Positions 1 through 58,060 of a stretch of DNA of 58,060 bases are shown here, in pieces. Position numbers and translations under genes: made by a program. Numbering within the stretch: position 1 is the stretch's first letter; every line of letters starts with the position of its first letter. The DNA is from Gemmatimonadetes bacterium SCN 70-22 (lineage in GTDB: Bacteria; Gemmatimonadota; Gemmatimonadetes; Gemmatimonadales; Gemmatimonadaceae), in contig MEDZ01000033.1 of assembly GCA_001724275.1 (NCBI GenBank), forward strand, positions 1 through 58,060, in the 5' to 3' direction. The notes beneath the pieces are model-generated. The model was not told the origin of the DNA and did not search any database. It saw only the letters and a list, made by a program, of their open reading frames with translations.

Positions 1-120
1 GGCGACGCCGGTGCGGGCGACGCCGGTGCGGGCGACGCCGGTGCGGGCGACGCCGGTGCGGGCGACGCCGGTGCGGGTGACGCCGGCGCGGGTGAGGCAG
101 GTGCGGGCGATGACGGTGCG
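1..120. repeat. 15-bp tandem repeat, coding
   Basis: Eight consecutive copies of a 15-bp unit (GGCGACGCCGGTGCG on the plus strand). The first five are identical and the last three are degenerate (ggtgacgccggcgcg, ggtgaggcaggtgcg, ggcgatgacggtgcg). The unit is a multiple of three and on the minus strand encodes a Ser-Pro-Ala-Pro-Ala repeat inside the gene at the left edge. The array touches the window edge, so its true copy number is unknown. Confidence 0.9.
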
Positions 121-575
121 GCCGGACGGTCGCCCGACACGTCGACGGCCTCGGTGGCACGCCCCGCCAGCACCGCCTGCGCCCCCGGGCTCAGCGAAGC
201 GGCGGCAGCGCGGGGGGCCTCGCTCACGACCTGGATTCGCTCGATCGCGCGGAGTGGTTCAGGGGCGAGCGACACCATCGCCGTCGCGTAGACACGGAAT
301 GCCCCCAGGTCGGGATTCGGGGAGGCAAGCTCCTGGCGCATCGCCTTCTGCATCTCGGCGTCGGCCGAGACGTAGCCGCGCAGCCCGGCCAGCAGCTGCA
401 TCAGCGCCAGCTCATAGTCCTCGTTGCTGTCGAATTCCAGCTCCCGACGGTTGGTCCGGTACGGGACGATCTGCTGGTACAGCTGCGACACCTCGAAGCT
501 CCGGGTGAGGAGCTCGGGGAAGCCGGCGCGAATGTTCTGGACCAGGCGGCGGTAGAGGCGTTCGAGCTCGTCCAT
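1..575 (-). CDS. Conserved hypothetical protein with (PAPAS)n tail, partial
   Basis: Starts at ATG 575-573 and is still open at the left edge, so only about 191 residues are seen. It begins MDELERLYRRLVQNIRAGFP, a soluble and probably helical domain of about 130 residues, followed by an Ala/Pro/Ser linker. From about residue 152 the linker is built by a 15-bp DNA repeat that keeps the frame and encodes SPAPA units. I do not recognise the family. The repeat looks like a flexible linker to a domain outside the window, which is inference. It is the last visible gene of a minus-strand group; 61 nt separate its start from the stop of the small membrane protein upstream. No strong ribosome binding site is visible. 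Confidence 0.7.
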   Translation of the reverse strand, partial: MDELERLYRRLVQNIRAGFPELLTRSFEVSQLYQQIVPYRTNRRELEFDSNEDYELALMQLLAGLRGYVSADAEMQKAMRQELASPNPDLGAFRVYATAMVSLAPEPLRAIERIQVVSEAPRAAAASLSPGAQAVLAGRATEAVDVSGDRPAAPSSPAPASPAPASPAPASPAPASPAPASPAPASPAPAS

Positions 576-636
576 CGGGGGCTCTTGCGGAAAGCGGCAC
601 GTGCAGCATAACGAGGCGCGCGGGACGGCGCACGCC

Positions 637-819
637 CTAGCGCTTCTCGAGCCGATCCATCTGCGCGTCGACGTCCTGGTTGTACTTGCCGCGGGCCGAG
701 CCTCCGACGCGCTCGATCGTGCGCGTCACGACGTCCTCGTCGTGCGCTCGGGCATCCTTGAAGCCGAAGCTGTATCCGGCAGCGAAGCCAACGGCGAGGA
801 TGAAGACGATCTTGAGCAT
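637..819 (-). CDS. Small single-pass membrane protein, 60 aa
   Basis: ATG 819-817. The protein has an N-terminal hydrophobic segment (residues 2-19, LKIVFILAVGFAAGYSFG) followed by a charged tail rich in Asp, Arg and Lys that ends DAQMDRLEKR. It is probably anchored in the inner membrane by one helix. It lies 28 nt downstream of the RNase H-like gene on the same strand, so it is probably in the same transcript. I do not recognise a family. Coding use and the clear membrane/charged division support it as real, but a gene this short remains uncertain. Confidence 0.55.
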   Translation of the reverse strand: MLKIVFILAVGFAAGYSFGFKDARAHDEDVVTRTIERVGGSARGKYNQDVDAQMDRLEKR

Positions 820-847
820 GGGGGATACCCTGTCGGGAACGGTCCTC

Positions 848-1513
848 TCACGGACGCCCCGCGCCGACGGAGGGTAACCGCGACGCCGGGCGGAACCCGG
901 CGGGGTCGGGGAAGGGCTCGAGCCGCATCCGGTTCGCCGCCGTGCTCACCACGGCCGCCCAGGCCTCATACCCCGACTCCACGAGGCCCGGGGAATTCGT
1001 CTGCTCGCTCGCCGCCCGCATCGCCAGGTGGTTGGCATACTCGTTCTGCGCGTGCCCGGCGTGTCCTCGCACCCAGCGCCATTCCACCTCATGGCCGTCG
1101 ACCGACTGCACGGCCTCCTGCCAGAGTTCGAGGTTCTCGATGGGGCCCGCCTTGCGCTTCCAGCCGCGCCGGGCCCAGTCGTGCACCCACTGCGTCATGC
1201 CGTCCACGATGTAGCGTGAGTCCGTCGTGAAGACGACGCGAAAGAACGTCCCCTTGTGCGCGATCGCACGAAATGCCTCGATCACCGACCGGAGGGCCAT
1301 CCGGTTGTTGGTCGTCGCCGGCTCCGACACCCACGCGTCGCGGCGGACGATCGTGCCGCTGGCGCGGGCGTACTCCACCAGGATTCCCGCTCCCCCCGGG
1401 TTCTCCCCCTCGCGCCCGTTCCCGAGGCACGATTCGTCGGCGTAGATCGCGACCAGGGGATGGGCGTGGCGCGCCGCCACGCCGGGCGCGGCGCTCGAGA
1501 TCGTTCTCGCCAT
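848..1513 (-). CDS. RNase HI-like protein with two catalytic carboxylates substituted
   Basis: The 221-aa protein has the whole RNase HI landmark series: YADESCLGN (Asp1), TTNNRMALRSVIEAF, TTDSRYIVDGMTQWVHDW (Asp3), and GHAGHAQNEYANHLA. Compared with E. coli RnhA (TDGSCLGN, NNRMELMAAI, TDSQYV, NERCDELA), the catalytic Glu48 position is Ala and Asp134 is Asn, so two of the four DEDD carboxylates are missing. A C-terminal extension of about 55 residues follows the domain. The start ATG 1513-1511 shares one base with the stop of the 72-aa gene upstream (TGATG), so translation is probably coupled. It may be a non-catalytic nucleic-acid binder or an enzyme with altered metal binding. The fold is clear; activity is not. 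Confidence 0.85.
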   Translation of the reverse strand: MARTISSAAPGVAARHAHPLVAIYADESCLGNGREGENPGGAGILVEYARASGTIVRRDAWVSEPATTNNRMALRSVIEAFRAIAHKGTFFRVVFTTDSRYIVDGMTQWVHDWARRGWKRKAGPIENLELWQEAVQSVDGHEVEWRWVRGHAGHAQNEYANHLAMRAASEQTNSPGLVESGYEAWAAVVSTAANRMRLEPFPDPAGFRPASRLPSVGAGRP

Positions 1514-1731
1514 CAGCGCACGACCTCGAAGGTGTCGATCTCGTCGAGCATCAATACGATGGTATCGCCGGTGGTGGGGTGGATGGCCTCGATCGCCTCG
1601 CGCCCCTCGCGCAGGAAGAGGCGCGACGGGACGACGAGGTACTCCGTCCCGCGACGGATCACCGAGAGTCGGCGCCCCAGGGTGACGGCGCGCTCCAGCG
1701 CATCGTAGTCGGATGGGGAGAGGCGCGCCAT
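1513..1731 (-). CDS. Small conserved hypothetical protein, 72 aa
   Basis: ATG 1731-1729 overlaps the stop of the M20 peptidase by one base (TGATG), and its own stop overlaps the RNase H-like start in the same way. The sequence is soluble and mixed alpha/beta (MARLSPSDYDALERAVTLGR; later VLMLDEIDTFEVVR), with no signal, membrane helix or recognised motif. Its place between two tightly coupled genes is the main evidence that it is translated. No function is proposed. Confidence 0.65.
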   Translation of the reverse strand: MARLSPSDYDALERAVTLGRRLSVIRRGTEYLVVPSRLFLREGREAIEAIHPTTGDTIVLMLDEIDTFEVVR

Positions 1732-2894
1732 CACGCCACCTCCCCGCGCAGCCAGTCGTGCGCAAGGCGTGTGAGGACGCGCGTGGCGCGCTCCACCTCG
1801 TCCAGTGGCACCCATTCCTCGTCGGCGTGGGCGAGCGAGATATCCCCCGGGCCATAGCAGATCGCGGGGATCCCCGCGTCGTTGAGGATCGCGGCGTCGG
1901 TCCACGCGCTCATGCCCTCGTGCAGCACCGACTCCCCCTCGGCCCGCATCGCCTCCTCGAGCGCCCGCACGATGGGGGCGCCTGCCGGCACGTCGCTCGG
2001 TCCCTGCGTGAGGACGTGTCGGAGCGTGACGTCGAGCGTCGCGTCGTAGGCGGCCACGCGCTGGCGCACCTCCTCGAACTCGCGCATCACCTGCTCCGTC
2101 GTCTCCCCCGGGAGGGTCCGGCGCTCGACGCGCAGCGTGCAGCGCTCGGGGTAGGTGGACCACCCCGTGCCGCCGGCAATGGTCGCCGCGTGCAGCGAGG
2201 CGTGACCGAGGAGCGGGTGTGTGCGGCGGTCGAGCACCTCGCGTTGCAGCTGGTCGAAGGCGGCGAGCACCAGCCCGGCATGACGGATGGCGTCGATGCC
2301 GATGTCGTAGCGGCTCCCGTGCGCGGCGCGCCCGCGGAAATCGAGTTCGGCCCAGACGAAGCCCCGGTGCGCCGGGTTCACCGCCAGGCGCGTGGGCTCG
2401 GTGACGATCGCCGCATCGGCGCGCACCCCCGACGCCACGAGGGCGCGCGTCCCCAGGCTCTCGTACTCCTCGTCCACGACGGCCGTGACGATGATCTCGC
2501 CGCCCAGCCCCTGCCGCGCGGCGCGGGCGGCCGCGGCGCACATCGCCGCCACCCCCCCCTTCATGTCGGCGCTCCCGCGGCCGAACAGCTGCCCGTCGCG
2601 CTCCTCGGCATCGAAGGGTGCGTGCCGCATCCCCTCCACGCCGACCACGTCCAGGTGCCCGTTGAAGAGGAGGGTGCGGCCGCCCGGACGCCCGATGCGC
2701 GCCACCACGTTGGGGCGTCCGGGGGCCGCCTCGGCGAGCGAGACCGCGAAGCCCCAGTCACGGAGCGTGGCAGCGAGGGCGTGCGCGACCGGTCCCTCGC
2801 CCTCGGCGCCGTTGACAAGTGACGGATTGCGGGAGTCGATGCGGACGAGCTGTCGGAGCAGGGCGACCGGGTCGCCCGACGGGATGGAGGTCAC
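1731..2894 (-). CDS. M20 family metallopeptidase/deacylase (ArgE/DapE type)
   Basis: A 387-aa cytoplasmic protein. Metal-binding landmarks are NGHLDVV near residue 80, GRGSADMKGG about 30 residues later, then VVDEEYES, the dimerisation region with AAHGSRYDIGID, and the C-terminal YGPGDISLAHADEEW that supplies the last His. The family removes acyl or aminoacyl groups, as ArgE does with N-acetylornithine and DapE with succinyl-DAP; the substrate cannot be told here. The start is GTG 2894-2892, because it forms a 4-nt GTGA overlap with the stop of the kinase gene and begins just before the conserved N-terminus (VTSIPSGDPVALLRQLVRI). Confidence 0.88.
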   Translation of the reverse strand: MTSIPSGDPVALLRQLVRIDSRNPSLVNGAEGEGPVAHALAATLRDWGFAVSLAEAAPGRPNVVARIGRPGGRTLLFNGHLDVVGVEGMRHAPFDAEERDGQLFGRGSADMKGGVAAMCAAAARAARQGLGGEIIVTAVVDEEYESLGTRALVASGVRADAAIVTEPTRLAVNPAHRGFVWAELDFRGRAAHGSRYDIGIDAIRHAGLVLAAFDQLQREVLDRRTHPLLGHASLHAATIAGGTGWSTYPERCTLRVERRTLPGETTEQVMREFEEVRQRVAAYDATLDVTLRHVLTQGPSDVPAGAPIVRALEEAMRAEGESVLHEGMSAWTDAAILNDAGIPAICYGPGDISLAHADEEWVPLDEVERATRVLTRLAHDWLRGEVA

Positions 2895-3928
2895 GTGGTC
2901 GTGGCGGGGGAAGATGGGGGGCCGGCGACGCTGCCGGTTGCCTCGGCGGGCCACCATGAGGCGCCGTGCACGTCGACGGAGAGGTGAAGGGGGGTGGCGA
3001 GCGCCTGGACTGCCTGGCGCACGGCGTGCTCGCCTCCGCGGGGGGCGATGACGAGGACACACCCGCCTCCCGAGGCCCCCAGCGCCTTCCCCCCGAGCGC
3101 GCCGGCGCCGGAGGCCGCCTCGAGGATGCGGTCTATGCCCGGAGTGGTGATCGCCGGGTGCAACGCGCGCTGGTGCTCCCAGTGCTCGCCGACGAGGGCG
3201 CCGAGCGAGTCGATGTCGCCCGCGGACAGCGCCCCCGCCATCGACATCGCGAGGGCCTTCATGCGCGCGAGCGCGTGCAGCACGCGGCGGTCGCGCGCTC
3301 GGTAGGCGTCGAGCACGGCGGTGATCGTGTCGCCGGAGATGCGCGATTGTCCCGTGTAGACCACCACGCAGCGCGATTCGAGCGCGCTGACCGTGTCCCC
3401 GGCCAGGGGGAGCGGGCGGACCGTGGTGTCGGCACCGAAGGTGAGGGCCAGCGCCCCGCCGAAGGCGGCCGCGTAGTGATCCTGTCGTCCGCCGGCGATG
3501 TGCAGGTCCTCGACCTCGACGCGTCGACTCGCCTCGGCGAGCGCCGCCCGGTCGAGGTGGAGGGCTTCGGGCGCGACCAGGCCCGCGCCCGCGGCGCGCG
3601 TCGCCTGCCACGCCGCGATCGCGGTCATCATGGCGACCCCGGCGGCCGACGACCCGCCGAGCCCCGCGCCTAACGGGAAGTCGTTGTGGATGGTGGCGCG
3701 CACGTCCTCCAGTCCCGCGGCGCGCAGGGCCGCGCGCGCCAGGCGCCGATCCCCGTCGACCGGCGACGCGGCTCCCGGCTCCCCGTCACCCGCCAGGCGG
3801 ACCGTCGAGTAGCGGGTGACGGCGAGGTTGCACACGAAGCCCCCCTCTTCTTCCGGGTACGGGGGGACATCGGTCCAGCCGCCGCCGAAATCGATGCGGG
3901 TGGGGGCACGGGCCACGAGGACAGGCAT
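2891..3928 (-). CDS. GHMP-family sugar kinase (HddA-like)
   Basis: A GHMP kinase. The N-terminus VARAPTRIDFGGGWTDVPPY is typical of D-glycero-D-manno-heptose-7-phosphate kinase and fucose kinase-like proteins. The ATP loop is PLGAGLGGSSAAG (about residues 85-97) and the C-terminal glycine motif is KALGASGGGCVLV. Length 345 aa is normal. I chose MPVLVARAP (3928) over an in-frame ATG six codons upstream because that one lies inside the 3' part of a terminator. It is coupled to the M20 gene by a GTGA overlap. No heptose or LPS genes are adjacent, so the sugar substrate is open. Confidence 0.85.
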   Translation of the reverse strand: MPVLVARAPTRIDFGGGWTDVPPYPEEEGGFVCNLAVTRYSTVRLAGDGEPGAASPVDGDRRLARAALRAAGLEDVRATIHNDFPLGAGLGGSSAAGVAMMTAIAAWQATRAAGAGLVAPEALHLDRAALAEASRRVEVEDLHIAGGRQDHYAAAFGGALALTFGADTTVRPLPLAGDTVSALESRCVVVYTGQSRISGDTITAVLDAYRARDRRVLHALARMKALAMSMAGALSAGDIDSLGALVGEHWEHQRALHPAITTPGIDRILEAASGAGALGGKALGASGGGCVLVIAPRGGEHAVRQAVQALATPLHLSVDVHGASWWPAEATGSVAGPPSSPATTT

Positions 3929-3933
3929 GCCCC

Positions 3934-3975
3934 AAAACAAGCACACGGCGCGACGTCTCGCGACGTCGCGCCGTG
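3934..3975 (-). terminator. Rho-independent terminator of the phasin-like gene
   Basis: A perfect 14-bp inverted repeat (CACGGCGCGACGTC at 3944-3957 and its complement at 3962-3975) encloses a 4-nt loop that reads GCGA on the minus strand, a GNRA tetraloop. On the minus strand it is followed by TGCTTGTTTT. It lies 65 nt after the stop of the minus-strand gene ending at 4040 and immediately before the kinase start, so it separates the two transcripts. Confidence 0.75.
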
Positions 3976-4039
3976 CACAGGCCGATCGGACGCCCGATGG
4001 GACGCCCGATGGGACGCCCGGGGGTCCGAAGCCCGAAGG

Positions 4040-4753
4040 CTACCGCTTCTTCGGGGGCGACTTTGCCGGGGCCGCCTTGGCCGGAGTGGCCTTGGCAGGG
4101 GCAGCCTTGGGGGGGGTGGCGACCTTCGCGACCGTCTTGGCCGCCGGAGCGCTCTTGGTCGCGCCCTTGGCCGCAGGCTTCGTCGCCGGAGGCTTCGCGG
4201 CCGCGGTGGGCTTGGCGGCCGGGGCGGGCTTGCCCGCGGCTGGAGCCTTGGCCGCCGGTGCCGCCTTCGTGGGCGCCGCCGGCTTGGGGGGCTCTACCGT
4301 CGGGGGACGGACCTTGGGGACGACCGGGTGAGCGAAGTGGTTGATTGCCGCCTCGATCGCTGGCGCCTTCCTGGTCGCCTCGTCCTTGGCGGCTTCGACC
4401 TTGGGGGCAGGCTTGGGGAGGGCCCCGTGCGCCGCCTCCACTTCCCGCATCAGCTTGTCGGCCTCGTCCTGCGACATCTGGCCGCGCCGGACCATATACT
4501 GGACCAGGTCTCGGGCACTCTCGATGGCGAAGGCCGTGAGGCCGGCGGCGGCCCCGATGACCTCGCGCATGGTGGCGGTCATCCGGCTCCCAGCCTCGAG
4601 AGAGATCTCGTGCGCCTTGGCCGCCATCTCGGCCATCGTGTCGCGCACATCCTGCCCTCGGTGCCCTGGACCACGCTTGGGGGGAGTGGGCGCCGGTGCG
4701 GCGAGCTCCTCGGTCTCCGGGCTATCGTCAGTAGACGCCATATTTTCGGGCAT
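4040..4753 (-). CDS. Phasin-like protein with histone H1-like Lys/Ala/Pro tail
   Basis: 237 aa in two halves. Residues about 30-110 form a helical domain (DVRDTMAEMAAKAHEISLEA, then DLVQYMVRRGQMSQDEADKL), reminiscent of phasin/PhaF-type granule-associated proteins. Residues about 130-237 are almost only Lys, Ala, Pro and Thr, ending AKSPPKKR, as in bacterial histone H1-like proteins and the DNA-binding tail of PhaF. Known proteins of this layout bind storage granules and/or DNA; I infer a nucleoid or granule-DNA role. An alternative ATG four codons in (MASTDD) is possible. It has its own candidate promoter and strong terminator, so it is monocistronic. Confidence 0.8.
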   Translation of the reverse strand: MPENMASTDDSPETEELAAPAPTPPKRGPGHRGQDVRDTMAEMAAKAHEISLEAGSRMTATMREVIGAAAGLTAFAIESARDLVQYMVRRGQMSQDEADKLMREVEAAHGALPKPAPKVEAAKDEATRKAPAIEAAINHFAHPVVPKVRPPTVEPPKPAAPTKAAPAAKAPAAGKPAPAAKPTAAAKPPATKPAAKGATKSAPAAKTVAKVATPPKAAPAKATPAKAAPAKSPPKKR

Positions 4754-4874
4754 GAAGCGGGTGTTCCGGCGACATGGTCAGGGGGCGGCGCGTGTCCCGC
4801 CGCACTCCCGGGACCTCTTGTCGAGCGCGACCGCGCCCGCCAAGTCGAGAAAATCGGTGCCGAAGGCGGCGGTA

Positions 4875-4902
4875 AGTATATGATTTTTCGTGGCCTACGC
4901 AA
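4875..4902 (-). promoter_or_regulatory. Candidate sigma-70-type promoter for the phasin-like gene
   Basis: On the minus strand TTGCGT (4902-4897) and TATACT (4880-4875) are separated by 16 bp in an unusually AT-rich pocket (AAAAATCA spacer). Predicted transcription would start near 4868, leaving a leader of about 115 nt before the ATG at 4753. This is sequence pattern only. Confidence 0.45.
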
Positions 4903-4997
4903 GTCGCGCCGCCGCTGCGCTGCGCCGAAATCGCGTCCGAAGCTCCGGTGTAACCCCAGTATAGCCGCGCCACTAACTAGACATCAAGGCAACTGTC

Positions 4998-6101
4998 ATG
5001 CTACAGGGAATCAGAATCCTCGACCTGAGCCGAGTTCTCGCGGCCCCGTTGGCCACCATGACTCTCGCCGACCTAGGTGCAGAGGTCATCAAGGTCGAAC
5101 GTCCGGAAATCGGGGACGAGACCCGCGCCTGGGGGCCTCCGTTCGACTCGCGGGGCGAGGCGGCCTACTACTTGGCGGTCAACCGGAACAAGCTTGGGGT
5201 GGCGCTCGACCTGAATGTCCCCGGGGACCGTGACGTACTCGAGTCACTCATCCGGGGGGCCGACGTCGTGGTCGACAACTATCGCCGCGGTACGCTGGAG
5301 CGGAAGGGACTCGCTCCGGAGCGCTTCCTGGCCGAGGTTCCGTCGCTCATCTGGTGTACCCTGACCGGCTTCGGCCCCGACTCGGATCGTCCGGGCTACG
5401 ACTATGTCGTGCAGGCGGAGTCCGGGTGGATGGCAATCACGGGGGAGCCGGAGGGAGAGCCCATGAAGACGGGGGTGGCGCTGGCCGATGTGACGGCCGG
5501 GAAGGATGCCACCATTGCGATCCTCGGCGCCCTGGTGGCGCGCGCCCGCGCGACGGTCGCGCTCCCGGTGGAGCAGCGTCGCCTCTTCGTTTCGCTCTGG
5601 CACAGTGCCACGGCAGCGTTGGTGAACGTGGCGCAGAACGTCCTGGTGTCGGGGCGCGATGCCGGGCGTTGGGGAAACGCGCACCCCAATCTCGTCCCGT
5701 ACCAGCTCTTTCGTGCTGCTGACCGGCACATCGTGATAGCGGTCGGCAACGATGGGCAGTGGCAGTCCTGCTGCCGCGCGCTTGGTCTCGCGTCGCTCGC
5801 CGACGATGCCACGTTGGCGACGAACAGTGGGCGACTGGCCAACCGGGCGCGGGTCGTCTCCGCGATCATGCAGCGCGTGGCCGAGCGTCCGGCAGCCGAG
5901 TGGCTGGCGGCGTTGGAGCAGGGCGGTGTGCCATGCGGTGTCGTGAAGGGGGTCGCCGAGGCATTGGCGGGGCGCGAGGCATCGGCGCTCACCGGCGTGT
6001 CGCCCGCAGTGCCCGGGGCGGTGCGACTGCCGCCGCCTAGGCTGGACGAGCACGGGGCGCTCGTGCGGCAGCATGGGTGGGGGGTGTTTGCGCGGGTGTA
6101 G
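4998..6101 (+). CDS. CaiB/BaiF class III CoA-transferase
   Basis: The 367-aa protein begins GIRILDLSRVLAAPLATMTL and continues LADLGAEVIKVERPEIGDETRAWGPPF, the classic start of family III CoA-transferases. The catalytic aspartate is in GVALADVTAG (about residue 166). Such enzymes move CoA between carboxylic acids (formyl-CoA:oxalate, carnitine, bile acid and similar). It is somewhat shorter than the usual 390-410 aa but no domain is obviously missing. The genes around it do not show the substrate. The start is ATG 4998, with AAGG 9-12 nt upstream. It appears to be a single-gene unit. Confidence 0.9.
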   Translation: MLQGIRILDLSRVLAAPLATMTLADLGAEVIKVERPEIGDETRAWGPPFDSRGEAAYYLAVNRNKLGVALDLNVPGDRDVLESLIRGADVVVDNYRRGTLERKGLAPERFLAEVPSLIWCTLTGFGPDSDRPGYDYVVQAESGWMAITGEPEGEPMKTGVALADVTAGKDATIAILGALVARARATVALPVEQRRLFVSLWHSATAALVNVAQNVLVSGRDAGRWGNAHPNLVPYQLFRAADRHIVIAVGNDGQWQSCCRALGLASLADDATLATNSGRLANRARVVSAIMQRVAERPAAEWLAALEQGGVPCGVVKGVAEALAGREASALTGVSPAVPGAVRLPPPRLDEHGALVRQHGWGVFARV

Positions 6102-6238
6102 GGGGGGAGGCGACGTCGCCGCTTTGGGGTGAGGGCAATCGTGTTACGCGATCGCGCGTCTTTCGTCATTCAGGTGTGACTGCCCTCGCACACGCCACCG
6201 TGCCCCGAACGGGACTATCGAGAGCCGGGAAAAGCGGT

Positions 6239-6251
6239 TATGCTAGCGCCG
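6239..6251 (+). promoter_or_regulatory. Possible -10 box giving a leaderless sigma-factor mRNA
   Basis: TATGCT (6239-6244) lies seven bases before the GTG start of the ECF sigma gene, and no Shine-Dalgarno sequence precedes that GTG. If the hexamer is a -10 element, transcription would begin at about the start codon. No convincing -35 is visible. Confidence 0.3.
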
Positions 6252-6817
6252 TGAAAACGACGGTGCCTGCCTCTCCAATAGATCAGCTCGAGGTCGACCA
6301 GGAGATCATCACCAGGGTGCTTGCGGGAGACCGCAATGCCTTCGGTGTCCTGATCAAGCGGTACAGCGATCCCCTCTACCGGCATGCCCTGGGCATGACC
6401 GGAAGTCCGGACGTTGCGGAAGACATCTTGCAGATGTCGTTCATCAAGGCGTTCCAGCACCTCTCCGAGGTGCGTGGACGGTTCGACGCCTGGGTGTTCC
6501 GTATCGTCGCCAACGGGTGCAAGGACTGGCTGAAGAACATTCGCCGGACCCACCTGAGCTACGAGGAGGACGACCAGCCCACCTCGTACGCGACCCCCGA
6601 GGAGGAGCTGGACCGGACGGAGCTTCGTGAGGATCTCGACGTGGCGCTGGGGCAACTGCCGCCATCGCTGCGCGAGGCCTTCATCATGAAGCACGTGGAA
6701 GGACGGTCCTACGAAGAGATGGCTGATCTATTGGGTACCACAGTCGGGGCGCTGAAGATGCGTGTCCATCGCGCACGCGAGGCGCTCCAGGCTCTCTTAG
6801 AGGAGAAATACGCCTGA
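6251..6817 (+). CDS. ECF RNA polymerase sigma factor
   Basis: 188 aa. Region 2 is seen in FGVLIKRYSDPLYRHALGMT, DVAEDILQMSFIKAFQHL and the DNA-melting FDAWVFRIVANGCKDWL. Region 4 is LPPSLREAFIMKHVEGRSYE followed by EMADLLGTTVGALKMRVHRA, a helix-turn-helix. I chose GTG 6251 (VKTTVPASPIDQLE) because the frame upstream has no sigma character. The stop overlaps the next ATG by one base (TGATG); the next gene encodes a membrane-anchored protein with anti-sigma features, so this is a sigma/anti-sigma pair. The inducing signal is unknown. Confidence 0.92.
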   Translation: MKTTVPASPIDQLEVDQEIITRVLAGDRNAFGVLIKRYSDPLYRHALGMTGSPDVAEDILQMSFIKAFQHLSEVRGRFDAWVFRIVANGCKDWLKNIRRTHLSYEEDDQPTSYATPEEELDRTELREDLDVALGQLPPSLREAFIMKHVEGRSYEEMADLLGTTVGALKMRVHRAREALQALLEEKYA

Positions 6818-7239
6818 TGCTCGACAGACATAACGAGCGCGACGGCCGGACAGAGCGCGAGCGCCCGCTTCGCCCCTCCGATGAGGCGGGGAACATGCGC
6901 GAGCGTGAGGTGCCGTTGGCGCCGGTGGCGACACCGGACGTGATCAATCGCTGGCTGGATGGGGAACTGCCGGAGCCGACGGGGCTGCGTGGCGATGCCG
7001 CGCGGTCGGTGGAGTTCTGGCGCCGTATCGGCGAGGAGACGGACAAGCGCCGCCGCATGGTGACGCCGGCCGATCTTCCCGAGAGGATCATGGCCTCCCT
7101 TCCGCCCCTGGCCACCCCGCAGCAGTCGGTGGTCCCCTGGTACCGGAAGGACTTGCACCTCAACCCCATGATGGCGTTGGCCGCGGCGGCCGCGCTCTTC
7201 ACGTTGGGGATCGTGGCCGCGCGGGCGCTCCTGCGCTAG
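6817..7239 (+). CDS. Putative membrane-anchored anti-sigma factor
   Basis: 140 aa. The N-terminal half is charged and cytoplasmic, with TPDVINRWLDGELPEPTGL, a pattern common at the start of anti-sigma factors. One hydrophobic helix near the C-terminus (MMALAAAAALFTLGIVAARA) would hold it in the inner membrane. No HxxxCxxC zinc motif is present. Its role is inferred from the overlapping position after an ECF sigma gene and from the topology. A strong terminator follows about 35 nt after the stop. Confidence 0.7.
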   Translation: MLDRHNERDGRTERERPLRPSDEAGNMREREVPLAPVATPDVINRWLDGELPEPTGLRGDAARSVEFWRRIGEETDKRRRMVTPADLPERIMASLPPLATPQQSVVPWYRKDLHLNPMMALAAAAALFTLGIVAARALLR

Positions 7240-7273
7240 GCGCGCGCACCAGGGAGGACGCCGGGGAGTCGTG

Positions 7274-7304
7274 CGGGGCGGTGCCTGATCCAGGCGCCGC
7301 CCCG
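7274..7304 (+). terminator. Terminator of the sigma/anti-sigma operon
   Basis: A 14-bp stem with one G-T wobble (CGGGGCGGTGCCTG at 7274-7287 with 7291-7304) and a 3-nt loop (ATC), followed by CTCCGCTTTCCC. It sits 35 nt after the anti-sigma stop. Confidence 0.6.
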
Positions 7305-7316
7305 CTCCGCTTTCCC

Positions 7317-7347
7317 GTCGTCTCGTCTTCCCGTCTTCTCGTCTTCT
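7317..7347. repeat. GAGAAGAC array A (about 4 units)
   Basis: Plus strand reads GTCGTCTC, GTCTTCCC, GTCTTCTC, GTCTTCTA: an 8-bp unit (GAGAAGAC in complement). It lies between the sigma operon terminator and the GTG start of the sensor kinase 10 nt downstream. One of six such intergenic arrays in the window. Confidence 0.8.
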
Positions 7348-7357
7348 AGATTCCGGT

Positions 7358-9139
7358 GTGCTCCAGGGCGCCCTCCCCCAGACCGCCTTCGCGGTAGAAC
7401 TCGATGCCGCCATCCTCCAGGTGGCGGTCACGCTGGGGTTGTCGGCGTATGCGGGCTTCCTGTACCGGCGCTACCGCAAGCCGCATTTTGCCTGGTTCGC
7501 GCGCACGTGGGCGCTGTACCTGCTGCGGCTCCTGGCGATCATCGCCTTCCTGGTCACGCAGCAGAGCGGGTGGCTGTACTGGCACCAGGTGGTGACGGGG
7601 TGGACGGCGCTCGCCCTGCTCTGGTCGGCGCTGACCTTCTCGCGCCAGCTGCAATTCCGTCCGGCCTACCTCCTGGCGATGCTCTTCCCGGTGGGGTGGT
7701 CGTACGTCGCCATCTACGTCATGGAGGACTTCTTCTGGGCTGCGCTCCCGGCGGTGCTCTTCCTCTCCTTCGTGACGCTGTGGACGGGCGCCGTGTTCTG
7801 GCGTCACTGGGTGCGCACGCGCGTGGGCGGGGCCCGCTTCCTCGCGGTGGCCCTCTTCCTGTGGGCGCTGCATCACCTCGACTATCCGTTCCTGCGGGCC
7901 CGCGGGGCGTGGACGCCGTGGGGGTACTACCTCGACATCGTCTTCCTGCTCGCCACGGCGGCCGGGCTCACCTTCCTGGTGCTCGACGAGCTCCGCGAGG
8001 GATTCACGGCGCTGACGTCGCTGGCCCGGGTGTCGGCGATGGGGGAGCAGGATGACGTGATTGCCGGCATCCTCGACCGGGCCATGCACCTTCCGGCCAC
8101 GCGTGGCGCCGCGCTGGTGGCGCTGGCGGGGGACGACGTGCGGGTGGTGCGGGCGGCGGGGGAGTGCGTGGGGTGGGAGTCGCGTGCGTTTCCCGTGGAG
8201 GGCGCGGCGCTGATACGCGGCGCCATTGCCGGGGCGCACTCCCGGGTCCAGGGGGGGTGGCCGAGGGGCGCCGCCCCCGGCCAGCCGGGGTTCGCCTACG
8301 CCGCGGCGCTCCCGATTCCGCGCACCACGGCGGGGGCGGCGGCCCTGCTCCTCGTGGGGGACGTCCGCAACCCGTTCGCCGCCCTCGACGACGCCTTCCT
8401 CGTGGCCCTCGGGCAGCAGATCGGCTCGGCGCTCGACGGGGCAGAGCTCACCCGCCGGCTGCAAGCCCGGACCGCCGACCTCTCCCGCCTCTCCACGCGC
8501 ATGGTCGAGCAGCACGAGGAGGAACGGCGGCGCATCTCCCTCGAGCTGCACGACGAGACGGCGCAGGTCTTCTCGGCGGTGAAGTTGCAGCTGGGCTTGC
8601 TGCGCGAGCGCGTGGCGGGCGACGTGGCGGCGGGGCTCGATCGGGCGGCCGGGCTGGTCGACGAGGGGATGCGGAGCATCCGCAGCGTGACCGAGACGCT
8701 GCGCCCCACCGTGCTCGATGACCTCGGGCTCGTTCCCGCCATGCGCTCGCTGGCGGCGTCGTTCGAGGGGCAGTGCGGGATCGCGGTCGTACTCGATGCC
8801 CCCGAGCACCCTCCGGCGCTCAGCGGCGACGCCGAGCTGGCGCTCTACCGGGCCATGCAGGAGGCGCTGTCGAACGTGGCGCGACATGCCCAGGCGAGCC
8901 GGGTGGCGGTGACGATGCGAGCCTCCGACGGCGAATTGCAGCTGGACATCGGCGACGACGGCGAGGGCGCGGCGTCGTCGCTCGAGCTCGAGCGACTGGA
9001 ACGCGAGGGACACATGGGACTGGCCGGGATGCGCGAGCGCATCGGATCGTTGGGCGGGATGGTGACGGTCGGGAAAGCCCCCGAGGGCGGGGTGCGCCTC
9101 GCCATCCGCATCCCGCTCGACGCGGCGGGGGGGCGATGA
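7358..9139 (+). CDS. Membrane sensor histidine kinase (NarX/DesK-type HisKA_3)
   Basis: 593 aa. About seven hydrophobic segments fill residues 15-210, giving a membrane sensor domain. A GAF-like region follows (about 215-360), then the HisKA_3 dimerisation helix with the phospho-accepting His in EERRRISLELHDETAQVFSA, and the ATPase with N box MQEALSNVARHAQA, DIGDDGEG and GHMGLAGMRER. The start is GTG 7358 (VLQGALPQTAF). The stop overlaps the response regulator ATG by four bases, so the two form a cognate pair. The signal is unknown. Confidence 0.92.
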   Translation: MLQGALPQTAFAVELDAAILQVAVTLGLSAYAGFLYRRYRKPHFAWFARTWALYLLRLLAIIAFLVTQQSGWLYWHQVVTGWTALALLWSALTFSRQLQFRPAYLLAMLFPVGWSYVAIYVMEDFFWAALPAVLFLSFVTLWTGAVFWRHWVRTRVGGARFLAVALFLWALHHLDYPFLRARGAWTPWGYYLDIVFLLATAAGLTFLVLDELREGFTALTSLARVSAMGEQDDVIAGILDRAMHLPATRGAALVALAGDDVRVVRAAGECVGWESRAFPVEGAALIRGAIAGAHSRVQGGWPRGAAPGQPGFAYAAALPIPRTTAGAAALLLVGDVRNPFAALDDAFLVALGQQIGSALDGAELTRRLQARTADLSRLSTRMVEQHEEERRRISLELHDETAQVFSAVKLQLGLLRERVAGDVAAGLDRAAGLVDEGMRSIRSVTETLRPTVLDDLGLVPAMRSLAASFEGQCGIAVVLDAPEHPPALSGDAELALYRAMQEALSNVARHAQASRVAVTMRASDGELQLDIGDDGEGAASSLELERLEREGHMGLAGMRERIGSLGGMVTVGKAPEGGVRLAIRIPLDAAGGR

Positions 9140-9813
9140 CCCCGATCCGCGTCATGGTGGTGGATGACCACGGCATCGTGCGCGAGGGGCTGCGGCAGGT
9201 GCTGCTGGCCGATGGGGCCTTCGACGTGGTGGGTGAGGCGTCGAACGGCGCGGAGGCGCTGGCCATCGCCGCGCGCGAGCGCCCGGACGTGATCCTCCTC
9301 GACATCACGATGCCGGGCGACTCCGGCCTGGTCGTGGCGCAGCAGCTGCGACAGGCGGTGCCGACGTCGAAGGTCCTCATGCTCAGCGTCCACGACGACG
9401 CCGAGTACGTCATGGAGAGCGTGCGGGCCGGGGCGCATGGCTATCTGCGCAAGGACACCACGCCGCACGACCTCCGGAGCGCGATTCGGGCGGTGCACAA
9501 CGGCGATGCCTGGTTCAGCCCGGCGGTGGCGCGTCGGCTCACCGAGATGATCCGGAGCGAGTCGCTGCCCTCGGCGCCGTCGCCGGCGGCGCCCTCGGTC
9601 GAGGCGCTCACGAATCGCGAGCGCGAGGTGCTGTCGCTCATCGCCGGCGGGCTGCTGAACAAGGAGATCGCCGTGCAGCTGGGCATCAGCGTGCGCACGG
9701 TGGAGGCGCACCGCGACAGCATCGTGCGCAAGCTGGGCATCCGGAGCGCGGCGGGGCTGACCCGCTTCGCGATGGAGCAGGGGCTGCTCCGCGAAGGCGA
9801 GCGGGGCGGGTAG
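9136..9813 (+). CDS. NarL/FixJ-family response regulator
   Basis: 225 aa. The receiver domain has MVVDDHGIVREG, the phosphorylated Asp at about residue 56 in DVILLDITMPG, and the conserved Lys in GYLRKDTT. A Ser/Pro/Ala linker leads to a LuxR helix-turn-helix (LTNREREVLSLIAGGLLNKE, then VRTVEAHRDSIVRKLGI). ATG 9136 overlaps the kinase stop (ATGA). It is the DNA-binding partner of the preceding kinase. Its 3' end converges with the serine hydrolase gene 22 nt away, with no clear terminator between. Confidence 0.94.
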   Translation: MTPIRVMVVDDHGIVREGLRQVLLADGAFDVVGEASNGAEALAIAARERPDVILLDITMPGDSGLVVAQQLRQAVPTSKVLMLSVHDDAEYVMESVRAGAHGYLRKDTTPHDLRSAIRAVHNGDAWFSPAVARRLTEMIRSESLPSAPSPAAPSVEALTNREREVLSLIAGGLLNKEIAVQLGISVRTVEAHRDSIVRKLGIRSAAGLTRFAMEQGLLREGERGG

Positions 9814-9835
9814 CCGCGCCGCGCGGGGACCGCCG

Positions 9836-11575
9836 TCAGCCTTCCCGGTCGAAGCGCACGTTGCGCGCCCGGCCGTTGAAGATCCGTGCCCCCACCACCT
9901 TCCCCGCGGCGTCGCGCACGAACCGGATGCTCGCGGGCGACGCGCCCATGCGGAAGCCGTCCGTGTAGAAGGGCGACAGGGTGAAGACCTCGTCCGGTGA
10001 GATGCGCAGGACCAGGCGACCATTGTCGGCGCCGATGACGATGCGCGATTCCAGCTCCGGGGAGCGATAGGTCCCCGTGAAGTCGTCCAGGGCGAGCGCG
10101 GCGGATGCGGGCGGCGCCAGCGTGGTCGCTTCCATGACGTCGCCATCGGCGGTCTCGAGGCGCAGGGCGGTCGCCTTGCCACTGGCGGGGGTGAAGGCCA
10201 GCCGCACCCCGGACGAGGTGGTGTAGCGCCCCGCCCCGCCATCGGCGCGCAGCGAGTCCGCCGAGGGACCGATCACGCGGAGGTAGTCGCCGACAGCCGC
10301 AATGCCGAGCCACGAATCGGTGCGCGGATCGCGATAGCTCCCCACCAGGTTGGCGCGCTCGGCGGGGGCGACCGGGGTCGGGGCGGGGCGCGCCGCCGCC
10401 GGGCGGGCGACCAGCAGCGCCGCCACCTGGCGCCCCAGCTGCACGGCGTTGGCGTTGGCCGCGTTGCACCAGACGGCGAGCGAGACCTTCGCCTCGGGAT
10501 AGCGGGCCAGGAAGGTCCGGTAGCCGGCGGTCGAGCCCGAGTGCGAGACCTCGCGAACGCCCGGCGCCCACTCGCGCACCTGCAGCCCGAGCGCGTAGGG
10601 GATGGTGCGCCCGTCCGTGAGGCGCGCCTGCGTCTCCAGGAGGCGCGTGAGGCCGGGGTTGCCGGGGAATCCGTTGGTGAGCGCCTCGTTCCACTTGAGC
10701 AGGTCATCGACGGTGCTCAGGAGCCCGCCGTTGCCGTGCACCATGGTGAACGGCATGTCCTGCACCCACGCGCCGCGCTCGAAGGCGTAGGCGGTGGCGC
10801 GTCCCGGGACGACGCGGCGATAGTCGTCGCGCCACTGGGTATGCGTCATCCCCAGCGGCTTGAACAGGCGCTCCTGGGTGAACTGGGCGAAGGGCATCCC
10901 GCTCACGCGCGAGACGATCGTGGCCGCCAGCACGTAGCCGGTGTTGCTGTACAGGTACTCGCTCCCGGGCGCGAAGTTGAGCTCGCGCTGCCGGCGCACC
11001 AGGTCGAGGATGAGGTTGTTCGTGTGGACCTCGCTCCCCGGGCCGCGCCCCATGAGCATCAGGAGTGCCCACTGGTCGCGGAGCCCGCTGGTCATGGTGA
11101 GGATGTTGCGAATCGTGATCGTCGCGCCGAAGTCGGGGACCTCCGGGAGGTACTTCCGGACGTCGTCATCCAGCGAAAGCCGGCCCTCCAGCTGCAACAA
11201 CGCGACCGCCGCAGCGGTGAACTGCTTGGCAACGGAGCCGCTCTCGGAGATGGATTCACGCGTGAGGGGGACACCGTACTCGAGGTTGGCCATGCCGTAG
11301 CCGCGCGCGTGCACCACGCTGCCGTTGCGGCCGACGCCCACCAGGCAACCGGGCGAGGTGGCGTCGAAGCGCGAGAAGAGGGCGTCGACCCGCCGGGCGG
11401 TGGAATCCGGCAGCGCCTGCGCCGCGGCCGGAGCGGGGAGCGTGCCGATCGCGGCCAGCGTGCCGATCGCGGCGAGCGTGGCGAGCGTGGGGAGCGAGGC
11501 ACGCGCGGCCAACGTGCCGGACGAGGGGAGCGAGGCGGCGGCGCGCATGGCGCGAAGGCCACGGATCGGAATCAT
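9836..11575 (-). CDS. Secreted class C beta-lactamase-family serine hydrolase
   Basis: 579 aa. The N-terminus is long and hydrophobic with a repeated TLAAIG stretch, ending PAPAAAQALP, a signal peptide with probable cleavage after AAAQA. The catalytic domain (about 60-400) has the SxxK motif ESGSVAKQF (Ser114, Lys117), YSN in SEYLYSNTGY, and HSG in REVSHSGSTAG in place of KTG. A beta-rich C-terminal domain of about 130 residues follows (LVGSYRDPRTD, FTGTYRSPELESR). Relatives are esterases, D-aminopeptidases and peptidases, so antibiotic resistance should not be assumed. Start ATG 11575; it is divergent from the glycosidase gene with 167 bp between. Confidence 0.88.
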   Translation of the reverse strand: MIPIRGLRAMRAAASLPSSGTLAARASLPTLATLAAIGTLAAIGTLPAPAAAQALPDSTARRVDALFSRFDATSPGCLVGVGRNGSVVHARGYGMANLEYGVPLTRESISESGSVAKQFTAAAVALLQLEGRLSLDDDVRKYLPEVPDFGATITIRNILTMTSGLRDQWALLMLMGRGPGSEVHTNNLILDLVRRQRELNFAPGSEYLYSNTGYVLAATIVSRVSGMPFAQFTQERLFKPLGMTHTQWRDDYRRVVPGRATAYAFERGAWVQDMPFTMVHGNGGLLSTVDDLLKWNEALTNGFPGNPGLTRLLETQARLTDGRTIPYALGLQVREWAPGVREVSHSGSTAGYRTFLARYPEAKVSLAVWCNAANANAVQLGRQVAALLVARPAAARPAPTPVAPAERANLVGSYRDPRTDSWLGIAAVGDYLRVIGPSADSLRADGGAGRYTTSSGVRLAFTPASGKATALRLETADGDVMEATTLAPPASAALALDDFTGTYRSPELESRIVIGADNGRLVLRISPDEVFTLSPFYTDGFRMGASPASIRFVRDAAGKVVGARIFNGRARNVRFDREG

Positions 11576-11742
11576 GGCGCGGGGGGCTGGAAGCGGGTGG
11601 CACCTCAACGTGACCGCCATAGGTTGCCTCGGGGCGCGACGCTGCGGCAGGGGGGGAGGTGGCCCGCGCGACGTGCGTGCCTCGACACCAGATCCCGTCC
11701 GGGGCACATTGCCCCCACACTCTTCTCCCTCGCGTCCCGCAG

Positions 11743-14448
11743 ATGACCTCCCGTCGACTCGCCGCCGTCCTGGCGCTCCTCGCGCTGCTCCCCGACGCGC
11801 TCGCCGCGCAGCAGGCGACGCTCCCCGCCCGGTCCGACGCGACGTGGTTCGACCTCGGGCGATCGCCCCTGGCATTGCGCGGTCCGGCGCGCGCCAACGT
11901 CTATGTCGCGTCGGCGGGGCGTCGCGCGATCGCGATGGGGACCGAGGTCGGGCACTTCGAGCTGTGGTCGTGGCCGTACAAGTGGCTGCACGACTTCCAG
12001 CTCTCGTTCAAGGTCCCGAAGTTCACCACCGCCATTCCCGGGCGCGACGTGGCGCGCTGGGTGCAGGTCCGCCCCGAGGGCGTCACGATCGAGTACGCGT
12101 ACGAGACCTTCACCGTCAGGCAGCATGTCTTCGCCGTGCTCGACCAGCCGGCGACCATCATGCTCCTCGAGGTGGACGCCATCCGCCCCATGGAGATCGT
12201 CGCCTCGTTCTCGCCCGACATCCACCTGGCGTGGCCGGCGTCGTTAGGCGGCCAGTACATCGCCTGGAACGACGCGGCCCGGGCGTTCGTCTTCACCGAG
12301 AGCCGCCGGATGGTCAACGGGTTCCTGGGCTCCCCGGCGGTCACCCAGGCGTCGGACGTCCCGGCACACATGCTCTCGGCGGCACTCCCGCAGTTCGTGA
12401 TCGGCGTGGGGAGCGCCGCCGAGCGCTACACCGAGCCGAAGCTCGGCGAGCCGCCGGGGAAGAACGTCAACATCCGCCAGGGCTACATCCCGATCGTCAT
12501 GGCGGGCGGCGAGATGCCGCGGGACTCGGCGCGCGCGCTGTACGACCGCCTCGTGGCTCCCGGGGCCGCGAAGCGCGAGTGGGAGCGGCGCGTGGCGCAC
12601 TTCGATTCCATCCGTACCCAAACGACGCGCATCATCACCCCCGATGCCATGCTCAACCGCGCGGTGGAGTGGGCGAAGGTCAATCTCGACGAGGGGATGG
12701 TATGCAACCCCGACCTCGGGTGCGGGCTGGTGGCGGGGTACGGGCTCTCGGGCGCGGCGAGCGACCGCCCCGGCTTCGGCTGGTTCTTCGGCGGCGACGC
12801 GGCCATCAATTCCTTCGGGATGAGCGGGGTGGGGCAGCGCGACCTGGTGCGCGACGGCGTGTTCCGCTTCTTCGCCAGGTACCAGCGCGCCGATGGCAAG
12901 ATCACGCACGAGATCTCGCAGGGGGCGGGCAAGGTCGACTGGTTCGGGAAGTATCCGTACGCCTTCTATCATGGCGACACGACGCCCTTCTGGATCCTGG
13001 CCTTCGGCGAGTACTGGAAGCAGAGTGCCGACACGGCGCTGGTGCGCGAGCTGTGGCCCAACCTCCGGAAGGCCTACGAGTGGTCGCGCAAGGCGGACAG
13101 CGACGGCGATGGGCTCATGGAGAACCCGATCGCCGGCGCTGGAGCGCTCGAGGTGGGGGACCTGCAGGCGGGGATCGTCTCCGACGTGTACCTGAGCGGG
13201 GTCTGGGCCGCGGCGCTCGATCGCTTTGCCCGGATGGCCGAGGCCATGAAGGAGCCAGCGCTCGCCGCGCAGGCGCGTGGCATCCGGGCCCAGGCGCTGC
13301 GGACGCTCGAGGAGGTGCTGTGGATGCCGAACGAGGGGCAGTACGCCTTCGCCATCCTCGAGGGGAAGAAGGTGAACGAGAACCTCACCGCGTGGCCGGC
13401 CACGGCGCTGTCGTTCGACGTCTTCGACGCCACGCGCGGGGCGCAGATGGTCTCGCGCCTGGCGTCGAACGAGATCATGACCGACTGGGGGGCGCGCCCG
13501 CTTTCGTCGCGCTCGTCGCTGTTCGACCCGCTGCACTACAACAATGGCGCGGTCTGGCCCTTCGTGACGGGGTGGGTGTCGCTGGCGCAGTACCGCTATC
13601 ACAACGCGCATGCCGGACGCTTCGCCCTCGACGCCATTGCCCGCACCGGCTTCGACGAGGCGCTCGGACGGAACCCCGAGGTGATCTCGGGGCGGTTGTA
13701 CAAGCCGCTCGACACCGCGGTCCCGCACCAGTTCTTCGCCACCTCGATGGTCCTCACGCCGCTGGTGCGCGGGCTGCTGGGAATCGAGATCGACGCGCCG
13801 GCAGGGCGGGTGAAGGTGGCGCCGCACCTGCCGGCCGACTGGGACAGCGTGCGGGTGGAGCAGCTGGCGGTCGGCGATGCGCGCCTCGCCCTGCGGCTGG
13901 AGCGGAAGGGGCGGACGCTCGCGCTCGCGGTGACCCGTCAGGGCGGGGGAGGGGGGCGGGCGATCGTGGTGGAATTCGCACCCGCGCTCCCGTTAGGCGC
14001 ACGACAGGTGTCGCGCGCGGCCGACGGCGCGCGGCTCGAGGCACGCGCGTTCCCGGGTGCGGTGGTCGCGCACGATTCGGCCGCGCTTCGCGACTCCGTG
14101 CGGCTGGCGGTACAGTGGGAGGGAGGGTGGGAGGTCTCGCCGCCCCGGCAGGCCCCGCGCATCGGCGACCGTTCGTCGGCGTTGCGCGTGTTGAGCGAGC
14201 GCATGGAGGGCGCGACCTATCGCGTGAACCTCGAGGGGCGTGCCGGCACCTCGTACGTCGTGCGCGTGCGCGCGCCGCGGGGGGCGCCGCGCATGGCCAC
14301 GGTCGGGTCCGCAGCGGCGGCATCGCGCTCGTTGCGGCTGGGTGAGCCCGATCACGACGGTTGGGTGACGCTGGCGGTCGACATCCCGTCCGTGGGAGCC
14401 GATGCAGATGGGTACGTCGCAGTATCGCTTTCCCTGACGGGGAACTGA
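11743..14448 (+). CDS. Secreted (alpha/alpha)6 glycosidase, glycogen-debranching-like
   Basis: 901 aa. A Sec signal peptide (MTSRRLAAVLALLALLPDAL, then AAQQ) precedes a beta-sandwich domain and a six-hairpin helical domain of the kind in amylo-1,6-glucosidase C-terminal/GH63/GH15 enzymes: GFGWFFGGDAAINSFGMSG, then SRKADSDGDGLMENPIAGAG, later PLHYNNGAVWPFVTGWV and YHNAHAGRFALDAI. A C-terminal beta domain closes the protein. It probably hydrolyses an alpha-linked glucan or oligosaccharide outside the cytoplasm; the exact family and substrate are not determined. I chose ATG 11743 because it places the signal peptide at the N-terminus. Confidence 0.82.
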   Translation: MTSRRLAAVLALLALLPDALAAQQATLPARSDATWFDLGRSPLALRGPARANVYVASAGRRAIAMGTEVGHFELWSWPYKWLHDFQLSFKVPKFTTAIPGRDVARWVQVRPEGVTIEYAYETFTVRQHVFAVLDQPATIMLLEVDAIRPMEIVASFSPDIHLAWPASLGGQYIAWNDAARAFVFTESRRMVNGFLGSPAVTQASDVPAHMLSAALPQFVIGVGSAAERYTEPKLGEPPGKNVNIRQGYIPIVMAGGEMPRDSARALYDRLVAPGAAKREWERRVAHFDSIRTQTTRIITPDAMLNRAVEWAKVNLDEGMVCNPDLGCGLVAGYGLSGAASDRPGFGWFFGGDAAINSFGMSGVGQRDLVRDGVFRFFARYQRADGKITHEISQGAGKVDWFGKYPYAFYHGDTTPFWILAFGEYWKQSADTALVRELWPNLRKAYEWSRKADSDGDGLMENPIAGAGALEVGDLQAGIVSDVYLSGVWAAALDRFARMAEAMKEPALAAQARGIRAQALRTLEEVLWMPNEGQYAFAILEGKKVNENLTAWPATALSFDVFDATRGAQMVSRLASNEIMTDWGARPLSSRSSLFDPLHYNNGAVWPFVTGWVSLAQYRYHNAHAGRFALDAIARTGFDEALGRNPEVISGRLYKPLDTAVPHQFFATSMVLTPLVRGLLGIEIDAPAGRVKVAPHLPADWDSVRVEQLAVGDARLALRLERKGRTLALAVTRQGGGGGRAIVVEFAPALPLGARQVSRAADGARLEARAFPGAVVAHDSAALRDSVRLAVQWEGGWEVSPPRQAPRIGDRSSALRVLSERMEGATYRVNLEGRAGTSYVVRVRAPRGAPRMATVGSAAAASRSLRLGEPDHDGWVTLAVDIPSVGADADGYVAVSLSLTGN

Positions 14449-14470
14449 CGCGGAGGTTGCGGGTGGGATG

Positions 14471-14502
14471 TAAGGGGATGCGTGATGTGGCGTGTCCCCT
14501 TA
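14471..14502 (+). terminator. Possible terminator after the glycosidase gene
   Basis: TAAGGGGA (14471-14478) and TCCCCTTA (14495-14502) form an 8-bp perfect stem around a 16-nt loop, 23 nt after the stop codon. There is no long T-run, so efficiency is doubtful. Confidence 0.35.
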
Positions 14503-14650
14503 ACGCGAATCGCTCGCCGGCGTCTCAGGAAGTGTGAGTCGCGGCGCGCAGGACCGGAGCGCCCCCGCCGTCGGGGTGGCGCGCTCGCCGCTCGCCGATG
14601 TCACCAGGGGCGCCTCCAGGCGCTCCCGCCTCCCCCGGAGCCACGAATCC

Positions 14651-15448
14651 ATGCGCCTGACCCGGCCAATCCTGCTGTGTGCAGCGGCGCTCGCACTCGC
14701 GGCGTGCGGCACGAGCGAAAGCACGTCGCCCGCGCGGCTGGCATCGAGCGACGACGTCATCGACATCGTCCCCGATTACGCGGCGTCCTCGACGGCGATC
14801 CTCGACCGGAGTGGCATCGGCGGGGCGCAGTTCCCCGACTCCCTCGCCCTCTCGACCGAGCAGAAGGCGAAGATCCAGGCGTTGCACGACGCCTTCGAGC
14901 GTGACAACGCGGCCGACATCACCGCCCTCAAGGCCATCGAGGCACAAGCCAGGGCGGCACGCGCCGCGGGCCAGACGCGTGAGCAGGTGCGCACGATCCT
15001 CGAGCGGGCGATCCCGATCCGCCAGCGGCTCGACGCGGCGTTCCGCGTCCTGCGGGCCGACATCAGGGCCGTCTATACGCGTGCCCAGCTGGCGTGGATC
15101 GAGGCGCAGAAGGCCCGCGAGTGCACGCCCGGGACCGCGCCGCGGCTGACGGAGTTGCAGCTGCAGCAGATCCGGTCGCTGCGCGACGCCTTCGAGACGG
15201 CAAACCGTGCCGACATCCAGCTCATCCGGCATGTGGGCGAGGAGGTCAAGGCGGCGCGCGCGGCGGGGAAGGGGGACGCGGAGCTCAAGGCGATCCTCGC
15301 CCGGGCCGAGGAAGCCCGCGCGCGACTGCGGGCCGCGGAGCGCAAGCTCCAGCAGGACATGATGTCCGTGCTGACGGCCGACCAGCGCGCCAACTGGTGC
15401 GTGGGGCGCGAGATGCGCGGCCCGGGGGGAGAGATCGGCGGGCACTAG
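14651..15448 (+). CDS. Lipoprotein with duplicated LTxxQ (Spy/CpxP-like) helical module
   Basis: 265 aa. The N-terminus MRLTRPILLCAAALALAACG has a lipobox (LAAC), so the mature protein is a lipid-anchored periplasmic protein. Two similar helical modules follow: LSTEQKAKIQALHDAFERDN and LTELQLQQIRSLRDAFETAN, each succeeded by a KAARAAG/QARAARAAGQ helix and a RAEEARARLRAAERKL-type helix. This resembles the LTxxQ repeat of Spy/CpxP periplasmic chaperones, duplicated in tandem. A chaperone or envelope-stress role is inference. I chose ATG 14651 for the signal peptide; no good ribosome binding site is visible. Confidence 0.75.
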   Translation: MRLTRPILLCAAALALAACGTSESTSPARLASSDDVIDIVPDYAASSTAILDRSGIGGAQFPDSLALSTEQKAKIQALHDAFERDNAADITALKAIEAQARAARAAGQTREQVRTILERAIPIRQRLDAAFRVLRADIRAVYTRAQLAWIEAQKARECTPGTAPRLTELQLQQIRSLRDAFETANRADIQLIRHVGEEVKAARAAGKGDAELKAILARAEEARARLRAAERKLQQDMMSVLTADQRANWCVGREMRGPGGEIGGH

Positions 15449-15834
15449 GCCCCGGTGGCTGCAACTGATGTGCAACTGATGTGCGGCTGATGTGAGCGTC
15501 TCTGGGGGGAGCGCCACATCGAACGGCACACCCCTGGTAGCTCGCGCTACCAGGGGTGTTGTCGTCACGGGAAGGCGTACTCGCCAGTCGTCTTCACCCT
15601 CGTCCCCCACTGCATCACCGCCCTGCCGTCCCTCGCCCCGCGCCACCACACCACCGCATCACCACAGCCCCACACCACGACACCACGACACCACTTCACG
15701 TCCACACCTCCACACCTCCCCCCTCCCACCTCCACGCCAGCCGACTGGCGAGCGCGCCGAATCCCATCCGCTCCGCGTCCATCCCGCCTCCCCCCCCGAC
15801 ATCAGGTGACTACATCACGACGGGGCGGCCAAGC
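15449..15834. other. Intergenic region with hairpin and CA-rich simple sequence
   Basis: 386 bp without a supported gene. It holds one strong hairpin (15528-15559) and, from about 15590 to 15740, pyrimidine/CA-rich simple sequence on the plus strand with repeats such as ACGACACC and CCACACCTCC. I see no promoter I would defend. Confidence 0.6.
15528..15559 (+). terminator. Perfect 14-bp hairpin, probable terminator of the lipoprotein gene
   Basis: ACACCCCTGGTAGC (15528-15541) and its exact complement (15546-15559) enclose a TCGC loop. It lies 80 nt after the stop and is followed by TGTCGTC, so it lacks a true T-run. Stem length and loop match the hairpin at 3944-3975. Confidence 0.5.
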
Positions 15835-16077
15835 CTACCCGGGCGCCTGCAGCAGGTCGTCGATGGCCAGCAGGATGGCCTCCAGCTCGCCGCGCGCCTC
15901 GACGGGAACCCGCCCCATTTCCCCCTCGAGCTCGGAGTAGATCCGCCGAAGGGTTCCCTGACCGAACCCCTCCAGCTGCCCTCGCGCCCTCGTCGCCAGC
16001 GGAGCCCGGGCCACCGAGGGCGCTCCGTTCCCGTCGATCGTGACCACGAGATGCACCCCCTCGATGCGAATCGGCAT
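15835..16077 (-). CDS. Small hypothetical protein, 80 aa
   Basis: ATG 16077 (MPIRIEGVHLVVTIDGNGAP). The sequence reads as a short beta segment, then an amphipathic helical region (LRRIYSELEGEMGRVPVEAR, then ELEAILLAIDDLLQAPG). No signal, membrane segment or known motif is visible. An in-frame upstream start would add 40 low-quality, Arg-rich residues, so I reject it. It is divergent from the BTAD regulator (127 bp between starts), which may share its control region. Confidence 0.55.
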   Translation of the reverse strand: MPIRIEGVHLVVTIDGNGAPSVARAPLATRARGQLEGFGQGTLRRIYSELEGEMGRVPVEARGELEAILLAIDDLLQAPG

Positions 16078-16203
16078 TGCTCTCTCCAGGCGTCCCAGCC
16101 CCGATGCATGCGATCCTAGAGGACCGCCAATCCGGACGGTATTCTTACGTCGCCAGCGTCTGCTGTGCGTCATCCCTGCCCGAATCCGTACTCCCACCCG
16201 TTA

Positions 16204-19192
16204 GTGCCTCGTTACTTCCTGCGAACGCTCGGCTCGCTCGGCCTCAGCGAATCGCGGGCCGATGGCGAGCTGGCGGCCGTCCTCGGCGCCGGGAAGCCGA
16301 CCGCCCTCCTCGCGTACCTCGCCCTCGCGCCGAATCGCTCCGCCCTTCGCGACGAGTGCATCGACCTCCTGTGGTCGAACATGGAGCCCGAGCGCGCGCG
16401 CCTCTCGCTCCGCCAGGCGCCGTGGCACCTGCGCTCCACCCTCGGCCTCGAGTGGCTGGAGTCCGAAGGCCGCCGTCTCGTCCTCCGCGCCGACCTCGCG
16501 GTCGATCTCCTCGATTTCATCGCGGCGGCGGAATCGGAGCGCCCCGAGGCGATTTCGCTCTTCACGGGGCGCTTCATGGAGGCGGTGTCGTTTCCCGGCG
16601 GGGTGGCCTTCGAGCAGTGGGCCGACCTGCAGCGCACGCGAGCGGAGGCGCTCCTGCTGCACGCGGCCGAGGCGGTCATCCAGCACGCGCTCCATGAAGG
16701 GCGTCCGAGCGACGCCCTCGCGGCGGCGCGCCGCGCGCGTGACCTCCTCCCCCGCCATCAGTCGGCGTGGCGCCTCCTGATCGAGGGGTGCCTCGCCGTC
16801 GGCGATCGGTCGATGGCCCTCGTCGAGGCCGAGGTCCTCAACCGGTGGCTCGAGGATGAGGAGGAAGATCCGGATGTTCTCCTCGGGGCGACACTCCGGC
16901 GGCTCCAGCGCGCCCGCGATGACGCCTCGGCGTCGCGGAACGAACACGAGGCGGAGTTCGTGGGGCGTGAGAAGGAGTTCGCGGGATTGCTTCGCGCTTT
17001 TCATGCCTCGGCAGGGGGGAAGCCCCGTCACGTGCACGTGAGCGGAGGGGCCGGGATCGGGAAGACGCGGCTGCTTGGCGAGTTCGGCGACCGGATTCGC
17101 GCGCTGCGAGCGCGCGTCGCCATGGTGCAGGCCGTGCCGAGCGATCGCGGACTCCCGTTCTCGCTGCTGTCACGCGTTGCCCAGTCGCTGGGGGCGCTCC
17201 CCGGGGCGGCGAGCGTCGCTCCGGAGTCGGCCGCCGTGCTGGTGCGGCTGGCGCCGTCGCTGTCGGCGAGCTTCAGTGCGCCCACGCGCGTGCACGCGCT
17301 GGACGGTGCCCTGGTGCGCACGGAGGCGGTGCGCGAGTTGATCGAGGCCGTCGCTGCCGAGCGACACCTCGTGCTGCTGGTCGACGACCTGCACTGGGGA
17401 GATCGGGAATCGCTCGACGCACTGGCTCGGCTGGCCGATCGGCTGCCGGCAAGCGTCCTGTTCGTGACCACGGCGCGCCCGCCCCGAGACACTGGAGCTC
17501 GCGCCGCTGTCGGCCGAACAGGTGCAGGCGCTGCTGGCGGGGCTGGGGTTCGAGGCGGCCGCTGATGAGGCGCGCCCGATTGCGGTTGCGCTTTCGGAGG
17601 CCAGCGGTGGCTCACCGCTGCTCGTCGTGCAGCTGGTGCGCCAGGGGGTCGAGGAGGGGTGGCTCGTGCACGCCGGCGACAGGCTGGTGGCGTCCCCGGA
17701 CGTCGACGTCGCGCGCGCCATCGAGCATGCCGACCCGATCGGGCGCCGACTGCGGGACGTGACCGGCGACGCCCGGCGCGTGTTGCAGCTGGTGGCGCTG
17801 GCCGGCTTCCCGGTGGAAGATGCGATCCTGGCCGATGCGCTGGGCCACGAGGTCGACGACGTCCTGCGGTCACTGGCCTCACGCGGCGTGCTGACGCTCG
17901 GGCATGACGGGTGGCGCTGCGTGCACGATGCCATCGCCGAGCGCGTGCTCGCCCTCGCTCCGGAGGGGGAGCTGCAGCCGGCCACCGTGTCGCTGGGGCA
18001 CGCCCTGGCGCGTCGGGCCGACTCCGCGCGTGACGCGCGCATCGCGGCGCGTTTCCTTGCGGCTGGCGGAGAACGCGAGGCCATCCGGTCGCTGGTGGTC
18101 GGCGAGCTGGCGCGGAACCGGGCGCTGCGGCGCTACGTCCCGGCGCGTGACGTCGCGGGCGAGGTCGCGGGAGAGGCGCTGAGCGAGGGCGAGCTGCGAT
18201 CGTTGCTGCGGTCGCTTCCGCTTCGCGACCGCATCTCGCGGCGGCTGCGCATCGGGTCGGCGATCGGGGCAGCGGCAGCCGTGATCGTCCTGACGGCGTC
18301 AGCGATGACGGCGCCACGCCTCGGGCTGGAAATCGCGCAGCGCCCTGAGGGGTCGGTGCAGTCGATGGCCGACCGCCTGCAGTACCAGCTCATCCCCCCA
18401 CTCGTCGTCGAGCAGCGCGATCGCGATGGCGCGCTTCGGGGCGACACGCGGGACACGGTGGACGTGATTCTCCACAACGACCCGCGCTTCCCCTCAGACA
18501 CGACGTCGCTGCCCCTCGTTGGAGGGCGGGCGACGTTCAGCGCGCTTCGCGCACATTCGATTGATTCGAGGAATGCCTGGGTGCGCAAACGGGGTGCCCT
18601 GGACTCCTTGCCGGTCGTGGTCTTCTGGAACGACGACGTCGGGGTGCCCCTCAAGCTGGTCGCCTGGACGATCGGAGCGGGACAGGTGACCCCCGGGCAC
18701 AACACGATCCGCGTCCCCCCCCGTGGGTCGTTCGGGGGGACGATCCGGATGTGGTACGCCTCGCGATTCGTCGATGCGACGGTGATCCTCGCCGCAACCC
18801 CCACTTGGGGCGATCCGGCGAAGGTCGGGTTCCGCCTGGCGACACTCAGCGGGCCGACGGAGGGGCGCGAGCGGGAGGATCCACTGGCGATCGTGGCGCC
18901 CGAGGCTCCGGGGGAGTACTTCCTCATTCTCATCCCGGGCGCCGAGCTGGATGCGTCGAATGTCCTGTCGGGTACCAACTGGACGTACGGCAATCCCGTA
19001 TGGGGAGACGGCAACGACGTGGCGCGCTGGCCGAGGGAGCGGCTGATGCGTGCGTTACGCGGCCAGCGGGTGTGGGTGCAGGGAGCGACCCTTCACCCGG
19101 ACCGGGCGGGGACGTACCGCGACGCGATGCTGCAACCCATCGTCATCCGCATCATCGTCGACCCCGCCGTGTCGCGGGTGACCATTGAATGA
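16204..19192 (+). pseudogene. BTAD-AAA ATPase regulator with C-terminal membrane anchor, split by one-base frameshift
   Basis: The first frame (GTG 16204, VPRYFLRTLGSLGLSES) carries a bacterial transcriptional-activator (BTAD/SARP-like) domain with LLAYLALAPNRSALRDECID and TPR-like helices to about residue 230, then an ATPase with Walker A HVSGGAGIGKTRLLGE and Walker B HLVLLVDDLHWGD. Near 17482 the frame changes: removing one C from the CCCC run 17482-17485 joins FVTTARPP to ETLELAPLSAEQVQALL and restores a 995-aa protein. The second part continues the ATPase regulatory region, then one transmembrane helix (GSAIGAAAAVIVLTAS) and about 280 extracytoplasmic residues. As given, the first frame ends at 17565. 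It could be a sequencing error, a real mutation or phase variation. Confidence 0.8.
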
Positions 19193-19195
19193 GGC

Positions 19196-19219
19196 GGGGG
19201 CGCCGTGCGCGGCGCCCCC
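19196..19219. terminator. GC hairpin between convergent genes
   Basis: GGGGGCGCC (19196-19204) pairs perfectly with 19211-19219 around GTGCGC. It lies just after the regulator stop and about 50 nt beyond the aminotransferase stop on the other strand, so it may serve both. A TTTT lies 12 nt away on the plus strand. Confidence 0.4.
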
Positions 19220-19269
19220 AGCGACCATCCCGTTTTCGCAGTGGCAACCCGGCCACCCCGGCGGCAGCG

Positions 19270-20385
19270 CTACCTGTCGAGGACCTCCCCCAGCGCCGCC
19301 AGCACCTCGTCGAGTTCGTCCAAGGTGTGCTCGCCCATGTGCCCGATGCGCACCATCTCGTCCCGGCGTGCGCCGTAGCCGGTCGCGATCACGAATCCGC
19401 GGGCCTGCATCGTGGCCGCCACCGCCGACCCCGACTTCCCCTCGGGCATCAGGATGCAGGTGACCCCCGGCGACCGGTAGCCGGCAGGTGCAAGGACGCG
19501 CAACCCGCGTCCCTCGGCCCACGACCACGTGTGTTCGGCCATCTGCGCGTGGCGCGCCCACCGCTGCTCCATCCCCTCGGCCATGATGCGGTCCAGCTGC
19601 ACGTCGAGGGCGAAGAAGAGCGAGATGACCGGGGTGTTGGGGGTCATGTGCTTGCGAGTGGCCTCGTCCAGCTCGACGAGGTCGAAGTACAGCCCCCGCC
19701 GTGCGCTGGCGCGGGCCCGCTCGAGGATGCGCTCGTTCGGGGCGCAGAAGGCGAGCCCCGGCGGAAGGGCGATCGCCTTCTGCGAGCCGGTGAGCACGTA
19801 GTCCAGCTCCCAAGCGTCGCTCTCGATGGGGGCCGCGGCCATCGACGAGACGGTGTCGACGATCACCGCGACGTCGCCCGCCTCGTGCGCCACCTGCGCC
19901 AGCTCGCGGATCGGGTTCAGGACGCCGCTGCTGGTCTCGGAGTGGACGATGGTGATCGTGTCGTACTTCCCGCCCCGCAGCGCGTCGGCCAGCATCTCGG
20001 GGGTGTGCGGCTCCCCGAACGGGGCCTCGAGGATGTCGGCCGGGATCCCGGAGTTGACGCTTGCCTTGTGGAAGCGCTCGCCGAAGGAGCCCCCGACGAG
20101 GCAGAGGACACGCTCGCGCACCGCGTTGCGGACCCCCGCCTCCATCAGCCCGGTGGCCGAGGAGGTGACGCTATGGACGGCGCGCGTGGTGCGAAAGACC
20201 TCGGCGAGTCGCGGGGCGATGCGCGCCATGAGCGACTCGAACGGCGCGCCGCGGTGGGAGATCATCGGCCGCGACATCGCCTGCAGGACCTCGGGCGAGA
20301 CTTCGGTGGGGCCGGGGAGGAAGAAGCGGCCGAAGGCCGGGGCCTTCGCGCCGGCGCTGGTGGTGGAGTCGAGGACGCTGCTCAT
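19270..20385 (-). CDS. Class V PLP aminotransferase (serine/alanine-glyoxylate type)
   Basis: 371 aa. FFLPGPTEVSPEVLQAMSRP and MISHRGAPFESLM are typical of serine-pyruvate/alanine-glyoxylate aminotransferases. The PLP lysine lies in YVLTGSQKAIALPPGLAF, preceded by the PLP-binding Asp in VAVIVDTVSSMAAAPI. Start ATG 20385 overlaps the serB stop by four bases (ATGA). Coupling to phosphoserine phosphatase suggests that it works in serine metabolism, either as a phosphoserine-type aminotransferase supplying SerB or as serine-glyoxylate aminotransferase using its product. That choice is inference. Confidence 0.88.
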   Translation of the reverse strand: MSSVLDSTTSAGAKAPAFGRFFLPGPTEVSPEVLQAMSRPMISHRGAPFESLMARIAPRLAEVFRTTRAVHSVTSSATGLMEAGVRNAVRERVLCLVGGSFGERFHKASVNSGIPADILEAPFGEPHTPEMLADALRGGKYDTITIVHSETSSGVLNPIRELAQVAHEAGDVAVIVDTVSSMAAAPIESDAWELDYVLTGSQKAIALPPGLAFCAPNERILERARASARRGLYFDLVELDEATRKHMTPNTPVISLFFALDVQLDRIMAEGMEQRWARHAQMAEHTWSWAEGRGLRVLAPAGYRSPGVTCILMPEGKSGSAVAATMQARGFVIATGYGARRDEMVRIGHMGEHTLDELDEVLAALGEVLDR

Positions 20386-21122
20386 GGGGTGGCGGAGTCG
20401 CGGGGGAGGGAAGAGGGCTCGCCGAGCAGCACACGCCCGGCGACGATGAGGTCGCGCGTTGCAACTGGATAATGATCGGCCTCGCCCAGCGCGAGGGCGA
20501 GGACGGGGAGGAGCGACGGGGCGCGCACCACCGCGTCGGCGGCGGCGACGACGTGCGGGCGCGCCTCGACGCCGGCGAAGGCGACGAAGCGATCGACCCG
20601 CGGCTTGGCCTCGAGGTCGGTGGCCCCGTCGCCGACGAGCATGCTGGGACGCGGGAGGTCGCCTAACGACTCGACCAGTTCCGCCTTCCCCCCCTGGCGG
20701 GCGAGCGGCGACGCCTCGTCGAAGCCGGCGTATCGCCCCGCGTCGTCGAAGTAGACGTCCACGGCGTGCACCCGTCCGTCGGGGATCCCCAGCGCCCGCG
20801 CCGCGTGCAGCACCGCCGGGCGCAACCCGCCGGAAATGACGTGCACCGCGACCCCGGCCTCGTGCAGCGCCCGCACGACCTCGCGCGCCCCGGCGACGAG
20901 CGTCTCGACATACATCCGACCCACACGCTCGACGTCCTCCCGCGACGGGCGGATGATCGCCAGCCGCCGCCCGTACACCGACTCGAGCGTCACCTCTCCC
21001 CGCATCGCCAACTCGGTCAGCGGGACGATCTGGTCACGATACTCGCGCGCCAGCTCGTCGATCCCCTCGATGGTGGAGAGCGTCGAGTCGCAGTCGAACA
21101 GGACGGTGCCGAATCGCGTCAA
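20382..21122 (-). CDS. serB: Phosphoserine phosphatase-like HAD hydrolase
   Basis: 246 aa. HAD motif I is VLFDCDSTLSTIEGID, motif II is HVISGGLRPAV and motif III/IV is SMLVGDGATDLEAKP. The STIEGID context after motif I is the SerB signature. It would convert O-phosphoserine to serine in the cytoplasm. The start is TTG 21122 (LTRFGTVLFDCDST); the leader just before it is the last, degenerate unit of a GAGAAGAC array (GAGAGGAC), which doubles as a Shine-Dalgarno sequence five bases from the TTG. It overlaps the aminotransferase start. The region after residue about 210 is less conserved. Confidence 0.88.
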   Translation of the reverse strand: MTRFGTVLFDCDSTLSTIEGIDELAREYRDQIVPLTELAMRGEVTLESVYGRRLAIIRPSREDVERVGRMYVETLVAGAREVVRALHEAGVAVHVISGGLRPAVLHAARALGIPDGRVHAVDVYFDDAGRYAGFDEASPLARQGGKAELVESLGDLPRPSMLVGDGATDLEAKPRVDRFVAFAGVEARPHVVAAADAVVRAPSLLPVLALALGEADHYPVATRDLIVAGRVLLGEPSSLPRDSATP

Positions 21123-21123
21123 G

Positions 21124-21154
21124 GTCCTCTCGTCTTCTCGTCTTCTCGTCTTCT
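21124..21154. repeat. GAGAAGAC array B (4 units)
   Basis: Reading the minus strand, three GAGAAGAC-type units end in the variant GAGAGGAC, directly before the TTG start of serB; the other end begins 4 nt after the lpdA stop. The whole lpdA-serB spacer is therefore the array. Confidence 0.85.
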
Positions 21155-21158
21155 GACG

Positions 21159-22568
21159 TCAGATGTGTATCGCCCGCCCCAGCACCGCCAGCGCCGCCTC
21201 CTTCGTCACTTCCGACAGCGTCGGGTGCGAATGGACGGTGATCCCGATGTCCTCCGACGACCCACGATACTCGAAGGCCAGCACCACCTCGGCGAGCAGG
21301 TCCGAGACGTTGGCCCCGATCATGTGGCAACCGAGCAACTCATCGGTCTCGGCGTCGGCGATCATCTTCACGAAGCCGTTGGTCTCGCCCATCGTGCGGG
21401 CCCGCCCGTTGGCGGAGAAGGGGAACTTCCCGACCTTGTACGCACGCCCAGACGCCTTCACTTCCTGCTCCGTGAGCCCCACCGTTGCCACCTCGGGCCA
21501 GGTGTAGACGACGCCGGGCATCGAGTGGTAGTGCATGCGCGCCGGCTTCCCGGCGATCACCTCGGCGGCCACGACGCCCTCTTCCTCCGCCTTGTGGGCG
21601 AGGAGCTTGCCCCCCACCACGTCACCGATGGCGTAGACATTGGGGAGGTTGGTGTGCATCCGGTCGTCGACGACCACCTCGCCGCGCGGGCCGAGGTTGA
21701 GCCCCAACGCGGCCGCGTCGACGCCGTGCAACGCCGGGCGCCGTCCCACCGAGACCAGGACGTAGTCGGCGTCGAGCACCTCCGTGGCGCCGTCCTTCTC
21801 GATGTTGACGAGCACGCGGGTCGCCTCGACCGTCGCCCCGGTCACCTTCGTGCCGGTCCGGATGTCGAGTCCCTGGCGGCGGAAGATGCGGTCGGCCTCC
21901 TTCGTGATGTCGTCGTCGTTCCCCGGGAGGATCGTGGGCATGAACTCCACGACCGTCACCTTCGCCCCCAGACGCCGCCAGACCGAGCCGAGCTCGAGGC
22001 CGATGACTCCCCCGCCGATCACCACCAGGTGGCGGGGAACCTCCGGAATGGAGAGGGCGCCGACGTTCGAGAGGACGCGCCGCTCGTCGAACTCGAGGAA
22101 CGGGAGCGCGGAAGGGACCGAGCCGGTGGCGATGATGACGTGCCGCGCCTGGTAGCTGGTGACGCTCCCGTCGGCGGCCGCGACATCCACCACGTTGCCG
22201 GCCCTGAGCGTGCCGCGCCCCCGGGCCCAGGTGACCTTGTTCTTCTTGAAGAGGAACTCGACCCCGCGCGTGTTGGCGCTGACGACTTCGTCCTTGCGCC
22301 TGAGCATCTGGGCGAGGTCGAGACGGAGGCCGTCGAACTGGAAGCCGTGCTCGTGAGCGTGCAGTCGTGCGAACTCGTAGTGTTCCGACGACTGGAGCAT
22401 CGCCTTGCTGGGGATGCACCCCACGTTGACGCAGGTCCCGCCGAGCGTCTTGTCCATCTCGACGCAGACGGTGGACAGGCCGAGCTGGGCGGCGCGGATG
22501 GAGGCGACGTAGCCGCCGGGGCCGCCACCGATCACCACGACGTCGGTGGCCACGAGATCGTTCGCCAT
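21159..22568 (-). CDS. lpdA: Dihydrolipoyl dehydrogenase (E3)
   Basis: 469 aa. FAD-binding VVVIGGGPGGYVASIRAAQL, the redox disulfide GGTCVNVGCIPSK (Cys46 and Cys51), NAD-binding HLVVIGGGVIGLELGSVW, and the C-terminal His-Glu pair in VHSHPTLSEVTKEA are all present. It reoxidises dihydrolipoamide of 2-oxo-acid dehydrogenase complexes, and sucB lies two genes upstream on the same strand. I chose ATG 22568 (MANDLVATDVVVIG); an ATG 28 codons upstream would add a low-complexity extension. The spacer to serB consists of a GAGAAGAC array. Confidence 0.96.
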   Translation of the reverse strand: MANDLVATDVVVIGGGPGGYVASIRAAQLGLSTVCVEMDKTLGGTCVNVGCIPSKAMLQSSEHYEFARLHAHEHGFQFDGLRLDLAQMLRRKDEVVSANTRGVEFLFKKNKVTWARGRGTLRAGNVVDVAAADGSVTSYQARHVIIATGSVPSALPFLEFDERRVLSNVGALSIPEVPRHLVVIGGGVIGLELGSVWRRLGAKVTVVEFMPTILPGNDDDITKEADRIFRRQGLDIRTGTKVTGATVEATRVLVNIEKDGATEVLDADYVLVSVGRRPALHGVDAAALGLNLGPRGEVVVDDRMHTNLPNVYAIGDVVGGKLLAHKAEEEGVVAAEVIAGKPARMHYHSMPGVVYTWPEVATVGLTEQEVKASGRAYKVGKFPFSANGRARTMGETNGFVKMIADAETDELLGCHMIGANVSDLLAEVVLAFEYRGSSEDIGITVHSHPTLSEVTKEAALAVLGRAIHI

Positions 22569-22685
22569 CTGGAAAGCGCTGGTTGGAGGGAGGGGAGGGG
22601 CGAAAGTTAAGCGGGTGCGGCCGCTCATCGCGACCACACCCGCTCCCCACACCGCGATCCCCTGCGGTGCCCCAATCTGTATGTG

Positions 22686-23135
22686 CTACGCAGCGCGGTT
22701 CCCGCTCCCGGCGTGGAGTGCGCTCTTGGTGGCGGTGAAGCGCCCGCTGCGCAACGTGTTGCGCCAGTTCTGCACGCGGGTATAGAACGACCCCTCGATA
22801 CGGTCGCCCGTGCGGGTTCCCTCGAAGACGGTCATCACGTCGGCGTTCTCGCGCGGGCAGAAGTACGGCCCGACGAGCGCGACGAAGGCGGCGTTGGACG
22901 CCTCCAGGAGCTTCATCCCCGTCGGCGCGACGTCGCGTGTGGCGAAGAAGAGGAACCGGCCCGCGACCGCGGCGTCGCTCGACTGGTCGCGCAGGAGCGT
23001 GAACGGCACGCTCTCTCCGCTACCGTCGACGATCATCTCGCCGCGCCAGTTCCCCGACAGTGCTCCGAGCGGAGCTTGCCGGCGCGCATCGAGGCGCGAC
23101 TGTGGAAGCGGGGTGAAGGCGAATGTGGTCGACAT
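22686..23135 (-). CDS. Conserved hypothetical protein, 149 aa
   Basis: ATG 23135 with a good AGGAG ribosome binding site seven bases upstream. The sequence (MSTTFAFTPLPQSRLDARRQ; GALSGNWRGEMIVDGSGESV; GRFLFFATRDVAPTGMKLLE; VFEGTRTGDRIEGSFYTRVQ) looks like a small beta-barrel, with a lipocalin-like rhythm of G-W and TG-turn motifs. No signal peptide or catalytic motif is evident. It lies between sucB and lpdA, which may be coincidental. Function unknown. Confidence 0.75.
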   Translation of the reverse strand: MSTTFAFTPLPQSRLDARRQAPLGALSGNWRGEMIVDGSGESVPFTLLRDQSSDAAVAGRFLFFATRDVAPTGMKLLEASNAAFVALVGPYFCPRENADVMTVFEGTRTGDRIEGSFYTRVQNWRNTLRSGRFTATKSALHAGSGNRAA

Positions 23136-23257
23136 GGGCAGCTCCTGTTGCTGTGTCCTACGGGGGCGCGTGTCGAAGAGTTTCAGTCGTGTCGGGCGCG
23201 TTCGGCACTCTCGCCACTGACTTGGACGCCGCCGAGGGGCGAAGGGTTTACTCGGTC

Positions 23258-23290
23258 GGGAGACGGGAGACGGGGGACGGGGGACGGGAG
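23258..23290. repeat. Period-7 G-rich tandem repeat
   Basis: GGGAGAC, GGGAGAC, GGGGGAC, GGGGGAC, GGGAG in a row, upstream of the 149-aa gene and downstream of sucB. It resembles the period-8 GAGAAGAC arrays but with a 7-bp unit. A 10-bp hairpin (TGCGCGCGGC, loop GAT, 23291-23313) follows at once. Confidence 0.75.
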
Positions 23291-23356
23291 TGCGCGCGGC
23301 GATGCCGCGCGCAGCGCTCGCGACCGCTTTGCCTCGTCCACGCCGATGCAAGACGA

Positions 23357-23376
23357 ACGGCGCCTCTCGGCGCCGT
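23357..23376 (-). terminator. Probable terminator of sucB
   Basis: An 8-bp perfect stem (ACGGCGCC/GGCGCCGT) whose loop reads GAGA (GNRA type) on the minus strand, followed by TCGTCTTGC. It sits about 40 nt after the sucB stop. Confidence 0.5.
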
Positions 23377-23414
23377 CTGCATTCTCGTCTCACACCTCCC
23401 GGCTCCCGTCCGCC

Positions 23415-24734
23415 CTACTCCACCACCATCAGCGCCGGATCCTCCATCAGCTCCTTCAGCTTCACCAGGAACAGCACCGCCTGCTGCCCGTCGATGATCC
23501 GGTGGTCGTACGAGAGGGCGACGTACATCATCGGGCGGGGGACGATCTCGCCGTTCACCACCATGGGGCGCTCCTGCACCTTGTGGAGGCCGAGGATCCC
23601 CGCCTGGGGGAAGTTGATGATGGGGGTCGAGATGAGCGAGCCGAAGACGCCGCCGTTGGTGATCGTGAACGTCCCGCCGGTGAGGTCGTCCATCGTCAGC
23701 TTGCCATCGCGCGCCTTCTTGGCGGTGGCCACGATGGCGCGGGCGATGTCGAGAATCCCCATCTGGTCGGCGTCCTTCAGGTTCGGGACGACGAGCCCGG
23801 CATCCGACGCCACCGCGATCCCCATGTTCACGTAGTGGTGGTACTGGATGTGGTCGCCGTCGACCTTGGCGTTCACCACCGGGAAGTGCTTGAGCGCGAT
23901 GCAGGCGGCCTTCACGAAGAAGGGCATCATCGAGAGCCGGACGCCGTGCTCCTTCTCGATGCGCTCCTTGATGCGCGCACGAAGCGATTCGACCGCGGTG
24001 AGGTCGATCTCGTTGAAGGTCGTGAGATGGGCGGTCGCGTGCTGGGCCTCGAGGAGGTGTTCGGCGATGCGGCGGCGGCGCGTCGACATCTTCTCGCGCG
24101 TCTCGCGCACAGCGCCGGCCGCTGGGGTCTTCGCCGCGGCGGGGGCGGGAGCGGGCGTCGCCGCGGATGGCCGCGCGGTCGGGGCGGGCGAGGTGGCGGG
24201 GGACGACACGGGTGCCGTCACGGGGGTGGCGACGGCCGGGAGGGTGGACGTCGTGGCCGCCGCGAGGTGCTCGACCACGTCGGGCTTGCTGATCACCCCG
24301 CCTCGCCCCGTCCCGGCAACCGTGGCCAGGCTGACCCCCTCTTCCGTGGCCAGGCGGCGCGCGGCGGGCGAGGCTTTCGGCTCCTCGGCGGGGTGTGCGG
24401 GGGCCGGAGCTGCAACGGCAGCTGGGGTGGGAGCGGGAGGAAGCGTCTCGGCCGCCGGGGTCGGAGCAGCGGCCGACGGTGCAGCTGCGGCGACGGCCAT
24501 CGTGTCGTCCAGCTCCCCCAGGACGTCGTTGACCGCCACGACATCGCCTTCCGCCTTGGCGCGACGCACCAGGACGCCCGCTTTCAGCGCCGGAACCTCG
24601 ACCGTTACCTTGTCAGTCTCGAGCTCGACCAGCGTCTCGCCCGAGGCCACATGGTCCCCTTCCTTCTTGAGCCACCGGGAGATGGTGGCTTCGACGATGG
24701 ATTCTCCGAGGGGGGGGACTTTGATCGAGAGCAT
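23415..24734 (-). CDS. sucB: Dihydrolipoamide succinyltransferase (2-oxoglutarate dehydrogenase E2)
   Basis: 439 aa. The lipoyl domain has the modified Lys in [13 protein letters not shown] (about residue 43). An Ala/Pro linker leads to the E3/E1-binding domain ([20 protein letters not shown], then [13 protein letters not shown]). A second Ala/Pro linker precedes the catalytic domain with [16 protein letters not shown] and the active-site [19 protein letters not shown] and the DHRIIDG context favour the succinyl (E2o) type over pyruvate E2. The start is ATG 24734. lpdA (E3) is downstream on the same strand; no E1 gene is in the window. A 13-bp repeat array begins 115 bp upstream of the start. 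Confidence 0.95.
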
Positions 24735-24848
24735 GTTCCTGTGCCTGCGGGCTGGTTCGGTGGCGACGAGGGGCGCCCGCCAGACGTTCGGCGGCTGGCG
24801 GTCGTGACGCCGCAATCTAACCGGGTGCCTTCACCCCCGACTACTCAA

Positions 24849-25004
24849 CCCGGCCGTTGAACCCGGCCGCTCAACCCGGCCGTTGAACCCGGCCGCTCAA
24901 CCCGGCCGTTGAACCCGGCCGCTCAACCCGGCCGCTCAACCCGGCCGCTCAATCCGGCCGCGTAACTTGGCCGCTCTACCCGGCCGCTGAACCCGATCGC
25001 TCGA
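24849..25004. repeat. 12-copy 13-bp repeat array in a divergent promoter region
   Basis: Twelve contiguous 13-bp units of consensus CCCGGCCGYTSAA. The first six alternate between ...GTTGAA and ...GCTCAA, so pairs form near-palindromes (GTTGAACCCGGCCGCTCAAC). Units 9, 10 and 12 are degenerate. The unit is not a multiple of three and no gene uses it. It fills the gap between the divergent sucB and dehydrogenase genes and ends 3 bp before the dehydrogenase ATG at 25008. Confidence 0.92.
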
Positions 25005-25007
25005 CCG

Positions 25008-26042
25008 ATGCGCGCGCTGACGATATCTGCACACGGCGGCTTGGAGCAACTGGAGCTTCGCCATGACCTTCCCCGGCCGGGCCTTCGGAACCCGACCGAT
25101 GTCCTGGTCTCGATGAAGGCGGCGGCCCTGAATCGCCTGGACCTCTTCATGGTCGGCGGGCTCCCGCACATCACCATCACCCCGCCGTGGATCGTGGGAT
25201 CCGACGGGGCGGGGGTTGTCGAGTCGGTGGGCGCGGGGGTGACGCGGGTGAAGCCCGGCGACCATGTCGTACTGAACCCCGGACTATCCTGCCGAAAGTG
25301 TGAATATTGCCTCACCGGCGACGCCCCGCTGTGCCTGCACTACGGGATCCTGGGAGAGCACTTTCCAGGGACGATCTGCGAGGCGCTGGTGATTCCCGAG
25401 AGCAACGTGGTGGCGATTCCTCCGGGAATCCCGTTCACCGATGCCGCCGCCTTCCCGCTGGCGACGCTGACGGCGTGGCGGATGATCGTGAGCAAGGCGA
25501 AGGTGCGCGCCGAGGATGACGTCCTGATCTGGGGGATCGGGGGCGGGGTGGCGCTGGCGGCGCTGCAGATTGCCAAGGCGCGAGGGGCGCGGGTCTGGGT
25601 GACGTCGGGGAGTGACGAGAAGCTGGAGCGGGCGCGGGCGCTGGGTGCCGACGAATGCCTCAACCACGCGCGAGTCGATGTGGGGCGCGAGGTGCGCGCG
25701 CGCACCGGGAAGCGCGGCGTCGACGTGGTGATCGACAGCGTGGGGGAGAAGACGTGGGGGCAGTCGTTAGGCGCGCTCGGCAAGCGCGGGCGCCTGGTGA
25801 CGTGCGGGGGGACGTCCGGGCCGATGGTGCAGACCGACGTGCGGCGCCTGTTCTGGAACCAGTGGACGATCATGGGATCGACCATGGGGAACGAGGACGA
25901 GTTTGCCGCGGCGACCGCCGAGTTCGCGGCCGGGCGCCTCCGGGCGGTGGTCGACGCGACCTTCCCGATGGACCGGGCGGCGGAGGCGTATGCGCGCCTG
26001 GCGTCGGGGCGGCAGTTCGGCAAGGTGGTGGTGGAGATCTGA
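25008..26042 (+). CDS. Medium-chain (MDR) zinc-type dehydrogenase/reductase
   Basis: 344 aa. The GroES-like half has the structural zinc ligands in CRKCEYCLTGDAPLC (about residues 95-109). The usual catalytic-zinc Cys near residue 40 is absent (AALNRLDLF), as in quinone oxidoreductase-like MDR proteins. The Rossmann half has LIWGIGGGVALAALQIAKA for NAD(P)H. Substrate unknown. The start ATG 25008 lies 3 bp after the 13-bp array, so no normal ribosome binding site exists unless the array supplies it. The stop is followed directly by GAGAAGAC array C. Confidence 0.88.
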   Translation: MRALTISAHGGLEQLELRHDLPRPGLRNPTDVLVSMKAAALNRLDLFMVGGLPHITITPPWIVGSDGAGVVESVGAGVTRVKPGDHVVLNPGLSCRKCEYCLTGDAPLCLHYGILGEHFPGTICEALVIPESNVVAIPPGIPFTDAAAFPLATLTAWRMIVSKAKVRAEDDVLIWGIGGGVALAALQIAKARGARVWVTSGSDEKLERARALGADECLNHARVDVGREVRARTGKRGVDVVIDSVGEKTWGQSLGALGKRGRLVTCGGTSGPMVQTDVRRLFWNQWTIMGSTMGNEDEFAAATAEFAAGRLRAVVDATFPMDRAAEAYARLASGRQFGKVVVEI

Positions 26043-26044
26043 AC

Positions 26045-26089
26045 GAGAAGACGAGAAGACGAGAAGACGAGAAGACGAGAGAACGAGAC
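26045..26089. repeat. GAGAAGAC array C (4 perfect units plus variants)
   Basis: Four perfect GAGAAGAC units (26045-26076) and one GAGAGAAC variant, lying between the dehydrogenase stop (26042) and the GTG start at 26090. The array fills the spacer, and its purine-rich strand is the mRNA strand. Confidence 0.9.
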
Positions 26090-26314
26090 GTGAGCGAGAC
26101 GGCGAAGTACACGAGCCAGGAAGAGGGCGAGCTCCGGCGGGCGGTGGCCGCGGGAGAGGGGGCCACCTGCCCGCGGTGCGCGGTGGCGATGACGAAGCGC
26201 TCCATCGGCGGCGGGTCGTTCGGGCTCGGCTACGCCCGGCGCCGGGAATGGTTCCTGTGTCCGTCGTGCCACCGCTCGGTGATCTTCGACCTCAAGCGCG
26301 GGACGCGGAACTAG
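26090..26314 (+). CDS. Small zinc-ribbon protein, 74 aa
   Basis: GTG 26090 (VSETAKYTSQEEGELRRAVA). Two CxxC knuckles, CPRC and CPSC, about 32 residues apart, give a zinc-ribbon fold; between them are RSIGGGSFGLGYARRREWFL. The end is basic (SVIFDLKRGTRN). It may bind nucleic acid or be a small regulatory protein; no family is recognised. It is preceded by the purine-rich GAGAAGAC array, which probably acts as ribosome binding site, and is likely co-transcribed with the dehydrogenase. Confidence 0.7.
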   Translation: MSETAKYTSQEEGELRRAVAAGEGATCPRCAVAMTKRSIGGGSFGLGYARRREWFLCPSCHRSVIFDLKRGTRN

Positions 26315-26794
26315 CCGCCATCGCGAGGATCGTGGCCGGCGCGCCGCCGACAGGCGCGGCGTTCTTCCGCCGGCCGGGCGTCGTCGACTGCGGGAGCGAT
26401 GGCCCCGGCGCGCCGTGGCGTGTCAGGCCGGTGGCCCCCCCCGGAAAGAAGTGCCGATCGCGGCGCCTGCGGGGGCGCGGGCGGGGCGTGGGGTGTCGCC
26501 AGATTGCACGCTGTCGCGTGACGCGACGGCGGCGCCATGAGGCGTTAGGCAGTTTGTGCCACGGCACGGCGGGGCCGGCGCCTCCTCCCGGATTCGCGGC
26601 GCACGCTCGGCACCAGCCGTTCTCCGGGTGACGCGCGGGGTGACGCGCGTGGCCGCGCGCGGCCCCGCCCGCCATCGCGGGCGCCCGCACGTTGCGCGCG
26701 TGCACGTCATGCGTCGTGACTGAGGGCGCACAACACAGGAAGTGCGTCCGCTGAGAATGCGCTAATGCGCATCCCGACCCGTGCCTAACGATTC
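26315..26794. other. 480-bp intergenic region, no gene supported
   Basis: Extremely GC-rich spacer. Open frames across it lack recognisable protein character. It carries two copies of the octamer GCCTAACG/CGTTAGGC (26543-26550 and 26783-26790). A palindrome lies close to the HD-GYP start. Confidence 0.5.
26757..26772. promoter_or_regulatory. Palindrome upstream of the HD-GYP gene
   Basis: ATGCGC TAAT GCGCAT is an inverted repeat with 6-bp arms and a 4-bp centre, 22 bp before the GTG at 26795. It could be an operator half-site pair; nothing else supports it. Confidence 0.3.
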
Positions 26795-27463
26795 GTGATG
26801 AACCCCCTTGCCACTCCTGCCGGGACGGACATCCCCGTCGAGCTGCGGTTCTCGGCGGAGGAGCTCCAGCTGCTCGAGGCGCTCTCCACCCGCATCGCCC
26901 AGTCGCTCATCAACGCGATGGAGGCGAAGAGCCGGTACCTTCGCGGCCACTCCCACCGGGTGGCCTCGGCCGCCGCCGCGATCGCCGCGGAACTGGGCTT
27001 CGACGACGCCAGCATCGAGCAGGTGCGCCTCGCGGGGCGTCTCCACGACGTGGGCAAGATCGGCATTCGCGAGGACATCCTCGACAAGCCGTCGGACCTG
27101 ACCCCCGAGGAGTTCGCCCACGTCCGCGAGCACGTCCGTATCGGCATGGACATCCTCGCGCCGCTCACCCATCTCGGCCCCGTCCTGGACTACGTGGCGC
27201 ACCATCACGAACGGCTCGACGGGAGCGGCTATCCGCGCGGGTTGCGCGGCGATGCCATCTCGCTCGGCGGACGGATCGTGGGGGCGGCCGACGTCTTCGA
27301 CGCCCTCACCTCGCCGCGCGCCTATCGCGACGCCATGACCGCCGACGAGGCCTTTGCGTACATCGCCTCCATTGGGCCGCGCGCCATCTGTCCCACGGTC
27401 CTCCCGGCGCTCGGCCGCATGGTGAAGCGGGGGCACGTCCTCGTATACCTCGAAGACGCCTGA
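26795..27463 (+). CDS. HD-GYP domain protein, probable cyclic di-GMP phosphodiesterase
   Basis: 222 aa, a nearly bare HD-GYP domain. The metal-binding HD is in GRLHDVGKIGIREDIL (about residues 84-85), followed by HHHERLDGSGYPRGLRGD, which holds the GYP signature, and ADVFDALTSPRAYRDA. All key residues are present, so it should hydrolyse c-di-GMP. There is no receiver or sensor domain, so input must come from elsewhere. The first codon is GTG 26795 directly followed by ATG 26798; either may be used. Another c-di-GMP gene (a GGDEF cyclase) is at 54979. Confidence 0.92.
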   Translation: MMNPLATPAGTDIPVELRFSAEELQLLEALSTRIAQSLINAMEAKSRYLRGHSHRVASAAAAIAAELGFDDASIEQVRLAGRLHDVGKIGIREDILDKPSDLTPEEFAHVREHVRIGMDILAPLTHLGPVLDYVAHHHERLDGSGYPRGLRGDAISLGGRIVGAADVFDALTSPRAYRDAMTADEAFAYIASIGPRAICPTVLPALGRMVKRGHVLVYLEDA

Positions 27464-27714
27464 GGCATGACGCGGCGCGGGCCCCGTGGCCGGCGCCGGT
27501 CCCCGTCCTCCCCGGGCGACGTCGGCGCCTAACGCGACACTGCGGGGCGGGGCCGTCGCTCGCCCCCGCGCCCCCATCATCCAGCGCCGGCAGGAGGGGA
27601 AGCGCCGGACGTCCGGCGAAGGGAGCCGGACGATGAGTCATTCCCGCGCGCCCCCGTCGGGGCAATCGTTGTCGTGGAACTCGGCCCATCCACCACGACC
27701 AACGAACGACTCCC

Positions 27715-28584
27715 ATGACCTCCCCTTCCACTTCACTCGCTCACGGCGCCGTCGGCGCCAACCGCCGCAGTGTGCGGGTCCTCGCGCCCGCGACCGATCC
27801 GGTCGTCCGGCGCAACCGTGCGACGTGGGTCGCCGGCGACTTCGAGCGGATCGCCGCCGGCTACCGCAGCGGCGCGGACGACTTCGTGGGCCGGCTCGGC
27901 ATCACGCGCGGCGAGCGCGTCCTCGACGTGGCCTGCGGCTCGGGGAACCTGACTCTCCCCGCCGCCCGTCGTGGCGCGGTGACCGTCGGGGTCGACATCG
28001 CCCCCAACCTCCTCGATATCGCGCGAGGGAGGGTCGCGGACGAGGGTCTCGCCATCAGCTTCGACGAGGGGAACGCCGAGGCGCTCCCGTACGACGACGG
28101 CGCCTTCGACACCGTGATCACCATGTTCGGCGCCATGTTCGCCCCTCGACCCCAACTTGCCGCAGCGGAATTGCTGCGTGTCGTGCGCCCCGCCGGACGC
28201 ATCGCCATGGCCAACTGGACGCCCGCGAGCTTCGTCGGCGCCATGCTGAAGGCGCACGTGGCGATGGTCCCGCCGCCGGCGGGGATTCCCAGCACGCTGC
28301 TCTGGGGCGACGAGGCCACCGCGCGCGAGCGGCTGGCGGAATCGCGCTCCCTGTCGCTCACCCGTCGCACCATCTACCTGGAGTTCCCGGTGTCGCCGGC
28401 GGACGTGGTGCAGCTCTTCCGCGACTACTACGGCCCGACCGTCCGCACCTTCGAGGCGCTGGACGACCGCGGAAGGGCGAAGCTGTTCGCCGACCTCGTC
28501 TCCCTCTGGTCCGACGCCAACGAGGCGACGGATGGCACGACGAGGGTCGCCTCCGAATACCTGGAGGTCGTGGCCGAGCGCTGA
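27715..28584 (+). CDS. SAM-dependent class I methyltransferase
   Basis: 289 aa. SAM-binding motif I is ERVLDVACGSGNLTLPAARR, motif II VTVGVDIAPNLLDIARGRV, and DEGNAEALPYDDGAFDTVIT corresponds to motif III/IV. This is the UbiE/methyltransferase-11 type fold. A C-terminal helical part (SPADVVQLFRDYYGPTVRTF) may bind the substrate, which I cannot name. The start is ATG 27715. A short hairpin overlaps the stop codon. Confidence 0.88.
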   Translation: MTSPSTSLAHGAVGANRRSVRVLAPATDPVVRRNRATWVAGDFERIAAGYRSGADDFVGRLGITRGERVLDVACGSGNLTLPAARRGAVTVGVDIAPNLLDIARGRVADEGLAISFDEGNAEALPYDDGAFDTVITMFGAMFAPRPQLAAAELLRVVRPAGRIAMANWTPASFVGAMLKAHVAMVPPPAGIPSTLLWGDEATARERLAESRSLSLTRRTIYLEFPVSPADVVQLFRDYYGPTVRTFEALDDRGRAKLFADLVSLWSDANEATDGTTRVASEYLEVVAER

Positions 28585-28603
28585 GGCGAGCGCCCGTCGC
28601 CTC
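28583..28603 (+). terminator. Short hairpin at the methyltransferase stop
   Basis: GAGGCGA/TCGCCTC, a 7-bp perfect stem with a 7-nt loop that begins inside the stop codon and is followed by TTCC. A weak terminator candidate. Confidence 0.35.
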
Positions 28604-28807
28604 TTCCTGCACCGTGCGTTCCGCCGCACCATCCCCGGGCATATGGTTGGTCCGGACACATGCACTCGCGCCCGCATGACCGACCCCTCCGGCCTTCGCC
28701 CCTCCGCGTCCGGTCCCGCCGCCGTCGTGCACGCCGCCCTCGCGGCGGCGGGGAAGTGCCGAGTCCGTGTTCGCGGGGTATTCTCCCTGCACGCCCACCT
28801 CGCCCCC

Positions 28808-29908
28808 ATGCTCCGCTTCCTGTCGCAATCGCTTTTCCTGCCCCTACTGGCCTGGCCCGTTGCGGTCGTCGGCCAGGCGGGCGTCGCCGGCGTGTCGCGC
28901 ATCGTCGCGGTGGGCGACGTGCACGGCGACTATGGACAGTTCGTGACGATCCTGCGCCAGGCCGGGGTGATCGACGGCAAGACGCGCTGGGTCGGAGGCC
29001 GGACGCACCTGGTGCAGACGGGTGACGTCCCGGACCGCGGCCCCGATTCGCGCAAGGTGATGGAGCTGCTCATGGCGCTCGCGCCTCAGGCGCAGGGGGC
29101 CGGGGGAGCGGTGCACGCGCTGGTGGGGAACCACGAGGCGATGAACATGCTGGGCGACCTGCGCTACGTGCATCCGGGGGAGTACGCGGCCTTCCGGAGC
29201 GGGCGTGCCCGCCAGTTGCAAAGCCGCGCCTGGGAGGTGCTGTCCGACTCCGCCCGGCGCGGGGACAAGGCGTACAAGGCGCAATGGTTCGCCGAGCACC
29301 CGCTGGGCTGGGTCGAGCAGCGCATGGCGTTCGAGGGGAACGGGCGCTACGCGTCGTGGATCCGGAACAACCCGGCAGTGCTGAAGATCGACGACTACCT
29401 CTTCGTGCACGGCGGGATCGGCCCCAGGTACGTCGATTCCACGATGGCGGCCATCAATGCCCACGTGCGCGAGGCGCTGCGGGGCGACGTGTCGCCGCCA
29501 GAAGGGAACATCGCCGAAGACCCCGAAGGACCGCTCTGGTATCGGGGGCTGGCCACGGGAAGCGAAGCGGAGCTCGCCGCGCACGTGGACAGCGTGCTGG
29601 CGCGATTCGGCGTGAAGCACATCGTGATCGGTCACACCGTGACTCCCGGGACGATCCTGCCGCGGTTCGGCGGCAAGGTGATCATGATCGACGCGGGGCT
29701 CTCGGCCGCCTACGGGGGACAGCAGGCCGCGCTCGTGGTGGAGGGGGACTCGACGTTCACCCTGCACCGCGGGAAGCGCCTCCCGCTCCCGCTCGCTGGC
29801 GACCTGCTCCCCTATCTCGAGGCCGCCGCCGCACTCGACCCGGCGGGTTCGCGGCTGCGGCAGTACGTCGAGCAGCTGGCGGCGGCACGCGCACCGCACG
29901 GGCGGTAG
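28808..29908 (+). CDS. Secreted calcineurin-like metallophosphatase
   Basis: 366 aa. The signal peptide MLRFLSQSLFLPLLAWPVAV ends near VGQA. The metallophosphatase motifs follow in order: VAVGDVHGDYGQF, QTGDVPDRGPDSR, ALVGNHEAMN, LFVHGGIGPRY and HIVIGHTVTPG. The layout is that of the PPP-type/Shewanella-like phosphatases often exported in bacteria. It probably dephosphorylates a protein or small molecule in the periplasm. I chose ATG 28808 because it places the signal peptide first. It stands apart from its neighbours, with 223 bp upstream. Confidence 0.87.
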   Translation: MLRFLSQSLFLPLLAWPVAVVGQAGVAGVSRIVAVGDVHGDYGQFVTILRQAGVIDGKTRWVGGRTHLVQTGDVPDRGPDSRKVMELLMALAPQAQGAGGAVHALVGNHEAMNMLGDLRYVHPGEYAAFRSGRARQLQSRAWEVLSDSARRGDKAYKAQWFAEHPLGWVEQRMAFEGNGRYASWIRNNPAVLKIDDYLFVHGGIGPRYVDSTMAAINAHVREALRGDVSPPEGNIAEDPEGPLWYRGLATGSEAELAAHVDSVLARFGVKHIVIGHTVTPGTILPRFGGKVIMIDAGLSAAYGGQQAALVVEGDSTFTLHRGKRLPLPLAGDLLPYLEAAAALDPAGSRLRQYVEQLAAARAPHGR

Positions 29909-29961
29909 GGGCCATCGCCGCGCCCCGTGTCTTCTGGTCGACCCCCTCCACAGGAGCGCAC

Positions 29962-30411
29962 ATGAGTTCACCGCTCGTCCGTGTTCGTTCGCTCGCCCTC
30001 GCGGCAGCGTTGGCCGCGCCGGCGGCCTGCGGGAGCTCCTCCACCGCCTCGTCCCCCGTCCTTCCGTCGGTGCAGGGCGCAACCAACCGGGAGTTCGATC
30101 TCGCGGTGGGGCAGCGTGCAACGGTCGGCGCACCCTCGGTTTTCGTCCGGTTCGACACCGTGACCGCCGACTCCCGCTGCCCCATCGACGCCCTCTGCGT
30201 GTGGGCCGGTGATGCGGCGCTTCGCTTCACCATCACGGTGGGCGATGCCCCCTCGAAGGTCGTCGACCTGCATTCCTTCATCGAACCCAGGTCCGTGACC
30301 GATGCGGGCGTCACGGTCGAGCTCCTGCGCGTGACACCGGCCACCGATTCGCGCAAGCCGATTGCCCTGAAGGACTACCGGGCACGCCTGATCGTGCGCG
30401 ACGGCAACTGA
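29962..30411 (+). CDS. Hypothetical lipoprotein, 149 aa
   Basis: ATG 29962 with AGGAG eight bases upstream. The signal ends in a lipobox (LAAPAACGSS). The mature part is a small beta-rich domain (EFDLAVGQRATV, VFVRFDTVTADSRCPIDALC, VWAGDAALRFTITVGD) with two Cys close together that may form a disulfide. Function unknown. It is probably exported to the outer or inner membrane. Confidence 0.75.
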   Translation: MSSPLVRVRSLALAAALAAPAACGSSSTASSPVLPSVQGATNREFDLAVGQRATVGAPSVFVRFDTVTADSRCPIDALCVWAGDAALRFTITVGDAPSKVVDLHSFIEPRSVTDAGVTVELLRVTPATDSRKPIALKDYRARLIVRDGN

Positions 30412-30544
30412 TGACGTGCGACGATGCGGGGGCCTGCCACGCTCGTGTCGTCGCGCAAGGCGGCGCGGCGGGGTATCGTTGGCGCTTCCGCGTCGTGGCC
30501 CCGTCGGTCCGGCGTTCGCCCACCAAGGACGCATCCCGCCCCGC

Positions 30545-31294
30545 ATGCCCCGGTCTTCCGAAACCGTCTCGATGCTCGTCGGCCAGCACGATGCGCATCT
30601 CTGCTCCGACGCCGCGGGAGCCGGGATAGGGGGGCGCGTGCACCTCGCGGTGCTTGCCCCGTTCCTGGCGTTGCGGACCGCTGCAGCCGAGGCCGGATTC
30701 GACCTGCGCATCCTCAGCGGGTTTCGTGCGTTCGACCGCCAGCTCTCCATCTGGAACCGGAAGGTCGGGGGCGAGCTGGCCGTCCTCGATTCCGCGGCAC
30801 GTCCCATCGACATCGCGAACCTCACGCCGCGCGAGCTGGCGTTCGCGATCCTGCGCTGGTCGGCGCTCCCCGGCGCCTCGCGGCACCACTGGGGGACCGA
30901 CGTCGACGTCTTTGATGCGGCGGCCACCCCCGGCGGCTACGAGATCCAGCTGGTCCCGGGCGAGGTGGAGGGCGGGGGGATCTTCGCCCCACTGCACGAG
31001 TGGCTCGACGCGCGTATGGCGTCGGGCACGGCGCTCGGCTTCTTCCGGCCGTTCGACGTGGACCGCGGGGGAGTCGCGCCGGAGCGCTGGCACCTGAGCT
31101 ACGCCCCGCTGGCGACGGAATTCCAGCGACTCCTCACCCCCGAGCTCCTCCGGTCGGCGATCGCCGACGCCGACATGCGACTCAAGGACGTGGTGCTCGA
31201 CAATCTCGACGAGATTCACGCGCGCTTCGTCGCGAACGTGAGCGAACCGGGGTGTCCGCCCGCGCCGCGCTCCGGGGGGGGCGGGCACCGTTGA
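30545..31294 (+). CDS. M15-family D-alanyl-D-alanine carboxypeptidase (VanY-like)
   Basis: 249 aa. The zinc site is complete: ILSGFRAFDRQLSIWNRK leads to SRHHWGTDVDVFD (first His and Asp) and APERWHLSY (catalytic Glu and second His). The family trims the terminal D-Ala of peptidoglycan peptides, or cleaves L-Ala-D-Glu in some members. No clear signal peptide is present at the chosen start (ATG 30545, MPRSSETVSM), so it may act on cytoplasmic muropeptides. It is first in a plus-strand cluster with MpaA and Mpl. Confidence 0.85.
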   Translation: MPRSSETVSMLVGQHDAHLCSDAAGAGIGGRVHLAVLAPFLALRTAAAEAGFDLRILSGFRAFDRQLSIWNRKVGGELAVLDSAARPIDIANLTPRELAFAILRWSALPGASRHHWGTDVDVFDAAATPGGYEIQLVPGEVEGGGIFAPLHEWLDARMASGTALGFFRPFDVDRGGVAPERWHLSYAPLATEFQRLLTPELLRSAIADADMRLKDVVLDNLDEIHARFVANVSEPGCPPAPRSGGGGHR

Positions 31295-31486
31295 CGAGCA
31301 AGCCGGAGCGGGACGCGTGCGGAACGGATACCGACCGAGCTGGCGCCGTTTCGGGCCGAGGCGTACGTTCGGCGCAGCGTCCGTCATGCGGTGGCTGGGT
31401 GTGCGAGGAGCCGTCCATCCCAATGCCGCGAACGGCATGACGCCCGTGCCCCGAAGTGCAGCCGGATTCCAGCGCAGGAGGTCAGT

Positions 31487-31999
31487 GTGGCGCCATCATT
31501 TCGTGTTGTGCGCGACGGACTCGTGGTCGGGGTCATCGCCTACGTCGCCGTGGCGGCGTTCTACGCCATCTTCGACGTGCTCGCCGCCAGGGGGTCGCTG
31601 TATACGCTCGACTTGCTGGGCAAGGCCGTCTTCCGGGGATTGCGCGACCCGTCGGTCCTCGAGACGCCCATGCAGCCCGATGGCGCGGCGATGGCGGCGT
31701 ACAACGCGTTGCATCTGGTACTGTCGCTGGCAATCGGAGTCGTCGTGAGCTGGCTCGTCGCCATGGCGGAGCACCGTCCCGAGCACGCGCGACTCGCCGG
31801 GCTCACGGTCATCGCGGGATTCATCGTGACCATCGTTGCCGTCGGGATATTGACCGCGGGGATGCGCGCCGTCCTCCCGTGGTGGTCGATCGTGGTGGCC
31901 AACGCGTTCGCCGTCGTCCTGGCGGGCGTGTACTTCCTCCGGAGGCACCCGGGGATCTGGCGCCGCATGCTGCCGCTGGGGGGTGGCGGTTCGGCGTGA
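31487..31999 (+). CDS. Integral membrane protein, 170 aa
   Basis: GTG 31487 with an excellent AGGAGG site eight bases upstream. Four hydrophobic segments are visible (about residues 8-27, 68-88, 98-120 and 125-146), with an Arg-rich C-terminus (YFLRRHPGIWRRMLPLGGGG). No known motif. Its stop overlaps the mpaA start by four bases (GTGA), so it belongs to the murein-peptide cluster, where a membrane partner or transporter subunit is conceivable. Confidence 0.72.
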   Translation: MAPSFRVVRDGLVVGVIAYVAVAAFYAIFDVLAARGSLYTLDLLGKAVFRGLRDPSVLETPMQPDGAAMAAYNALHLVLSLAIGVVVSWLVAMAEHRPEHARLAGLTVIAGFIVTIVAVGILTAGMRAVLPWWSIVVANAFAVVLAGVYFLRRHPGIWRRMLPLGGGGSA

Positions 32000-32694
32000 G
32001 GCTTCGCCCGCGACCGGAGTGGGGGACCATCCCCTGGCCTCCGTCCACCTACGGCCGCTCGGTCCTCGGGCTTCCGCTCGAAGTCTGGCGCCCTCGTGAT
32101 CGCTGCGAGCTCCTCGTCTTCTCGGCGATCCATGGCGAGGAGCCGGAAACGACCTATGCGCTCTCGCGCGCCCTGCGGCAGCTGGCGGAGCAGCCGCAAC
32201 ACGCCGCCGTCGTCCTCGCGGCCAATCCCGATGGGCTCATCCGGGGAACGCGCGGCAACGCACGCGGGGTCGACCTCAATCGCAACTTCCCGACGTCCAA
32301 CTGGCAATCGGCCCCCGTGACCTGCCGATCGACCATCGAGGATCCGAGCGACGTGATGCTCGCCACGGGGACGCATGCGGGGTCGGAGCCGGAGGTCCAG
32401 GCGCTCCTCTCGCTGGTGGGTGAGCTGCAGCCCGACGCGGTGGTGGCGCTGCACGCCCCGCTGGCCTGCATCGACGACGCCAACGACAGTGCGCTGGGCA
32501 GGCGCCTCGCCGCGCGGACGGGGATGCCGCTCGTGCGCGACGTCGGCTACCCGACGCCGGGGTCGTTCGGCTCGTGGGGCGGCGAGAACGGGGTGCCGGT
32601 CATCACCTACGAATTCCCACTCGCCGCGACCGAGGTGCTCATGCGCGAGCATGTACCGGTGCTCGTGGAGCTCCTGGCGGGATCGCTCCCATGA
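31996..32694 (+). CDS. mpaA: Murein peptide amidase A-like M14 carboxypeptidase
   Basis: 232 aa. Zinc motif FSAIHGEEPETTYALSRAL, then AANPDGLIRGTRGNARGVDL and NRNFPTSNW as in MpaA, the second His in VALHAPLACIDD and the catalytic Glu in PVITYEFPLAATE. E. coli MpaA cleaves the gamma-D-Glu-meso-DAP bond of the murein tripeptide in the cytoplasm; this protein also lacks a signal peptide. The start is GTG 31996, overlapping the membrane gene stop (GTGA); its stop overlaps the next ATG (ATGA). Confidence 0.88.
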   Translation: MRLRPRPEWGTIPWPPSTYGRSVLGLPLEVWRPRDRCELLVFSAIHGEEPETTYALSRALRQLAEQPQHAAVVLAANPDGLIRGTRGNARGVDLNRNFPTSNWQSAPVTCRSTIEDPSDVMLATGTHAGSEPEVQALLSLVGELQPDAVVALHAPLACIDDANDSALGRRLAARTGMPLVRDVGYPTPGSFGSWGGENGVPVITYEFPLAATEVLMREHVPVLVELLAGSLP

Positions 32695-33923
32695 CGCTCA
32701 ACTACATCTGGCTCGCCTTCTTCCTCATCGCCCTCGTGGTGGGGGCGGTGAAGCTCGTCTTCCTCGGCGACACGGCGGTCTTCACGTCGATGGTCCAGGC
32801 CACCTTCGACTCGGCCAAGACCGGGTTCGAGATCTCGTTGGGGCTGACGGGAGTCCTGACGCTCTGGCTGGGGCTGATGAAGGTGGGAGAGCGGGGCGGG
32901 GCGATCGGGGCGATGGCCACGGTGGTCCGCCCCTTCTTCCGGCGCCTCTTCCCCGAGATCCCGTCGGATCACCCGGCGATCGGCTCGATCATCATGAACT
33001 TCGCCGCCAACATGCTGGGGCTCGACAACGCGGCCACGCCGCTGGGGCTCAAGGCGATGAACGAGCTGCAGGAGCTGAACCCGGACAAGGAGACGGCGAC
33101 CAACGCCCAGATCATGTTCCTGGTCCTCAACACCTCGGGGCTGACGGTGATCCCGATCAGCATCATGGTGTACCGGGCGGAATTGGGGGCGGCGAACCCG
33201 TCGGACGTCTTCCTCCCCATCCTCATCACCACGTATTTCGCCACGCTGGTGGCCCTCGTCGCGACGGCGGCGGTGCAGCGCATCAACCTGTTCGACCGGG
33301 TCATCATGGCGTACCTGGTCGGCGTCACCGGGCTGGTCGCGGCGACGACGTGGTACTTCACGGGAATCCCGCAGGAGCAGGTGCAGGCCATCTCGAACGT
33401 CGTGGCCAACGTCATCCTCTACGGCGTCATCTCGTCGTTCCTGGTCATGGCGATGCTGCGCAAGGTGAACGCGTACGAGGCGTTCATCGAGGGGGGAAAG
33501 GAGGGGTTCACCGTCGCCATCCGGATCATCCCGTATCTCGTGGCGATCCTCGTCGCCATCGGTGTCTTTCGCGCCTCGGGGACGCTCGACCTCCTGGTGC
33601 AGGGGCTCAGCCGGGTGCTCGAGGCGATGGGGCTCCGCAGCGACCTCGTGCCGGCCCTCCCCACGGCGCTCATGAAACCGCTGAGCGGGAGCGGGGCGCG
33701 GGGGATGATGGTCGACGCCATGAAGACCTACGGCGCCGATTCCTTCGTCGGCCGCCTCTCGTCGACCTTCCAGGGGGCGACCGACACGACGTTCTACATC
33801 CTCGCGCTCTATTTCGGCGCGGTCGGGGTACGAAAGACCCGGAACGCCGTCGCCCTCGGACTCCTCGCCGACCTGGCAGGGGTCGTGGCGGCCATCTTCG
33901 TGGCATACATCTTCTGGGGGTGA
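32691..33923 (+). CDS. SpmA-SpmB fusion, nucleoside-recognition (Gate) domain membrane protein
   Basis: 410 aa with about nine to ten membrane helices. The N-terminal half resembles SpmA (GLTGVLTLWLGLMKVGERGG, then SIIMNFAANMLGLDNAATPL and GLKAMNELQ); the C-terminal half resembles SpmB (PTALMKPLSGSGARGMMVDA, then STFQGATDTTFYILALYFGA). In Bacillus, spmA and spmB follow the carboxypeptidase gene dacB and affect spore core dehydration. There is no sign of sporulation here. ATG 32691 overlaps the mpaA stop, and mpl follows six bases later, so a role with murein peptides is inferred. Confidence 0.85.
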   Translation: MTLNYIWLAFFLIALVVGAVKLVFLGDTAVFTSMVQATFDSAKTGFEISLGLTGVLTLWLGLMKVGERGGAIGAMATVVRPFFRRLFPEIPSDHPAIGSIIMNFAANMLGLDNAATPLGLKAMNELQELNPDKETATNAQIMFLVLNTSGLTVIPISIMVYRAELGAANPSDVFLPILITTYFATLVALVATAAVQRINLFDRVIMAYLVGVTGLVAATTWYFTGIPQEQVQAISNVVANVILYGVISSFLVMAMLRKVNAYEAFIEGGKEGFTVAIRIIPYLVAILVAIGVFRASGTLDLLVQGLSRVLEAMGLRSDLVPALPTALMKPLSGSGARGMMVDAMKTYGADSFVGRLSSTFQGATDTTFYILALYFGAVGVRKTRNAVALGLLADLAGVVAAIFVAYIFWG

Positions 33924-33929
33924 TCCCCC

Positions 33930-35474
33930 GTGTCGGCAGACGTGACATCACCTAACGAATCCGGCGGCGGCAATGCCGCAGGTGCAGGTGCAGGTGCAAG
34001 CGACGACGGCGCGATCGTGACCGACGTCGCCCCGGGCGCGATACGCCGCATCCACCTGATCGGCGTCGCCGGGACGGGGATGGGGGCATTCGCGGGGATG
34101 CTCAAGGCGGCCGGCTACACGGTCACCGGCAGCGACGAGAACGTCTACCCTCCCATGAGCGACATGCTGCGGGAGTGGGGGATCGAGGTCTACACACCGT
34201 ATGCGCCCGCGAACCTCGACCGCGCCCGTCCGGACCTCGTCATCATCGGGAACGTCATCCGGCGGGTGAACCCGGAGGCGACGGCGGTGCGCGAGCGCCG
34301 CATTCCCCAGATGTCGTTCCCGGCGGCGTTCGGGGCGCTGATCGCGGCCAGCCGGCACAGCGTCGTGATCGCGGGGACGCATGGCAAGACGACCACCTCG
34401 GCGCTGATGGGGCACGTCCTGGCCGATGCCGGGCTCGACCCGACCTTTCTGGTCGGCGGGGTGACGCTGAACTACGGGGGCAACTTCCGTCTGGGCGCGG
34501 GGCCCCACGTGGTCGTCGAGGGCGACGAGTACGACACGGCATACTGGGACAAGGGCCCCAAGTTCCTGCACTACCGCCCGCGCACCGCGCTCCTGACCAG
34601 CGTCGAGTTCGATCACGCCGACATCTATCGCGACATGGCGCATTACGAGTCGGCGTTCTCCCGGCTCGGGGAGGTGCTTCCCGCGGGGGGGTGGCTGGGC
34701 GTATCGGCGACGTACCCGCGTGCGGTCGAGATCGCGCGGGCAAGCACGAAGGCACGCGTGGTGACGTACGCGTGGGATCGCGATGCCGACTATCGCGGAC
34801 ACGACGCCCGCTTCAGCGAGGACGGCGCTCGCTTCCGCATCGTCGCCCCCGACGCCGAGTCGGCGGAGCTGTTCCTCCCGATGTCCGGCTTCCACAACCT
34901 CGAGAACGCCACCGGCGTCTATGCGGCGGCGCGTTCGCTTGGGCTTGCCCCGTCGGCCATCGCCCATGCGTTCGCCACGTTCCGCGGGGTCAAGCGGCGG
35001 CAGGAGCCGCGTGCGGACATCGGCGGCGTGCTGGTGATCGACGACTTCGCGCACCACCCGACCGCCGTGCGCGAGACGATCCTCGCCCTCCGCCAGCGGT
35101 ATCCCACGCGACGGCTGTGGGCCGTCTTCGAGCCGCGGTCCAACACCTCGCGACGGAACATCCACCAGGCCGAGTACGCGGCGTCGTTCGACGAGGCCGA
35201 CGTGGTGACCCTCCGGCTCCCCGAGCCGCACGACAAGGTCCCCGTCGACCAGCAGCTCGACGTGCCGGCCGTCGTTCGAGCGATCGCGGCCCGAGGGATC
35301 ACGGCCAGCGCCGACGCGGACGTGAGTGTCCTCGTGCGACAGGTGGCGGACGGCGCGCGGGCCAACGACCTCATCCTCGTGATGAGCAACGGGGCCTTCG
35401 GGGGGTTCATCCCGTCGCTGATCGCGGCCCTGGCGGAACGAGCGGGAGAAGCTGTCCGCCAGCCGCAGTCCTGA
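33930..35474 (+). CDS. mpl: UDP-MurNAc:L-Ala-gamma-D-Glu-mDAP ligase
   Basis: 514 aa. After a low-complexity N-terminal stretch (Gly/Ala rich, about 35 residues), the Mur ligase fold starts: IHLIGVAGTGMGAFAGMLKA, ATP loop VIAGTHGKTTTSALMGHVL, then VVEGDEYDTAYWDKGPKFLH, which is Mpl rather than MurC, and VIDDFAHHPTAVRETI. Mpl rejoins recycled murein tripeptide to UDP-MurNAc. The start is GTG 33930. Together with MpaA it implies control over whether tripeptide is reused or degraded. It is the last gene of the cluster. Confidence 0.93.
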   Translation: MSADVTSPNESGGGNAAGAGAGASDDGAIVTDVAPGAIRRIHLIGVAGTGMGAFAGMLKAAGYTVTGSDENVYPPMSDMLREWGIEVYTPYAPANLDRARPDLVIIGNVIRRVNPEATAVRERRIPQMSFPAAFGALIAASRHSVVIAGTHGKTTTSALMGHVLADAGLDPTFLVGGVTLNYGGNFRLGAGPHVVVEGDEYDTAYWDKGPKFLHYRPRTALLTSVEFDHADIYRDMAHYESAFSRLGEVLPAGGWLGVSATYPRAVEIARASTKARVVTYAWDRDADYRGHDARFSEDGARFRIVAPDAESAELFLPMSGFHNLENATGVYAAARSLGLAPSAIAHAFATFRGVKRRQEPRADIGGVLVIDDFAHHPTAVRETILALRQRYPTRRLWAVFEPRSNTSRRNIHQAEYAASFDEADVVTLRLPEPHDKVPVDQQLDVPAVVRAIAARGITASADADVSVLVRQVADGARANDLILVMSNGAFGGFIPSLIAALAERAGEAVRQPQS

Positions 35475-35557
35475 TCGTTCCGGCGCGACCGAGGCGGGCC
35501 GCGCCTTCGCTGTCAGTCCGTCGATAGTCCTGAAGCCGACGAACCAAGGAGAACCCG

Positions 35558-36919
35558 ATGTACGCGCCGTTCCGGTTGGCCTCGCCCGTCACCCTGGGGG
35601 TGCTCGTGCTCGCGCTGGCGTCGTCTCCGTCGGCCTCGGCACCCCCGGCGCGGGCGAGCGTCGCCGACTCGCTCACGCGCGAGGAGCGCGCCCTCCTCGC
35701 GGCCGTCGATGCCGCCAACACGGAGGGACTGGCCCTCCTCGAGCGCGTCGTCAACATCAACAGCGGGACGCTGAACCTCGCCGGAGTCCGCGCGGTGGGC
35801 GACGTCTTTCGCGCCGAGTTCGACCGCCTTGGCTTCCACACGCGCTGGGTCGATGGGGCTCCCTTCCAGCGTGCCGGCCACCTGGTGGCGGAGCACCCGG
35901 GGAAGGGGCCGAAGTTCCTCCTCATCGGGCATCTCGACACCGTCTTCGAGCCCGACCATCCCTTCCAGCGCTTCGAGCGCGTCGACGCCACGCATGCACG
36001 CGGCCCCGGAATCAGCGACATGAAGGGGGGCGACGTGATCATCGTGCTGGTGCTCAAGGCGCTGGCTGCCCGCGGGATGCTCGAGCACATGAACGTGACC
36101 GTCGTGATGACGGGTGACGAGGAGCGAGCCGGCGAACCGTTGGCGCTCGCGCGCGAGGCGCTGGTGGCGGCGGCCGAAGGGGCCGACTACGCCATCGGCT
36201 TCGAGGACGGTGACGGGGAACCGGGGCACGCCGTCGTCTCGCGCCGGGGCGCGTCGTCGTGGGAGCTGGCGGTGAAGGGGGTCGCCGCACACTCGTCGCA
36301 GATCTTCCAGCCCGAGGTGGGGGCCGGGGCGATCTACGAGGCCTCGCGCATCCTGACCGAGTTCTACCGCCGCCTGTCTGCGGAGCCCAACCTCACCTTC
36401 AACCCCGGGCTGATCCTGGGCGGGACGGCGGTGCAGTACGACGCGCCTAACGCGAAGGGGAGCGCGGCCGGGAAGGACAACGTGGTCGCCGAGCACGCCG
36501 TCGCGTCGGGCGACCTCCGCGCGCTCACCCCCGAGCAGTACGCGCAGGCCAAGGCGGTGATGCAGCAGGTCGTCGCCGCCTCGCTCCCGCACACCTCGGC
36601 GACCCTCACCTTCGACGATGGCTATCCCCCGCTCGCCCCGAGCGATGCGAATCGCGCGCTGCTGGCCATCTACGACCGGGCGAGCCGTGACATCGGTGCG
36701 GGGGCGGTAACCGCCGTCGATCCGCGCCGGGCCGGCGCCGCCGACGTCTCGTTCGTCGCCGGCCGCGCCAGGGCGATCATCGACGGGATCGGGATGCGCG
36801 GCAAGGATGGACACACGGCCAACGAGACGGCCGACCTCGCGATGCTGCCGGTGCAGGCCAAGCGCATGGCGCTCGTGATGCACCGCATCGTGCGTGGAGC
36901 GAAGGCCGGGGTCATGTAG
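35558..36919 (+). CDS. Secreted M20 peptidase (glutamate carboxypeptidase type)
   Basis: 453 aa. AAGGAG lies eight bases before ATG 35558. The signal peptide (TLGVLVLALASSPSASA) points to export. Zinc-site motifs are LLIGHLDTVFEPDHPF, GPGISDMKGGDVI and MTGDEERAGEP; the dimerisation domain contains VAAHSSQIFQPEVGAGAI, and the C-terminal His is in GMRGKDGHTANE. The layout matches carboxypeptidase G2-like enzymes that remove C-terminal Glu or related residues. It may supply amino acids from extracellular peptides. It sits 83 nt after mpl but with its own ribosome binding site. Confidence 0.88.
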   Translation: MYAPFRLASPVTLGVLVLALASSPSASAPPARASVADSLTREERALLAAVDAANTEGLALLERVVNINSGTLNLAGVRAVGDVFRAEFDRLGFHTRWVDGAPFQRAGHLVAEHPGKGPKFLLIGHLDTVFEPDHPFQRFERVDATHARGPGISDMKGGDVIIVLVLKALAARGMLEHMNVTVVMTGDEERAGEPLALAREALVAAAEGADYAIGFEDGDGEPGHAVVSRRGASSWELAVKGVAAHSSQIFQPEVGAGAIYEASRILTEFYRRLSAEPNLTFNPGLILGGTAVQYDAPNAKGSAAGKDNVVAEHAVASGDLRALTPEQYAQAKAVMQQVVAASLPHTSATLTFDDGYPPLAPSDANRALLAIYDRASRDIGAGAVTAVDPRRAGAADVSFVAGRARAIIDGIGMRGKDGHTANETADLAMLPVQAKRMALVMHRIVRGAKAGVM

Positions 36920-36945
36920 GACGCACCCTCACCAGCGAGCGAGCG

Positions 36946-37482
36946 ATGCCAAGGAGATCCTTCCCCCTCGCCAGGGTCTACACCCTTCTCGAGCCGGGGC
37001 CGGTCACGCTCGTCACCACGGCCCATGCTGGCAGGTACAACGTGATGCCGATGTCGTGGCACACCATGCTCGAGTTCGAGCCGCCACTGGTGGGGTGCGT
37101 CATCAGCGACGGCAACCGCTCGTTCTCCATGCTGCAGCGCTCCCGCGAGTGCGTGCTCGGCATTCCGACCGTCGAGATCGCCCCCCAGGTGGTGCGCTGC
37201 GGCAACTCCTCGGGTGCGCGGGTGGACAAGTTCCGCCGGTACGGGCTCACCCCGGCACCCGCGTCCCTCGTCGCGGCGCCCCTGGTGGAGGAGTGCTACG
37301 CCAACCTCGAATGTCGCGTGGCCGACACGGGCATGGTGCGGAAATACTGTCTCTTCGTGCTCGAGGTGGTGAAGGCGTGGGTCGATCCCGCCGTCAAGGC
37401 GCCGCGCACGCTGCACCACCGTGGCCGGGGTGCATTCATGGTGGCCGGAGAGACGATCCGCCTGCGGTCGCGGATGAAGTAG
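36946..37482 (+). CDS. Flavin reductase-like (DIM6/NTAB) FMN-binding protein
   Basis: 178 aa. The split-barrel flavin reductase signature is visible in EPGPVTLVTTAHAGRYNVMP, MSWHTMLEFEPPLVGCVISD and SRECVLGIPTVEIAPQVV, with VEECYANLECRV near the centre. Such proteins bind FMN and reduce it with NAD(P)H or act as flavin-dependent oxidoreductases. The start ATG 36946 is 27 nt after the M20 stop; AAGGAG lies six bases downstream of the ATG rather than upstream, so the start is slightly uncertain. Confidence 0.85.
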   Translation: MPRRSFPLARVYTLLEPGPVTLVTTAHAGRYNVMPMSWHTMLEFEPPLVGCVISDGNRSFSMLQRSRECVLGIPTVEIAPQVVRCGNSSGARVDKFRRYGLTPAPASLVAAPLVEECYANLECRVADTGMVRKYCLFVLEVVKAWVDPAVKAPRTLHHRGRGAFMVAGETIRLRSRMK

Positions 37483-37778
37483 CGTTGCAGCTGTGGCCGC
37501 TGGTGCGGACGGCACCCGCTGGCGTGCCGGGTGCGCGAGCGAGGCGCCTCCAGGACGAGCGTGCAGCCGGGCACTTGGAGGGTCCTTGCGCGCGGCCTGC
37601 ACGCGGAGCAGAAGAACGAGCTACCTGCGACCTGCAGGAAGGTGCGACCATGCATGGGAGGGGGCCGGATGGCGGGGGCCGGATGGCAAGGGCCCTGTGG
37701 CGCAATGATCCGTTTCCCGTATCATAGGGAACGCGTTCGTCATCCGCCGCCGCACCCCACAGACGGGAGGAACCGGCC

Positions 37779-38312
37779 ATGGCCCTACGATCGGGGATCT
37801 ACGTAGTTCCGACACACCGCTGGTACATCGAGCGCACGGTCTGGTGCATCGCCGGCGTGGTCCTCCTCTTCTCGACATCGCTGGCAGCGCTGGTCCACCC
37901 ACTCTGGGTTGTCGGCGTGATCGTCACCGCCCTCAGCTCCATCGGCGTTTCCCTCACCGGCTTCTGCATCGTCGGGAACGTCCTCGTCAGGCTCGGCTTC
38001 ACCCCCATGCTCGCGCGTCCCGGCTGGACTCCCGGCCAGCCGTACTTCATGCAGACCGATCGCTGGTTCCTCGAACGGCGCATCTACCTCGCCGTCGGGA
38101 TCAACCTCACCCTCGCCTCGATTCTGTCGCTGGTCCACTCCCCGTGGTGGCTCGCGTTCACCGCGTTCGTGGGCGTCGCGATGGTCTGGTTCGCGGTCAC
38201 GGGCTTCTGCATCATGGCCAACGGGCTGTACTGGCTGGGAGCGGAGCCGCGCCTTGCGCCGCTGTGCGAGACCGCGGCACGGGGCGGCGAGACCAGGCGC
38301 GCGCCGGCCTGA
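37779..38312 (+). CDS. Membrane protein with tandem-duplicated DUF2892-like unit
   Basis: 177 aa, with GGGAGGA nine bases before ATG 37779. Two homologous halves are seen: HRWYIERTVWCIAGVVLL...LTGFCIVGNVLVRLG and DRWFLERRIYLAVGINLT...VTGFCIMANGLYWLG. Each has an ER/ERR start, two helices and a TGFC end, the pattern of the inner-membrane DUF2892 unit found, for example, in YgaP. Four transmembrane helices in total. No enzymatic domain is attached. Function unknown. The 296-bp gap upstream holds no supported gene. Confidence 0.75.
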   Translation: MALRSGIYVVPTHRWYIERTVWCIAGVVLLFSTSLAALVHPLWVVGVIVTALSSIGVSLTGFCIVGNVLVRLGFTPMLARPGWTPGQPYFMQTDRWFLERRIYLAVGINLTLASILSLVHSPWWLAFTAFVGVAMVWFAVTGFCIMANGLYWLGAEPRLAPLCETAARGGETRRAPA

Positions 38313-38356
38313 GCAGCGCGTCCAGGGGCAGGAGTGCGGGGGGCGGGGCCGGGGTG

Positions 38357-39079
38357 CTATCGCATCGCGTCGCGTCGCCGGTCGGAATCCACCTGTCCGT
38401 CGACCAGGTGCACGATGCGGTCGCACCGCTCCGCCAGCCGGTCGTCGTGCGTGACGATCACGAAGGCGGTGTGATGGCGCCGATTGAAGTCGCGCAGCAG
38501 CTGGAAGACCTGCTCGCCCGACTCACTGTCGAGGTTCCCGGTGGGCTCGTCGGCAAGGACGAGGGGGGGGCGCATCACCAGCGATCGGGCGAGCGCCACG
38601 CGTTGCTGCTGGCCACCGGAGAGGTCGGTGGCCTTGAACGACGCGCGATCGGCGAGCCCCACCTCGCCCAGCAGGTCGCGGGCGCGCCCCACCATCTCCT
38701 CGTCGCGACGTCCGCGATCGGCGAGCAGCGGGAGCATCACGTTCTCCTGCGCCGTGAAGGCCGGGAGGAGGTAATGGAACTGGAAGACGAAGCCGATCCC
38801 CCGCCCGCGCAGGGCGGTGGTCTCGCCTTCGTCCAGCGTGGCGACGTCCCACCCCTGGAAGGTGATGCGGCCGGCGGTGGGACGGTCGAGCAAGCCGATG
38901 AGGTTGAGCAACGTCGTCTTCCCCGACCCCGACGGGCCGGTGAGGGCCAGGAACTCGCCGGGCTCGACCACCAGGTCGATGCCACGCAGCACGTGCGTCA
39001 CTACTCGCGTCCCGTAGTCCTTGGTGACGCCGTGCAGCTGAAGCAGGGGCGGGTGCGCGGCTCCAACGGGAGTGGACAT
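38357..39079 (-). CDS. ABC transporter ATP-binding protein (LolD/MacB type)
   Basis: 240 aa. Walker [22 protein letters not shown] loop [20 protein letters not shown], signature [16 protein letters not shown], Walker [21 protein letters not shown] and H loop IVTHDD are all present. The PTGNLDS context is typical of LolD/MacB-family mechanotransmission transporters. ATG 39079 lies eight bases after the permease stop. It powers the exporter formed with the two upstream genes. Confidence 0.93.
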
Positions 39080-39087
39080 CTGCGCAC

Positions 39088-40317
39088 TCACCCGGTCCGG
39101 ATCACCTGCGCGGGGTCCATCCGCGCCGCGCGGCGTGCGGGGAGGATGGCCGCCGCGCACCCGACGCCGATCGCGAGGGCCGCCGACCGCAGGTAGAGCC
39201 TGACGTCGAGCGAGACCGGAAAGGTCGGTGAGCCATCGGGATTGGTGGCGAGGCTCGAAAAGAAGGCGCCGAGCGCGATCCCGAGCGCGATGCCGACCGC
39301 CGACCCCAACAAGCCGACGATGGTCCCCTCGATGAGGAAGATGCGCAGGACCTGCTCCCGCGACGTGCCGGTGGCGCGCAGGATCCCGATCTCGCGCGAC
39401 TTCTGCACGACCGAGACGGCCAGGACGCTGGCGATCCCCAGGGCGACGGCAAGGATCACGAACACCTGGATCATGATGCTCGACGAGCTTTGCGACCGCA
39501 GCCCGGTGAGGAGCTGCGCGTTGGCCCGCATCCAGCTGTCGGCCACTAGTCCAGTGCGTCCCGCGATCTCGACCGCGAGCCGCTCGGCGTCGTATATCTC
39601 TCCCCCCTTCACCTCGATGGCTGACACCCCGCCCTCGAGCCCGAACAGCGTCTGTGCGGCGCGCAGCGACACCAGCACCCAGCGCGCGTTGAGATCCTTG
39701 TTGCCGATGTCGAAGATCCCGGTGACGGTGTACGCCACGCGACCGACGTCGTCGCGTTCCGTCCCGGCGCGCAACCGGAAGCGGTCGCCGACCTGAAGGC
39801 CAAGGTCCTTGGCCAGCCCGGTCCCGATGACGGCCTCGAAACCGTCCATCTTCAGGCGACCCTCCACCAGGAACCCCTCGAGGTCGACGATGCCGCGATA
39901 GCTCTCGGGGTCGATCCCGCGAACGAGCACCGAGTTGGCACCGTCGCCTCGGACGGCGATGGCGGCCCCCGAAATGCTCGGCGCGGTGGCGATGACGCCG
40001 GGGATGCCGGCGATGTCGGCTTGCGCCCGCTGCCACTGCACGATGGACCGCACCCGTTGCGCCGGACGCTCGACCTGGGCCTCCCGCACCACCTCCGTGC
40101 CGGCGGGGAGGACGCGCGGGACCTCCTCTCGCGGGCGCACGACGACGTGCGCCTGCGTGCCGAGGGTGCGCTCGATCAGGCTGTCCTGCAGCCCGCCGAT
40201 GAGTGCGGACAGGAAGATGATCACCCCTACGCCAACGCCGACCCCGGCCAGGATCAGCCAGGTCTGCCCGCGCCCCTCCCGCAGGTAGCGCAGGGCGACG
40301 ATCAGTTCGAACGGCAT
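39088..40317 (-). CDS. ABC transporter permease (MacB/LolC/E-type, FtsX domain)
   Basis: 409 aa. One N-terminal helix ([20 protein letters not shown]), a large periplasmic MacB-like domain (about 45-260), then three C-terminal helices of the FtsX fold ([54 protein letters not shown]). [12 protein letters not shown] is the conserved coupling helix contacting the ATPase. ATG 40317 is one base after the stop of the membrane fusion gene. Substrate unknown: lipoprotein, peptide or drug are all possible. Confidence 0.9.
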
Positions 40318-40318
40318 C

Positions 40319-41572
40319 TCACGGCTCCGGGGCGACAGGCCCACGGCTCGTGTCGCCGGCGATGGCGCGCACGCGCACCCGGTGCCCGGGTTGCAGCTGC
40401 ACGGGTAGGACGCGGGTCCACTCCGTGAGCCCGTCGATCACTTCGACATGCCGGTCGCCCCGGATCCCGAGCCGTACCGCCTGACGCACCGCACGCCCGT
40501 CGCGCTCGATCATCACCCACGGCACGGTCGACGAGATCTCGCCAACCAGGTCGCGCGGCACCACCAGCGCCCGCTCGCGCCGCGCCGCCTCCACGTTGAC
40601 CGAGATGGTCATGTCGGCGCGCAGGTACGGCGGCGGCTCGGGGATGGCGAACCGCACCTCGACGGTCCCCTGCGCGGGGTTGACCACAGGCGCCACCCAG
40701 CGAAGCCGCGCCGGGAACGTGCTGTCGGGAAAGGCGTCGGCCGAGGCGATGGCGCGTGCGTCGGGTTCGAGGTCTCCCAGGTTCTCCTCGCGCGCGTAGG
40801 CCACCAGCTCGGTGGCCCCGTCGAGTGCAAGCTCCATGAGCAGCTGGCCGGGGACCACGGCGTCGCCGGGTTCCACGCTGCGGGTGAGGACGATTCCGGC
40901 CGCCGGTGCGCGCACGCGGGTGAGGGCGAGGAGCGCCTCCGCCGACGCCACGGCGGCGCGGGCGCGCGCCTCCTCGGAGAGAGCCGCCGATGCCGCGTCG
41001 CCAGCGCGTGCGCTTGCCGCCTCCAGCTCCGCCGCGGCGTTCGCCGCCGCGCGCTCGGCGTCCTCCTTCTCCTTCTCGCTAATGGCCCCCTGCGCGTACA
41101 GCGCCCGCGCCCGCTCGGCGTCGCGGCGCGTGCCCTGCGCCGCCAGATCGGCCTGTTCCCTCGTGGATCGCGTGCGGGCCATCGCGGTGGCCAAGGCGGC
41201 GCGTGCTTGCGCGAGTCCGGCGGCGGCCTGGGCATCGTCGATTCGCGCGAGGAGCTGTCCCACGGTAACGCGCGCCCCCTCGCGCACCAGCACCTCGCGG
41301 ACGGTTCCGGATACGCTGGTGCCGAGCTGCGTGCGCCCCTGGGGACGCACGCGCCCGGTGAGCACGAGCGTCCGCACCACGTCGCGTCGCGCGACGGGAG
41401 TCGCGTCCACCAGAGCGGGGCGCGCCAGCCACAAGGGGACGGCGACGATGGCGGCGAGAGCGATCCCGCCCAGGATGCCCCAAGCGAGTCGCCGACGCCG
41501 TCGCGCGCCCCCGCCGCGACGCGGTGATGCCGCCCGCGCCGTGGTCCCACCGCTCCCCTGCTGCTCGCTCAT
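40319..41572 (-). CDS. HlyD/MacA-family membrane fusion protein
   Basis: 417 aa. An Arg-rich cytoplasmic start and one anchor helix (LAWGILGGIALAAIVAVPLW) precede the lipoyl half GRVRPQGRTQLGTSVSGTVR, EVLVREGARVTVGQLLARID, a long alpha-hairpin of Ala/Arg/Glu heptads (about 110-200), the second lipoyl half (VRAPAAGIVLTRSVEPGDAV) and a beta-barrel. It links the permease to an outer-membrane channel, which is not encoded here. It is first in the minus-strand three-gene exporter operon. Confidence 0.9.
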   Translation of the reverse strand: MSEQQGSGGTTARAASPRRGGGARRRRRLAWGILGGIALAAIVAVPLWLARPALVDATPVARRDVVRTLVLTGRVRPQGRTQLGTSVSGTVREVLVREGARVTVGQLLARIDDAQAAAGLAQARAALATAMARTRSTREQADLAAQGTRRDAERARALYAQGAISEKEKEDAERAAANAAAELEAASARAGDAASAALSEEARARAAVASAEALLALTRVRAPAAGIVLTRSVEPGDAVVPGQLLMELALDGATELVAYAREENLGDLEPDARAIASADAFPDSTFPARLRWVAPVVNPAQGTVEVRFAIPEPPPYLRADMTISVNVEAARRERALVVPRDLVGEISSTVPWVMIERDGRAVRQAVRLGIRGDRHVEVIDGLTEWTRVLPVQLQPGHRVRVRAIAGDTSRGPVAPEP

Positions 41573-41983
41573 GAGTGGTCCTGTCGTGGTCGTCGCGCTG
41601 CCGAAGTCGTCGTCGACGCGGCTGCCTGGTGCAACCCCGGCACCAGGGGGATCGGAGGCGCCCGGGCTGCCGCGCCCGACGCCGGGCGCCGTCCACCGCA
41701 ATTCGTCGTGAACGCCGAGCGCCACATGCGCGGTTTCGACGAACGTGCCGAGGGGGGCGTTCCGTGGGAAGGTCGGAGTCGAATCTAGGTTGGGCGGCGC
41801 AGGGCGCAGTCGGGCGGTTACGCACGTCCGGCGGGCGAAATGCCGACCGGCGCAAAGGGGGGCGAAAGGGGGGCGGGACGTACGCGCTCAGGCGAGAACT
41901 CCCAGGGGCGTGTTAGATTCTCTGCGCTCCCCGCGCCACCCGAGCGGCGGGGCTTCCCGAACCTGGCGCAGCGCGCCCATCCC
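41573..41983. other. 411-bp intergenic region between divergent genes
   Basis: No supported gene. It contains G-runs (AAAGGGGGGCGAAAGGGGGG near 41857) and a possible -10 element, TTAGATTCT, near 41913-41921, upstream of the MscS-like gene; no -35 partner is convincing. Confidence 0.4.
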
Positions 41984-42772
41984 GTGACGTTCTACGAACG
42001 CCTGCAGGACTCCTTCGCCCAGCTCGTCGAGATCGTCCCCGCGATGGCCGGGGCCCTCGTCATCCTCTTTGCCGGCTACCTCCTCGCCAAGTTGGTGGAG
42101 AACGGCACGGAGCGCCTCCTTCGGAAGATCCGCCTCAACCGCTGGCTCGAGCGCGGGGGGGTGTTGGAGGCCGTCGAGCGCACGGGGTCGCACTTCAATC
42201 CCACGCGCGTCGTGGGGCAGGTGCTGTTCTGGTTCGTGATGTTCGCGGTCATCATGCTGGCCGCGAATGCGTTAGGCATGGAATCGCTGGCCTCGGTCTT
42301 CACCGAGCTGGTGGGCTACCTCCCGTCGCTGATGTCGGCGATCGTGATCCTGATCGTCGGCATCGTCCTCGGGCGATTCACCGGCGGGTTGATCATGGCC
42401 TCGGCGGGGGCGGTGCAGGGCGGGCCGACGCTGGCGCGCATCGGGCGCTGGATGGTCGTCGTCCTCGCGATCTTCATGGCGCTGCAGGAGCTCGGGATCG
42501 CCTCGGACATCGTCACCACGGCCTTCGCGATCCTCTTCGGTGCCGTGGCCCTCGCGCTCGCGCTGGCCTTCGGCCTCGGCAACCGTGAGCTCGCGGGGGA
42601 GGTGACGCGCGAATGGTACGCGCGCTATCGCGCCGAGCGCGACGCCATCGAACGCGAAGTCGAGGCGCGCGAGGAGGCCGAGGACGCCGCGATGGCGCTC
42701 GAGGACATGACGACGCAGGAGCGGCAGGCGGCGGGCATCCCGCCGGCTCCCCCGTCGTCGGTCACCCCATGA
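41984..42772 (+). CDS. MscS-like membrane protein (conserved TM helix family)
   Basis: 262 aa. Four to five hydrophobic helices: VPAMAGALVILFAGYLLAKL, QVLFWFVMFAVIMLAANALG, PSLMSAIVILIVGIVLGRF, MVVVLAIFMALQELGIAS and AFAILFGAVALALALAFGLG. The last, with GLGNRELAGEV, resembles the pore helix region of small-conductance mechanosensitive channels, but the large MscS beta domain is missing; instead there is a charged Glu/Arg coiled tail. The start is GTG 41984. The 3' end overlaps the convergent M19 gene by 11 bp. Confidence 0.78.
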   Translation: MTFYERLQDSFAQLVEIVPAMAGALVILFAGYLLAKLVENGTERLLRKIRLNRWLERGGVLEAVERTGSHFNPTRVVGQVLFWFVMFAVIMLAANALGMESLASVFTELVGYLPSLMSAIVILIVGIVLGRFTGGLIMASAGAVQGGPTLARIGRWMVVVLAIFMALQELGIASDIVTTAFAILFGAVALALALAFGLGNRELAGEVTREWYARYRAERDAIEREVEAREEAEDAAMALEDMTTQERQAAGIPPAPPSSVTP

Positions 42773-43850
42773 CGTCGCGGTAGAGCCGGAAGACGTTCCC
42801 GCCCATCACGCGCTCCACGTCGCGGGTGGAGAGTCCGCGTTTCACCAGTCCGTCCCACACCACTTCCATGCGGCGCGGGCCGTTGAGTTCGTCGATGAAG
42901 TAGGGGAGCTCGCTGTCTTGCACCTGGGCGCCCTCCTCCTTCTTCAACTCGGCGACGTACTCCGGCGAGAGGGTGATAACGCGGTGGTCGCGATCGCTCC
43001 CGATGCACACGTGCTCCGCGCCGGCCACCTTGATGGCGTGCACGATGTGGTCGAAGTAGACCGGGAGCGCATCCTTGCCTCGCTTGCTGGTCAGGAATGG
43101 GCGCATCTGGCAGATCCCCACCACGCCGCCGCGATCGGCCAGCGCCCGCAGGACGTCGTCGGTCGTGTTGCGCCGGTTCTCGTGCACCGCCATGCAGGCG
43201 GTGTGCGAGATGATCACCGGCGCCCGGGATGCCGCAATGGCCTCGCGCATCGTCTGCATGTTGGCATGCGAGAGGTCGACGAGCATCCGCCGCTCGTTCA
43301 TCCGCCGGATCAATTCGTGGCCGAAGGGAGTCATCCCCCCCTCCTCCCAGCAGCCGACCCCGACGTGGTTCCGGGTGTTGTAGGTGAGCTGGCACGATCG
43401 CACCCCGAGGCGGTGGAACATGTCGACGCGGTCCAGCGAGGTCCCGAACTGCACCGTGTTCTGGAAGAGGTAGAAGACGGCGAGCTTCCCCGCCCGGCGA
43501 GCGCGATCGATGTCGGCGGCGGTGGTGGCCTTGACGTAGAGGTCGGGGCGCGAGGCGAGGTAGCGATCGTGCGCCAGGAGCGAGTCCACCGCCAGGGCCA
43601 GCGCCTCGTCTCCCTCCGGCTTGGGGTCGCAGAGGGTGATGGTGATGGCATCCATCCCGCTCGCCAGCATCGACCGCACGACGTCGTCGGTGTATTCCAT
43701 CCGCAGTTCGCCCATCGCGTCGATCACCAGCGTGTCGCGCAGCTGCCGCGGCGTCGTTGCGGCTCGCGGGAGCGGGGAGGTGCGCTGCGCGTGCAGCGAT
43801 GACGCGGCCGCTGAGGCGGCGAGCGAGAGCAGGAAGTGGCGGCGATACAT
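42762..43850 (-). CDS. Secreted M19 membrane-dipeptidase-like protein with altered metal site
   Basis: 362 aa. The N-terminus MYRRHFLLSLAASAAASSLH is a signal peptide with a Tat-like twin Arg (YRRHFLL). The TIM-barrel of renal dipeptidase is recognisable: SQLTYNTRNHVGVGCWEEGG, then LVDLSHANMQTMREAI and APVIISHTACMAVHENRR hold two His ligands. But the family HxD motif (DGHNDL) reads DAMGEL, and the bridging Glu of VEGG reads FQNT, so three metal ligands appear substituted. It may be catalytically different or use one metal. Its leader is GAGAAGAC array D. Confidence 0.82.
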   Translation of the reverse strand: MYRRHFLLSLAASAAASSLHAQRTSPLPRAATTPRQLRDTLVIDAMGELRMEYTDDVVRSMLASGMDAITITLCDPKPEGDEALALAVDSLLAHDRYLASRPDLYVKATTAADIDRARRAGKLAVFYLFQNTVQFGTSLDRVDMFHRLGVRSCQLTYNTRNHVGVGCWEEGGMTPFGHELIRRMNERRMLVDLSHANMQTMREAIAASRAPVIISHTACMAVHENRRNTTDDVLRALADRGGVVGICQMRPFLTSKRGKDALPVYFDHIVHAIKVAGAEHVCIGSDRDHRVITLSPEYVAELKKEEGAQVQDSELPYFIDELNGPRRMEVVWDGLVKRGLSTRDVERVMGGNVFRLYRDVMG

Positions 43851-43857
43851 GGGAGTC

Positions 43858-43921
43858 GAGAAGACGAGAAGACGAGAAGACGAGAAGACGAGAAGACGAG
43901 AAGACGGGAAGACGAGAGGAC
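43858..43921. repeat. GAGAAGAC array D (8 units)
   Basis: Six perfect GAGAAGAC units (43858-43905), then GGGAAGAC and GAGAGGAC. It starts 7 bp upstream of the M19 start codon, so on that gene's mRNA the leader reads as pyrimidine-rich GTCTTCTC repeats. It is the longest array in the window. Confidence 0.92.
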
Positions 43922-44173
43922 GGCAGGTGGAGACGACGGGAAGGTGCCGGCATGAGCGTGACTTGGCTAGCGTCTGACGGGGGAGAGGGGCGCCGCCCGA
44001 GTCTTCCCGCGGGCGGTGCGGCAGCGATCCCGGCCCCGCGTCGCGCCGGCGCGCCCCGGAGCCGTCGCGTCGTGCCGCTCCCGGTGGCGCGCGCCGCTCA
44101 ACGCTTGCGCTCCCCCGAGCGTCCAGCAGGTAGACGTTCCCTGTTCCGCTCCCCAGAATAGGGAAGGCACCTC
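43922..44173. other. Spacer between two inverted GAGAAGAC arrays
   Basis: About 250 bp with no supported gene, enclosed by array D in one orientation and array E in the other, so the arrays form inverted flanks between divergent genes. No promoter stands out. Confidence 0.4.
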
Positions 44174-44205
44174 GTCTTCCCGTCTTCCCGTCTTCTCGTC
44201 CTCTC
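44174..44205. repeat. GAGAAGAC array E (4 units)
   Basis: Plus strand: GTCTTCCC, GTCTTCCC, GTCTTCTC, GTCCTCTC. Directly followed by GAGGAAC and the ATG of the omega-aminotransferase at 44213; GAGGA is the ribosome binding site. Confidence 0.88.
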
Positions 44206-44212
44206 GAGGAAC

Positions 44213-45535
44213 ATGTCCGCTCCCGCCTCCCTCTCGCTCGAGCCGTTGTGGATGCCCTTCACCGCCAACAAGGCGTTCAAGAAGGCCCCCCGCCTCCTGG
44301 CCTCGGCCAAGGGGATGTACTACCAGGACGTCGATGGCAACCAGATCCTCGACGGCACCGCCGGCCTCTGGTGCGTCAACGCCGGGCATGCGCGCGAGAA
44401 GATCGTCGACGCCATCGCCCGCAGCGCCTCGACGCTCGATTACGCACCGGGGTTCAACCTGGGACATCCCTACCAGTTCCAGCTGGCATCGCGGCTGGCG
44501 GCGATCACCCCGGGGGACCTCGACCACGTCTTCTTCACCAACTCCGGGTCCGAGGCCGTCGATTCGGCGCTCAAGATCGCCATTGCCTATCACCAGTCGC
44601 GCGGTGATACGCGCCGCACGCGGCTGGTGGGGCGGCAGCGCGGCTATCACGGCGTCGGCTTCGGGGGGATGTCGGTCGGGGGGATCCCGGCGAACCGCCA
44701 GGCGTACCTCCACCACCTCCTGCCTAACGTCGATCACCTCCCGCATACCCACGGGATCGCCGAGAACTTCTTCAGCAAGGGACAGCCGGCGCACGGCGCC
44801 GACCTGGCCGACGCGCTCGAGGGGCTCGCCGCGCAGCACGGGGGGGAGACGATCGCCGCGGTGATCGTCGAGCCGGTGGCCGGCTCCACCGGGGTCCTCG
44901 TCCCCCCGGTCGGCTACCTCGAGCGCTTGCGTGCCATCTGCGACAAGCACGGGATCCTCCTCATCTTCGACGAGGTCATCACCGGCTTCGGGCGGTTAGG
45001 GGCACCGTTTGCCGCCGACTACTTCGGCGTCGTCCCCGACATGATGACCGTGGCCAAGGGGATCACCAACGGGAACGTCCCCATGGGGGCGGTCTTCGTG
45101 CGCCACGGCATCTACGACACGGTGGTGAACGCATCGCCCAGCGGGATCGAGTTCTTCCACGGGTACACGTACTCGGGGCACCCGCTGGCCTGCGCCGCGG
45201 GGCTGGCGACGCTCGACGTGTACGAGGAGGAGGGGCTCTTCCAGCGGGCCGCCGGGCTCGCGCACTACTGGCAGGAGGCGATCCACTCGCTGCGCGGGCG
45301 CCGGCACGTGATCGACGTCCGCAACCTGGGACTCGTGGCCGGGATCGAGCTCGAATCACGCCCCGGCGCGGTCGGGGCGAGAGCCATGGCGTGCCACGTC
45401 GACTGCTTCCGCCACGGTCTCCTCGTTCGCACCACCGCCGACATCATCGCCCTCTCGCCGCCGCTCATCATCGAGAAGCAGCACATCGACGAACTGGTGG
45501 ACAAGCTGGGGAGCGCGCTCGATCGGCTGGAGTAG
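44213..45535 (+). CDS. Class III PLP aminotransferase, beta-alanine:pyruvate type
   Basis: 440 aa. LWMPFTANKAFKKAPRLLAS and GTAGLWCVNAGHAREKIVDA are typical of omega-amino acid:pyruvate transaminases. HVFFTNSGSEAVDSALKIAI binds the PLP phosphate, the PLP Asp is in ILLIFDEVITGFGRLGAPFA, and the Schiff-base Lys is in MMTVAKGITNGNVPMGAVFV. The likely reaction is beta-alanine (or a related omega-amine) plus pyruvate to malonate semialdehyde plus alanine. MmsA, which can oxidise the product to acetyl-CoA, is encoded 1.5 kb downstream on the other strand. The ribosome binding site is GAGGA. Confidence 0.9.
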   Translation: MSAPASLSLEPLWMPFTANKAFKKAPRLLASAKGMYYQDVDGNQILDGTAGLWCVNAGHAREKIVDAIARSASTLDYAPGFNLGHPYQFQLASRLAAITPGDLDHVFFTNSGSEAVDSALKIAIAYHQSRGDTRRTRLVGRQRGYHGVGFGGMSVGGIPANRQAYLHHLLPNVDHLPHTHGIAENFFSKGQPAHGADLADALEGLAAQHGGETIAAVIVEPVAGSTGVLVPPVGYLERLRAICDKHGILLIFDEVITGFGRLGAPFAADYFGVVPDMMTVAKGITNGNVPMGAVFVRHGIYDTVVNASPSGIEFFHGYTYSGHPLACAAGLATLDVYEEEGLFQRAAGLAHYWQEAIHSLRGRRHVIDVRNLGLVAGIELESRPGAVGARAMACHVDCFRHGLLVRTTADIIALSPPLIIEKQHIDELVDKLGSALDRLE

Positions 45536-45590
45536 CGCCGCCGCGCGCGGGCGCCGCCGGGGATGTGGCCCGCGCGGTCTGGCGGGGGCG

Positions 45591-45620
45591 ATCGCCGGGG
45601 ACGAAGTTCCCCGGCGATTT
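45591..45620 (+). terminator. Terminator of the omega-aminotransferase gene
   Basis: ATCGCCGGGGA (45591-45601) and its exact complement (45608-45618) form an 11-bp stem with a 6-nt loop, ending in TTT, 56 nt after the stop. Confidence 0.6.
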
Positions 45621-45649
45621 CGCATCCTCCCCAGACCTTGCCCGGACGC

Positions 45650-46936
45650 ATGCTGACCTTCACGCAGAACCCTCGGCGCGCTCGCCGTGTCGTCCGTTCC
45701 CACGCCCGTACCGGCGCGCTCGCCTGCGCCCTGGCGTCCGTCGTCGCGGCGAGCCTCCCAGACGTACTCGCCGCCCAAGGCAAGCCGCGCGAGCACGAGC
45801 TCCACCTTCCCATCGGCGGGATACCGGGGCCGCTGAACGCGATCACCGACGTGAAGGGGGTGGAGGTGGGGCACGCCACCATCATCAGCGGGAGCGGCAA
45901 GCTGGTGGTGGGAAAGGGCCCCGTCCGCACCGGGGTGACGGTCGTGCATCCGCGCGGCAGGGCGAACCACGACCCGGTCTTCGCCGCCTGGTTCACGCTC
46001 AACGGGAACGGGGAGATGACGGGGACCACGTGGGTCCAGGAGAGCGGTTACCTGGAGGGGCCGGTCGCCATCACCAACACCCACAGCGTGGGGGTCGTGC
46101 GCGATGCGATCATCAAGTGGGAGGTGGGTCAGAAGAACGTGTTGCAGCCGTGGTGGCTCCCGGTGGTCGCCGAGACGTATGACGGCGCGTTGAACGACAT
46201 CAATGGCTTCCATGTGAAGGAGGAGCACGTGATCGCGGCCCTCGACGGCGCCACCGGCGGGCTGCCGCGTGAGGGCGTCGTGGGAGGGGGGACGGGGATG
46301 GTGTGCCACGGCTTCAAGGGAGGGATCGGGACGGCGTCGCGCGTCCTCCCGGCGTCGCAGGGCGGGTACACCGTCGGCGTCCTGGTCCAGTGCAACTACG
46401 GGGCACGCCGCGACCTCCGCATCGCCGGCGTTCCGGTGGGCGAGGAGATTCCCGACCTCACGCCGTGCCTGGCCGTCAGCAGCATCGCGCCGGCCGACGC
46501 GGCGCGCGGGGCGCGTCGCTGCTCCGACGCTCCCGGCCCGGAGGACGAGGACCGCCCCGAGCAGGGGTCGATCATCGTGGTGGTGGCCACCGATGCCCCC
46601 CTCCTTCCGCACCAGCTCAAGCGCGTCGCCACGCGGGTCTCGCTGGGAATCGGGCGGCAGGGCGGATTCGGCGGCAACGGGTCGGGCGACATCTTCATCG
46701 CCTTCTCGACCGCCAACCCGGGAAGCTGGTCGTCGGACAGCGCGACGACGGTGACGATGCTGACGAACGACCGCATCTCCCCGCTCTTCACCGCGACCGC
46801 GCAGGCGACCGAGGCGGCCATCACCAACGCCCTCCTCGCCGCCGAGACCACGACGGGGGCGAACGACCTGCGCGTCTACGCGATGCCGGTGGACCGGATG
46901 CTGCAGGCGATGCGGAAGTACGGGAGGGCGAAGTAG
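45650..46936 (+). CDS. P1-family (DmpA) aminopeptidase, secreted
   Basis: 428 aa. A signal region (ACALASVVAASLPDVLAAQG) precedes the DmpA fold: GPLNAITDVKGVEVGHATII, GPVRTGVTVVHPRGRANHDP, then VAITNTHSVGVVRDA. The self-cleavage/catalytic site is GGFGGNGSGDIFIAFSTANP; Ser in NGSGD becomes the N-terminal nucleophile after autoproteolysis. The family cleaves N-terminal residues, including beta- and D-amino acids, from peptides and amides. That fits a neighbourhood handling beta-alanine, though this is inference. Start ATG 45650. Confidence 0.9.
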   Translation: MLTFTQNPRRARRVVRSHARTGALACALASVVAASLPDVLAAQGKPREHELHLPIGGIPGPLNAITDVKGVEVGHATIISGSGKLVVGKGPVRTGVTVVHPRGRANHDPVFAAWFTLNGNGEMTGTTWVQESGYLEGPVAITNTHSVGVVRDAIIKWEVGQKNVLQPWWLPVVAETYDGALNDINGFHVKEEHVIAALDGATGGLPREGVVGGGTGMVCHGFKGGIGTASRVLPASQGGYTVGVLVQCNYGARRDLRIAGVPVGEEIPDLTPCLAVSSIAPADAARGARRCSDAPGPEDEDRPEQGSIIVVVATDAPLLPHQLKRVATRVSLGIGRQGGFGGNGSGDIFIAFSTANPGSWSSDSATTVTMLTNDRISPLFTATAQATEAAITNALLAAETTTGANDLRVYAMPVDRMLQAMRKYGRAK

Positions 46937-46973
46937 GGGAAGGGAATCGGGAAGAGGGAGCGCCCGCCCGCTC

Positions 46974-47018
46974 GTCTTCTCGTCTTCTCGTCTTCTCGTC
47001 TTCTCGTCTTCTCGTCTT

Positions 47019-47021
<3 letters not shown>
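46974..47021. repeat. GAGAAGAC array F (5 perfect units plus partial)
   Basis: Five perfect GTCTTCTC units (46974-47013) and a sixth, partial unit that runs into the stop codon of mmsA (47021-47019). It lies between two convergent genes. Confidence 0.92.
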
Positions 47022-48598
<1,577 letters not shown>

Positions 48599-48602
<4 letters not shown>

Positions 48603-49759
48603 CCGTGCCGCAGGACCTCGGCGGCGATCGCCATCGCCCGCTGCATCTCCTCCATCGTGCCGATGGAGATGCGGGCGTGCGTCTCGAGGGGGGCGAAGTA
48701 GCGCCCCACGGCCACGCCGCGCGCACGCATCTCGCGCTGGAAGGCCCTGGGGTCGCGCCGGATGTCGGTGAGGAAGAAGTTGGCCTGTGACGGGACGACC
48801 GTGAAGCCGAGCCCCCGCATGGCGTTCATCGCGAACGTCCGTGCCTCGCTGTTGAGGGCGCGCTGGCGCGCGACGTGGTCGGGGAGCTCGAGCGACGAGA
48901 GCGCTGCCGCCGCGGCGAAGGCATTCACCCCGCTGGGGGTGCGCCATGGTTGCAGCCGGCGGATGGTCTCGGGGTGGGCGATGGCGTATCCCGCGCGCAG
49001 CCCGGCCATGCCGTACACCTTCGAGAAGGTGCGGCTCACGATGACGCGCGGGTTCCCTTGCGTGAGCGGGATCGCCGTCCCGTAGGCGGGGTCGCTCACG
49101 TACTCGAAATACGCCTCGTCGACCAGGACATGGCTCTCGGGCGAGCGGGCGCGCACCTGCCCGATGAAGTGGGTCAGGTCGCCGATACCGTGCAGCGTCC
49201 CGGTGGGGTTGTTCGGGTTGCAGATGAACAGGAGCCCGGCTCCGCGGCACCGCTCGTACATCGCCTGCAGGTCGATGCGCAGGCTCCCGTCGACGGCGAT
49301 CGCCTGGATCGGGACGTTGTTCCGGGCCGCCACGTCGCGCGGCGTCTCGAAGGTGGGGGCGACGGTCAGCAGCGGGCGCGTGGGCGACGTCAGCGCCTGC
49401 GTGGCCAGCGCCAGGATCTCGGTCGATCCGCAGCCGAGGAGCACGGCGTCGGTGCCGACCTTGTGGTGCGCCGCGATGGCCGCCTGGAGCGCCTCCTCGT
49501 GCGCGTCCGGATAGCGCGGCGCCTCGGAGAACATGCGCATGACGGCGTCGAGGGCGTCCGCCGCCGGGCCGTAGGGGTTCTCGTTGGAGTCGAGCTTGAT
49601 GATCGCCTCGCCCCCCGTCAGCTGCTGGCCGCCGTCGCGTGAGCCCTCACGTCCGCGTGACGCGATCCACGCCAGGGCGTGCGCCGATCGCGATGCGACC
49701 ACGGTGCCGGCGCCGGCGGCGCCCACGGAAGCCAGGAAGGTGCGACGGGAGAGGGGCAT
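48599..49759 (-). CDS. HisC-like class I aminotransferase with Tat signal
   Basis: 386 aa. The N-terminus MPLSRRTFLASVGAAGAGTV is a textbook twin-arginine signal (SRRTFLA plus hydrophobic core). The rest is histidinol-phosphate aminotransferase-like: IIKLDSNENPYGPAADALDA, FICNPNNPTGTLHGIGDL, HVLVDEAYFEYVSDPAYG and the PLP Lys in VIVSRTFSKVYGMAGLRAGY. An exported PLP enzyme needs folding with its cofactor before export, which Tat allows. True HisC is cytoplasmic, so the substrate may be another amino acid or phosphonate. It is translationally coupled to mmsA. Confidence 0.88.
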
Positions 49760-50092
49760 GAGGCGGCCGCCCGATGCGTGGTGGGGAAGTCCCGAATGTA
49801 GCCCTGGGCGAGCGGCGCAGCGACGCCGGCCGCATGGGGGAGCCACCGCCGTTCCTTCGCGGGTACAGTCACCGACCCACTCGCCCGCACGCGTTGCGAG
49901 CATGGCGAACAGATACCGAAAGACGCGGGGGCGGAACGTGGGGCGCGGAGGGGGTGGCCCGAACGGGGTGCAGATTCGCAAGTGGCGATGCCGCAAGGTG
50001 TTACGAATTCGCCGGAGAGTTGATTTCACCCCCTCCCGAGGGTACTTTTCCAGTCTCTCCGGAACGCCGTTTTTCCACCGCATCCCGGCCCC
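49760..50092. other. Divergent control region of the HisC-like gene and gyrA
   Basis: 333 bp, no supported gene. It carries the probable gyrA promoter near its right end. I see no clear promoter for the HisC-like gene. Confidence 0.5.
50020..50048 (+). promoter_or_regulatory. Probable sigma-70-type promoter of gyrA
   Basis: TTGATT (50020-50025) and TACTTT (50043-50048) with a 17-bp spacer, in a locally AT-richer stretch. The leader to the ATG at 50093 would be about 40 nt, without a clear Shine-Dalgarno sequence. Confidence 0.55.
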
Positions 50093-52624
<2,532 letters not shown>

Positions 52625-52649
52625 CCGCACCACCCGCCAGGAGGCGGAC

Positions 52650-53864
52650 ATGTCGCAGGCACGGGGAGCCTGGTCCACGCGCGTGGGCCAGGCCGCACGG
52701 TGGATCGCAACGGGGAGCTGGCTGCTGGCGACGGCGGTCGGCTCCCCGCTGCCTGCGCAGCAGGTGGCAACCGTGACCCTCCGAGCGCCGCTCAGCGAGC
52801 ACCCGGAACCGCTCTCGCAGCCCATGGCGCTTCTCGAGCTGCGTGACGGGCGCGTGCTCGTGGCCGACGCGAAGGAGCGCCTCCTCTATCTCTACGACTT
52901 CGACAACGAGACGGCGACCCGGGTCTCGCGCCAGGGGGGCGGGCCGCTGGAATACCAGCTCCCCAGTGGGATCTTCGGCTCGGGTGACTCCATCCTCGTG
53001 ACCGACATCCTGCAACAGCGGGTGTTGGTGCTCGATGCGCAGGGGACGCCCAGGCGCGCCCACCGGCTCGTCCCGGCAGGCGACCTGGCGAGCACGATCA
53101 TGAAGGTCGGTGCGATCGTCGCCATCGATGCCCGAGGGCGCTACTACTCGGAGTCGCGCGGCATGACGCTCGTCCCCGGCAAGATGCCGGTCCTGAGCGA
53201 CACGGTGGCCCTGGTGCGGTGGACGAGCGTGGGGACGCGCGGCGACACCATCGCGACGCGCGTCGAGCCACGCTCGACCCCGAGGATGGGCGGGAATCCG
53301 ACCGATGGCATGCGCGTCGTACTTCCGCTGGTCACCTTCCAGATGCGCGACACGTGGGCGGTCTTTCCCGATGGCCGGGTCGCCGTGGCGCGAGCAGCCG
53401 ATTACCACACCGAGTGGATCGACCCCTCCGGGCGATCGACCCCCGGGCCGCGCGTCCCGTGGACCCCGCTCCCCATCACCGAGGGCGACAAGGCGCGTGC
53501 GCGAAAGGTGACGCGAGAGGCGGCCGAGCAGGGGCTCAAGCTCGGAGCGTCCATGGCCGCCGGAAGTGGGCAAAAGATGCCGAAGATCGCCATGGAGGTG
53601 GAGGAACCGTCCCCCTGGCCCAAGGTGCGACCCCCGTTCGCGGCGGTGCGCGCCGCTCCCGACGGGCGCCTCTGGGTGGCGCGCACCATGGCGGGGTACG
53701 ATGCCGCCATGGAGTACGACATTCTTGCCCCCGGCGGGCGGCTCGAGCGCCGGGTGCGCGCCCCGAAGGACGTCGCGCTCATCGGCTTCGGGAAAGGGGT
53801 GCTCTACGCGGTCAGGAAGGACGAGGACGACCTGCATTACCTCCAACGCTACCGCTATCCCTGA
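52650..53864 (+). CDS. Exported 6-bladed beta-propeller-like protein
   Basis: 404 aa. AGGAGG lies seven bases before ATG 52650. A signal region (RWIATGSWLLATAVGSPLPA, then QQ) points to export. The rest shows blade-like repeats: LLELRDGRVLVADAKERLLY, SGDSILVTDILQQRVLVLDA, AVFPDGRVAVARAADYHTEW and AVRAAPDGRLWVARTMAGYD. Gemmatimonadota and Bacteroidota commonly have such lipid- or surface-associated propellers of unknown role. It is close behind gyrA (26 nt) but functionally unrelated. Confidence 0.75.
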   Translation: MSQARGAWSTRVGQAARWIATGSWLLATAVGSPLPAQQVATVTLRAPLSEHPEPLSQPMALLELRDGRVLVADAKERLLYLYDFDNETATRVSRQGGGPLEYQLPSGIFGSGDSILVTDILQQRVLVLDAQGTPRRAHRLVPAGDLASTIMKVGAIVAIDARGRYYSESRGMTLVPGKMPVLSDTVALVRWTSVGTRGDTIATRVEPRSTPRMGGNPTDGMRVVLPLVTFQMRDTWAVFPDGRVAVARAADYHTEWIDPSGRSTPGPRVPWTPLPITEGDKARARKVTREAAEQGLKLGASMAAGSGQKMPKIAMEVEEPSPWPKVRPPFAAVRAAPDGRLWVARTMAGYDAAMEYDILAPGGRLERRVRAPKDVALIGFGKGVLYAVRKDEDDLHYLQRYRYP

Positions 53865-53999
53865 TCAGGGCGGAACGAAGCGCCGTGCCAAGCGTGGTTC
53901 TTGCAGAGTACATTAGCGAGCGGGGCCGTTCGCGGGTCTGCAGCTGCTCCCGCCCATGGTGTCTCCCGTCCTCCCCGCCCTCCGCCCTCCCCCGCACGC

Positions 54000-54986
54000 G
54001 TGACCCCCACTTCGAGCCGTCACCCCCTCGTCACCCTCGATGACCTCCGCGCCGCCGCCGCGATGCTCCGGGGGGTGGCGGTGCGCACCCCCCTGCTGCC
54101 GTTCGACGCGCTCGCCGGGCAGGCGGGGGCCAACGTCTGGATCAAGCCGGAGATGTTGCAGCGCGGCGGAGCCTTCAAGTTCCGCGGAGCGTACACGTAC
54201 CTGGCACGCCTGGCCCCCCCCGATCGCGCCCGCGGCGTGATTGCCCCTTCGTCAGGGAACCACGCGCAGGCGGTGGCTTACGCCGCCCGGCTTTTCGGCG
54301 TCCCGGCCACGGTGGTCATGCCGATCACGGTGACCGCGGCGAAACGCGCCGGCGCCGAACGCCTGGGGGCCCGCGTGGTACTGGCCGGGACGACGACCAA
54401 GGATCGCATGGATCGGGCGCTCGAGCTGGTGCGCGAGGAGGGAGTCGCCCTCGTCCCGCCGTACGACGACGCGACGATCATCGCGGGGCAGGGGACGGTG
54501 GGGCTGGAGATCGCCGAGGACCTTCCCGGGGCGACGACGGTCCTCGTGCCGGTCGGCGGCGGGGGGCTGAGCGCCGGGGTATCGGCGGCGATCAAGTACC
54601 TTGCCCCTTCTGCACGGGTCGTCGGGGTGGAGCCGGCCGGGGCGCCCAAGCTCACCAGGGCGCGCGAGGCGGGCGAGCCGGTCGTGTTGCCGAAGACGGA
54701 GAGCATCGCCGACGGGCTCCTGGCGGTGCGCATCGGGACCACGACCTTCGCCCATCACCAGGCGTTCGTCGACGACGTGGTCACGGTCGAGGATCGCGAC
54801 ATGGCGGCCGCGGTGCGCCTCCTCCTCGATCGCGCCAAGCTCGTGGCCGAGCCGAGCGGGGCGATCACGGTGGCCGCGCTGCTGGCGGGGACGGTGAAGC
54901 TCGAGCCGGGCGACCGCGCCGTCTGCGTCCTCAGTGGGGGGAACATCGAGTGGGACGGGCTGCGGGAGCTGCTCGGGAATGCCTAA
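54000..54986 (+). CDS. Serine/threonine dehydratase or racemase, fold-type II PLP
   Basis: 328 aa. The PLP Lys is in LQRGGAFKFRGAYTYLARL (about residue 58), with the substrate loop APSSGNHAQAVAYAARLFGV and phosphate-binding loop VLVPVGGGGLSAGVSAAI. No C-terminal ACT regulatory domain is present, so it is of the short catabolic (TdcB-like) or serine racemase type. It would convert Thr or Ser to the 2-oxo acid plus ammonia. I chose GTG 54000; a later GTG (VTLDDLR) is possible. It overlaps the next gene by 8 nt. Confidence 0.88.
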   Translation: MTPTSSRHPLVTLDDLRAAAAMLRGVAVRTPLLPFDALAGQAGANVWIKPEMLQRGGAFKFRGAYTYLARLAPPDRARGVIAPSSGNHAQAVAYAARLFGVPATVVMPITVTAAKRAGAERLGARVVLAGTTTKDRMDRALELVREEGVALVPPYDDATIIAGQGTVGLEIAEDLPGATTVLVPVGGGGLSAGVSAAIKYLAPSARVVGVEPAGAPKLTRAREAGEPVVLPKTESIADGLLAVRIGTTTFAHHQAFVDDVVTVEDRDMAAAVRLLLDRAKLVAEPSGAITVAALLAGTVKLEPGDRAVCVLSGGNIEWDGLRELLGNA

Positions 54987-56451
54987 CGCCCGCATCCTCG
55001 TCGCCGACGACGATCCGTCGGTGGTCCAGACCATGACCTGGGTGCTCAAGGAGCACGGCTACGACGTGGTCTCGGCCCGGCGGGGGATGCAGGTGCTGGA
55101 ATTGATGGAGGAGCGCACCCCCGACCTGGTGATGCTCGACGTGATGATTCCCGACCTGGACGGCTACCAGGTCCTCGAGCGCATCAAGGACGACGAGCGA
55201 TTCCACGACGTCCCGGTGATGATGGTCTCGTCGCTCCCGCCCGAGGAGGCGGCCGTGCGGACGCTGGGACTCGGCGCGGCCGACTTCGTGCGCAAGCCGT
55301 TCCGCGTGAAGGAGCTGCTGGCCCGCATCCAGGCGCAACTCCGGATGCGCGCCATCCTCAAGTCGGCCAACGACACGCTGCGCCAACGCGAGGAGGAGCT
55401 GGTCCGGGTGCGCGAGGAGGCCGAGAGTCGCCGGAAGCTCGTCGACATCCTGCACGACGTGACCGAGGACCTCTCGTCGGACGAGATCTACCACCTGCTG
55501 GCGCGCCGCGTGGCGCGTGCGCTCGACCTCACGCACTGTTCGGTGATCCTGGCACGACACGGCGAGCGCCCGCGGGTGGTGGCGACGGCCTTCGAGCAGG
55601 GCGCCGAGCGACAGTTCGAGCTCGAGCTCGACCGCTATCCGGAGATCCGCGCCGCCCTCGACAGCGGGCGCCCGGTGCTGGTCGAGGACGTGATGACGGC
55701 GCCGCTCTACGCGGAGGCGCGCCGTCGCTGGCTGCTCGAGGGGACGACCGTGCACACCCGCTCCGTGATCGCGCTCCCCTTCGCCCTCGATCCGTCGCAG
55801 GCCGGGGTCTTCTTCCTGCGCCGCTCGGTGAACGAACCGCCGCTCACGCCCGATGACGTCGAGTTCGCCGACACGGTGGTGAAGGCGGCGGTGGTGGCGG
55901 TGCAGCGCGCCAAGGTGCTGGAGACGACGATGGAGGACAATCGCCGTCTCGAGATGCTGGCGCACACCGACCCGCTCACGGCGGTGCTCAACCGGCGCGC
56001 CCTCACCGAGCGCCTCGTCTCCGAGCTGGAGCGCGTCAGGCGCTACGACTCGACGGTGTCGCTCCTCCTCATCGACATCGACCACTTCAAGCGGGTCAAC
56101 GATACGCACGGGCACCTGGTGGGTGACGACGTGCTGATGGACGTGGGGGCGCTGCTGCAGGGCGCCGTGCGCGCGGTGGACGTGGTGGCGCGGTACGGGG
56201 GGGAAGAGTTCGTCATCGTCCTCCCCGAGACGGCGGTGTCGGGGGCGACGGTCTTCGCCGAGCGGATCCGCGAGCTCATCGAGGCACACCCGTTCCCGCT
56301 CCCGGACGGGGGACACTTGCATCTGACGGCGAGCGTGGGAGTGGCCTCCTACCCGGCGCCAGGGCTCGAGACTGCCGAGGACCTGCTGGCTGCCGCCGAC
56401 CAGGCCCTCTACCGGGCCAAGGCCGAGGGACGCAACCGGGTCCGTAGCTGA
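54979..56451 (+). CDS. REC-GAF-GGDEF diguanylate cyclase
   Basis: 490 aa. The receiver domain (ILVADDDPSVVQTM; phospho-Asp in DLVMLDVMIPDLDGYQVL; KPF motif VRKPFRVKELL) is followed by a coiled linker, a GAF-like domain (about 170-310) and a GGDEF domain with the active-site loop RYGGEEFVIVLPE. The inhibitory I-site RxxD is present (RAVD, five residues before GGEEF). It should make c-di-GMP under phosphorylation control. The start ATG 54979 lies inside the last codons of the dehydratase. No partner kinase is adjacent. Confidence 0.93.
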   Translation: MPNARILVADDDPSVVQTMTWVLKEHGYDVVSARRGMQVLELMEERTPDLVMLDVMIPDLDGYQVLERIKDDERFHDVPVMMVSSLPPEEAAVRTLGLGAADFVRKPFRVKELLARIQAQLRMRAILKSANDTLRQREEELVRVREEAESRRKLVDILHDVTEDLSSDEIYHLLARRVARALDLTHCSVILARHGERPRVVATAFEQGAERQFELELDRYPEIRAALDSGRPVLVEDVMTAPLYAEARRRWLLEGTTVHTRSVIALPFALDPSQAGVFFLRRSVNEPPLTPDDVEFADTVVKAAVVAVQRAKVLETTMEDNRRLEMLAHTDPLTAVLNRRALTERLVSELERVRRYDSTVSLLLIDIDHFKRVNDTHGHLVGDDVLMDVGALLQGAVRAVDVVARYGGEEFVIVLPETAVSGATVFAERIRELIEAHPFPLPDGGHLHLTASVGVASYPAPGLETAEDLLAAADQALYRAKAEGRNRVRS

Positions 56452-56503
56452 GCGTCACGCAGTATCGTTCCCAGGCCGCTTCGTCCCCACGCCAGGCCCC
56501 ATC

Positions 56504-57661
56504 ATGCGAGTCTCCCTCCCCCGCGTCCGCCGTCGCACGTCCGCCATCGCCGCCCTCCTCCTCGGGGCCTGCACCACGAGTGCCACCTCCCAACCCCCGC
56601 GCGCGCCGCACCTGGTGCAGGCCACGTACGGCGGACGGCTCTGGGCCCCGGACGGCTTCTCGGTGCGGGAGTTCGCGAAGGTCGGGCGCGTGCGCTTCAT
56701 GGCGCTGGGGCCCGACGGCGCCGTGTACGCGTCGCGCCCGCTGGCTGGCGAGATCGTGCGCCTCGTCGACGCCGATGGCGACGGGGTCGCGGAGCAGCAA
56801 TCGGTCGTGGTCCGCGGCCTCGAGCGCCCGCACGGGCTCGCCTTCCACGACGGATGGCTCTACATCGCCAATACCGGCGCGGTGGTGCGCGTGCGCCTCG
56901 ACCCGGCGGCCGGGATGAAGGCGGCCGCGAAGCCCGAGACCGTCGCGACGTACAGCAGCGCCGGGGGGCACTGGACGCGCACCGTGATCTTCGGCCCCGA
57001 CGGCGGCATGTACGTCTCCATCGGCTCCACCTGCAACATCTGCGAGGAGCGCACGCCGGACCGCGCCGCGGTCATGCGCTACGACGCGGACGGGACGAAT
57101 GGGCGGGTGTACTCCAGCGGGCTGCGCAACGCGGTGGGGATGGCGGTCCATCCGGTCACGAGGCAGATCTGGGTCACGCAGCACGAGCGCGACAACCTCG
57201 AGCCCGATCACCAGGACCTCCCCTTCGAGGAGATCAACATCCTCCGTGACGGCGGGCACTTCGGGTGGCCCTACTGCCATGGCGACCGCATCCCCAACCC
57301 CGAGTACCGCGACGCGGCGCGCTGCGCCACCACGATCCCGCCGGCGTTCAAGATGCAGGCGCACTCGGCGCCGTTAGGCATCGCGTTCCTCGACCGGGCG
57401 ACGACCTTCCCCACCGAGTACCGCGGCGACGCGCTCGTGGCGTTCCACGGCTCGTGGAACCGCGACGTCCCCACCGGGGCCAAGGTGGTGCGTATCAGGG
57501 TGGCCGACGGGAAGCCCGTCGGCATCGAGGACTTCCTGGTGGGGTGGCAGGACGCCGACGGCAAGCGGTGGGGACGCCCGGTCGACGTCCTGGTGGCGCG
57601 TGACGGCGCCGTCCTGATCTCGGACGACCAGGCGGGGCTCATCTACCGGGTATCGCGATGA
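56504..57661 (+). CDS. PQQ-dependent sugar dehydrogenase-like lipoprotein
   Basis: 385 aa. The lipobox is LLLGACTTS, so the protein is membrane-anchored outside the cytoplasm. The soluble glucose/sorbosone dehydrogenase propeller is seen in GLERPHGLAFHDGWLYIANT, VIFGPDGGMYVSIGSTCN, SSGLRNAVGMAVHPVTRQIW and DALVAFHGSWNRDVPTGAKV. The family oxidises aldoses using PQQ; PQQ is not made by genes in this window. Its stop overlaps the next ATG by four bases. Confidence 0.88.
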   Translation: MRVSLPRVRRRTSAIAALLLGACTTSATSQPPRAPHLVQATYGGRLWAPDGFSVREFAKVGRVRFMALGPDGAVYASRPLAGEIVRLVDADGDGVAEQQSVVVRGLERPHGLAFHDGWLYIANTGAVVRVRLDPAAGMKAAAKPETVATYSSAGGHWTRTVIFGPDGGMYVSIGSTCNICEERTPDRAAVMRYDADGTNGRVYSSGLRNAVGMAVHPVTRQIWVTQHERDNLEPDHQDLPFEEINILRDGGHFGWPYCHGDRIPNPEYRDAARCATTIPPAFKMQAHSAPLGIAFLDRATTFPTEYRGDALVAFHGSWNRDVPTGAKVVRIRVADGKPVGIEDFLVGWQDADGKRWGRPVDVLVARDGAVLISDDQAGLIYRVSR

Positions 57662-58060
57662 TGGGCGCCGCACGCCGTTTGGCGGCCGCGTCATGGCGCC
57701 GGATGTCGGCTCCCCTCCCGAGGGCCGGCGTCCCGCTCGCCCTCGCAATGGCGGGGGTGATCGCGGCCTCGGCGCGCGCCGACGCGCAGGGACGTAGCCT
57801 GACCGGATCGGCGCGGCCGGGGATCGACGTCCAGCACTACGACTTCCGCGTCGCCTTCTCCCCTCGCGGACTCGATCAGGACGTGACGGTCACCAGCACG
57901 TCGGTGGTGGCCCGCACGCGACGCGTGGACACCCTCGCCCTCGACCTCGCGGCGGCCATGCACGTCGACGAGGTGCGGGTGAACGGCGGCGTGGTGGCGG
58001 CCGGGCGCGACAGCGCGAGCGTGCGCATCCCCCTGCCCGCCGGGGAGCGCGACACCTTGC
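57658..58060 (+). CDS. M1-family metallopeptidase, N-terminal part, partial
   Basis: Open at the right edge; 134 residues are visible. ATG 57658 overlaps the dehydrogenase stop (ATGA), and a second ATG follows at once. A signal region (VPLALAMAGVIAASARADAQ) leads to GSARPGIDVQHYDFRVAFSP, the usual start of the beta-domain of M1 aminopeptidases (compare YDVLHYDL-type starts), then DVTVTSTSVVARTRRVDTLA. The zinc site HExxH would lie beyond the window. The family assignment therefore rests on the N-terminal domain only. Confidence 0.72.
   Translation, partial: MMGAARRLAAASWRRMSAPLPRAGVPLALAMAGVIAASARADAQGRSLTGSARPGIDVQHYDFRVAFSPRGLDQDVTVTSTSVVARTRRVDTLALDLAAAMHVDEVRVNGGVVAAGRDSASVRIPLPAGERDTL

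Follow-up and report, generated by a model that had tools for sequence, protein, structure and literature searches.

A type 1 RNase H of Gemmatimonadota with a predicted relocation of its catalytic glutamate

The DNA analysed here (the window) is a stretch of 58,060 nt, positions 1 to 58,060 of contig MEDZ01000033.1 of Gemmatimonadetes bacterium SCN 70-22. The genes considered lie near its left end, all on the reverse strand, and include an RNase H gene whose product is referred to as P0001 (Table 1). A 15-bp tandem repeat of 8.1 copies occupies window positions 1-121, at the contig end, and codes for the SPAPA-repeat tail of the 191-aa reading frame on the same strand.

Table 1. Genes and active-site codons at the RNase H locus; relatives were counted in 80 named loci.
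Feature	Position in window	Strand	Details
191-aa protein	3-575	-	relative in 69/80 named loci
60-aa protein, hydrophobic start, downstream of RNase H	637-819	-	relative in 28/80 named loci
RNase H1 with relocated Glu (LC9 type), P0001	848-1513	-	221 aa, ATG to stop; active-site set D26, E27, D98, N161; A73 at the Glu48 site
Asn161, at the Asp134 site	1031-1033	-	codon AAC
Ala73, at the Glu48 site	1295-1297	-	codon GCC
DES motif D26-E27-S28, bearing the relocated Glu	1430-1438	-	codons GAC GAA TCG
72-aa conserved gene, function not assigned	1513-1731	-	stop overlaps RNase H start (TGATG); relative in 71/80 named loci
M20 family amidohydrolase (ArgE/DapE-like), upstream	1731-2936 (start codon provisional)	-	stop overlaps 72-aa start (TGATG); relative in 69/80 named loci

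The M20, 72-aa and RNase H genes form a conserved neighbourhood. Their association had been remarked upon in a preliminary description of the locus made from the sequence alone; it is real, and most relatives have kept it. Relatives of each neighbour were counted by phmmer (E ≤ 1e-3, a locus truncated by the end of its contig scoring as a miss) in 80 named loci, which are those among the matches listed; 23 further relatives lie beyond them. The titles of 78 of the 80 name Gemmatimonadota or a member of it, the other two (L009 and L048) being titled only as bacterium. A GHMP kinase relative was present in 30 of the 80. The 72-aa protein had no Pfam match over the cut-off and no NCBIfam match, and the 60-aa protein had no Pfam match. 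A resemblance of the 72-aa protein to Pfam STAT1_TAZ2bind fell under the cut-off and was rejected as chance.

P0001 matches PF00075 (E 1.4e-31, over the cut-off), the sole Pfam family found at E ≤ 0.1, and this match together with the RNase HI fold places it among the type 1 enzymes; PF01351, the RNase HII family, was unmatched in the same search. Against the NCBIfam ribonuclease HI model PRK00203 it scored 137.3 bits, under the cut-off of 160. The source genome (4.70 Mb, 84 contigs, 99.98% complete) contains P0001 as its one PF00075 match, no match to PF13456 (the second RNase H family) and one RNase HII (PF01351) match, on contig C32. The preliminary description had raised the possibility of a canonical rnhA or an rnhB elsewhere in the genome; the rnhB is there, and no further type 1 gene was detected by these two families. 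As the only RNase_H match of its genome, P0001 presumably removes R-loops and RNA primers, beside the one RNase HII.

Alignment of P0001 with E. coli RNase HI chains (phmmer) places D26 and D98 at Asp10 and Asp70, Ala73 at Glu48, and Asn161 at Asp134. Both aligned chains are laboratory mutants at the Glu48/Asp134 sites, and the wild-type Glu and Asp were read from the E. coli gene (L142). No gap occurs around either site (TTNNRM-A-L against TTNNRM-E-L, and NEYA-N-HLA at NERC-x-ELA), confirming the two substitutions first described, Glu48 to Ala and Asp134 to Asn. P0001 therefore lacks the canonical RNase HI set (DEDD, with Glu48, on the first helix, and Asp134). A third difference lies next to the first catalytic aspartate, where Gly11 of E. 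coli (D10-G11-S12) is replaced by Glu27 (D26-E27-S28).

An alignment error, with the true Glu and Asp elsewhere in the motifs, would be conceivable given that acidic residues (E27 and E158) lie in the neighbourhood, and a first alignment did set D26 wrongly in two canonical rows (L083 and L085) and left four rows gapped, faults that were mended in wider alignments. The chance of such an error in P0001 is negligible, as there are no gaps near its TTNNRM or NEYAN, the motifs on either side vary little or not at all, and the alignments already contradict it for both Ala73 and Asn161. The preliminary description had allowed for Glu and Asp at neighbouring positions. For Glu this holds in substance, by relocation to Glu27 and not by a shifted alignment, but for Asp it does not, and Asn161 stands.

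The distribution of these residues was followed in Gemmatimonadota. An RNase_H match was found in 376 of 395 genomes of the phylum, and sequences were read from 158 of these: 30 among the best matches, 28 chosen mostly for weak or double matches (the second match of G038 being left out), and 100 among the matches listed. The wider set, drawn from the 80 named loci, the 158 phylum genomes, seven outgroup loci and seven viral loci, came to 242 rows, of which 218 were distinct (191 full with Glu27, 19 canonical, 7 partial and 1 viral). Every distinct Gemmatimonadota sequence read that has Glu27 also has Ala73 (193 of 193: the 191 full and two of the seven partial rows). Conversely, all 19 cellular or phage-record sequences with Gly27 have Glu73; 12 of them come from the phylum and seven are outgroups, namely plasmid or phage records of E. 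coli, Sphingomonas, Deinococcus, Mycolicibacterium, Rhizobium, a Bacillus phage and a Vibrio phage. Among the 218 distinct sequences no cellular one has both glutamates or neither, and the sole degenerate viral sequence has neither, D26 and D98 being lost from it as well. In a set of 31 aligned sequences (P0001 included), D26, E27, A73, D98 and the stretch T68 to M72 are invariant, and N161 is nearly so.

The arrangement is thus no oddity of one genome. Whether Ala and Asn are fixed among homologues of the phylum has a divided answer: Ala73 is fixed together with Glu27, but Asn161 is not, since the 191 distinct full Glu27 rows have 150 Asn and 41 Asp at the Asp134 site. Judging from these sequences, Asn at that site is not a defining mark of the Glu27/Ala73 clade.

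The 12 canonical sequences of the phylum come from genomes with one RNase_H match each, six of them in another class (family code f11), three in families f8 and f10, and three in f5. In the f5 genomes (G264, G226 and G164, loci L083, L084 and L085, respectively) the only RNase_H match is of a divergent canonical type (GVFTDGSSHPNPGPGGWG), which was possibly acquired from elsewhere by transfer, replacing the resident gene. One further genome (G110) carries two RNase HI genes, L112 and L141, which differ at the Asp134 site, where one has Asp and the other Asn; the pair may represent two strains in one bin.

The closest solved structure by sequence is 4ibn (phmmer E 1.4e-112, 378 bits; the next scored 117.9 bits), released on 2013-03-20 as 'Crystal structure of LC9-RNase H1, a type 1 RNase H with the type 2 active-site motif'. 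The corresponding paper (Nguyen et al. 2013, FEBS Lett 587:1418), which is cited in an excerpt of PMC4423430, refers in its title to an 'atypical DEDN active site motif' and to a metagenome-derived enzyme. An AF2 model of P0001, made from the 31 aligned sequences (mean pLDDT 87.1, pTM 0.85), also had 4ibn as its best fold match (81% identity, TM 0.92 by target, Z 32.0, rmsd 2.3 over 207 residues), and shares the overall structure of LC9-RNase H1. The identity extends over 209 alignment columns, C-terminal extension included, and the DES, TTNNRMA and NEYAN motifs are common to both, so that 4ibn has the same letters as P0001 at all three distinctive sites: Glu directly after the first catalytic Asp, Ala in place of Glu48 and Asn in place of Asp134. 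The two differ in origin, one being metagenome-derived and the other from a Gemmatimonadota genome, and in about one-fifth of their residues.

Mutational analysis reportedly put the second glutamate of LC9-RNase H1 next to the first Asp, an arrangement like that of RNase H2; the enzymatic properties are said to be like those of RNase H1, the relocated Glu being functional. The "E" of DEDN would then stand for the relocated Glu. P0001 is very likely an RNase H1 of the LC9 type, with its catalytic Glu relocated beside the first Asp, and predicted to be an ordinary working enzyme; the variant itself is already published, as LC9-RNase H1, and is common to most of the sampled relatives in the phylum.

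The metal-ligand set of P0001 is unusual. The protein resembles E. coli RNase HI (rnhA) in its fold (the best E. coli chain gave Z 19.7 over 145 residues), in Asp10 and Asp70, and in the TTNNRM and GHAGH motifs. It differs, in addition to the three substitutions given above, by four residues inserted past the DES motif and by a C-terminus that is longer by about 40 residues. According to an excerpt of PMC8900815, the ligands of metal B in E. coli RNase HI are Asp10 and Glu48, and those of metal A are Asp10, Asp134 and Gly11. Residue 11 is thus in contact with the metal site to begin with, and a Glu at this place could make up for the missing Glu48 ligand through its side chain. Glu27 would then do the metal-ligand job of Glu48, and would form an adjacent Asp-Glu pair with D26, as in RNase H2. 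Such a pair is found near the domain start of RNase HII, and the genome's own RNase HII has it in GIDEVGRGP. RNase HII is nonetheless a separate gene in the same genome, and the sequence and fold matches listed for P0001 fall among type 1 enzymes and RNase H domains of the retroviral type.

The fourth position would be occupied by a weaker metal ligand, Asn161 in place of Asp134. An Asn for the fourth Asp of DEDD is also described for soybean Rsv4, a member of the RNase H family labelled 'DEDN' in an excerpt of PMC6764979. Rsv4 is a plant dsRNase, described there with the fourth residue alone changed, and the shared label does not denote the same arrangement as in P0001. The same excerpt states that Rsv4 inhibits a virus and that a change of its first Asp abolishes the antiviral effect; function is therefore not ruled out by an Asn in the fourth place.

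The preliminary description had taken the replaced carboxylates to suggest either a binder of RNA:DNA hybrids or an enzyme with unusual metal use. The site is indeed atypical. An inactive binder (a pseudo-RNase H) would agree with the replacement of two canonical carboxylates, and the RNase HI of B. subtilis 168 is reported, in an excerpt of PMC9719913, to be without RNase H activity. For P0001 we regard it as highly improbable, since the carboxylate gained after D26 is invariant in all 31 aligned sequences and alternates without exception with Glu73, D26 and D98 remain in place, the protein is the sole RNase_H match in a nearly complete genome, and the 81% identical 4ibn is titled as an RNase H1 with an active-site motif, not with the loss of one.

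Another reading is a crippled enzyme that works only with Mn2+, like E. coli mutants at Glu48 and Asp134. Two such mutants, 1wsg (E48A/D134N*) and 1wsi (E48A/K87A/D134N), carry the same two substitutions as P0001, made in the laboratory. The first was crystallised with Mn2+, and the title of Tsunaka 2005 names single Mn2+ sites that are needed to activate Glu48 and/or Asp134 mutants. The aligned E. coli mutant chain, however, retains Gly at position 11 and has no relocated Glu, whereas Glu27 is fixed here, and relatives with Asp161 exist, which indicates that the site has not simply decayed. Dependence on Mn2+ is accordingly an unlikely explanation, if a less remote one than an inactive binder. 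Reading the site as crippled overlooks the compensating Glu27 beside the first catalytic Asp. P0001 is probably an active RNase H1, as predicted from its residues and those of its relatives.

The history of the swap was examined in trees built without the active-site columns. A FastTree of 123 rows left out partial and viral rows and rows at least 80% alike; an IQ-TREE of 63 rows, under a mixture model, additionally left out eight long-branched canonical rows and rows at least 71% alike. The Glu27/Gly27 state changed once in each tree (with 95/94 on the dividing branch of the IQ-TREE). Asn and Asp at position 161 interchanged far more often, at least 13 times in the FastTree and at least nine in the IQ-TREE, figures that are rough because many forks are poorly separated, and in which gain and loss are not told apart. 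Both trees carry a warning that long branches may have been drawn together among the outgroups.

By the genetic code, Gly to Glu and Glu to Ala are each a single base change. Unless both residues changed together, an intermediate must have existed, and none is in the sample. On balance we lean towards a history in which the catalytic Glu moved once, with no sampled intermediates (sequences with both Glu or, if cellular, with neither), and in which the new state came to prevail in nearly all RNases HI sampled from one class. The fourth carboxylate would thereby have been freed, changing between Asp and Asn about ten times, and the phylum would amount to a natural experiment on a dispensable metal ligand. 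What is added to the known LC9 variant is modest: its fixation, single origin and changeable fourth ligand in the phylum, which were not found in the literature searched, although the 2013 paper on LC9-RNase H1 may discuss some of them. The identification prevents the misannotation of these enzymes as dead RNases H across Gemmatimonadota, and offers a clean case of an active-site residue that has moved to another place in the chain with the fold, and probably the reaction, unchanged. The natural Asp/Asn variants at the fourth ligand are material for weighing one-metal against two-metal models of RNase H catalysis.

Relatives were also sought outside the phylum, with search patterns derived from P0001, and the restriction to Gemmatimonadota therefore holds for the sampled sequences. 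With the whole protein as a tblastn query, no best place reached 60% identity in 50,697 phage records (1,293 matched) or in 72,556 plasmid records (783 matched). The seven plasmid and phage records examined all show D-G where Asp10 lies and Glu where Glu48 lies. A 29-residue query from the DES region returned four plasmid records (best E 5), and the one examined lies opposite an annotated gene and was taken as chance. An IMG/VR search with alignment gave seven weak loci, of which the four kept share one identical RNase H sequence. It has Gly at position 11, with E, A and S in the places of Asp10, Glu48 and Asp70, respectively, and so does not represent the same swap.

In one of these four loci, an open reading frame (L150:2410-3339, forward strand) fuses a NADAR domain (PF08719, E 2.9e-30) to the RNase H domain (PF00075, E 8.4e-13); the same RNase H sequence occurs in L149, L151 and L152. 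From its residues, the RNase H domain of L150 is probably catalytically dead and perhaps hybrid-binding, and the fusion is nearer than P0001 to the hybrid binder that was first imagined for this locus.
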